A stretch of 38,987 bases of DNA from contig CABMGU010000014.1 of assembly GCA_902385765.1 (NCBI GenBank), forward strand, positions 1 to 38,987, given 5' to 3'. Below, piece by piece: positions 1 through 38,987 of this stretch. The DNA is from an uncultured archaeon (GTDB taxonomy: Archaea; Nanobdellota; Nanobdellia; Woesearchaeales; ARS49). Below the pieces are notes generated by a model. The model did not search any database and was not told the origin of the DNA. It worked only from the letters and a program-made list of their open reading frames with translations. A program made the position numbers and the translations under genes. Position 1 is the stretch's first letter, and each line of letters begins with the position of its first letter.

Positions 1-11
1 CTGTTCGTATT

Positions 12-1244
12 GTGTGGGAGTATGATGATAAGCCGAAGAAGCGTTCTGTTCAGGATTTTGTTGATTATTTTAATGCGAGGTATCGTTCTTTGGAGCGTTT
101 GCTTCAGTCAAGGCAGGACTTGCAGAATCTGACGTCTATTTCGCGTTTGCGTTTGAAGAAGGACCGTGAAGCCATTTCTATTATCGGTATTGTTTCTGAT
201 AAGCGCGTGACCAAGAACGAGCACATTATGCTGACTTTGGAGGATTCTTCAGGTTCGATTAATGTTTTGTTTTCAAAGTCAAAGCAGGACTTGCACACTC
301 TTGCTGCTGATATTGTTTTTGATGAGGTTATAGGCATCTCTGGCACGCTGGGTGATGGTATTGTTTTCGCTAATTCCCTGGTTTTCCCTGATATTCCTGT
401 TGTTGAGATGAAGCATTCGCCTGATGAGGCTTATGCTGGTGTTCTTGCCTGCGTGCACGTTGGTTCTTCTCTTTTCGAAAAGGAAAAATTCGAGAATTTT
501 ATCAAATGGGCTAATGGCGAGGGAGCTGACCAGGAGATTGCCAGTAAGCTCAAGTACCTGTTCGTTTCTGGCGACCTTGTTGATGGTGTTGGTATTTATC
601 CTCGTCAGGAGAAAGAGCTTGCTATTCTTGATATCAGGGAGCAGTACCGTGAGGCTGCGAGATTGTTAAGCCGTCTGCCGAAAAGCATCACCCTCATTAT
701 TTGTCCCGGCAACCACGATGCTGGCAGGATTAGCGAGCCTCAGCCAAGGCTGATGAAAGAGTATGCTCAGCCGTTGTGGGACCTTCCTAATGCTATTCTT
801 GTTACCAATCCCTGTGTTGTTAATGTCCATTCTTCTCCTGATTTTTCCGGTTTTGATGTTTTGTTGTATCATGGTTTTAGTTTTGATGATTATGGTGACA
901 TCGTGCCGAGCATTAAGAACAGCGGGAAGCACATTTCTGATCGTGTTCCTCTTATCATGAAGTTTTTGCTTCAGCGCCGTCATCTTGCTCCTCAGCATAC
1001 TTCTACAATGTACATTCCTGATTCGCGTTCAGATCCTTTGTTTATTGACAGGGTGCCTGATTTGTTTTTTGCAGGGCACATTCACAAGGCAGGCGTTTTG
1101 CATTACAGGGGTACCTCTCTTGTTGCCGGCAGTTGTTTTCAGTCCAGGACTGCTTATCAGGAAAAGTTTGGTCACGATCCAGAGCCGGGTGTTGTGCCGG
1201 TTGTTAACCTGCAGTCCAGGCAGGTTTTGATGATGAGGTTTTGA
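12..1244 (+). CDS. polB: DNA polymerase D small subunit DP1 (exonuclease/calcineurin-like phosphoesterase); 5' end likely outside window
   Basis: OB-fold then phosphoesterase motifs GDLVDG, CPGNHDA, FAGHIHK; reading frame is open to the left edge (VRIVWEYDD), directly followed by DP2. Confidence 0.93.
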   Translation: MWEYDDKPKKRSVQDFVDYFNARYRSLERLLQSRQDLQNLTSISRLRLKKDREAISIIGIVSDKRVTKNEHIMLTLEDSSGSINVLFSKSKQDLHTLAADIVFDEVIGISGTLGDGIVFANSLVFPDIPVVEMKHSPDEAYAGVLACVHVGSSLFEKEKFENFIKWANGEGADQEIASKLKYLFVSGDLVDGVGIYPRQEKELAILDIREQYREAARLLSRLPKSITLIICPGNHDAGRISEPQPRLMKEYAQPLWDLPNAILVTNPCVVNVHSSPDFSGFDVLLYHGFSFDDYGDIVPSIKNSGKHISDRVPLIMKFLLQRRHLAPQHTSTMYIPDSRSDPLFIDRVPDLFFAGHIHKAGVLHYRGTSLVAGSCFQSRTAYQEKFGHDPEPGVVPVVNLQSRQVLMMRF

Positions 1245-4200
1245 ATGATAGCATCTGTTGAAATGTCAAAATATTTTAATGGCTTGAAGTCAGAAGTTGC
1301 GCGTCTGCATAGTGTTGCTTCTCAGGCGCGTTCCAGGGGTTTTGATCCTGCTAAGGTTGTTGAGGTTTCTCTTGCTGAGAATATGGCTCAGCGTGTTGTC
1401 GGTCTTATTTCAGTTGTTGCTCCTCAGATTGTTAATTCCGGCGTTGTTGAGCGCATTATTGAGTTGGAAGCCCAGTTTGGCTCTCTTGATTGGCGTGTTG
1501 CTTTGAAGATTGCTGAGGAGATTGCTTTGGAAAAGTTTTGCAAGTTTGAAAGCAGGCAGAAGGCTATGGAGATGGGCATTCGTACTGGTTTTGCTTATGT
1601 GACCGTGGGTGTTGTTAGCTCGCCGTTGGACGGCATTGTCAGCATTGAGGTCAAGAAGAGGATGGATAATCGTGGTGAGTACATTTGTGTTAATTTTGCT
1701 GGTCCTATCAGGAATGCAGGCGGTACCGCTGCTGCAGTCAGCGTCATCATTACTGACTATGTGAGAAAGTGTTTGGGCTATGATGTTTATGATGCTCAGC
1801 CTGATGAGATTAGGCGTGCTTCTACTGAGCTTCAGGATTATCATGAGCGCGTTACCAATCTTCAGTATTATCCCAGCGAGCCTGAAATAGAATTTTTATT
1901 GAAGAACTTGCCTGTTGAGGTTAGCGGTGATGCAAGCGAGAAGATTGAGGTTTCTAATTTCAAGGATTTGCCTCGTGTTCCCACCAATCAGATCAGGTCT
2001 GGTTACTGCCTGGTGTTGTCTTCCTGTATTCCTTTGAAAGCTCCTAAGTTGTGGAAGCAGTTGAGTGTTTGGGGCAAGTACTTTAATCTTGATTCCTGGA
2101 ATTTTCTTGATGAGTTCCTGCACATCCAGAAGAAGGCAAAGGCTGGAAAACAGCAGGCAGAGTCTCATCAGAAGATTGCTCCTGATTATACTTATATCTC
2201 TGATTTGGTTGCTGGAAGGCCTGTTCTTGGTTATCCTTTGCGTCCTGGCGGTTTTCGTTTGCGTTATGGAAGGTGTCGTACGAGCGGTTTTAGCGCGCAG
2301 TCTATTCATCCTGCTACTATGTACATTTTGAATCAGTATATTGCTACTGGCACTCAGTTGAAGACAGAGCGTCCTGGCAAAGCTGCCAGTATGACTTCTT
2401 GTGATTCAATTGAGGGTCCTGTTGTTAAACTGCTGGACGGCTCTGTTCTTCAGGTTCATACTATGGATGACGCGAAGCGCGTTCAGCCTTTTATCAAGGA
2501 GATTTTGTTTTTGGGTGATATTTTGGTTTCTTATGGTGATTTTTTCAATCGTGCTCATCCGTTGGCGCCTGCCGGCTATTGTCACGAGTGGTGGTTGCAG
2601 GAGGTGAAGCGTTCTTTGAATGATGTGCCTCCGATTTCTTCTGCTCAGGAAGCTGTTGCTCTTGCTCGCGCTACAAAGACGTCTTTGCATCCGGCGTATG
2701 CTTGTTATTGGAATTTGTTGTCTAATGATGAATTCCGAAGTCTTCTTGACTGGCTTGATACTGCAAAGGTTCATACTACTGAGCTCGGCATTCAGAAGAT
2801 TGTTCTTCCTGCAAATGATGCCAAGCGTTGTCTTGAGCTGGTTGGTTTGCCTCATCTTTTTGTTAATAATGAGTTTGTTGTTATTGAGCGTGATTTTGCT
2901 GTTGTGCTTGCTGCCATGTTTCATTTGATTGATGAGAAGCCGAGTTCTTTGAAGCGTTATATTGCTGATGGTTCTGTGCTTGATGCCATTAATCAGTTTT
3001 CTCCTTTCATTATCCGCGATAAGGCAGGGACTTTTATCGGTACCCGTATGGGTCGTCCTGAAAAGGCGAAGCAGAGGGAGCTTACAGGTTCTCCTCACGT
3101 CTTGTTCCCTGTTGGCGATGAGGGTGGTCGTTTGCGTAGTTTCCAGAGTGCTCTTTCTGCAGGCAGGGTTACTGCTGATTTTTCGTTTTTCTTCTGCCAG
3201 AAGTGTAATGCTGAGACTGTTTTGGGCGTGTGTGAGGTTTGCGGTTCTCAGACTGTTCAGAAATGGAGGTGCGAGCGTTGTGGTTTGCAGGATTCAGCTA
3301 ATTGTTCTGCTCACGGTCCTAATGACCCGAGTTCTGAGCGTTCTATTCCTATCAAGCATTATTTTGATTCTGTTCTTTCCCAGCTCGGCATTCAGCAGTA
3401 TCCTGAGCTGATTAAGGGCGTGAGAGGAACGAGCAACAAGGAGCACATTCCTGAGGCTTTGGCAAAGGGGATTTTGCGTGCCCGTTATGATGTTCACGTT
3501 TACAAGGATGGTACTACCCGTTATGATATGACTCAATTGCCGATTACTCATTTCAAGCCTTGTGAAATTGGCTCTTCTATTGAGCGTTTGAAGGAATTGG
3601 GTTATGTTAAGGACATTTACGGTTTTGACCTTGTTAATGATAATCAGATTTTGGAGTTAAAGCCTCAGGATATTGTTTTGCCGAGTTGCAGCGAGAGCCC
3701 TGATGATGGTGCTGATAAGGTTCTTGCCAACGTTTCTCATTTTGTTGATGACGCTTTGGAGTTCTTGTACGGTCTGCCTCGCTTGTACAATATTGCTTCT
3801 GCTCAGGACTTGATTGGTCATGTTGTTGTTGTGCTTGCTCCTCACACTTCTGCCGGAATTGTTGGCAGGATTATTGGCTTTTCAAAGACTCAGGGCTTGT
3901 TTGCTCATCCTTTGCTTCACGCCGCTACAAGGCGTGATTGTGATGGTGATGAGGCTTGTGTTGTTTTGTTGATGGATGCTTTTCTTAATTTCAGCAAGAA
4001 GTATCTTCCTTCTTCAAGGGGTTCTACTATGGATACTCCTCTTGTCCTGACCAGTGTTCTTACGCCTAGTGAGGTTGATGACATGGTCTTTGATATGGAT
4101 GTGGCATCGCAGTATCCTTTGGAGCTTTACGAGGCTGCTTTGCAGTATAAGGCTCCTTGGGAGGTTAAGGTTTCTCAGGTTAAGTCTCGTTTGAACAAGC

Positions 4201-4688
4201 CTGAGCAGTATGAGGGTATGATGTTTACTCATGATGTTTCTAATCTTAATCAGACTGTTCGGTGCAGTGCTTACAAGACATTGCCTTCTATGGAGGATAA
4301 GTTGAAAGGTCAGATGGATCTTGCTGAAAAATTGAGGAGTGTTGATGCTTCTGATGTTGCCCGATTGGTTATCGAGAAGCATTTTTTGAAGGACACGAAA
4401 GGAAATCTCAGGAAGTTTTCAATGCAGGAGTTCCGTTGTGTTGCTTGTAATGAGAAGTTCCGTCGTCCTCCGCTTGTTGGCAAGTGCACTAAGTGTAATG
4501 GCAAAATCATTTTTACAGTCAGTGAGGGTTCTGTTTCCAAGTATCTTGAGCCCACTATTTCCTTGGCTAAAAAATATAATGTTTCTCCTTATCTTCAGCA
4601 GACTATTGAGTTGCTTAAGGTTCGTTTGGAGAGCGTGTTTGGCAAGGATCCTGACAAGCAGGTTAATTTGGGAGCGTGGTTTGGGTGA
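1245..4688 (+). CDS. polC: DNA polymerase D large subunit DP2
   Basis: 1147 aa; HAATRRDCDGDEACVVLLMDAFLNFSKKYLP catalytic region, two zinc-binding Cys clusters, C-terminal PIP-like QVNLGAWF; ATG abuts DP1 TGA; no intein. Confidence 0.96.
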   Translation: MIASVEMSKYFNGLKSEVARLHSVASQARSRGFDPAKVVEVSLAENMAQRVVGLISVVAPQIVNSGVVERIIELEAQFGSLDWRVALKIAEEIALEKFCKFESRQKAMEMGIRTGFAYVTVGVVSSPLDGIVSIEVKKRMDNRGEYICVNFAGPIRNAGGTAAAVSVIITDYVRKCLGYDVYDAQPDEIRRASTELQDYHERVTNLQYYPSEPEIEFLLKNLPVEVSGDASEKIEVSNFKDLPRVPTNQIRSGYCLVLSSCIPLKAPKLWKQLSVWGKYFNLDSWNFLDEFLHIQKKAKAGKQQAESHQKIAPDYTYISDLVAGRPVLGYPLRPGGFRLRYGRCRTSGFSAQSIHPATMYILNQYIATGTQLKTERPGKAASMTSCDSIEGPVVKLLDGSVLQVHTMDDAKRVQPFIKEILFLGDILVSYGDFFNRAHPLAPAGYCHEWWLQEVKRSLNDVPPISSAQEAVALARATKTSLHPAYACYWNLLSNDEFRSLLDWLDTAKVHTTELGIQKIVLPANDAKRCLELVGLPHLFVNNEFVVIERDFAVVLAAMFHLIDEKPSSLKRYIADGSVLDAINQFSPFIIRDKAGTFIGTRMGRPEKAKQRELTGSPHVLFPVGDEGGRLRSFQSALSAGRVTADFSFFFCQKCNAETVLGVCEVCGSQTVQKWRCERCGLQDSANCSAHGPNDPSSERSIPIKHYFDSVLSQLGIQQYPELIKGVRGTSNKEHIPEALAKGILRARYDVHVYKDGTTRYDMTQLPITHFKPCEIGSSIERLKELGYVKDIYGFDLVNDNQILELKPQDIVLPSCSESPDDGADKVLANVSHFVDDALEFLYGLPRLYNIASAQDLIGHVVVVLAPHTSAGIVGRIIGFSKTQGLFAHPLLHAATRRDCDGDEACVVLLMDAFLNFSKKYLPSSRGSTMDTPLVLTSVLTPSEVDDMVFDMDVASQYPLELYEAALQYKAPWEVKVSQVKSRLNKPEQYEGMMFTHDVSNLNQTVRCSAYKTLPSMEDKLKGQMDLAEKLRSVDASDVARLVIEKHFLKDTKGNLRKFSMQEFRCVACNEKFRRPPLVGKCTKCNGKIIFTVSEGSVSKYLEPTISLAKKYNVSPYLQQTIELLKVRLESVFGKDPDKQVNLGAWFG

Positions 4689-5098
4689 AAATTGGCATCA
4701 TCGGCAGCATGCAGTTTACTGAGAAAATGCTTGAGGTGCGTGATAAGCTCTGTAAATTGGGTCATGATGCTTTTGTTACAGGGTTTGCCGGCTCTTTTAT
4801 TGGAAAAACAGACAATGAAAAGGAGCAAATTAAAATATATCAGAAAACGCATTCAGATGCTATGAGGGAATTCTGGAAAATAATGCAGGACTCTGATGCG
4901 GTTTTGGTTATGAACTTTGATAAAGGTGGAATTAAGAATTATATTGGTGGCAACACTTTGATGGAGATGGGTTTTGCTCACGTTTTAAACCAGAAAATTT
5001 TCTTGTTGAACCCTATTCCTGAGATTCAATTTTACAAAACTGAGATAGAGGCGGTGAGGCCGGTCATCATTAATGGTGATTTGAGCCTGATAAAATGA
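4685..5098 (+). CDS. Nucleoside 2-deoxyribosyltransferase-like protein
   Basis: VKIGIIGSMQF N-terminus and YIGGNTLMEMGFA motif; GTG start overlaps DP2 stop (GTGA), so the 4676 start in the ORF track is less likely. Confidence 0.7.
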   Translation: MKIGIIGSMQFTEKMLEVRDKLCKLGHDAFVTGFAGSFIGKTDNEKEQIKIYQKTHSDAMREFWKIMQDSDAVLVMNFDKGGIKNYIGGNTLMEMGFAHVLNQKIFLLNPIPEIQFYKTEIEAVRPVIINGDLSLIK

Positions 5099-5493
5099 TG
5101 CGTCCTGGTGTTGGCGTTGGAGTTATTATTAGGAAAGACAACAAGATTTTGTTGCAGAAGCGTATTAATGCTCACGGTTCTGGTAGTTGGTCTCCTCCTG
5201 GTGGTCATATGGAGTTTGGTGAGTCTCCTGAGCAGACTGCTGTTCGTGAGACTATGGAGGAGGTTGGTGTTTCTATTAGGAATCCGAAAGTTGTGGGTGT
5301 TACTAATGATGTTCATCACGCAGAGGGTAAGCACTATATTACTATTTTTGTTGAGGCAGAGTATGCTGGCGGTGAGGCAAAAGTTTGCGAGCCTGACAGG
5401 TCTTCTGATGTCGGCTGGTTTGCTTTTGATAATCTTCCTGAGCCGTTGTTCATGCCTTTGAAGAGTTTTGTTGAGAACAAGCGTTTGCTTTAG
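5095..5493 (+). CDS. NUDIX hydrolase (MutT/NUDT15-like)
   Basis: Nudix box GHMEFGESPEQTAVRETMEEVGV; overlaps upstream stop (ATGATG). Confidence 0.93.
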   Translation: MMRPGVGVGVIIRKDNKILLQKRINAHGSGSWSPPGGHMEFGESPEQTAVRETMEEVGVSIRNPKVVGVTNDVHHAEGKHYITIFVEAEYAGGEAKVCEPDRSSDVGWFAFDNLPEPLFMPLKSFVENKRLL

Positions 5494-5933
5494 TTTATCT
5501 TTCCCAAGTCCTCATTGATAACTGTGGGCTTCATTCCAAGTATTTCTTCTTTATATGATATTTCGGGTATGTGTTTCAGTAGGAATATTTTTTTGTCAAG
5601 GTGGAATGCCAGCCCCATTTCCAATAGCGTGTTGGCTCCGATGTATCCTGAAATGTTGTTTTTTTCAAAGTTTGTCACAAGTATGGCGTCGCTCCATTCT
5701 ACTTTGTTAAGGTGGTTTTTCATTGCCTCCGACATGCGGATCCATACCCAACTGTTGTTGTTTATTTCTGCTTTTCTTTTCTGATAGTATTCTTTGACAG
5801 GAATCATTTTTCCGTTTTCATCTTTGATTTCTGTTGGTGGCAGTTTTACTTCGTGTCCTTGTTGTTCTAATTTTTCTTTTATCTCAAGCATTTGGTCGTA
5901 GAATGCGATGCTTCCGCAGAGTGTGAGCTTCAT
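5490..5933 (-). CDS. Nucleoside 2-deoxyribosyltransferase-like protein (paralogue of 4685-5098)
   Basis: KLTLCGSIAFYDQMLEIKEKL and YIGANTLLEMGLA motifs; colinear similarity with the 4685-5098 product. Confidence 0.7.
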   Translation of the reverse strand: MKLTLCGSIAFYDQMLEIKEKLEQQGHEVKLPPTEIKDENGKMIPVKEYYQKRKAEINNNSWVWIRMSEAMKNHLNKVEWSDAILVTNFEKNNISGYIGANTLLEMGLAFHLDKKIFLLKHIPEISYKEEILGMKPTVINEDLGKIN

Positions 5934-6232
5934 TCTTGTATAAGTATCGCTTGTGCGTGTGGTGTTCCTTTGACTGTTATTACGTTTTCTTTGTCTATTA
6001 CGCCTTCCTGCAGTCCCAAATTCACTGCTTCTGTGCCGACCAGGTTGACTCCGTCTGCGTTTCTCATCAAATCGCCGATTTCTTCAACGCTCATTTCTTC
6101 TCCTTTGTAGAATTCTCCCCGTAAATCGAGTTGTTTGCCGTTTTCTTCGAGCAGTTTGCCTATCAAGTCTTTATCGCAGACAGCTATTATTGTTCTGCTT
6201 TCTTTTTTGTGTATTTTTACGAGCATTGTCAT
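5930..6232 (-). CDS. DUF424 family protein
   Basis: 100 aa, NLVGTEAVNLG and terminal HAQAILIQE typical of DUF424; upstream of aIF2-beta. Confidence 0.8.
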   Translation of the reverse strand: MTMLVKIHKKESRTIIAVCDKDLIGKLLEENGKQLDLRGEFYKGEEMSVEEIGDLMRNADGVNLVGTEAVNLGLQEGVIDKENVITVKGTPHAQAILIQE

Positions 6233-6233
6233 T

Positions 6234-6644
6234 CTATATCTTGGATTTTACTGGGTGTTTGCTTCCGCAGGCTGAGCATTTCAAAAAGCTGAAGTCTCCT
6301 TCCTTTTTGATTTCAGTGTCCGGTTTTCCGCAGTCAGGGCATAGCACGAATTCGTGTGCGTATTGTTTTATTTTGTCATTGATTCTGCTTGCGGGTATTT
6401 TTGCTCCGAGTACTAATAGTCCGGATCTTGATATTTCGCCTGGAGTTGCAAGTTCTTTTAGCACGTATTTCAGTAAGTGTTCTGTTTCTCTGCGTAGCAC
6501 GCTCGCTATCTGTAAGAAGTTGGTAATTATGGTTTTGTTGCCTTCAAGGTGTCCTTTTACCTTTGGTATTTCAAAGCGTTCTTTTTCAAAAACGCTTTGA
6601 GGCAGTCGTTCGCGTGCCCTTTTCAGCAGTAGCTCGTATTCCAT
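6234..6644 (-). CDS. eif2b: Translation initiation factor aIF2 subunit beta
   Basis: KTIITNFLQIASVLRRETEHLLKYVLKELATPG and C-terminal C4 zinc ribbon CPDCGKPD...KCSACG. Confidence 0.95.
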   Translation of the reverse strand: MEYELLLKRARERLPQSVFEKERFEIPKVKGHLEGNKTIITNFLQIASVLRRETEHLLKYVLKELATPGEISRSGLLVLGAKIPASRINDKIKQYAHEFVLCPDCGKPDTEIKKEGDFSFLKCSACGSKHPVKSKI

Positions 6645-6687
6645 ACGACGATAAAGCTCTATGAGGGTATTTAAATATTTTGCAAGT

Positions 6688-7542
6688 TTAGAACAATGCT
6701 GGTGTTACGAATACTTCCAGCAGGGCTGCGATGAACAGCACCAGTACTGATAATAGCAACAGGTCTGAAACGTCCAGCAATACTTTTTCAAATTTTCCTG
6801 TGCCGAAATCGTGTTTTACGATTGATACTGATAGGATGCCTCCGGCAATGCCTGCAATGATGTATGAGAAGATTTCAGGAAGGCCGTGGATTGCGTAGCG
6901 CAAGATGCTTAATGAGCCTACGTAAAAATATGCTGCGATTTTGCTGAAGCCTGCAACTCCTGCGAACTGCGACATGTGTGAGCGTATGAAATTGCCTGAT
7001 GCTGCTCCTATTACGCTTGCGTTCCACGTGAGTATGAATATTGCGCCTGCGCCGTATAGGAAGCTGAATAATATGCAGAAAATCAGCACTTTGACGTTGT
7101 TTAGGAATATCTTGCTTAATAGCGCGGTTTCTGTTATTTTTCCTGTCACGTGCTGGTTTAGGTTTGTGATGGTTTGGGATTGTACGCGGAATAGTCCGGA
7201 TGCGACATCCGATGGCAGCGCGCTGTACCAGAAGGAGAACGCGATTGCCATGCCTGCAAATAGTATCAGATAGAAAAATAGTGCAGGTGCGTGCTCGCGT
7301 AGCATTGATTGTCCTTCAGTTTCCAAGTCCTTGTTTTCTTCAAAGCGCAGTGTGTGGAACATTAATGGTACTGTTGCTAGTGCTGCAAGAAAAACCATGA
7401 CCATGCTGCTTTGTTCTTCAAAAATCCACATTGATAGAAATATGGCTAAAGTTGCGTATGCGAAGCCGAGTAGCAGTACTGCTAATGGCTGTCGCTCAGC
7501 ACGCGGCGGTGATAATAGTGATTCTAGCACCATCTTTTTCAA
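6688..7542 (-). CDS. SpoIIM (stage II sporulation protein M)-like integral membrane protein
   Basis: Multiple TM helices; FLYGAGAIFILTWNASVIGAASG and HGLPEIFSYIIAGIAGG signatures. Confidence 0.85.
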   Translation of the reverse strand: MKKMVLESLLSPPRAERQPLAVLLLGFAYATLAIFLSMWIFEEQSSMVMVFLAALATVPLMFHTLRFEENKDLETEGQSMLREHAPALFFYLILFAGMAIAFSFWYSALPSDVASGLFRVQSQTITNLNQHVTGKITETALLSKIFLNNVKVLIFCILFSFLYGAGAIFILTWNASVIGAASGNFIRSHMSQFAGVAGFSKIAAYFYVGSLSILRYAIHGLPEIFSYIIAGIAGGILSVSIVKHDFGTGKFEKVLLDVSDLLLLSVLVLFIAALLEVFVTPALF

Positions 7543-7624
7543 TCACAAGCGGGCGGATGTCTTTATATACTTTTGGTTGAGGTCTGATGCTCTAATCAGT
7601 GTCTTGCCGCTCTCGGTCTCCAAC

Positions 7625-7665
7625 GAATTTCTTCTCCCCACGCAAGGCAAGGGGAGAAGAAATTC
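7625..7665. repeat. Intergenic palindrome copy 1: perfect 15-bp stem, 11-nt loop
   Basis: GAATTTCTTCTCCCC-ACGCAAGGCAA-GGGGAGAAGAAATTC. Confidence 0.95.
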
Positions 7666-7698
7666 ACAGGTATCTGAACAAAGCAGCAAATTTGTCAT

Positions 7699-8199
7699 TT
7701 ATTCCAGAATTCTTAGTTTTCCTGGTCTTGTCTCGAATATTTCTCCTGTTGATAACAGATGTATTACTTTGTCTTCGCCTATTTTGTTGACGACTTTTTG
7801 GTAATCTGCTCCTTCTCCTGTGTCTAATGCGCGTATTATGCTTATCGGGTCTTGTCTTGGGTGTATTTTTTCTCTTATTTCCAGCCATTTCGGGTCTATT
7901 TTTTTGACTATTTCTCCTAATATGTAGCATTGGTTGTCGTATATTCTTGGTCTTCCGATTACAAGCACAGTGTCGCCTATTTTTGTATCGAATGCGTTTT
8001 CAAAAGTTCTTATGAGTATGCTTCCTGTGCTGTCGTCAACCACAAGCTCGTTTGTTGATACTGCAACTCCGTATATTCTTGCCCTGTTTATCGTGCTTCC
8101 GTCTTTTAGCATGATTTCGGTTGGCGAGTCTTCTTTTGGGATAAGGCTTCCGCTAAGTAGTTCTGATATCCAGACGTGTTTTGCTGTGTCTCTTTCCAC
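7699..8199 (-). CDS. OB-fold nucleic-acid-binding protein (RPA-associated-like)
   Basis: 166 aa; INRARIYGVAVSTNELVVDDSTGSILIRTF...GDTVLVIGRPRIYDNQCYILGEIVKKID, typical OB-fold strand pattern. Confidence 0.7.
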   Translation of the reverse strand: MERDTAKHVWISELLSGSLIPKEDSPTEIMLKDGSTINRARIYGVAVSTNELVVDDSTGSILIRTFENAFDTKIGDTVLVIGRPRIYDNQCYILGEIVKKIDPKWLEIREKIHPRQDPISIIRALDTGEGADYQKVVNKIGEDKVIHLLSTGEIFETRPGKLRILE

Positions 8200-8277
8200 C
8201 CGGTTAGAATTTCCGTTTTTGGTTTATATGTTTTTATGTTCTGCACTTTGCTATTTCGCTGGCTCTGCTTGTCAAAT

Positions 8278-8318
8278 GAATTTCTTCTCCCCTTAGCTTG
8301 TATGGGGAGAAGAAATTC
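8278..8318. repeat. Intergenic palindrome copy 2: perfect 15-bp stem, 11-nt loop
   Basis: GAATTTCTTCTCCCC-TTAGCTTGTAT-GGGGAGAAGAAATTC. Confidence 0.95.
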
Positions 8319-8348
8319 GTAGTAAACTGTCGCTCTAAAAGAAATAAT

Positions 8349-9443
8349 CTACTGCTGTGGTAGTGTGGCTTTGATATTGGATATTTCTGCCAGAGATGTG
8401 CAGGAATTTTTCATGTACGGGTTTGTTATTTGAGAGCAGACTGAGAAATCGTTCTTGTATGCGAATGGTATGTAGCACGCGTCTCGTACGTCTGAATCTG
8501 CAACTCTTGTGCATGGTTCTTTGCTTCCGCTGGCTTCTGATATTGTGCTTAAGCATCCGTCAATCAGCACTCGTTGTGCCATTGATTCGCAGGATTCGAG
8601 TGCTTTTGGCAAGTCCGTGACAGCTAATTCTTTCGCTTTCGCGTTAATTTCGTCTGGTCCTATTGGTCTTTCAGCGCAGTCTAACACGCAGGTTGTTTGT
8701 GTTTCTCCTGCTTCGCATTGGTTGTTTCCGCAGCAGGGCGTTATTGGTGTGTGTATGCATATCCCGTTCTGGCAGGCATCTGTTGTGCAGAAGTTCAGGT
8801 CGTCGCATCCGCTTGGGCAGGTTGCTTGTGCAGCTTTTGCCTGCTCTGTTGTTTTTTCTTTTAGTGCTTCGCCTGGAGCTGTTTTTTTCATAGCTTCTGT
8901 TATTTCGAAATCTGCTGATTTTGTAATTGATTTTCCGCCGTAATTTAGTGTTGCTTGAACAGTGTATGCTCCTGGTGTTGCTCCTGGAAGTGAAACCGTG
9001 CTTGGGATGCTTGTTCGTGTTGTTACTGTGAAGCTTTCTGTTTTTGATGCTATTTTTCCTGAAGGTCCTGTCACATAGTAATCTATCAGGCCTTCGGTTT
9101 TTGTTCCGCTTGGGTTTTGTATGTCAAAGTTTACTGCTAAGTCCTGTCCAGGTGAGATTTTTGTGCTGAATAAGCTGGCAGAAAAGCTTAGTATTGCTGG
9201 TGCTGGCTGTAATAGTTTTAATGCCAGCAGAATGCCTCCTGCGAGTATGAGTATTATCAGGAATGCGATTACGAGTGTTTGTGTGCTTATGCGTTTTTCT
9301 ACTGGTGCTCCTGCGAGTTGTAGTGCGTAATTGACATCAGATGGAGAATAGCCTGCATTTGTCAGTGTAGTTCTGATAGTTCCGGCATCGTATCCTTGTT
9401 GTAAAAGCCGGCGTACGTATTCTACTAGAGTTTCCTGCACCAT
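8349..9443 (-). CDS. Hypothetical membrane-anchored Cys-rich extracellular protein
   Basis: N-terminal helical domain, one TM helix (LVIAFLIILILAGGILLAL), Ig-like region, Cys-rich CPSGCDDLNFCTTDACQNGIC...CCGNNQCEAGETQTTCVLDC. Confidence 0.65.
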   Translation of the reverse strand: MVQETLVEYVRRLLQQGYDAGTIRTTLTNAGYSPSDVNYALQLAGAPVEKRISTQTLVIAFLIILILAGGILLALKLLQPAPAILSFSASLFSTKISPGQDLAVNFDIQNPSGTKTEGLIDYYVTGPSGKIASKTESFTVTTRTSIPSTVSLPGATPGAYTVQATLNYGGKSITKSADFEITEAMKKTAPGEALKEKTTEQAKAAQATCPSGCDDLNFCTTDACQNGICIHTPITPCCGNNQCEAGETQTTCVLDCAERPIGPDEINAKAKELAVTDLPKALESCESMAQRVLIDGCLSTISEASGSKEPCTRVADSDVRDACYIPFAYKNDFSVCSQITNPYMKNSCTSLAEISNIKATLPQQ

Positions 9444-9472
9444 CTTTTTTTGTTATTTATCTTGCTCGTTAT

Positions 9473-11482
9473 TTAAATCCTGCTGATGAACCCTCTTCTT
9501 GGCTCGAATATGTCTCCTGCTCTTTTTAGTTTTTGGATTATTTCTTCTGCCTCTGCTTCTATGATGTCTTTTTCTGCTGCTGCTTTTATTACGTCTTCTA
9601 CTGGTATTGTTTTGCCTACTTTTGCTTCCAGTTCTTGTATTAGTTCTTTGATTATGATTAGTTTGTTTCTTGTGCTTGCTGGCGTGTCTGTTGCTATTCT
9701 GTCGATGTCGAACGTTCCTGTTTTTTCATCAAGTGCGACCTGTCTCAAGCAGTAGTCCAGAAGTTCTACTGCTTTTTTTGCGTCTTTTTTCAGGACTTTG
9801 TCGCTTAGTCTTATTTTTGCTGCTGCTTCTGACAGTCTTACGAGTCCTTCCAGCTGTCTTGCTGAGATTGGTATTGCTTTTATTTCTCCGCTTGCTGATG
9901 CTCTCATTTTGAGATAGTATTCCTGCAGTTCTTCTGCTGCTGCGTCTGTTAGTTTTGGGAATATGTTTTGTCTTGCGAATGCGAAGTATTTTCTGAGTAG
10001 TTTTGTGTTGATTTCCGGTTTTTCGACGTTGTTTTTGTGAAGTTCGAGTATGAATTTTGCCATTTTTTCGTCTTTTGTTGCGTCTGGCAGGTCTTTGATT
10101 GGGAAGATTAGGTCGAATCTGTTGATGAGTGTTGGTGCCAGGTTTATCTGTCCTGCAACAGTTTCGTATGGGTCGAATCTTCCGAATTTCGGGTTTGCTG
10201 CTGCTAAGACTGTTGTTTCACATCTCAGGCTTGCCTGTATGTTTGCTTTGCTGATTGTGATGCTTTGCTGTTCGAGTGCTTCGTGCATTGCCCATCCGTC
10301 TTCTTTTGTCATTTTGTCCATTTCGTCAATGCAACACAGTCCTTTGTTTGCCAGCACTAATGCTCCTGCTTCAAGGCTCCATCCTTGGAGGAATTCGTCT
10401 TTGACTACTGCTGCGCTGAGGCCTGCTCCTGATGCTCCCTTTCCTGTCACATATCTTCCTTTGGGTGCTACGAACTGCATTCTTTTGAGTAATTGTGATT
10501 TTGCTGCTCCTGGGTCTCCTACTAACAGCACGTGTATGTCTCCTCTTGTGATTATTCCGTCGTCTCTTTTCTTTCTGACTCCTCCTGCTAATTGCAGTGC
10601 GAGTGCTTCTTTGATTTTGTCGTGTCCGTAGATGCTTGGCGCCATTGAGTTGACGATTTTTTTCATCAGGTTTGGGTCTGCTGCGAGGTCTTTGATTTCT
10701 TTGAGTTCTTCTGGTGAGATGTTTATTTCGCTGTAGTCTTCTTCTACTCCTTCAAGGTGGTTTGCTTCTATGAACAAATCGAACTTGGTGCTTTGCCCTC
10801 CTGTTCTGAGGAATATCGGGACTTCTTTCACCTGTCCTGTTACTGCTACTCTTGCTCCGGGGTTTGTTCTTTTCTCGGTCAAAGGAGAAACTAAGTCATT
10901 CGTCAGCAAAACGTTCATTCTTTTCGGTTGTTCTCCGCCGTCCAGTTGTTCTGGTACTTCTTCGAGCACCATCATTTGTGCGTCCACAAGTTCTTTGCTT
11001 ACGAGCTTGAATTTTCCTTTTCTTCCGCAGCTGCATCTTGTTGGTTCTTGGAATTTGGTGTCTAATTGCAGAATGGAGTGCGTGTTTCCGCAGCTTGGGC
11101 ATTCGAATTTTGCTGCTGCGACTTGCGGTCTTACTTCGCTTTTGTTTCTGACTACTCCTTGGAATCCGTATAGTTTGTTGAGGTGTTTGCTTCTTATGTC
11201 TCTTATCATTATTTGCGCGCTTAGCGGCAGGTTTCTGAACCTTAGAATGAATCCTTTTACTGTCTGTCCGATGTTTAGCTGTTCTACTGCTATTTCTGCT
11301 GCTTTCAGGACTTCTTCCGGCTGGTCTAATAGCAGGTCTGCTACTTCCGGGTCGTGCATTGCCAGGTTGTTGAATTCTACTGTGAGGCTTTTTTCTCCTT
11401 TTCTTGTTCTTTCAAGTATCTGGTCATAGTATGTTTTCTCAAGAAACTCCTGTGCTTTTGTGATTAAAGTAGTAGCGTCCAT
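9473..11482 (-). CDS. mcm: Replicative DNA helicase MCM
   Basis: 669 aa; Walker A GDPGAAKSQ, CIDEMDKM, arginine-finger region NRFDLIF, N-terminal zinc ribbon; no intein. Confidence 0.97.
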   Translation of the reverse strand: MDATTLITKAQEFLEKTYYDQILERTRKGEKSLTVEFNNLAMHDPEVADLLLDQPEEVLKAAEIAVEQLNIGQTVKGFILRFRNLPLSAQIMIRDIRSKHLNKLYGFQGVVRNKSEVRPQVAAAKFECPSCGNTHSILQLDTKFQEPTRCSCGRKGKFKLVSKELVDAQMMVLEEVPEQLDGGEQPKRMNVLLTNDLVSPLTEKRTNPGARVAVTGQVKEVPIFLRTGGQSTKFDLFIEANHLEGVEEDYSEINISPEELKEIKDLAADPNLMKKIVNSMAPSIYGHDKIKEALALQLAGGVRKKRDDGIITRGDIHVLLVGDPGAAKSQLLKRMQFVAPKGRYVTGKGASGAGLSAAVVKDEFLQGWSLEAGALVLANKGLCCIDEMDKMTKEDGWAMHEALEQQSITISKANIQASLRCETTVLAAANPKFGRFDPYETVAGQINLAPTLINRFDLIFPIKDLPDATKDEKMAKFILELHKNNVEKPEINTKLLRKYFAFARQNIFPKLTDAAAEELQEYYLKMRASASGEIKAIPISARQLEGLVRLSEAAAKIRLSDKVLKKDAKKAVELLDYCLRQVALDEKTGTFDIDRIATDTPASTRNKLIIIKELIQELEAKVGKTIPVEDVIKAAAEKDIIEAEAEEIIQKLKRAGDIFEPRRGFISRI

Positions 11483-11535
11483 TTTCCCCCGGTTAAGAGA
11501 TGGAAGGGAACTTAAAAAGGTTTGTGGTGTTCGAG

Positions 11536-11543
11536 TTATATAC
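11536..11543 (-). promoter_or_regulatory. Putative TATA box of mcm
   Basis: GTATATAA on minus strand, upstream of mcm start 11482. Confidence 0.5.
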
Positions 11544-11602
11544 CCTAACGTTTCCGATGGAAACTATCGTCGAGAAAGATGAAAAAGAAATTAAAAATTT
11601 AG

Positions 11603-12169
11603 CTACTTCTGCTTGACTTTCTTCAAATTCTCTATGAGCTTGTCTAGTGCTCTGTTTACTTCTTCTTCGGATTTTGTTCCTGTGCAGACTATTTTGCCGT
11701 TTGAGAACAATAGGAATGTTGCTTTCTGCTCAGGCAGCTTATACACGAGTCCTGGGAATTGTTCTGGTTCGTACTCGGTATTCTCGAGCTTCATTGCGAG
11801 TATGTTCAAATTAAGGTCCATTCCTACTGAGCCAGCTGCTACTATGTTTTGTATGTTTACCTGTGGTTCTATCTTAATCTTGACATTAATCTTTTCTAGT
11901 GATTTGATTATCTTCCTGATGCTTTCGTGGACCTTGTCCATGCTTCTTGCGCCAGTGCAGACTATTTTGCCTGAGCTGAATATCAAAGCGCTTGTTTTTG
12001 GTTCTTTTATTCTTATGACAAGTCCTGGGAATTGTTCTGGGTTGTATTCTGTGTTTGAGAGTGTTGCTGCCATTTTTTCCAGTGGTATGTCGTGTCCTAA
12101 TGATGCGCTGACTACTATGTTCACCACTTTGATTTCTCGCTGAGAAGTTTCTTTTGCCTTTTTAGCCAT
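11603..12169 (-). CDS. tbp: TATA-box-binding protein
   Basis: Two direct repeats NTEYNPEQFPGLVIRI...GKIVCTG / NTEYEPEQFPGLVYKL...GKIVCTG; GGGGGG Shine-Dalgarno before internal ATG at 12169. Confidence 0.96.
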   Translation of the reverse strand: MAKKAKETSQREIKVVNIVVSASLGHDIPLEKMAATLSNTEYNPEQFPGLVIRIKEPKTSALIFSSGKIVCTGARSMDKVHESIRKIIKSLEKINVKIKIEPQVNIQNIVAAGSVGMDLNLNILAMKLENTEYEPEQFPGLVYKLPEQKATFLLFSNGKIVCTGTKSEEEVNRALDKLIENLKKVKQK

Positions 12170-12220
12170 TTTTAATCCCCCCGACGACATTTAAAAAGGA
12201 GTTATTTAAATACTTTGTGA

Positions 12221-12228
12221 TTTATATA
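12221..12228 (-). promoter_or_regulatory. Putative TATA box of tbp
   Basis: TATATAAA on minus strand upstream of tbp. Confidence 0.5.
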
Positions 12229-12277
12229 CTGAAGGAGCAATATCGTCGATAAGAATGAATTATTTTAAATATGGAAA

Positions 12278-13009
12278 TTAATACACTTTCATTGCTTTTC
12301 TTAGTATTGTGCTGAACACTATTGCAGAAAGGATGTACACCCATATCCAGCTTAGTTTCCAGTAGACTTTCAATGGTTTGTTTCCCAGTGCTACTGTTTT
12401 GAACACGTTGCTTTTGTAGCTTTCTGGTGTTGTTGCGTATCTTGGCGCTGTTGTGATGATGATTTTCTTGTCTATTTCCTGTTCGTTGCTGGAAAGTGTT
12501 GCGAAATACTCCCCTTCAGCGCCTTTCAGTTTGAACTTGGCTGTTTTGTCTGTTATCAAGCTCGTCTTCTCTCCAACCACTTCCAATCCTTCCGGCACGT
12601 TTATCGTCACGTTTCCTTCAACGTTTTTCGCCATCGTCACAACCATCTCAAATTCCTCTCCCGGCATCAAAGGTTGGTAAGCGAAGTGCGCGTTCATCCA
12701 TCCGAAGATTAGTAGTATCGGTATGAAAGTTATTAGTGTGGGCTTCATGCTTTTGCCCATGTATTTCATGTTTAGCGACATGGTTTCTTTCTGTATTTTG
12801 CCGAGCTGTTCCATGTCTTTTGTTTCTTTCATTTGCTGCTGGTACTTCTTCAGGCCGTCTTTCATCTGTTTCATTTCTTCCTGGTTTGTCGTGAACTTGT
12901 ATATCACTACAATAAGTATGGAAATGATGAGCGACAGCACGAGTATTGCCCAGATAGGATTCCAGTTGAGCATGAATCCGAGTGTTTTGTCAAAGAATTC
13001 CTGTATCAA
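12278..13009 (-). CDS. DUF106 / Get1-EMC3-Oxa1 superfamily membrane insertase
   Basis: TM-cytoplasmic coiled coil-TM layout (KQMKDGLKKYQQQMKE...QKETMSLNMKYMGKSMKPTLITFIPILLIFGWM), next to secY. Confidence 0.85.
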   Translation of the reverse strand: MIQEFFDKTLGFMLNWNPIWAILVLSLIISILIVVIYKFTTNQEEMKQMKDGLKKYQQQMKETKDMEQLGKIQKETMSLNMKYMGKSMKPTLITFIPILLIFGWMNAHFAYQPLMPGEEFEMVVTMAKNVEGNVTINVPEGLEVVGEKTSLITDKTAKFKLKGAEGEYFATLSSNEQEIDKKIIITTAPRYATTPESYKSNVFKTVALGNKPLKVYWKLSWIWVYILSAIVFSTILRKAMKVY

Positions 13010-13010
13010 T

Positions 13011-14402
13011 TTATCCTCCCATGAATTTGCGTAGCATGGGGTTCATGTCCATCATGTGTTGTCTTGCAATATCTTCATATAATCTGTAAACAATCATGAC
13101 TGAAAGTAATAGGCTTGTTCCGTTTGTTAGTGCTCCGCTGATGTCTGCTAGTCCTGCCAGCATTCCTACTGCCATTGCTCCCATTATTGTTAATGGAGTG
13201 ATGTATCTCTGCAGTAATCTTTCAAGCACTCTTTCGTCTTTTCTGAATCCTGGTATCTGCAGTCCTGATGACATTATTTGTTTTGCCTGGCTTCTTGCGT
13301 CCATTCCGCTTGTTTGTACCCAGAACCAGGAGAATACGACTGCGCCTGTTATCATGAATATGATGAATACAATTCCGTGAAGTAGTGTTCCTAATGTTAG
13401 TCCTCCTTTGATTAATCCTCCTACAAGGTCAGGCGGCGATATCCATGCGACAAATCCTGTTGCTGGCGAGTTTCCTGCGAAAGTGCCGAGTATTGGGAAT
13501 CCCCAGTTCTGCAGTAGTCTTGCCCATAATTGTACGTTTGCGAATAGTGCGCTTATCAGGATGACTGGGATATTTGAAGTATAAATGAAGTGTAATGGCC
13601 ATCTTATTCCGTGTCCTCTTACTCTTCCGAAGGATAGCGGGATTTCTACTTTCATTGCTTGCGCGTAAACTGCTATGACGAATATGAGTGCTGTTGATAG
13701 TATGCCTGATATCATTAATAGTGCTGTTTGCGGGTCTCCTGCTGATAAGCTCTGGAATAATGCAGGCAGTGCTCCTGTTGCTATGCTCGGGTTTGTTGGA
13801 GAGGGCAATGGTGATAATATTCTGATGAACAGTGATTGTGAGACTCCTGCTGCGATAAAGAGTGATACTCCTGAGCCAAAGCCCCATTTTGTGGTGACTT
13901 CGTCCATAAACATGATTAGTATTCCTCCAAGTACGAGCTGGAATACGAGCAGTAATTCCATTTGGAAGTATAGTATTGTTCCTGCGAGTGCTTCTGGCGG
14001 TGCCAGTCCTCCCATGAATACGTATATTGATGATTCAAATATTACGAAGAATACTGAGAGTAGTTTTTGCACTCCTTGGAATCTTTGTTTTCCTTCTTTT
14101 GTTGTTAAGTCGAATTTGACCAGTCCGCTTCCATTAAGCAGTTGCAGGACTATGCTTGCCGTGACTATCGGTCCGATTCCAAGCGAGATTAGGCTTCCAA
14201 AGCTTGCTCCAAGGATGATTGACAGTAATTCAAATCTTTGCAAAGCGTTTTGTCCGAGTCCGAACAAGGGCACCAGTCCAAGTATGAAGAATAGTACGAG
14301 TATGATGCCTGTCCATTTGAGTTTTTCTTTGAATGATAATTTTTTTTGTGTTGGATGGCTGACTTCTGGAAGGTTTTTCAGTATTGTGTCCCAGAGACTC
14401 AT
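13011..14402 (-). CDS. secY: Preprotein translocase subunit SecY
   Basis: 463 aa, 10-TM-like; GLGQNALQRFELLSIILGASFGSLISLGIGPIVTASIVLQLL. Confidence 0.96.
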   Translation of the reverse strand: MSLWDTILKNLPEVSHPTQKKLSFKEKLKWTGIILVLFFILGLVPLFGLGQNALQRFELLSIILGASFGSLISLGIGPIVTASIVLQLLNGSGLVKFDLTTKEGKQRFQGVQKLLSVFFVIFESSIYVFMGGLAPPEALAGTILYFQMELLLVFQLVLGGILIMFMDEVTTKWGFGSGVSLFIAAGVSQSLFIRILSPLPSPTNPSIATGALPALFQSLSAGDPQTALLMISGILSTALIFVIAVYAQAMKVEIPLSFGRVRGHGIRWPLHFIYTSNIPVILISALFANVQLWARLLQNWGFPILGTFAGNSPATGFVAWISPPDLVGGLIKGGLTLGTLLHGIVFIIFMITGAVVFSWFWVQTSGMDARSQAKQIMSSGLQIPGFRKDERVLERLLQRYITPLTIMGAMAVGMLAGLADISGALTNGTSLLLSVMIVYRLYEDIARQHMMDMNPMLRKFMGG

Positions 14403-14827
14403 TTGTTCACCAGTTCGCCGCCGGCTTTTTTGATTTTTTCAGCCGCGCTTACTGCTGCCTTTGCTACAATTATTTTAACTTTTCTTGTTATTTTGCCTGT
14501 TCCCAGCAGTTTGTCATAGCCTAATTCTTGCAGGTTGAGAATTATTGTGCCTGCTTCTTCTTTGGCTTGTTTGTTTTTCAGCCAGAAAGGTATTTTCTCA
14601 TCCACGCCTTTTAGTGTGATCGCATTGACAGTTTTGGCTGTTTGGCAGGCAAATCCGTGTTTTCCGAAGTATTCTGTTGCCCATATCTTTGTTTTTTTGT
14701 GGTCTGCTTTTTTGCCTGTTCCTGCCATTCCGTATCCGCCTTTTGAGCCTGAGTTTCTGTGCTTGTTTCTTCCCCAGCCGTGCGTTCCAGAGCGTTTTCC
14801 GGATTTTTTCTTGTGTTTGACTACCAC
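14399..14827 (-). CDS. rpl15: Ribosomal protein L15 (uL15)
   Basis: KKSGKRSGTHGWGRNKHRNSGSKGGYGMAGTGKK; operon context. Confidence 0.95.
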   Translation of the reverse strand: MVVKHKKKSGKRSGTHGWGRNKHRNSGSKGGYGMAGTGKKADHKKTKIWATEYFGKHGFACQTAKTVNAITLKGVDEKIPFWLKNKQAKEEAGTIILNLQELGYDKLLGTGKITRKVKIIVAKAAVSAAEKIKKAGGELVNK

Positions 14828-14828
14828 T

Positions 14829-15170
14829 TTACATCATCCTCGTTAGCAGGTCATTGATCTTTTCTGCGCGGTTTCCGTATGCTCCGCCTTTTTTGAATGG
14901 CATTTTGACTCCTTTTCTTCCAAATCCTCTTTTTGGCGGGTTTAAGCAGAAGGTTTCCTTTCCTTTCTTTTTCAGTGCAGTTGCTGTTTTTTCGTCAACT
15001 GGTCCCCATGTTGCAAAAGGTTCAATTAATCTGAGCATTCCTTTTATGTGCGGTGTTTCTTCTACAATCACGCAGTGGTTTTTCTTGTTCAGGTTGAGTA
15101 GTTTGAAGGTGTAGCCTATGTCGCCTTTTTTTCTCGTGTCGCCTCGTATTCTTACTATGGCTATTTTCAT
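14829..15170 (-). CDS. rpl30: Ribosomal protein L30 (uL30), short form
   Basis: IAIVRIRGDTRKKGDIGYTFKLLNLNKKNHCVIVEETPHIKGML; 113 aa. Confidence 0.93.
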   Translation of the reverse strand: MKIAIVRIRGDTRKKGDIGYTFKLLNLNKKNHCVIVEETPHIKGMLRLIEPFATWGPVDEKTATALKKKGKETFCLNPPKRGFGRKGVKMPFKKGGAYGNRAEKINDLLTRMM

Positions 15171-15958
15171 GGTTTTTTGCCTTCTATCATGTATACGTTT
15201 TTGATTCCTTCTGGTCTTGGTTTGAATGCTGTCAGGTTTTTGAGTGCTTGAATGCAGGCTTCTATCAGGTTTACTTTTGAGCGTGTTTGTCCTGCTGCGT
15301 TGCTGTATACGTTTTCAATTCCTGCGAGTTTGAGTATTTTTCCGCATTCTTTCTCTATTACCAGTCCTTTTCCTTTTGGTGCAGGCAGAAGCGTCAGTCT
15401 TACCGAGCCGCATTTGCCTTTTACTGCCCAGGGTATGCTGTGTGGTTCGCTTGTTGCGTCTTCCCAGCTTCCTGCGCCTCTTCTTATCTTGAACAGATTG
15501 AGTTTTGCGTTTCTGACTGCTTTTTCCCTTGCTGGAACTGTGTCTTTGCTTTTTCCGTAGCCTATTCCGACATAACCGTCGGAATTTCCTACTACTGCCA
15601 TGCAGGCAAAGCTTGGCTTGTTTCCTTCAGGTGTTTTTTTCTGTGTTTGCTTGAATATTCTTCTTGAGCCTCCTCCGAACTTTCCTTTGCTCTGTCCTAT
15701 CATGAGGAGTTCTGATTGTAAGTTTGGCATCAAACAATCGACTATTTGGTCTTCTAGGATTGGTATTCCATTGTCGAGGATTGTGTCGATTTCCTTGACT
15801 TCTCCGTTTTTTACTTTTCTGCCGAGTTCTGTTTTTGGTTTCCAGCTTTCTATGTCTATTTTTATTTTTGGTTTTGTTTCTGCTTCAATTTCCGGGATTT
15901 CCGTGATTACGTCCTTTTCAACTTCAAGTTTTTCTTCTTCTTCGTGTTTTTCGTTCAT
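15167..15958 (-). CDS. rps5: Ribosomal protein S5 (uS5) with acidic N-terminal extension
   Basis: ACMAVVGNSDGYVGIGYGKSKDTVPAREKAVRNAKLNLFKIRRG. Confidence 0.95.
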   Translation of the reverse strand: MNEKHEEEEKLEVEKDVITEIPEIEAETKPKIKIDIESWKPKTELGRKVKNGEVKEIDTILDNGIPILEDQIVDCLMPNLQSELLMIGQSKGKFGGGSRRIFKQTQKKTPEGNKPSFACMAVVGNSDGYVGIGYGKSKDTVPAREKAVRNAKLNLFKIRRGAGSWEDATSEPHSIPWAVKGKCGSVRLTLLPAPKGKGLVIEKECGKILKLAGIENVYSNAAGQTRSKVNLIEACIQALKNLTAFKPRPEGIKNVYMIEGKKP

Positions 15959-16524
15959 GATGCACCTATTGCCTTCTTTACTGCGTCAAAGTGTTGCGGC
16001 AGTGTCTCCGGGTCAAGTTTTGCTTTGAGGTACTTGCCGAATTGTTTTTCATATTTTTCCTTGTTCGCTTTGAGTTGTTTTGCGTAGCTTGCGATGTGTT
16101 CTCCTCTGATGCGTTGTACATTTGGCACGACTTCTTTTGATACTGACAGGTTTAATCCGCCGTCTACAGCTCCTTGTGCTGCTGCGTATAGTATGCTTCC
16201 TTTTACGCTGGTGTTCTGGCCGATGTCGAGTGCGCATTCAATTTTTTTCTTTGCTTTCTTCGCCAGAAGCAGGCCGACAAGATATGCTGCGCCTGTGTTT
16301 TGTGTTCCTGCTTTCCATCCGTATTTTGCCAGTTCTCTTGTGTGTGCTGTCAAAACGATTTTGTCTCCTTTCGGCTGGAACTCTATGATTTGGAGGCTGA
16401 TGTGGTTCAGGCTTTTTCTGACTACCAGTCTTGGCTTGTTTCCCAGCAGCATTTTCATTCTTTTCTTGTAGTCTGTTTTTCCTTCCCGTTTCCTTCTGTA
16501 TGGTACTGAAATCGTGTTTGCCAT
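15955..16524 (-). CDS. rpl18: Ribosomal protein L18 (uL18)
   Basis: YRRKREGKTDYKKRMKMLLGNKPRLVVRKSLNHISLQII. Confidence 0.95.
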   Translation of the reverse strand: MANTISVPYRRKREGKTDYKKRMKMLLGNKPRLVVRKSLNHISLQIIEFQPKGDKIVLTAHTRELAKYGWKAGTQNTGAAYLVGLLLAKKAKKKIECALDIGQNTSVKGSILYAAAQGAVDGGLNLSVSKEVVPNVQRIRGEHIASYAKQLKANKEKYEKQFGKYLKAKLDPETLPQHFDAVKKAIGAS

Positions 16525-16970
16525 TATTTCCTCTTAATCATCTCTTGTTCTTTTATGTAGATTTTGATGTGTTTTGTGCTTCTGAAAAATCCGCCTTTGA
16601 CTTTTCCGTATAAGTCCCTGAATGCCTGTTTGTCGATTAGCTGGTTATCCCTGAGTTTTTTTATGAGTTTGCGTTGTGTGCGGACTCCGGCTATCCAGGT
16701 GTCTTTCGGGTTTTGGCGTGCTGTCGCTTTGCCTTTTCTGGAGCCGTGGCCTGCCTGTCTTCCTTTTCTTTTCTGGCTTTGGATTTTTTTGGCTCTTGCC
16801 CTGCTGACGCCTTTTGATTGTAATTTTATGATTATTCCTTTGTTTATCAGGCGTTTTACATCGAAGGTTGTGATGGCTTCTTTTATCTCTGCCCGCTTTT
16901 CCGGATCAAATCTTATCCTGTTTGGTCCGCACTTGAGTGCATTTGCCGCTAATCTTTTTTGTAGTTCCAT
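16524..16970 (-). CDS. rpl19e: Ribosomal protein L19e
   Basis: LQKRLAANALKCGPNRIRFDPEKRAEIKEAIT...GHGSRKGKATAR. Confidence 0.95.
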   Translation of the reverse strand: MELQKRLAANALKCGPNRIRFDPEKRAEIKEAITTFDVKRLINKGIIIKLQSKGVSRARAKKIQSQKRKGRQAGHGSRKGKATARQNPKDTWIAGVRTQRKLIKKLRDNQLIDKQAFRDLYGKVKGGFFRSTKHIKIYIKEQEMIKRK

Positions 16971-16971
16971 T

Positions 16972-17526
16972 TTATTCCTTCTTTGTCAGTATTTTTTCCA
17001 TTTCTTTTCGTTCTTGTTCTTTTGTTGCTGTTTCTTCCTTCTTTGGCTGTGTTTTTTGTTTTGATTTCTGTTCTTTTGCCAGTGCTCTGTTCTTCTTTGC
17101 TTCTTTTCTTGCTGTTACATTGTCTGTGAGCTTTTTTATCATTTCATCAGTATTTTTGACATTCAATATAGTGAGTCCTTTCTGTTTGCAGGTTGTGAGT
17201 ATTGTGATTTTTTTCTTGTCACCCACGTGTCCCATTATCACTCCCTGTGTTTTTGCGTCGATTTTAATGAGCTGGTCCGCGTTGTTTGCAACTATTGGCA
17301 TCAGCCCGCTCGGGTGCATTCCTCTTACTTCTGCCGGTCCCCTGTAGCCTACATTTACGCTTGCTGGTCTTCCCCAGAGTCCGTCGCGCATTTTGCTGTG
17401 CATTCCTTTCGGTCTTCTCCAGCTTTCTCCGCCCACTTCTATGCGTTTTTGTGAGTCTTCACGCACAAATCTGGGTCTTCTTGCGCTGATTTCCTTTCTC
17501 AGTTCGAGTAATTTTTTGGTTGTCAT
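16972..17526 (-). CDS. rpl32e: Ribosomal protein L32e with basic C-terminal extension
   Basis: RRPRFVREDSQKRIEVGGESWRRPKGMHSKMR. Confidence 0.94.
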   Translation of the reverse strand: MTTKKLLELRKEISARRPRFVREDSQKRIEVGGESWRRPKGMHSKMRDGLWGRPASVNVGYRGPAEVRGMHPSGLMPIVANNADQLIKIDAKTQGVIMGHVGDKKKITILTTCKQKGLTILNVKNTDEMIKKLTDNVTARKEAKKNRALAKEQKSKQKTQPKKEETATKEQERKEMEKILTKKE

Positions 17527-18074
17527 GTTTCAAAGATTTTTTTGCCGGCTTTTTCTATCATGTAGATGCCGTCCTGGAATACTCTCAGGTCTCTGTTTGA
17601 TTTTGCTGTGAGCAGTTCAATGTTGCTGGCTGCTTGTCCTGCCAGTTCTATGTCAGAGCTCTCAACGATTATCTGGTCTCCTTCTATTTTGACTGATACG
17701 TCTTTCGTTAGAGTGAGTGTTCTAGGGCTTTTTTCTCCCAGGAAGTTTTTGATTATGAATTGGTTTCCGCTTATTGATGCGTTCATTGGAAAGTGTCCGC
17801 TGCATATTTTTAGCACGTATCTGAATGGCTGTTGTACGCCTTTTATCAGGTTTTGCATATGTGCAGCAAACGAGTTTATCATTCGTTTTTGCCTTTTTGT
17901 TCCTTTTGTGCAGGATAAGGTGACTGTGTTTTTGTCTATCTTGAAATTTACTAGCGGGTCTTTTATGGAGCGTGATGCCTCTCCTTTCGGTCCTTTTACT
18001 GTGATGATTCCCTGGTTTATTGTTGCCGTTATTCCGCTCGGCAGTTGGATTTCTTCCTGCAGTTTTTCTTTCAT
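17523..18074 (-). CDS. rpl6: Ribosomal protein L6 (uL6)
   Basis: MKEKLQEEIQLPSGITATINQGIITVKGPKGE; start set to internal ATG at 18074 overlapping S8 stop. Confidence 0.94.
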   Translation of the reverse strand: MKEKLQEEIQLPSGITATINQGIITVKGPKGEASRSIKDPLVNFKIDKNTVTLSCTKGTKRQKRMINSFAAHMQNLIKGVQQPFRYVLKICSGHFPMNASISGNQFIIKNFLGEKSPRTLTLTKDVSVKIEGDQIIVESSDIELAGQAASNIELLTAKSNRDLRVFQDGIYMIEKAGKKIFET

Positions 18075-18463
18075 TAGTAGCAGTAGGCTATGAGCCTTCC
18101 TCCGATTTTTTTCTCTCGTGCTTGTTCGTGTGTGATGAATCCGTGCGGTGTGCTTAGTATCAGTATGCCTACTCCGTTTGCCGGGAGGAATCTTTTCTCG
18201 AATTTCAGGAACCCGTTGGCTTTTATCGCGAATCTTGGCTTGATGACTCCGCATTTGTTGATGTTTCCCAGGAGGTTGAGCTTTGCGAATCCTCCTCTTC
18301 CTTCGCTTATTTCTTCCAAAGCGCCGGTGTATCCTTTTTCCTGCATTATTGCGAGCACTCTTCTGATTGTTTTGCTGACTGGATGGATGAGGAGTTCTTT
18401 CTTTCCTGTAGTCTCGTGTGTGATGATTGCGGACATCACGTTTGCTAATGGGTCGTTTAACAT
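18074..18463 (-). CDS. rps8: Ribosomal protein S8 (uS8)
   Basis: MLNDPLANVMSAIITHETTGKKELLIHPVSKTIRRVL; start set to 18463. Confidence 0.94.
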   Translation of the reverse strand: MLNDPLANVMSAIITHETTGKKELLIHPVSKTIRRVLAIMQEKGYTGALEEISEGRGGFAKLNLLGNINKCGVIKPRFAIKANGFLKFEKRFLPANGVGILILSTPHGFITHEQAREKKIGGRLIAYCY

Positions 18464-18471
18464 TTTTCCTC

Positions 18472-18702
18472 CTAGCTGTATTTCTTGAATCCGATGTTTG
18501 TTGCGACTTCTCTGAAACAGCACCTGCAGAGTTCCAGGCCGTATTTTGAGATATGTCCTCCGTATCTTCCGCATCTTTTGCATCGTTTGAGGCCTAATCC
18601 CGTCTTTCTTACTTTTGGCGCATTATGTTTGATGTATTTTTTCATCTTTATGGGCTTCATTTTGAGCTGTTTGAAGGCTTTTTTCCAATCGCTTGTTGTC
18701 AT
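18472..18702 (-). CDS. rps14: Ribosomal protein S14 (uS14), zinc-binding
   Basis: [40 protein letters not shown] overlaps L5 stop. Confidence 0.93.
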
Positions 18703-19214
18703 GATTGTTCACCTATGTTCACGTTGAAGTTTTTTTGCATGAAGACCATTGCTTCCTGTTTGTTGACTGTGTGTTTTCTCGGGAGTTTTTTCTGTTCTAT
18801 CTTGCGTCTTTTTATTCTGTATCCTGGTTTTTCCAGGGTGACGCATACTTGAAGTCCGAGAACTCCGATTTTCGGGTCGTAAGTGACGCCTGGTATGTCT
18901 ATGTATTCGTGTATTCCGAAGCTTATGTTTCCTGCTTCATCGAATTGTGATGGCTGTAATTTCTTGTTTTTCGCGTCCAATAGTCTTTTCAGGATTTCAA
19001 CTGCTTTGCTCTTGCGCAGTGTTAGTTTGCATCCTATTGGCAGTCCTGGCCTTAGTCCCCAGGTCGGTATTCTTTTGTTTGTTACTGTTTTCATCGGTTC
19101 TATGCCGGTTATCATTCTTAGTACTGCGATTCCTTTTTCCAGTCTGCTCTGTTCTTTTCCTGCGCCTACGTTGAGCGTGACTTTCTCTATCCTCGGTTGT
19201 TGCATAGGGTTCAT
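18699..19214 (-). CDS. rpl5: Ribosomal protein L5 (uL5)
   Basis: [30 protein letters not shown]. Confidence 0.95.
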
Positions 19215-19888
19215 AGTTTGATTGCCGGCGTGTTTTTGCCGACTACGAATGCGAATTTGCTCAGTGTTTCAACTTTTTCCTTGTCTTTTGAGCACCAGAC
19301 TTTGTTTTCTTTGATTTCTTGTATTGTGCCGATTGTGCCTATGTGTCTTCCGCTGGTTATGAATGCTGTATTTCCTTTTGCGAGCGGGAAGTGTTCGATT
19401 ATTTTCTGGCTCGGCAGCTCGATTAGAATGCTGTCTCCTGTTGCGTATTCTTTCTTCTCAACAAGCAGGTTTCTGCCGTCTGACAGGTTTAGCTGTGATT
19501 TTCCTTTTCGGTTTGTTGTTTTGTTGTTGATTCTGCATATTTTTTTGTTTGTTTCTGATTCTGGGATGTTTATGAATTTCAGCCTGCCTTTCTGGTCAAG
19601 GGTGCATCTTAAATTTGTGTTTGGCTTGATGCTGACCGTGTCCATGAAGCCGATGCCGAAGTGAATGTCCTTGATTATTTTTCCATCAATCATTACTGCT
19701 TTGTCATTGATTATTTTCTTGCTTTCTTTTTTTATTTGTGCGCATCCAAGCTGTTTTAGTAATAGTCCGATTGGAAGTGAGCGTTCTAATTCGTGTGCTC
19801 CTGGCTGTGGTCTGAGTATCCATTTGTTTACTTTTCTCAGTATTGTCCAGCTTTTTGGCGCCGCGTATGATTTTAAGTGCCTGCTCAT
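19211..19888 (-). CDS. rps4e: Ribosomal protein S4e
   Basis: HLKSYAAPKSWTILRKVNKWILRPQPGAHELERSLPIGLLL. Confidence 0.95.
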   Translation of the reverse strand: MSRHLKSYAAPKSWTILRKVNKWILRPQPGAHELERSLPIGLLLKQLGCAQIKKESKKIINDKAVMIDGKIIKDIHFGIGFMDTVSIKPNTNLRCTLDQKGRLKFINIPESETNKKICRINNKTTNRKGKSQLNLSDGRNLLVEKKEYATGDSILIELPSQKIIEHFPLAKGNTAFITSGRHIGTIGTIQEIKENKVWCSKDKEKVETLSKFAFVVGKNTPAIKL

Positions 19889-20265
19889 TTCTGTTCACCC
19901 TTGGCTTCTTGTGTTAGTCTTCGTTTGTCTGCGTGTAATTCGAGTATTATCAGGTTTGACGTGTGTATAGGATACATTGCCTTGCTTCCGTCTTTCTTGA
20001 TGAATTCTACTCCTGTGATGAATGCCTTCATTCGTTTTGTGTTTACCCTGTCTATCGTTCCTGTTTTGCCTTTGTGTTGTCCTCGTATTACTTTGACCTT
20101 GTCTCCTTTTCTTGCGCGTAATGCTCTTGTTTTCAGTTTGAGTCTGAGTTCTTTTGACAAATGGCTTCCCAGGAGAGTGCTTCTTACGTGCAATGGCGCG
20201 TTGCGTACGTAATTGCGTTGTTTTGTCGGTTTCTTGCTTCCAGTCCAGCTTGTGCTCCAGTTCAT
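19885..20265 (-). CDS. rpl24: Ribosomal protein L24 (uL24)
   Basis: LRARKGDKVKVIRGQHKGKTGTIDRVNTKR; start set to ATG at 20265 overlapping L14 TGA. Confidence 0.93.
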   Translation of the reverse strand: MNWSTSWTGSKKPTKQRNYVRNAPLHVRSTLLGSHLSKELRLKLKTRALRARKGDKVKVIRGQHKGKTGTIDRVNTKRMKAFITGVEFIKKDGSKAMYPIHTSNLIILELHADKRRLTQEAKGEQK

Positions 20266-20663
20266 ATTACAGTGCTCGCTATTTTTGCTACCAGCGGCCA
20301 TCTTTCAGCTGCTTCTTTTGCAATCGGTCCTTTTATCATAGTTCCTTTCGGGTTGCCCAGGTCGTCTTTTACTACGACTGCTGCGTTGTCTTCAAACCTT
20401 ATTCTTGTGCCGTCCAGTCTTCTGTATGGCATTTTTTGTCTTACTATGATTGCCATCACTACCTGTTTTCTCATTTCCGGTTTTCCTTCCACTACTGAGC
20501 AGGCGACGTAATCTGCTATCGCTGCTGATGGCTTTCTTCCCTTCGTGGTTTTTGCAGTCTTTATGCTTATGATTCTGAGTATTCGTGCTCCGCTGTTGTC
20601 GCACGCCAGCACGTTTGCCGTGTGGGGCAGTCCTCGTGTTATGCTTGCCTTAAGCGCTTTCAT
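20262..20663 (-). CDS. rpl14: Ribosomal protein L14 (uL14)
   Basis: LACDNSGARILRIISIKTAKTTKGRKPSAAIADYV. Confidence 0.95.
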   Translation of the reverse strand: MKALKASITRGLPHTANVLACDNSGARILRIISIKTAKTTKGRKPSAAIADYVACSVVEGKPEMRKQVVMAIIVRQKMPYRRLDGTRIRFEDNAAVVVKDDLGNPKGTMIKGPIAKEAAERWPLVAKIASTVI

Positions 20664-20985
20664 TTTCTTCTTTCTCCCGCTTGACTTTTGATTCTTCCAT
20701 CATTTCCTGTTTTGCTTCGAATAGTTTTTCGTGTCCGAGTTTTTCTATGATGGTGAAGTGTTTTGTCTTGCTGATTGGTCTGCATTCTTCTACTTTCACT
20801 ATGTCTCCTTTCTTTGCGTCAATGTCTTTTGGATTGTGCGCTTTGATTCTTGTTCGTTTTTTCTCGTATCTTTCGTATTTTGAAACGTATTTTCTTCTTG
20901 GCCATTCGACTGTTGCTGTTGACTGCATTCTTGCCTCTAATACGATGCCCGTGAACGTCCTTCCCCTTGTTCTGATGCTTTGCAT
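20650..20985 (-). CDS. rps17: Ribosomal protein S17 (uS17)
   Basis: GRTFTGIVLEARMQSTATVEWPRRKYVSKYERYEKKRTRIKAHNP. Confidence 0.95.
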   Translation of the reverse strand: MQSIRTRGRTFTGIVLEARMQSTATVEWPRRKYVSKYERYEKKRTRIKAHNPKDIDAKKGDIVKVEECRPISKTKHFTIIEKLGHEKLFEAKQEMMEESKVKREKEENESA

Positions 20986-20992
20986 TTTTCAC

Positions 20993-21298
20993 CTACTTGA
21001 TGATGATTGTTTCAGGCGCGAATCCAGCTTCAATGAGGATCTGCTTGACCTTTTGTTTGTGTTCGCCTTGGAGTTCGATTCTGTTTTCTTTTATCGTTCC
21101 TCCGCACGCGAGTTGGGCTTTGAGCTTTTTTGCCAGCTGTTCGAGATCGATTTCCTTTTGGTCAATCCCTTCGATAACAGTGTACATCTTGTTGAATTTT
21201 TTCGCCTCGATTCGGACGACAATTTTCTGGCTTTCTTTCGCGATGCTCTCGCAAACGCAAAGCTCTTTTGGTAAGCCGCATGTCACGCAGACCGTCAT
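20993..21298 (-). CDS. Translation initiation factor aIF1 (SUI1/eIF1 family)
   Basis: CVTCGLPKELCVCESIAKESQKIVVRIEAKKFNKMYTVIEGID; start set to 21298 overlapping L29 stop. Confidence 0.92.
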   Translation of the reverse strand: MTVCVTCGLPKELCVCESIAKESQKIVVRIEAKKFNKMYTVIEGIDQKEIDLEQLAKKLKAQLACGGTIKENRIELQGEHKQKVKQILIEAGFAPETIIIK

Positions 21299-21492
21299 GC
21301 TTTTTTTCGTGCCTCCGCGAGAATTGTGTTTATTCTCGCGATTGTTTTCTTTGCAAGTTTGAGTTTTCCCGGATTTTTTGGTATTGTGCCGGTGGCTACC
21401 TGGGCGTTGTCTTTCATAAGCTCTTTGTACAGCTCTTGTTTTTTCTGATTTAGGTCGTTTTCGCCCAGTGCCCTTAATTCCTTTATCTTCAT
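21295..21492 (-). CDS. rpl29: Ribosomal protein L29 (uL29)
   Basis: MKIKELRALGENDLNQKKQELYKELMK...NPGKLKLAKKTIARINTILAE. Confidence 0.93.
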   Translation of the reverse strand: MKIKELRALGENDLNQKKQELYKELMKDNAQVATGTIPKNPGKLKLAKKTIARINTILAEARKKA

Positions 21493-22115
21493 TTTTTTGC
21501 CTCAGGTGCTTCAACTTTTGGTTTGTTTACTTCCAAATCATCGGGCATTCTTGTTTGTGCTCCCATTATTGAGACTTTTACTCCTATTGCTCCGGTTTTC
21601 ATTATGCAGGCTGCATTTGCTTTCTTGACGCCTTCGAATGCGATGTTTCCTGCTTTTTTGAGGTATCCGCTGTAGAATCTCCAGCTTTTTGCGCGCTGGC
21701 TTGGTACTTTTCCTGAGATTATGATTTCAATGCCTATCGCCCCTGAGCTTATGACGTCCTGCATTGTTTTGTGGCCGATTGCTTTGAACTTGTTTATGCC
21801 GAATCTTTCTATGGTGCTTGCTATTCTTTCTGCCACAATCTGGGCGTCCAGGTTTGGGTTTTCTACTTCCGCGATTTCTATCTGCGGGTTTTCAAGTTCG
21901 AATTTCTTTTTGAGCGTGTTTGTGAGTTTTTTGATGTTTTCTCCTTTTCTTCCTACCACCAGTCCCGGTCTGCTTGCATAAATGATTATTTTCTCTCCGA
22001 GCGGGGTTCTCATTAGTTTTGTGTGGCTGTGCCCGACGTTTTTGAGAGTTTCAGATATGAATTCCTGGATTCTGTGTTCTTTCAGTTTTTCTGCGATGAA
22101 TTTGCGTTCAATCAT
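21489..22115 (-). CDS. rps3: Ribosomal protein S3 (uS3)
   Basis: KH-domain GLVVGRKGENIKKLTNTLKKKF; operon context. Confidence 0.95.
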   Translation of the reverse strand: MIERKFIAEKLKEHRIQEFISETLKNVGHSHTKLMRTPLGEKIIIYASRPGLVVGRKGENIKKLTNTLKKKFELENPQIEIAEVENPNLDAQIVAERIASTIERFGINKFKAIGHKTMQDVISSGAIGIEIIISGKVPSQRAKSWRFYSGYLKKAGNIAFEGVKKANAACIMKTGAIGVKVSIMGAQTRMPDDLEVNKPKVEAPEAKK

Positions 22116-22543
22116 TTCTTTGCCTCTTCTAATACTAATTCGATATGTGCTCGTTTCGTTTTTGTGCGCTGTCTGCCGTATTTCTGTGTTGTTGGTCCTT
22201 TTTGTGCGCTTGCGTGTCTTATGATTAGGTTTCCAGTGCTTAGTCCTTTGAATTGCGCGTTTGCCTCAGCGCTTTTCAGGAGGTCGAGTATCTCTTCGCA
22301 GGTTTTTACCGCGAACCTGCCGGCTGCCATTCCTGCTTTGTGTGCGACGTTTCTGTTGTATCTCGTGAACGGAATTGCTTTTTTGAGTGTTATCGCGTCT
22401 TCGAGCAGTTTTTTTGCTTTTTGGACGTTCATTCCTCGCACTGCTTGGCACACCTGTGTGCTTTTCTTGAGTGAGATTGGCAGTGAGAGGCCGACTGCTT
22501 TTGCGCAATTCTCCGTTATCTTTGTTGAATAGCTGTATGCCAT
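22112..22543 (-). CDS. rpl22: Ribosomal protein L22 (uL22)
   Basis: AKKLLEDAITLKKAIPFTRYNRNVAHKAG...RQRTKTKRAHIELVLEE. Confidence 0.94.
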   Translation of the reverse strand: MAYSYSTKITENCAKAVGLSLPISLKKSTQVCQAVRGMNVQKAKKLLEDAITLKKAIPFTRYNRNVAHKAGMAAGRFAVKTCEEILDLLKSAEANAQFKGLSTGNLIIRHASAQKGPTTQKYGRQRTKTKRAHIELVLEEAKK

Positions 22544-22924
22544 TTATCTCACCGACAGCGATGCGCTGCTTCTTGTTGCTCCGATTCCTGGCGCGCTGTG
22601 TTTGACTTGTTTTCTTGTTAGTGCGAATTCTCCCAGCCTGTGTCCGAGCAGTTCTGGTTCTATTATGACCATTACCCATTCTTTTCCGTTGTATACCTTG
22701 ATCGTTTTTCCTACCATTTCCGGGATTACTATCATGTCTCTTGCGTGCGTTTTGATGTCTTTCGGGTTTGCTTTGATGTCTTCCAGGAGTTTTTTCTCTA
22801 CTTCTGTGAATCCGCGTTTTATCTTGCGTCTTTCTCGTGACGGAACTAATTTTGCGAATTCTTCGAGGCTAAGCTTCGTGAACTCTGATGCGCTTTTTCC
22901 GTGGAAAATGAATTCTTTTGCCAT
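22544..22924 (-). CDS. rps19: Ribosomal protein S19 (uS19)
   Basis: MIVIPEMVGKTIKVYNGKEWVMVIIEPELLGHRLGEFALTRKQVKHSAPGIGATRSS; start set to 22924. Confidence 0.95.
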   Translation of the reverse strand: MAKEFIFHGKSASEFTKLSLEEFAKLVPSRERRKIKRGFTEVEKKLLEDIKANPKDIKTHARDMIVIPEMVGKTIKVYNGKEWVMVIIEPELLGHRLGEFALTRKQVKHSAPGIGATRSSASLSVR

Positions 22925-22928
22925 GTTT

Positions 22929-23642
22929 TCACTTCTTCCTTCCTGTGCGCCTTGGCCACAGTTTTCCGACTTTTCTTCCTGGAGGTGCAAAGTGTCCTAC
23001 TGATTTGTTCTTTGCTTTTCTGCTTGTTCTCTTGTTTCCGTATGGGTGGTCGACTGCGTTTTGTGCTGCCGCGCTCGGGTTCGGCCATCTCTTGTTGGTC
23101 ATTCTCTTTCTGAAATGCTGGACTCCTGCCTTAAGCATTGGCTTTTCCAGTCTTCCTGCTCCTGCTATTATTCCGATGCACGCCCTGCAGTTGAGGTTGA
23201 ATGTTCTTTCTTTTTTGCTTGGCAGTTGTATTGTTGCATAGCTTTCTGTTTTCGCCAGTATTCTTGCTGCCGAGCCTCCTGTTCTGCAGAATTTTCCGCC
23301 GTCTCCTGGTTGTGATTCTATGTTGAATACTGGTGTTCCTTCAGGTATTTCTTTGAGCTTGAGTGTGTTTCCGGGGTTTACTTCGCCTCCTGGTCCTGTT
23401 TGTACTTCGTCTCCTATTTTGATGAATTCTGGTGCAGGCATGAGACAGTTTATTCCGTCTTCGTATTTTACTTCGATTAGCGGTGCGGTGTGTCCTGGGC
23501 ATTTTATGATGTCAGTTACCCTGCCTTTTACCAGCTTTGCCGGCTCGCTTCGCATTTTTGCGTCTCCTGCGTATGCGAAGCTTTTTGCGCGGTATGTTGG
23601 TCCGCCTTTTCCTCTTGCCTGTTGTATTAATGACTTGCCCAT
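22929..23642 (-). CDS. rpl2: Ribosomal protein L2 (uL2)
   Basis: GKSLIQQARGKGGPTYRAKSFAY...WPNPSAAAQNAVDHPYGN. Confidence 0.96.
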   Translation of the reverse strand: MGKSLIQQARGKGGPTYRAKSFAYAGDAKMRSEPAKLVKGRVTDIIKCPGHTAPLIEVKYEDGINCLMPAPEFIKIGDEVQTGPGGEVNPGNTLKLKEIPEGTPVFNIESQPGDGGKFCRTGGSAARILAKTESYATIQLPSKKERTFNLNCRACIGIIAGAGRLEKPMLKAGVQHFRKRMTNKRWPNPSAAAQNAVDHPYGNKRTSRKAKNKSVGHFAPPGRKVGKLWPRRTGRKK

Positions 23643-23646
23643 TGTA

Positions 23647-23910
23647 TTACATTATCCCCAGCGTTGTTGCGATGTCTATTGCTGGTGTTTCTTTTGCGAG
23701 TGTGATGTATGCGAGTTTTTCTCCTCTGACTGAATTGAGCGTGTTTACTGCTGTTACTTTTGCCTTGAATAGTTCCTGTATTGCTTTCTTTATGTCTTGC
23801 TTGGTTGCTTTTCTGTCTACTACGAAAACGAGTTTGTTCTCTGATTCCATCAGCCTGATGCTTTTTTCAGTTGCTAATGGATACTTGATTGTTATGTGTG
23901 CGTCCATCAT
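23647..23910 (-). CDS. rpl23: Ribosomal protein L23 (uL23)
   Basis: IKYPLATEKSIRLMESENKLVFVVDRKATKQDIKKAI. Confidence 0.95.
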   Translation of the reverse strand: MMDAHITIKYPLATEKSIRLMESENKLVFVVDRKATKQDIKKAIQELFKAKVTAVNTLNSVRGEKLAYITLAKETPAIDIATTLGIM

Positions 23911-24713
23911 ATGAACAATTTCTCCTTGTCAAGTTTTTGTATTGCTGCTTGTGTGAATATTGTGAGTCTTCCTGCGTGTGTTCCTGGTGCGAGCAGTTCT
24001 GCATTGATGCTTGTTACTTCTGTTGCGTCCACTCCTGGTATGTTTTTTGCTGCCTTGAGCGCGTTGCATTTTCCGCTTAATACCAGCAGTGGCCCTTTTG
24101 TTTTTTTGTATCTTCTTCCTCGGAGTTTTCCTGCGCCGGCTCGCACTTTCTTTTCTTCTGCTCTTTCAAGTTCTTCTTTCAGTCCAAGTGTTTCAAGTAT
24201 TTTCACCAGTTCGCTGGTTTTTGTTATGCTTTCAATGTCTGTTGAGAGAATGAATGGATAGTTTGCTGGCGTCTTGTGTCCTCTTTGTGTAACCGCGTCT
24301 TTGCTGACTGTCGCTGCCAGTGCGCTTCTTGTTGCTTTTTTTCTTTCCTTGTCATTTATTTTTTGTGCGATTATGTGTTCTGATGTTGGCGGGAATGCTC
24401 TTCTTCCTTTTACTGTTCCTGGCGCGAATGCTCCTACCCATATCATATGTTCTCCTCTTCTTACGAGTGTTTTTCTTGGCATTCTGCCGAGTCCTTTGCC
24501 GTATGCTCCTTTGTAGTCTCTTCTTGTTCTGCTGAGTCTTGCTGCCTGTTTTTTTCCTGCTCTTGGGTCTGCGCCGTATCTTTGTTTTTGGTGGCTTTGT
24601 ATTGCTTCCACTGCTCGTTTTATCAAGTCCGGTCTTATTTCTTCTTCAAACTGTATTGGAAGTTTTTGCTTTCCGGTTTCCTTGCTTTCCTTGTTGAGTA
24701 TTTTTAGTTCCAT
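23907..24713 (-). CDS. rpl4: Ribosomal protein L4 (uL4)
   Basis: RYGADPRAGKKQAARLSRTRRDYKGAYGKGLGRMPRKTL. Confidence 0.95.
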   Translation of the reverse strand: MELKILNKESKETGKQKLPIQFEEEIRPDLIKRAVEAIQSHQKQRYGADPRAGKKQAARLSRTRRDYKGAYGKGLGRMPRKTLVRRGEHMIWVGAFAPGTVKGRRAFPPTSEHIIAQKINDKERKKATRSALAATVSKDAVTQRGHKTPANYPFILSTDIESITKTSELVKILETLGLKEELERAEEKKVRAGAGKLRGRRYKKTKGPLLVLSGKCNALKAAKNIPGVDATEVTSINAELLAPGTHAGRLTIFTQAAIQKLDKEKLFI

Positions 24714-24714
24714 T

Positions 24715-25686
24715 TTATTGTTTTGAGCTCGTGCTCGTGTATGTTATTTGTGGCGGTTCTTTTGGCAGTTTTGTTATTATTAGTCTTGGCAGTGTCATTG
24801 TTATCAGTCTTTTGTGTGCTCCGCCGACGCTGCCTTTGATAAGGAGATATTGGTTTTTGACGAATCCGTATCGCATGAATCCGCCTTTTGCGTTTATTTT
24901 TGCCGGGTCGTCGTTTATTTTTATGATTTGTTTGTTTCTGTCAACTATTTGCTGGAATCCCATTTGTCCCTGGTGTGCTACTCGGTAAAGTCTTGGTCCG
25001 TGCCATGGTCCGAGGCTTCCCGGAGTCCTGATTCCTTTCTGGCTTTTGTGTGATCTTTTGTTTAGTCCGAATCTTTTCATCGGTCCTTGCAGTCCTTTTC
25101 CTTTTGTTATTGAGGTTATGTCTACTAGCTGTCCTTCTGTGAATACGTCTGTTATCTTGATTTCTTTTCCGAGGAGTCCCTGTGCATACGCGAGTTTTTC
25201 TTCAGGTTTTGTTCCGCCTATGCCGAGTTCGAAGAATTCCGGTGCTTTCTTGCCTATCGATGTCAGTTTGGGTTGTGTATACGCCAATACTCTGACTTCT
25301 GCCATATTTTTCGTGTCTGGTTGTTTTCCTGGTTTTTTCTGTGTTATTATTTTTCTCGATGTTTCTTTTTCGAGTTTTTCTGCGTTGATTTGTCCGGAGC
25401 AGTGTAATCCATAAGCGTCTTTTTTGTATAGAATGATTGAGGCGATTTTGATTGGAGGGCATTCGAGGATTGTTACTGGCATTTGTACGTCCTCGCCTTT
25501 TGTGAGCGAGGTCATTCTGTTGTCGTTGACGATGAGATGTGTCATCCCGACTTTGTAGCCTGCAAATCCGACGATTTTTGTTTCTTTGCCAGGAGTCCAG
25601 GTTCTTATTCTTGCAACTATGTCTGCCGCGCGTTTTCGCGGCCAATATTCCATGCTTCCTCTTCTTGGTTGTCTTAGTCTTGGCAT
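24715..25686 (-). CDS. rpl3: Ribosomal protein L3 (uL3)
   Basis: PRRGSMEYWPRKRA...GYKVGMTHLI...VDITSITKGKGLQGPMKRFG. Confidence 0.96.
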   Translation of the reverse strand: MPRLRQPRRGSMEYWPRKRAADIVARIRTWTPGKETKIVGFAGYKVGMTHLIVNDNRMTSLTKGEDVQMPVTILECPPIKIASIILYKKDAYGLHCSGQINAEKLEKETSRKIITQKKPGKQPDTKNMAEVRVLAYTQPKLTSIGKKAPEFFELGIGGTKPEEKLAYAQGLLGKEIKITDVFTEGQLVDITSITKGKGLQGPMKRFGLNKRSHKSQKGIRTPGSLGPWHGPRLYRVAHQGQMGFQQIVDRNKQIIKINDDPAKINAKGGFMRYGFVKNQYLLIKGSVGGAHKRLITMTLPRLIITKLPKEPPQITYTSTSSKQ

Positions 25687-25699
25687 AGACTGCTCTCTC

Positions 25700-25830
25700 T
25701 AAGTTTTTTTTAATGAAACACGATGCCCTTTACCGTGTTAGCCAACAGAGCCTTTTGCGGAACCCGGTGAGAAGTAGTGCACTTTGCACCGACTGTACTG
25801 GGATTTCCTTCTCAGGCTCGTCAGTATTCC
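25700..25830 (-). ncRNA. Candidate structured 5' leader or small RNA upstream of the L3 operon
   Basis: Nested pairs on minus strand GAGCCT/AGGCTC, GAGAAG/CTTCTC, GTGCA-AAG-TGCAC, and a separate AACACG/CGTGTT hairpin; no ORF. Confidence 0.4.
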
Positions 25831-25847
25831 TGCGTCAATAGGGGTTG

Positions 25848-25857
25848 TTTATAAAGG
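25848..25857 (-). promoter_or_regulatory. Putative TATA box for the ribosomal protein operon
   Basis: CCTTTATAAA on minus strand, overlapping the 3' end of the Lrp-like gene. Confidence 0.5.
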
Positions 25858-26358
25858 TATCTGTTCGAGGGCATATTCTTCGAACTTGTGTACTTTTAAT
25901 ATTAGAAATCCTCTCCAGTCGGCTATTATGGTGTTGAACTTTTGTCGGATTTGTTGTTGTATTGTTTCTAGTTCTGTTGGGTTTTTTGCGATAAGAACGC
26001 AGGTTAAATCATAATCCCCCATCAGGCTTAGTAAGTCTATTACTCTGGGGTGGTTTTTTAGGTGTGCTATAAACTGCTCTGTTGTTTCTTGTGTGTTGTT
26101 GTGTAGTTTTATCTTGATATCTGCTACTAGCGGATACCCCATATTCCTTGGTACAAGCAGCGCCTTTATTCTATCTATAATGCCCTTTTTGTGCAGCTTC
26201 TCTATTCGTGCCTTCACTGAATCTATTGATAGTCCTACTTTTTTCGCTATGTTTGTTAAGCTCTCTCTTCCGTTATCCTGTAGAATGAGTAGTATTTGCT
26301 TGTCTTTTTGGTCGAAAAACTCAGGCTCCTTCACTATTTCTTCTGTCATTTTTCCCAA
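25849..26358 (-). CDS. Lrp/AsnC-family transcriptional regulator
   Basis: N-terminal HTH LQDNGRESLTNIAKKVGLSIDSVKARIEKLHKKGIIDRI and C-terminal RAM-like domain (LLSLMGDYDLTCVLIAKN). Confidence 0.9.
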   Translation of the reverse strand: MGKMTEEIVKEPEFFDQKDKQILLILQDNGRESLTNIAKKVGLSIDSVKARIEKLHKKGIIDRIKALLVPRNMGYPLVADIKIKLHNNTQETTEQFIAHLKNHPRVIDLLSLMGDYDLTCVLIAKNPTELETIQQQIRQKFNTIIADWRGFLILKVHKFEEYALEQIPL

Positions 26359-26471
26359 TAATTCGCCTTTTTATTTAAAATTATCGAAAATTTAAGGAAA
26401 AATGACCGAAAGACTTAATAATTTCAACATCTACTACTATAGTGTGACGAAAAGTCACGAGGTAAACGAAA

Positions 26472-26957
26472 ATGACGACCAAAAAGAAAGTAACAGCAGA
26501 AACAAGGAATAGAGAGGTTCTCTATAAAGCACAACAGAAATGTGACTGGTTAAAAAGACAATCAGCACGATTACACGACAGATATTCCCCATACGACTAT
26601 AGAATTGATTTTGCCAACTCGCAGTATAGAACTGTTGAAACAATGTGCAGGGATCGACCATGTCAAATCCCGCCTGACCCGCTGTCTCAAATTCTTGCAA
26701 AAGATTTGAGCAGCAATAATCATGAGAACTACAACAACGCCTTGTTTTTCCTGGGCCGCATGGCAAAAAGGTACATGGCTCAAGAAAGGTACATGGAGTT
26801 GTCCCAATATTATTGTGGACGCCGCTCACCAGAATCCTCCAATCCAGTCGAGGAAAGACCTTCAATAATCTTTCCCGACGCACAGCAGTACAAAGCAGAT
26901 ATGGGAAAACTTGCAAAAGGCCTTGTCCAGAGGCTCGGTGCAGTAAAGGTCGAGTGA
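26472..26957 (+). CDS. Hypothetical protein, first gene of a compositionally discordant cassette
   Basis: 161 aa, GAGG Shine-Dalgarno; no family recognised. Confidence 0.7.
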   Translation: MTTKKKVTAETRNREVLYKAQQKCDWLKRQSARLHDRYSPYDYRIDFANSQYRTVETMCRDRPCQIPPDPLSQILAKDLSSNNHENYNNALFFLGRMAKRYMAQERYMELSQYYCGRRSPESSNPVEERPSIIFPDAQQYKADMGKLAKGLVQRLGAVKVE

Positions 26958-26968
26958 GGTAAACGAAA

Positions 26969-27556
26969 ATGAACTACAATGCACAAACAGGAAGAGAATT
27001 AATGCAAAAATATCTTGGTAATGAACCAAAGCTTGCTAAAAGGCTTGAACATAGCGTAGCAGTTGGTGACTTTTCTTCAAAGGTCGCCAGAAGGATAACG
27101 CAAAGAAACCCTGAATTAAGTCTTGATGCAGATTTATGCGAATTTTTAGGATATAGCCACGATATCGGCTATTCTGTGGCTGATGGCAAACATGAAGTGC
27201 ATACAGTTGATATTCTTCAAAAGGAAGGGGTAGAATCTCAAGTGGCAAGAAAAGCCATGCACGGTCAGTTGGTCGAACAATTTGGGGTTAAAGAGGGGGA
27301 TACTGCACGGTATATGCCGGCCGGAATTGAGGGCATGATTCTCACTTATTGCGATATGAGTGTCAGGACAGGAGAACCCGTTACAATAAGAGAAAGAGCT
27401 GCTGAAATTGTTGGAAGAATAAAAGGAATTCCAACGATGCCGGAGCAGTTGAAGAAAGATATCGAGGAAAACATGTATAACGCCCTGCCGAGATTTGAGA
27501 GATACGAACAGGCAGTTCTGGCATTAGCGGGCGTCTCCTCAGCAAAGGAGTTTTAA
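26969..27556 (+). CDS. HD-domain phosphohydrolase
   Basis: LEHSVAVGDFSSKVA...CEFLGYSHDIGYSV: H...HD motifs and later D (LTYCDMSV). Confidence 0.85.
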   Translation: MNYNAQTGRELMQKYLGNEPKLAKRLEHSVAVGDFSSKVARRITQRNPELSLDADLCEFLGYSHDIGYSVADGKHEVHTVDILQKEGVESQVARKAMHGQLVEQFGVKEGDTARYMPAGIEGMILTYCDMSVRTGEPVTIRERAAEIVGRIKGIPTMPEQLKKDIEENMYNALPRFERYEQAVLALAGVSSAKEF

Positions 27557-27557
27557 C

Positions 27558-28043
27558 ATGGCGAGTATAACCGCCCCGGATTACAAGGAGGCGAATGGCC
27601 CAATAGTTTTCTTAGCTGGTCCAATACAGGGCGCAGAGGACTGGCAAAGAACCGCTATTGAGCTGCTAACAAGAACAAATCCTGCCGTTAATGTTGCTTC
27701 TTCAAGAGGGGATTACTCCAATAGAAAATTTGATTATGATGCCCAAGTGGATTGGGAAACCCATTATCTCAAGGAAGCGGCAAAAACCGGTTCAATATTG
27801 TTCTGGTTGGCAAAAGAAAAAGAACACATATGTGACCGGGCATTTGCACAAACAACCAGATTTGAACTCGCTGAATGGGTGACGAAGTACGGGTGTGATA
27901 AAAACCTGAGATTATCAATAGGTATCGAGCCTGGTTTTTCCGGAGAAAGATACTTGCGAAGAAGAATCGGGCAGGATCATCCTGAACTTCAAATATATTC
28001 TAAATTAGAGGACGTTTGTACAGCGGCTGTTGGAAAGTTATAA
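27558..28043 (+). CDS. Nucleoside 2-deoxyribosyltransferase-like protein
   Basis: IVFLAGPIQGAEDWQRTAIELL...FAQTTRFELAEWVTKYG. Confidence 0.8.
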   Translation: MASITAPDYKEANGPIVFLAGPIQGAEDWQRTAIELLTRTNPAVNVASSRGDYSNRKFDYDAQVDWETHYLKEAAKTGSILFWLAKEKEHICDRAFAQTTRFELAEWVTKYGCDKNLRLSIGIEPGFSGERYLRRRIGQDHPELQIYSKLEDVCTAAVGKL

Positions 28044-29354
28044 TTTTTCTTTATCTTTGTTTCTCGCCGTCATCCTCTGTTTTGCAACAGCATAATTCAC
28101 TGGATTTTTTACTTTAGAACAAAAGTTGTCTGGCTTGCATACGCCTAAGTCTGCCATATATGCCTTGTTATCGCAGTTTGGCGGTAATACTTTTTTCTTC
28201 ATCATTTTGTGATATCTTAACTGTCCCTGTACCAGTACCTCTCTTAGTGGTTCTGCGTTTTTCTTGTTCCATTCTGTGAGATACTTCTCTGCCATCTCGT
28301 AGCTCCATCCGGCTGATGTTAAGAAATTTATTAGAATAAACAGTGCTCTTTTTCTTCCGTCTTTCAGTCCTTGTGTTATCAGTTGTATGCAGGGCGGGAA
28401 GTATTGTTCTGGTACTGCTTCTGTTATCGGCTCGTACTCTTTTTTTTCTGTTAGTTCTTTGAGTTCTTGCGGTGTTTCTTGGCTTGTTTTGTAGTCGAAT
28501 GCGTTTACTATGAGTTTTTTTGCTTCGCCTGGAACAGCTTTTTCCAGATAAACAAGTTTTGGCACGACCTTTTCAGGTATTGCGTCTTTTTTGTCAAAGC
28601 TCAGTATTTCTTCCGGCTTTATTACAACGCTTACCAGTCCTGATTTTTCGTTCAGGGAATATGGCATTCTGTACAAATGTCTTGTTGCTATTAGTATAGT
28701 GTCTATAGATAATACTGAAAACGGCTCTAGTTGTCCGTCTTTTATTATCTCGCTGACTGTTTTCTTTACTTTTTCCGCTATTTTTGCAGGTGCATCTTGC
28801 AGTAGTCTTTGTGCTAATGGTTCTTTTATCATCGCCTGCAGGTACATTGCTATTTTTCTTGGTCCGTCTGGAAACAGGTCTTTGATTGGTTTTCCGTTGA
28901 CGGTTTCAGGGAATGCTTCATAGGGTACTCCTATGTGGAATCCGTGGTTTCCTGAGAATTTGACAGAAACATTTTTGATTCCGTGGTGTTGTAGTGCCTG
29001 TACGATTAAATCTGCTGCGATTTTTGAGTATTCCAGTTCAGGGCAGTCTATGTCCAGTATCAAATCCCATCCTATTCGCAGGTTGTTAAGGTCTTCTGGT
29101 TTTGCTCCTGTTGTTACCTGCAACGGATTGTTCCACAACTCCTCAGAGCAGTGGAAGCTTGTTGCTCCTTGTTTTACTGCTTCAAGAACGTCTTTTGGGT
29201 ATTTTAGCACGTCTGGTCTTTTGCCATACCCGGTGCCTCCATAACTGACCGCCACTTCTTTGTGGTCTGCTGATTGGACTAATGCTTCTTGTATTTCTGC
29301 TCTTTTGTAGTATTTCAGCAGTGTGCTTATGTGTATTTGTTTGTAATCCCCCAT
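28038..29354 (-). CDS. priS: DNA primase: PriS catalytic domain fused to PriL C-terminal Fe-S-like domain
   Basis: DLILDIDC and VKFSGNHGFHIGVP (PriS); PPCIQ...PPNCDNKAYMADLGVC...CSKVKNPVNY (PriL-CTD-like Cys set). Confidence 0.88.
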   Translation of the reverse strand: MGDYKQIHISTLLKYYKRAEIQEALVQSADHKEVAVSYGGTGYGKRPDVLKYPKDVLEAVKQGATSFHCSEELWNNPLQVTTGAKPEDLNNLRIGWDLILDIDCPELEYSKIAADLIVQALQHHGIKNVSVKFSGNHGFHIGVPYEAFPETVNGKPIKDLFPDGPRKIAMYLQAMIKEPLAQRLLQDAPAKIAEKVKKTVSEIIKDGQLEPFSVLSIDTILIATRHLYRMPYSLNEKSGLVSVVIKPEEILSFDKKDAIPEKVVPKLVYLEKAVPGEAKKLIVNAFDYKTSQETPQELKELTEKKEYEPITEAVPEQYFPPCIQLITQGLKDGRKRALFILINFLTSAGWSYEMAEKYLTEWNKKNAEPLREVLVQGQLRYHKMMKKKVLPPNCDNKAYMADLGVCKPDNFCSKVKNPVNYAVAKQRMTARNKDKEKL

Positions 29355-29378
29355 TATTCTTCTTTCTGTTCCAATAAT

Positions 29379-29386
29379 TTATATAA
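29379..29386. promoter_or_regulatory. Palindromic TATA box TTATATAA shared by divergent primase and TOPRIM genes
   Basis: 24 nt from primase ATG (29354) and 25 nt from TOPRIM ATG (29412). Confidence 0.6.
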
Positions 29387-29411
29387 CTTGTCCTAGTGTT
29401 TGTCCAGTGGT

Positions 29412-29759
29412 ATGACTCTTGAGGAATCTGAGGAAATAAGGGAGTTGCTGGACGAAATTAAGCAGAAGAATCTTTTGGTGATTGTTGAGGGTAAAAAGGA
29501 TGTTCAAGCTCTTCAATCTCTTGGTATTACGAACGTTCTTTCGTTGAAAAAGCCGTTGTTTGCAGTTGTTGAAGAGGTTGCAGGTAGAGCTGAAGAGGTT
29601 GTTCTTTTGACTGACCTTGATGAAGAGGGAAAAAAACTGTATCACGAATTGTCAATTAATCTGCAGAAGCACGGTGTTAAAATCAATAATCATCTGAGGG
29701 AGTTTCTGTTCAAGACGCAGTTGAGGCAGGTTGAGGGTTTGGCAACATATCTTGCATGA
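29412..29759 (+). CDS. TOPRIM-domain protein (DnaG/UPF0292-like)
   Basis: LLVIVEGKKDVQAL and VVLLTDLDEEGKKL; ATG at 29412 preferred over TTG at 29400. Confidence 0.88.
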   Translation: MTLEESEEIRELLDEIKQKNLLVIVEGKKDVQALQSLGITNVLSLKKPLFAVVEEVAGRAEEVVLLTDLDEEGKKLYHELSINLQKHGVKINNHLREFLFKTQLRQVEGLATYLA

Positions 29760-30399
29760 CTATTTCTACCTCGCATTGGTCGTATACTGCTTTTTTTGCC
29801 GCTTTGATGTATTCAAGTGCGTCAGCAAATGGCGGGTTGTAGAATTTTGGTTTGTTCTGGTTTGCGCCTATTTGTGATCTTAATTCCTGGTCTTGTAATG
29901 CTTTGTCCATGAGTATTGTGAAGTTTTTCCATGCAGCGTACGATGAGTAATACAATCCTAGTGATTTTGCGATTACTTTTGAGTTTCTGCAGTCTATTTC
30001 TTGTGTTGGCGTGAATGTTTTGTTTGTTTTTGTCATGTTGATTGTGCCGTTTTCTCCAACTTTTAGCATTAGGTAGAATGCGAGTTGTGATTTGAGCATT
30101 TCCATTCGCGCATCAACCAAATCCAGAAGAACAGTGTCATTTTTTTCTGCAATTCTGTTTTTTAGGAACAGCATGTTTGCAGTCCATGGCTCAATGTTCT
30201 TTAGTTTTATCGGGTTTGATGGTAAGCTTTCTTCGTGCCAGGATGAGTTTAATTCAAGGTCCAGTTTTGCGAATTGTTCCAGTACTGCTGCTTTGTTTAC
30301 GTCTGTTATGTTTTCTGGTGTTGTCTTTTGTATTGGTTTTGGTGCTGTCTGGCATGCTACCAGGCATATCAGCAGTAGTACGTATATGATTTTTCTCAT
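29710..30399 (-). CDS. Hypothetical lipoprotein
   Basis: Signal peptide plus lipobox: MRKIIYVLLLICLVACQ. Confidence 0.75.
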   Translation of the reverse strand: MRKIIYVLLLICLVACQTAPKPIQKTTPENITDVNKAAVLEQFAKLDLELNSSWHEESLPSNPIKLKNIEPWTANMLFLKNRIAEKNDTVLLDLVDARMEMLKSQLAFYLMLKVGENGTINMTKTNKTFTPTQEIDCRNSKVIAKSLGLYYSSYAAWKNFTILMDKALQDQELRSQIGANQNKPKFYNPPFADALEYIKAAKKAVYDQCEVEIVMQDMLPNPQPASTAS

Positions 30400-30476
30400 A
30401 ATTTACTGCCAGTATTTGATTGTCTTTTAAATTTTATGAAAGTGCAGTATGGTTTTGGGATCTTAGAGCCATAACC

Positions 30477-30484
30477 TTTATAAA
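30477..30484 (+). promoter_or_regulatory. Putative TATA box of htpX
   Basis: TTTATAAA, 22 nt before ATG 30507. Confidence 0.5.
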
Positions 30485-30506
30485 CGCGTTATATGAAAAA
30501 TGATAT

Positions 30507-31340
30507 ATGTGGAATCAGGTTAAGACGGTTTTATTGCTTGGATTGATGTCTGGTTTAGTTCTTGCTGTAGGTTATTTCTTTGGAGGAAAGACTGGTCTGA
30601 TTTTTGCTCTTGTTTTGTCTGTTCTCATGAACTTCGGAATGTTTTTCTGGTCTCACAAGCTTGTTTTGCTGATGTATCGCGCAAAACCGGCTTCTAAGTC
30701 AGAGTATCCTCATTTGCATAGGATGGTTGAGGAGATTGCCAGAAAGGCAGATCTTCCAAAGCCGGCTGTTTACATTATTCCTACAGAAACCCCTAATGCA
30801 TTTGCTACTGGTCCTTCTCCCAAGAAGGCAGTTGTTGCCTGTACAGAAGGTATTCTTAAATTGTTAAACGACAATGAATTGAAGGGTGTGCTTGCTCACG
30901 AGCTTTCCCATATCAGGAATCGTGATATGCTTGTTTCTACTATTGCGGCTACTATGGCTGCTGTTATTTCTACTGTTGGTCGTATTGCTATGTTTTCTGG
31001 TGTGAATGACCGTGACAGGGGTGTTCATCCTCTTGCTTTGCTTTTGCTGGTTGTTGTTACTCCGATTGCTGCTTTGCTGATTCAGCTTGCTATTTCGCGT
31101 TCAAGAGAGTATTTGGCTGATGAAAGTGCTGCAAGAACACTAAAGGATTCCGCTGGTCTTGCGAATGCCTTGAACAAGTTGGAGAACGGCTGTAAAGCCC
31201 ATCCTTTGCATATGGGCAATCCGGCTACGAGTTCTTTGTTTATTGTGAACCCGTTTACTGCTAAAGGTCTTGTTTCTTTGTTCAGCACGCACCCCAACAC
31301 TCAAAGTCGCATCGAGCGTTTGCAGAAACTGAAGTTTTAA
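30507..31340 (+). CDS. htpX: Zinc metalloprotease HtpX (M48)
   Basis: GVLAHELSHIRNRDMLVSTIAA; SREYLADESAA. Confidence 0.95.
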   Translation: MWNQVKTVLLLGLMSGLVLAVGYFFGGKTGLIFALVLSVLMNFGMFFWSHKLVLLMYRAKPASKSEYPHLHRMVEEIARKADLPKPAVYIIPTETPNAFATGPSPKKAVVACTEGILKLLNDNELKGVLAHELSHIRNRDMLVSTIAATMAAVISTVGRIAMFSGVNDRDRGVHPLALLLLVVVTPIAALLIQLAISRSREYLADESAARTLKDSAGLANALNKLENGCKAHPLHMGNPATSSLFIVNPFTAKGLVSLFSTHPNTQSRIERLQKLKF

Positions 31341-32710
31341 TAAGGTCTTGTGGCGATTTCTTTTATGAGTTTTGCAATTTTTTCTCCTACGCCTGCGACT
31401 TTTTGCAGTTCTTCTTCGTTTGCTGTGAATACTTTTTCAACGCTTCCGAAGCAGGTCAATAACTCTTTTGCCAGGTTTGGTCCAACGCTCGGCAGCGAAC
31501 TAACAAGATATTCCTGTTGTTCTTTTATCGTCATTGGTTTTCTGTCTGCGTGTGGTGCGAAGTCTTTTTTGTCTTCTTGTTCCCGTTTTGCAATCGTTAA
31601 GAGCAGTGCTGCGCTGTCTTTTTCATCTTTTGTGTAAATTATTGGTATTCCGTAGCTGATGGCTATCGTGCTTAGCATTCCTCTGATTGCATTCGGGTGT
31701 ACGTTTCTTGCAGAGTACAGGTCTTGTGTTCCTTGTATTATTATCAGTGGTCTTTCATAGCTTTTTTTCAATGTCTTCAGCTGTTCGAGCAGTCTTCCGT
31801 CTATTATGCTGTCTACGAAGTCTTGTGCTGTTTTCAGTTCTACTCCGGCTCTTGAGCTTAGGATGTAGTCTGCGCATTGGAGCATTTCCAGTTTTACTCC
31901 TACTCCTAATTCCACAAGTTCTTTTACTGTTCCTGTGCTTTTTTCTCTGTAGTCTGCGAATATTTTCACGTTATTGTCGAAGTTTGCGAGTGTTGGCTGT
32001 TTTGGCGCGAGTTTTGTTGTGAGTTCTTTGCGCATTTTCTCAAGCACATACACCATTCTATTTTCTTTGTGTTTTGCGCTCCAGCTGTATGCTTCGTCTC
32101 TTGTTCCTTTTGTTACGAATATTGTGACTTTTCCTTTTTCCTGTCTTCCTGTTCTTCCTCTTCTTTGTATGTGTCTTATCGCGCTTGGTATCGGCTCATA
32201 GAAAACTACTAAATCCACTTTCGGTATGTCCAGTCCTTCTTCTGCCACGCTTGTTGCTATGAGGATGTTGAATAGTCCGTCTTTGAACATGTCAAGCATT
32301 TCTGCTTGTTGTTTCTGGCTTAGTCCTGTTTCTCCTTTTTTGGCTTGTCCTACGAATACTTTTGGCAGTGCTCCTTCGTGTTTGCTTAATTCTTCTGATA
32401 GTTTGACTGCAGTGTCTCTGTACTGCGTGAACAGTATTATTTTCATTAGTTTGTTTTGTTGCAGTTCTTTTGTTACAAATTCTACAAGCGCTCCTACTTT
32501 CGGGTGTTCTGGCAGTTTTTGTGAGAGGATGAATGCGCTTTTGAATGCTAAATCTGCTGTTAAATTCTTTACTGCTTTTGTTTTGCCGTTTTCTGCTTGT
32601 TCGTATAATCCTTCAAAGTATTTGTTCAGTGAAGCCACGCTCTGTGTTTCCAGTAATTCTTGTGCGTGTTGTGCTTTTATGATTTCTGCGAGCAGGCTTA
32701 TTGCTTTCAT
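31337..32710 (-). CDS. hef: Hef/FANCM-like helicase domain 2 + XPF-type ERCC4 nuclease + HhH (C-terminal part; same frame open up to 32776)
   Basis: ATSVAEEGLDIPKVDLVVFYEPIPSAIRHIQRRGRTGRQ; FADYREKSTGTVKELVELGVGVKL...VELKTAQDFVDSI; C-terminal SVGPNLAKELLTCFGSVEKV HhH. Confidence 0.9.
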   Translation of the reverse strand: MKAISLLAEIIKAQHAQELLETQSVASLNKYFEGLYEQAENGKTKAVKNLTADLAFKSAFILSQKLPEHPKVGALVEFVTKELQQNKLMKIILFTQYRDTAVKLSEELSKHEGALPKVFVGQAKKGETGLSQKQQAEMLDMFKDGLFNILIATSVAEEGLDIPKVDLVVFYEPIPSAIRHIQRRGRTGRQEKGKVTIFVTKGTRDEAYSWSAKHKENRMVYVLEKMRKELTTKLAPKQPTLANFDNNVKIFADYREKSTGTVKELVELGVGVKLEMLQCADYILSSRAGVELKTAQDFVDSIIDGRLLEQLKTLKKSYERPLIIIQGTQDLYSARNVHPNAIRGMLSTIAISYGIPIIYTKDEKDSAALLLTIAKREQEDKKDFAPHADRKPMTIKEQQEYLVSSLPSVGPNLAKELLTCFGSVEKVFTANEEELQKVAGVGEKIAKLIKEIATRPY

Positions 32711-32776
32711 TGCTTCATAGTCTTTTTCTCCTGCTGATATTTTCGCGTGCAGTTCTGCCTGCAGCTGCAGAAGGTC

Positions 32777-33508
32777 TTATTTTGAGAGGAATGTTCCTTT
32801 TATTCCGTATTGTTTTAATTGTTCTATCTTGCTTTTGATGCATTGTTGCAGTAAGCGTTGTACTTTTTTGAATTCTTCCGGCAGTTCTACTTTTTTCCAT
32901 TCTATGTCTATTGGCTGCACGTATGGTTCTACGTCAGGGTCTTTTTCTGTTCTTATTTCGACTGCTTCTATTCCTAGGTTGTTGCATACTTCTTCTATTG
33001 TTGTTGTGTCGCTTCCAGGGCTTGCTGTGAGTGCGAGTATTCTTGGCCAGTCTGCTTTTCTTTGGTATTGTTTTGCTAAAAACACATAGCTGTAGTCTCC
33101 TGTTGCCCTGTGTGCTTCGTCAAATACCAGCAAACTGACTTTTGAGATGTCTATTTTGTTGCCTATGATGTCGTTTTCAAGTCCTTGCGGTGTTGAGAAG
33201 ATGATTTGTGCTGTCTGCCAGATTTCTGCTCTTTTTTCTGGTGCTACTTCTCCTGTGAACAATACAAATTTTTCTTCCGGCAGTTCAAGTGCTTTTTTGA
33301 ATGTTTCTAAATGCTGTTCTGCGAGCGGTTTTGTTGGTGCTAGAATGAGTATTTTTGATTGCGGGTACTGGCTTAGTCTTTGTGCTGCCAGCAGTAGTGC
33401 TACTCCTGTTTTTCCCATGCCTGTCGGCAGTACTACCAGTGTGTTTTTCATCGCCGCAGTGGCGAGTATTGTCTCCTGGTATAATCTTGGCGTGAACCCC
33501 CTTAGCAT
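32777..33508 (-). CDS. hef: Hef/FANCM-like helicase domain 1 (N-terminal part), ended by in-frame TAA
   Basis: LVVLPTGMGKTGVALLLAA, VFDEAHRATGDY, LALTASPG; codons after TAA continue DLLQLQAELHAKISAGEKDYEAMKAI in the same frame. Confidence 0.9.
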   Translation of the reverse strand: MLRGFTPRLYQETILATAAMKNTLVVLPTGMGKTGVALLLAAQRLSQYPQSKILILAPTKPLAEQHLETFKKALELPEEKFVLFTGEVAPEKRAEIWQTAQIIFSTPQGLENDIIGNKIDISKVSLLVFDEAHRATGDYSYVFLAKQYQRKADWPRILALTASPGSDTTTIEEVCNNLGIEAVEIRTEKDPDVEPYVQPIDIEWKKVELPEEFKKVQRLLQQCIKSKIEQLKQYGIKGTFLSK

Positions 33509-33537
33509 GTTTTGTCGTAATTAGAAAGCGTATTTAA

Positions 33538-33858
33538 TTATATCGTCCTGATTATTTTTTTGGCGTGCAGATAATATCCTGCCAATATTCCTGCGAGCAG
33601 GAGTAGTGCTATTGCTCTGACATTTGCCCATATTCCTCCGAGCAGGAATCCCAGGAAGAATGCCATGATTATCAGGAATAATGCCACTATTTCGCTTTTT
33701 CTTAGTTTGTACCACATTCTTCCGAAGAACAATCCCATTAGGAAGCACACTGTGTAAAGTATGAAAACGTTTCCTGTGAATATTGCCATGACTAATCCTA
33801 TTATTAGAAACGCGAATGCAAGCACTTCCGGCCAGTCTAGGAGCATGTTGATATCCAT
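33538..33858 (-). CDS. Small multi-TM membrane protein
   Basis: 106 aa, about four hydrophobic helices. Confidence 0.7.
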   Translation of the reverse strand: MDINMLLDWPEVLAFAFLIIGLVMAIFTGNVFILYTVCFLMGLFFGRMWYKLRKSEIVALFLIIMAFFLGFLLGGIWANVRAIALLLLAGILAGYYLHAKKIIRTI

Positions 33859-33859
33859 T

Positions 33860-34600
33860 TTACCACCACGTTCTCTCGTAGATTGAGTAGTATATCAGCC
33901 ATATGGCTGCGCCCATTATCAGCGAGATTATGTATGAGTATATGTTCAAAAAGTATACAAGGAATACGTAGGATGCGAATGAGCCGAATATGAACACGTA
34001 CCATAGTCTTGAGTAATAGAATATTTTTGAGCCGTCTAATGGAGGTATTGGGAACATGTTCCAGAATGCGAATGTTAAATTTAGCACGAAAAGCTTTTGT
34101 CCGATGTATGGGCTTAGTATTCCTATCCATTCTGCTGTTTTTACGATTGCTGAAAAGAATATGTTTGCAAGCGGTCCTGCCATTGATATTCTTGCCAGTG
34201 TGCCTACTCCAGGTCCGTACCTGAATGCTCCGAGTCTGTGTATTGGCAGCATATAGGCGAGTGTTCCTGTTGCTGCGAGGAATTTTATGTTTCCGTTTGT
34301 TAGCATGACAAGAACCAGGCCGATTATCATTCCGTACCACCAGACTTTTTGTTCTGCCCTCATTCCTTGGGATAAAGCTACGATTCTTTGTCCTGAGTGG
34401 TGTACGAATACTGTGATGGCGACGAAGATTAATGCCATCATCCAGTTTTTGAGTCCTGTTGAGAGATCAAATGTTGGTGTTCCCCATTCTGTCCATGAGT
34501 AGATGAATGCAAGGCAGATTATCGTGATTATGAAGGACAGCCATTCCTCTTTTGAAAACAGGAAATACCTTTTGAGTTTGTCTAAATAATTGCGTATCAT
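33860..34600 (-). CDS. Site-2 protease (M50)-like membrane protein lacking HExxH
   Basis: AFWNMFPIPPLDGSKIF second motif present; expected HExxH position reads HHSGQ. Confidence 0.75.
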   Translation of the reverse strand: MIRNYLDKLKRYFLFSKEEWLSFIITIICLAFIYSWTEWGTPTFDLSTGLKNWMMALIFVAITVFVHHSGQRIVALSQGMRAEQKVWWYGMIIGLVLVMLTNGNIKFLAATGTLAYMLPIHRLGAFRYGPGVGTLARISMAGPLANIFFSAIVKTAEWIGILSPYIGQKLFVLNLTFAFWNMFPIPPLDGSKIFYYSRLWYVFIFGSFASYVFLVYFLNIYSYIISLIMGAAIWLIYYSIYERTWW

Positions 34601-34614
34601 TTCATCTCTTTTTT

Positions 34615-35292
34615 TTATTTATTCTCTTCAGGCTTTAAATACTTTTTTAAGAGTGTTCTTATTTCGCGCTCGTGTCCTGCTCCAACCACTGCAACGATGT
34701 TCGCTTCAGGTTGCACTTTTTTCAGTATTGCGAGTCTTTTTGCCATGTACTCGTTTCTTTCTTCTACAAGTACGCGGTACACGCTGGGATATCTTTTTTT
34801 GACGTCTTCTATTAATGTATTTATGACTTTCTGTGATGGTACTTTTTCAAGGTCGAATTGCACTCCTTTTTTGAGGACGACGCCTTTGAACAAATCAACT
34901 GCAAACGTGAATTTTTCTTTCCAAGTGAGCGATTTTGAGAATCTTTTGAGTGTTATGTTTATGTCTTGGTCGATGAGAGCTACTCTTGCTCCGACCTGTT
35001 GTGCTGCTGCTACAGCCTTGAGCATTTCCGAGCCTGGCGCTACCCCTACTTTTGCTCCGAGTTTCTTTTCAGCCCATGCTCCTATAATTGCAAACAGCCA
35101 GCCTTTTAGTCCTACTTTTCTTATGTCCCTGTAGCTTATCCGCTCTTTTCCCTTGTGAATGAGGGCGTATAACCTTTTTGCGTCGAGTTCTATTGCTACA
35201 ATTTGTGGTTTATTGTCTAGAATTGTCTCTTCGACCTTCTTTAAGCTCTCTGGCGAGATGTGTGAAGTTCCTACTATTTTGATGTATGGCAC
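34615..35292 (-). CDS. TraB/PrgY-family protein
   Basis: IVGTSHISPES...VAIELDAKR...ALIDQDINITLKR...VVGAGHEREI. Confidence 0.9.
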   Translation of the reverse strand: MPYIKIVGTSHISPESLKKVEETILDNKPQIVAIELDAKRLYALIHKGKERISYRDIRKVGLKGWLFAIIGAWAEKKLGAKVGVAPGSEMLKAVAAAQQVGARVALIDQDINITLKRFSKSLTWKEKFTFAVDLFKGVVLKKGVQFDLEKVPSQKVINTLIEDVKKRYPSVYRVLVEERNEYMAKRLAILKKVQPEANIVAVVGAGHEREIRTLLKKYLKPEENK

Positions 35293-35392
35293 CTGTTGGT
35301 CGTATATTTGCGGGTATATTAATGCTGTGCTTAACCATAATCTTTAAATAGTTTAACTCTTCCAAAATAGTGACCGTAAAGGAGGAAACACT

Positions 35393-35683
35393 ATGCTCAG
35401 GCTGAAAAATATCCAGGAAACGTATGATATGAAGGTTTTTACTGATCAGGGCGACTATTTTGGTGACATTGAGGAAGCCATTTTGACCCAGAGCAAGGTT
35501 CATGGCTGGCGTGTTCGTGCTACTAAGAATTCTTTCTTGAGCAAGGTGCTCGGCAGTGCTAAGGGCGTTATTGTGCCTCATCAGCTTGTTAAGGCTGTTG
35601 GTGACATTATGATTATCAGCCGTGCAGCTGTGCCCTCTTATTCTGAAGAGGAAGCTCCTGCAGAAGAAGTTACTCAAGTATAA
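35393..35683 (+). CDS. PRC-barrel domain protein
   Basis: MKVFTDQGDYFGDIEEAIL...GVIVPHQLVKAVGDIMIIS. Confidence 0.8.
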   Translation: MLRLKNIQETYDMKVFTDQGDYFGDIEEAILTQSKVHGWRVRATKNSFLSKVLGSAKGVIVPHQLVKAVGDIMIISRAAVPSYSEEEAPAEEVTQV

Positions 35684-35742
35684 TTGTTGTCACGTTGTTG
35701 GACTGATAAAAGTTTAAGTAAGTGTTTGTGAGTTGGCTTTAC

Positions 35743-36156
35743 ATGGACGTTGTTTCTCAGTTAAAAGAATGGGTGCAGATTTATTTGAAAAGCCGTGATA
35801 TTCTTCAGAAGTCCATTGCTGGTTTTGAAAGCCGGGATGATGATTTTGTCGTGCATAAGACTACTGGCGATGTTCCTTTCTTTATCCGTCCTGAATTTGC
35901 TGACGTTGATGAGATTGTTCAGAAAGTTTCAGGTAATGCTGGTCTGGTTGTTTTGAATACGAAAAAGAATGTTGATTTTGTTGTTTCTAACTGGGACAGG
36001 CTTTCCAAATTGCAGGGTTTGTGCATTTATTTTGTTAATCCGAAATCGAACGATAAGTGGCTGTTGTATCCTTTTACTCATAATCAGGTTACTGAGAAGG
36101 CTTCTTTGAAAAGAGGTCTTGAAAGTTTGTTCTCGATGGTAGCACCTTATACGTAA
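35743..36156 (+). CDS. Hypothetical protein
   Basis: MDVVSQLKEWVQIYLKSRDILQKSI...; ATG at 35743 preferred. Confidence 0.7.
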   Translation: MDVVSQLKEWVQIYLKSRDILQKSIAGFESRDDDFVVHKTTGDVPFFIRPEFADVDEIVQKVSGNAGLVVLNTKKNVDFVVSNWDRLSKLQGLCIYFVNPKSNDKWLLYPFTHNQVTEKASLKRGLESLFSMVAPYT

Positions 36157-36168
36157 ACAGCTGAGTGG

Positions 36169-36238
36169 TTGCCGCTCTGCCCAAGCCTTGCTTGGGTGAA
36201 TTTTCTTCTCCCCTTGCAGATGCGGGGAGAAAAATGTC
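36169..36238. repeat. Divergent palindrome copy 3 with TTGCCGCTCT flank and CCCAAG-CCTTG-CTTGGG module
   Basis: GAATTTTCTTCTCCCC-TTGCAGATGC-GGGGAGAAAAATGTC (36198-36238); TTGCCGCTCT also at 7604-7613. Confidence 0.8.
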
Positions 36239-36304
36239 GGAAATCTTTGATTTCCGAGCACACTCGGAAATTCGCGCAAAAGGCATTGTTATGCGAATTT
36301 CCGA
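36237..36304. repeat. Palindrome cluster A: four alternating TCGGAAAT/ATTTCCGA units
   Basis: TCGGAAAT-CTTTG-ATTTCCGAGCACACTCGGAAAT... and 12-bp TCGGAAATTCGC/GCGAATTTCCGA. Confidence 0.9.
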
Positions 36305-36341
36305 TGATTCAGTCGTAGACCAGAGCGCCCAGAAAATAAAA

Positions 36342-36671
36342 TTATACGTAAGTTAAAACCAGCACGACTGCAATTCCTATTGCCAGTCCGAAGAGTATTT
36401 CTGTCATGGTGTGCTGTTTTCTTATGTGCACTGCGTCGTGCATTACGATTGCTGCGAGAACATAGGATATCGCTGCTGCCGGCGACATATATCCTTCCTG
36501 GATTGTCATTGCTGTCGCCAGTGCTCCTACGAGTGCTGAGTGTGAGCTCGGCATTCCTCCTACCTGCCAGAAGGCTGTTGTTTTTCTGCTGATGAGGATT
36601 TTTACTGACTGTGAAACCAGCCACGCTATGCCGATACTGAGTAAAATGTTCATATCTTTTATCAATTGCAA
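36342..36671 (-). CDS. DUF212 / divergent PAP2-family membrane protein, compact
   Basis: GGMPSSHSALVGALATAM and MHDAVHIRKQHTMTEILFG. Confidence 0.85.
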   Translation of the reverse strand: MQLIKDMNILLSIGIAWLVSQSVKILISRKTTAFWQVGGMPSSHSALVGALATAMTIQEGYMSPAAAISYVLAAIVMHDAVHIRKQHTMTEILFGLAIGIAVVLVLTYV

Positions 36672-36690
36672 TTCAGAATAAAAAGCTTAT

Positions 36691-36808
36691 CATACGCCAA
36701 CCGGGAATCCCTGAAGCTTGCATCGCAAGCGAGGGGGACAGGAGAAGCTCTGCTTCGACTGGATGTTCGATTCCCGTTTTAAATGCACAGCATACGCCAA
36801 CCGGGAAT
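36691..36808. repeat. 18-bp direct repeat of tRNA-Gly 3' end bracketing 82 bp (candidate att scar)
   Basis: CATACGCCAACCGGGAAT at 36691-36708 and 36791-36808. Confidence 0.9.
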
Positions 36809-36863
36809 TGAACCCGGGCGTCGACCTTGGGAAGGTCGCATCATACCGTTAGATCATTGGCGT
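36793..36863 (-). tRNA. tRNA-Gly (anticodon CCC)
   Basis: Cloverleaf: ACGCCAA acceptor paired with TTGGCGT, anticodon arm CGACC-TTCCCAA-GGTCG, T arm CCGGG-TTCAATT-CCCGG; CCA not encoded. Confidence 0.93.
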
Positions 36864-36895
36864 GCATTTCGTTTTTTTCTTTTTTGCTTAATACG

Positions 36896-36984
36896 TCGGA
36901 AATATACTGCTCGTATATATTATATTTCCGAGTGTCGGAAAGCTTTGCTTTCCGAGCATGCTCGGAAATGCAGTGCATTTCCGA
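36896..36984. repeat. Palindrome cluster B: six alternating TCGGAAA/TTTCCGA units
   Basis: 11-bp TCGGAAATATA/TATATTTCCGA; TCGGAAAG-CTTTG-CTTTCCGA; 20-bp palindrome TTTCCGAGCATGCTCGGAAA; TCGGAAATGCA-G-TGCATTTCCGA. Confidence 0.92.
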
Positions 36985-36991
36985 CACGTGC

Positions 36992-37067
36992 TCAAGAACC
37001 ACCGATCACATCCTATTCATCATGCACTGTCGTTACATGCCTCAGTCAATTGACTGGTGGTTCTTGA
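36992..37067. repeat. 12-bp inverted repeat with 52-nt spacer containing a 14-bp palindrome
   Basis: TCAAGAACCACC (36992-37003) / GGTGGTTCTTGA (37056-37067); CAGTCAATTGACTG 37043-37056. Confidence 0.85.
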
Positions 37068-37112
37068 CATATTCTTCGTCGCAACTTTCAACCAGTATAC
37101 ATTATAGTAACA

Positions 37113-37120
37113 TTTATATA
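37113..37120 (+). promoter_or_regulatory. Putative TATA box of the solenoid/zinc-finger/coiled-coil operon
   Basis: TTTATATA upstream of ATG 37175. Confidence 0.45.
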
Positions 37121-37174
37121 CCAGTTTATTCTGTTTTTAACTCACTGTTGAGTGTTATAAAGAGGTGTTGTGAT

Positions 37175-37915
37175 ATGGATGAGAGGATTCTGCAAAAGGT
37201 CGTTTCAAATGTTGCTGAGAATGTTAATGAGATTCGTCAGCGCGAGTCAAAGTTGTCGAATTTCAGGCGTATTCTTCCCGCTTTGATCGAGAAGGGATTT
37301 GAGAATACTAATTTGTCAATGTTTGATGAGGAGACAAGGGTTGCCTTGTTGAATGCTTTTGGTGATGAGTATGTCAGAAAGGGTCGTTTGCCTGAGGCAA
37401 TGAAAGTTTTCATTCTTGCTGGCAATCGTGCAAAACTCACAAATCTTGGTGAGGATTACGAAAAGGTTGGCTTGTTCACTAATGCAATTGAGTGTTACAG
37501 GCTTGCCGATAATACTGATAAGTTGCTGAAAGTCGGCAACAAGTGTTTGGAAGAGGGAAAAACAGGTGATGCGATTAGGGCTTTTCGTTCTATTAACGAT
37601 GTGGAACGACTTGTCCGCGTTGGAGAAGATTGCTTGAGAAAAGAGAAATACGACTATGCAATTGAGGTCTTCAGCGCAGTTAACAGCAAGCAAAAATTGG
37701 CCGAGGTCGGTGACAAGGCGTTGAGAGAGCGCCAGATTGGTTATGCTGCCAAGGCCTACGAGCTTGCTGGTGATGCTCAGCGTTTGTCTGCTTTGGGTGA
37801 TACCTGCCTGCGTGAGGGCTTGTTTGCCACTGCTTACAAATCTTACACGCTTGCCGGCAATATGATGATGGCTCAGTTTGTTAAGGAGAATTTCGGTTCG
37901 CAGTTTGCATTATGA
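37175..37915 (+). CDS. TPR-like alpha-solenoid repeat protein
   Basis: AGAGGTG Shine-Dalgarno then ATG (MDERILQKVV); repeated units LGEDYEKVGLFTNAIECYRLADNTDKL / VGNKCLEEGKTGDAIRAF / LGDTCLREGLFATAYKSYTLAG; upstream track ORF overlaps the tRNA. Confidence 0.8.
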   Translation: MDERILQKVVSNVAENVNEIRQRESKLSNFRRILPALIEKGFENTNLSMFDEETRVALLNAFGDEYVRKGRLPEAMKVFILAGNRAKLTNLGEDYEKVGLFTNAIECYRLADNTDKLLKVGNKCLEEGKTGDAIRAFRSINDVERLVRVGEDCLRKEKYDYAIEVFSAVNSKQKLAEVGDKALRERQIGYAAKAYELAGDAQRLSALGDTCLREGLFATAYKSYTLAGNMMMAQFVKENFGSQFAL

Positions 37916-38166
37916 TTAAGTGCGATAAACACAGGAAGGACCACGTTGGCGGTTGCATGTGGTGCGGTAAGAGATTGTGCGAGTTCTGTGTAGCGAAGCG
38001 CGAAGGCGCGAAACTGTATTGTGACAGGTGTGTTGGTATGCTTGGAAACATCAGGCGTGAGCCCTTGCCAAATGTCGGCAGGCAGCCTTTGCCTTCTGTT
38101 GGCAGGCGTTTTGTTATGAAGAATGGTTATCTCGAAATGGACGGTGAAATGCATGGACGTGTTTAA
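37912..38166 (+). CDS. Small zinc-finger (B-box-like) protein
   Basis: CDKHRKDHVGGCMWCGKRLCEFCVAKREGAKLYCDRC; ATG overlaps upstream stop. Confidence 0.75.
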   Translation: MIKCDKHRKDHVGGCMWCGKRLCEFCVAKREGAKLYCDRCVGMLGNIRREPLPNVGRQPLPSVGRRFVMKNGYLEMDGEMHGRV

Positions 38167-38596
38167 GCTTCAGAAGATTAATAGTTTGGCTAAAGAGTTG
38201 AGAAGTCATAATTTTGCTGATTCCAGCGATAGTGCTTTCCAGCAGGCAGAGCAGGTTTTTGAGCCTTCTGTTCAGCAGGTTGTTGTTGAGGAAAAGCCAG
38301 TCATTGCTCCGAGGATTGATGTTCTTTCTGAGAGGAAGTTTGAGATGCTTTTGGAGCAGAATAATAAGAGGTATGAGCAGGAGATTGGTTTGTTGCGTTC
38401 TGCTTTGGGAACTCTTGCTAATGAGATTGAATGCCTGAAGTCTGAGCTGAAAAAAATGTCAGAGCAGAATCCTAAGCCGAAAGAGCATCAGGAGCCTTTG
38501 AAGACAGAGGTTAAGCCAGAGCATCCTCGTCAGGGCAAGTTTACTTCAAGTGATGTTGACATTCAGAAGATGTTCTATTTTGGCGCAAAGCGTTAA
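38153..38596 (+). CDS. Coiled-coil hypothetical protein
   Basis: MDVFKLQKINSLAKELR...LGTLANEIECLKSELKKMSEQ; ATG at 38153 overlaps the zinc-finger gene. Confidence 0.7.
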   Translation: MDVFKLQKINSLAKELRSHNFADSSDSAFQQAEQVFEPSVQQVVVEEKPVIAPRIDVLSERKFEMLLEQNNKRYEQEIGLLRSALGTLANEIECLKSELKKMSEQNPKPKEHQEPLKTEVKPEHPRQGKFTSSDVDIQKMFYFGAKR

Positions 38597-38987
38597 TAGA
38601 AGTATAGGACTGCGAAAGTAAGTATTCCCCACGCGGTTATTGCTGTCATCATTCTCCAGTCTGTGAATACCAGTTCCGGGTGTCTTGCTATTTTGTTTCC
38701 TGTGGTTATGAAGCTTTCATATCTGAATATTGTGTAGAGCGCGATGGGCAGGTTGATGTAAAGAAGCGGGTGTTCTCCAAAAAATACAAAGAGAGTGTAG
38801 CAGACTACCAGTGCTGTTGTTGTTAGTGCGCTTAGTCTTGATACGATTTCTGGCGTGTATGACGCTAGAGTTTTTCTTTGGTAATTTGCTTTTTCTTGTA
38901 ACAGCATTACCTCGCTTCTTCTTTTTCCTAAAACCAGGAACAGTGCGAGGAAGAATACCCCTAATACGAGCCACGGGCTTACCCATA
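38593..38987 (-). CDS. UbiA-family prenyltransferase (decaprenyl-phosphate phosphoribosyltransferase-like), 5' part outside window
   Basis: Frame remains open upstream of 38907: WVSPWLVLGVFFLALFLVLGKRRSEVMLLQEKANYQRKTLASYTPEIVSRL. Confidence 0.75.
   Translation of the reverse strand, partial: WVSPWLVLGVFFLALFLVLGKRRSEVMLLQEKANYQRKTLASYTPEIVSRLSALTTTALVVCYTLFVFFGEHPLLYINLPIALYTIFRYESFITTGNKIARHPELVFTDWRMMTAITAWGILTFAVLYFY

Follow-up and report, generated by a model that had tools for sequence, protein, structure and literature searches.

The REP superfamilies and RAYT enzymes described so far are, to our knowledge, all bacterial. REP sequences carry a GTAG or CGTC tetranucleotide beside the foot of the stem (PMC3733652), and REPINs, inverted pairs of REPs, are moved in bacteria by RAYT transposases (PMC3116915). 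A survey assigned to Archaea only the IS200-type subclass of Y1 enzymes, and the same work treats hairpin recognition of the IS200/IS605 type (PMC6006769). Three further systems resemble the elements described here. SMR-A of Haloquadratum walsbyi shares with them an archaeal host, a length of ~110 bp, inverted terminal repeats, absence of target duplication and insertion into other mobile elements, and its mobilisation is enigmatic (PMC3119063). PATEs and other IS200/IS605 derivatives also carry a palindrome close to each end, insert without duplicating the target and have a short target sequence on their 5' flank (PMC3119063). The mitochondrial double hairpins of Allomyces and sponges likewise consist of two adjacent hairpins in scattered copies that vary between close species, with no flanking duplication and with stem changes that keep pairing (PMC2800124).

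The window studied here is a stretch of 38,987 nucleotides, contig C14 of a 1.04 Mb draft genome (G000), and its DP2 polymerase, MCM and SecY genes are archaeal. Like REPINs and BIMEs, its hairpin pairs are made of two short imperfect palindromes inverted as one unit, are interspersed and gene-less, insert into genes and fall into sub-families with alternative complementary stem bases. Unlike them, they have foot pairs that vary freely and an archaeal host. The membership of the REP/BIME family proposed in an earlier note on this sequence is not supported, as there is no GTAG/CGTC tag and no Y1 (RAYT-type) transposase was detected in the window's genome; the sequence preceding TC on the left is A-Y-A-TG in a set of 85 elements, and GTAG is absent. 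SMR-A may be the nearest archaeal analogue, likened by form rather than sequence, although it strongly prefers the palindromes of PATE/IS605 elements (PMC3119063), where our junctions show only a weak enrichment in hairpin loops. PATEs differ in having no terminal inverted repeats and in sharing their ends with IS605 transposons (PMC3119063), and no such parent was found here. Nearest in shape, again a likeness of form only, may be the mitochondrial double hairpins, which differ in their organelle genomes, sequences and proposed RNA intermediate, with no bulged-foot rule in the part of that account available to us (PMC2800124).

Within the window, TCGGAAAT occurs nine times against 1.1 expected, a count reached in none of 100 shuffles, and eight of the nine copies lie in two clusters, A and B (Table 1). 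The earlier note had correctly located both clusters, their 8-mers and a 35-mer in each. The two 35-mers differ at four positions, of which two exchange T-A for G-C across the CTTTG stem, a compensatory change as had been proposed. The remaining two (linker GCACAC in A, GCATGC in B; CA to TG) are compensatory as well and belong to the foot of hairpin 2, their partner lying just beyond the 35-mer (TG 36305-36306 in A, CA 36985-36986 in B). The alternating palindromes ascribed to cluster B are present, but their extent had been drawn too small, as the outer partner hairpin TCAAGAACCACC...GGTGGTTCTTGA belongs to the same cluster. Cluster A was also real, although the larger insert around it, which additionally carries a CTCCCC...GGGGAG hairpin (36209-36230 region), had been missed.

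Table 1. Positions of the cluster A and cluster B features in the window.
Feature	Position	Strand	Remarks
Cluster A hairpin pair, 72 bp	36235..36306	.	foot rule holds on both sides; DNA fold
Pieces of the cluster A pair	foot TG 36235-36236; hairpin 1 36237-36257; linker GCACAC 36258-36263; hairpin 2 36264-36304; foot TG 36305-36306		
Larger insert around the cluster A pair, 185 bp	36157..36341	.	absent from G001 orthologue; similar cores elsewhere
Structure of the larger insert			outer stem GCCGCTCTG...CAGAGCGCC, CCCAAGC hairpin and CTCCCC hairpin
Left direct repeat TTATACGTAA beside the larger insert	36147..36156	.	read from sequence; one related copy in G001
Right direct repeat TTATACGTAA	36342..36351	.	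read from sequence
Cluster B outer pair, hairpin 1: foot CG, stem-loop 36896-36931, bulged G 36932	36894..36932	.	
Cluster B inner pair, 54 bp, TGTCGG...GACA, within the linker of the outer pair	36933..36986	.	zero-shift junction match to C50 paralogue
Cluster B outer pair: linker remainder (CGTGC), hairpin 2 36992-37067 TCAAGAACCACC...GGTGGTTCTTGA, foot CA 37068-37069	36987..37069	.	

The unit consists of two abutting hairpins, XY-TC[hairpin 1]GA-n-Y'X' followed by XY-n-TC[hairpin 2]GA-Y'X'. Every hairpin starts with TC and ends with GA, and at the foot of its stem two base pairs, usually TG/CA, covary, while a single base bulges towards the partner hairpin. Among the six joining bases, the second and third pair with the two bases to the left of hairpin 1, the fourth and fifth pair with the two to the right of hairpin 2, and the first and sixth bulge. 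Left and right feet are paired in 82 and 81 of the 85 elements respectively, and in 25 and 23 of the 26 elements found without restriction of the linker sequence; none of 20,000 shuffles reached the values of either set. The foot types seen are TG/CA, CA/TG, CG/CG, TA/TA and TC/GA. TC..GA spans run from 48 to 172 bp in the 85 elements (mostly 85-115), and the cluster B outer pair, when folded by itself as DNA, forms two stems that each contain one bulge, matching the foot rule. In an alignment of 27 partly related sequences, picked for similar hairpin lengths and with the end of hairpin 1 fixed by the search motif, 95.5% of cells are paired, falling to 22-54% once the partner is slid by one to three columns. 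The inner stems of this alignment contain 77 cells changed on both sides and about eight that are G-U, a scarcity that fits DNA better than RNA. The hairpins do stand in alternating pairs with compensatory stem changes, as had been proposed. Against the further suggestion that units can pair with several partners, fixed pairs are favoured, with own-partner foot pairing in 48 of 52 cases.

Copies of the element are found well beyond the two clusters. TCGGAA N5-35 TTCCGA has 25 matches per strand in the window's genome, compared with five for the reversed control, and the longer TCGGAAA N5-35 TTTCCGA again has 25 per strand, compared with none; the congener G001 has eight TCGGAAA...TTTCCGA matches and G014 has 16. 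A hairpin-linker-hairpin pattern matches 23 of the 242 genomes of the order, while its reversed control never does. Scanning ~85,000 prokaryotic species with this pattern returned at least 105 stretches, nearly all of whose listed titles are Candidatus Woesearchaeota. The pattern fixes just the first bases of the second hairpin, and among the matches listed the second hairpin is present in 97 of 103 from Woesearchaeota and in none of the six from bacteria. A partial literature search found no published description of such Woesearchaeota repeats, a weak indication of novelty, and the group goes unmentioned in the RepRanger survey of archaea. The sole IMG/VR contig with the pattern (L356 5188-5230) could come from a virus or be an archaeal contig filed there by mistake.

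Cluster B is composed of two pairs, the 54-bp inner one lying inside the 6-nt linker of the outer one (36894-37069), between G and CGTGC. Removing the inner pair (TGTC...GACA) leaves GA-GCGTGC-TC and thereby restores a regular linker, whose CG and TG are paired with the CG just before 36896 and the CA just after 37067, respectively. Contig C50 carries a paralogue that has outer hairpins of the same kind with an uninterrupted linker, and the cluster B junction matches this paralogue at zero shift in 29 of 32 bases. The congener G001 shares flanking genes with the window (95% identity in a TPR protein), is missing the cluster A insert in its entirety as well as the tRNA-side insert, and has other hairpins in its cluster B spacer; it also carries a pair at the site corresponding to window position 34615, where G000 has none. 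When elements were removed foot to foot and the junction was slid over the empty homologue, zero shift was the best match in six of eight informative comparisons, for example L347/L289 (47/48) and L299/L337 (43/48), whereas the L254/L274 and L231/window junctions matched best at other shifts; two comparisons of cluster A with core elements fall outside these eight. Filled and empty sites differ by a precise insertion with no target duplication, and the zero-shift junctions do not display the target-site duplication of DDE-type MITEs. The nesting and the copy number suggest gain rather than loss at the sites that differ, and the hairpin pairs are very probably mobile in Woesearchaeota.

The insertion sites share a motif on one side. 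In 72 of the 85 elements there is an A at both -5 and -3, within a left flank that is T-rich from -10 to -7 and then reads A-Y-A before TG; the 85 right flanks have nothing in common after CA. Junctions lie in the loops of hairpins of at least 10 bp in four of 78 cases (about 1% in the control), and given so weak an enrichment, strong targeting of palindromes was rejected. Copies also interrupt genes: one pair sits inside an ORF read, by eye only, as HicA-like, and another breaks a Y1 transposase gene (L418 1663-1710, G085:C112; L418/L421). More copies were found genome-wide, with pairing kept, and the earlier note's idea of an interspersed palindromic family survives the refutation test that the note had itself named; the main property of the family, precise insertion and nesting, had escaped it.

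We put at about 60% the probability that both clusters represent a non-autonomous mobile element of ~50-175 bp, which an enzyme acting in trans moves in the form of single-stranded DNA hairpins. The combination of no duplication and a one-sided target motif is the outcome of IS200/IS605-type single-strand transposition. In our model the element comprises two abutting imperfect hairpins that start with TG and end with CA, or with another self-complementary foot. These hairpins would serve as recognition signals, read as folded single-stranded DNA, and the trans-acting enzyme would cut at the feet. The element would then be joined into exposed single-stranded DNA, preferring a T-rich stretch followed by AYA on its left, much as in IS200/IS605 and REPIN transposition; the host need not benefit from the copies. 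The single-strand mechanism itself we hold at slightly below even odds. More tentatively, the pairs might represent an archaeal class of hairpin-pair transposable element of their own, which would move as single-stranded DNA through an enzyme other than a RAYT or an IS200-type TnpA, one that recognises a bulged foot whose two base pairs are free to change while paired.

Searches for Y1 transposases, TnpB, IS110 and resolvases gave no match in the window's genome, a draft of 90-95% completeness in which absence is no proof. Y1 (PF01797) had no match in either G000 or G001, both drafts, and G001 (90-95% complete) has a single IS110 match and no other of the four. By raw counts, 13 of the 24 genomes that bear the element have a detected Y1, as do 14 of the 52 others in the first sample. 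No examined Y1 locus has footed TC..GA hairpins as its ends, which would be expected of ends shared with a tnpA/tnpB transposon; for this reason, and as neither was detected in the window's genome, Y1 and TnpB were rejected as the cognate enzyme. IS110 and resolvase were set aside as movers on account of their rarity among element-bearing genomes, and an autonomous copy with a gene between the hairpins was likewise discarded, as lone hairpins in the examined loci proved mostly to be pairs with a partner below the strict criteria of the search. Hairpin 1 begins 2 nt from the left end, so that there is no space there for an IS608-style guide sequence.

The same mobile element could also have travelled by another route, through a recombinase that makes no target duplication (IS110-/IS607-like), a viral or plasmid HUH Rep, or an RNA intermediate. 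The missing target duplication fits these routes too, Y1 transposases went undetected in 11 of the 24 element-bearing genomes, and an RNA intermediate is suggested for the Allomyces double hairpins (PMC2800124). We nevertheless consider them unlikely: IS110 is found in two and resolvase in six of the 24 bearers, with neither in G000, and G-U pairs are rare in the stems, unlike the usual result of selection on RNA.

A very improbable alternative is that the arms are complementary mainly by mutation, through replication template switching (quasi-palindrome correction), in which case covariation would say little on function and the apparent insertions would be replication slips at palindromes. 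Two-sided changes do far exceed one-sided ones (77 against 8 cells), as one-step correction would give, and the selection for folding that had been proposed is affected accordingly: pairing is kept, but copying of one arm onto the other in a single step could equally keep it. Such copying leaves unexplained the position of the bulge, the conservation of the ends TCGGAAAT and TCAAAAA in many families, the target motif on one side only and the junctions exactly at the feet, and it can act together with transposition of a mobile element, with which it is compatible. It is hard to credit a host function under selection, as transcription terminators, mRNA-stabilising hairpins or small RNAs, even though the hairpins are stable, their places are mostly intergenic and such roles are ascribed to bacterial REPs (PMC3733652). 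With a crude ORF caller there is no enrichment between convergent genes (3/46 versus 52/366 gaps), on which ground terminators were rejected, and the copies are missing at the orthologous place in the congener and also occur within ORFs. At gathering thresholds Rfam matched only tRNA-Gly in the window, and a structured RNA family was rejected for want of any other match.

With the hairpin pairs read as mobile elements, Woesearchaeota, a large group of tiny archaea most of which are uncultured, gain a REPIN-like element whose defined ends, junctions and target motif allow the moving enzyme to be sought directly. The elements also bear on haloarchaeal small mobile repeats and mitochondrial double hairpins, whose mobilisation lacks explanation. 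In practice, a copy can disrupt a gene, may fragment an assembly and, because its stems covary, can pass for a conserved structured RNA.

Several other inserts were observed alongside the hairpin pairs. The insert that hosts cluster A appears to be of a second kind, with a possible 10-bp target duplication in the TTATACGTAA repeats. A second interspersed element of ~95-185 bp, with an outer stem GCCGCTCTG...CAGAGCGGC and a TTCTCCCC...GGGGAGAA hairpin, has copies at window 36157-36341, L195 5028-5140, L194 8782-8950, L196 4396-4497 and L084 3775-3890, all absent at the orthologous places in G001; the cores at the last four loci have no TCGG pair. Two further stretches of the window, 7625-7665 and 8278-8318, contain similar CTCCCC hairpins. 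A third interspersed element of ~150 bp, with AAAGTTTGATCAAA...GCTCCTCG, is present or absent between congeners (L195 963-1114 and 9017-9161; L198 827-974; L155 1241-1420; L128 1640-1800) and also occurs in G014.

Inserts are also found at the 3' ends of tRNA-Gly (window 36691-36808), tRNA-Glu and tRNA-Asp (L074 2430-2610; L084 2420-2640), each flanked on both sides by a 17-18 bp copy of the tRNA end, which looks like site-specific integration of gene-less DNA. The tRNA-Glu and tRNA-Asp inserts contain TCGGAAACTTG hairpins, and the tRNA-Gly insert is absent in G001. Genes resembling tRNA-Leu that ARAGORN did not call (L082 2610-2740 and 9890-9995; L111 1430-1660) seem to have an insert in the T-arm, which in L111 contains a TCGG hairpin. 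Elsewhere in the window, a single ORF (28038-29354) with weak matches to the small and large archaeal primase subunits possibly encodes a fused primase, and a Hef-like helicase/nuclease is split between two ORFs, one with the N-terminal part of the helicase (31337-32710) and the other with its C-terminal part and the ERCC4 part (32777-33508).
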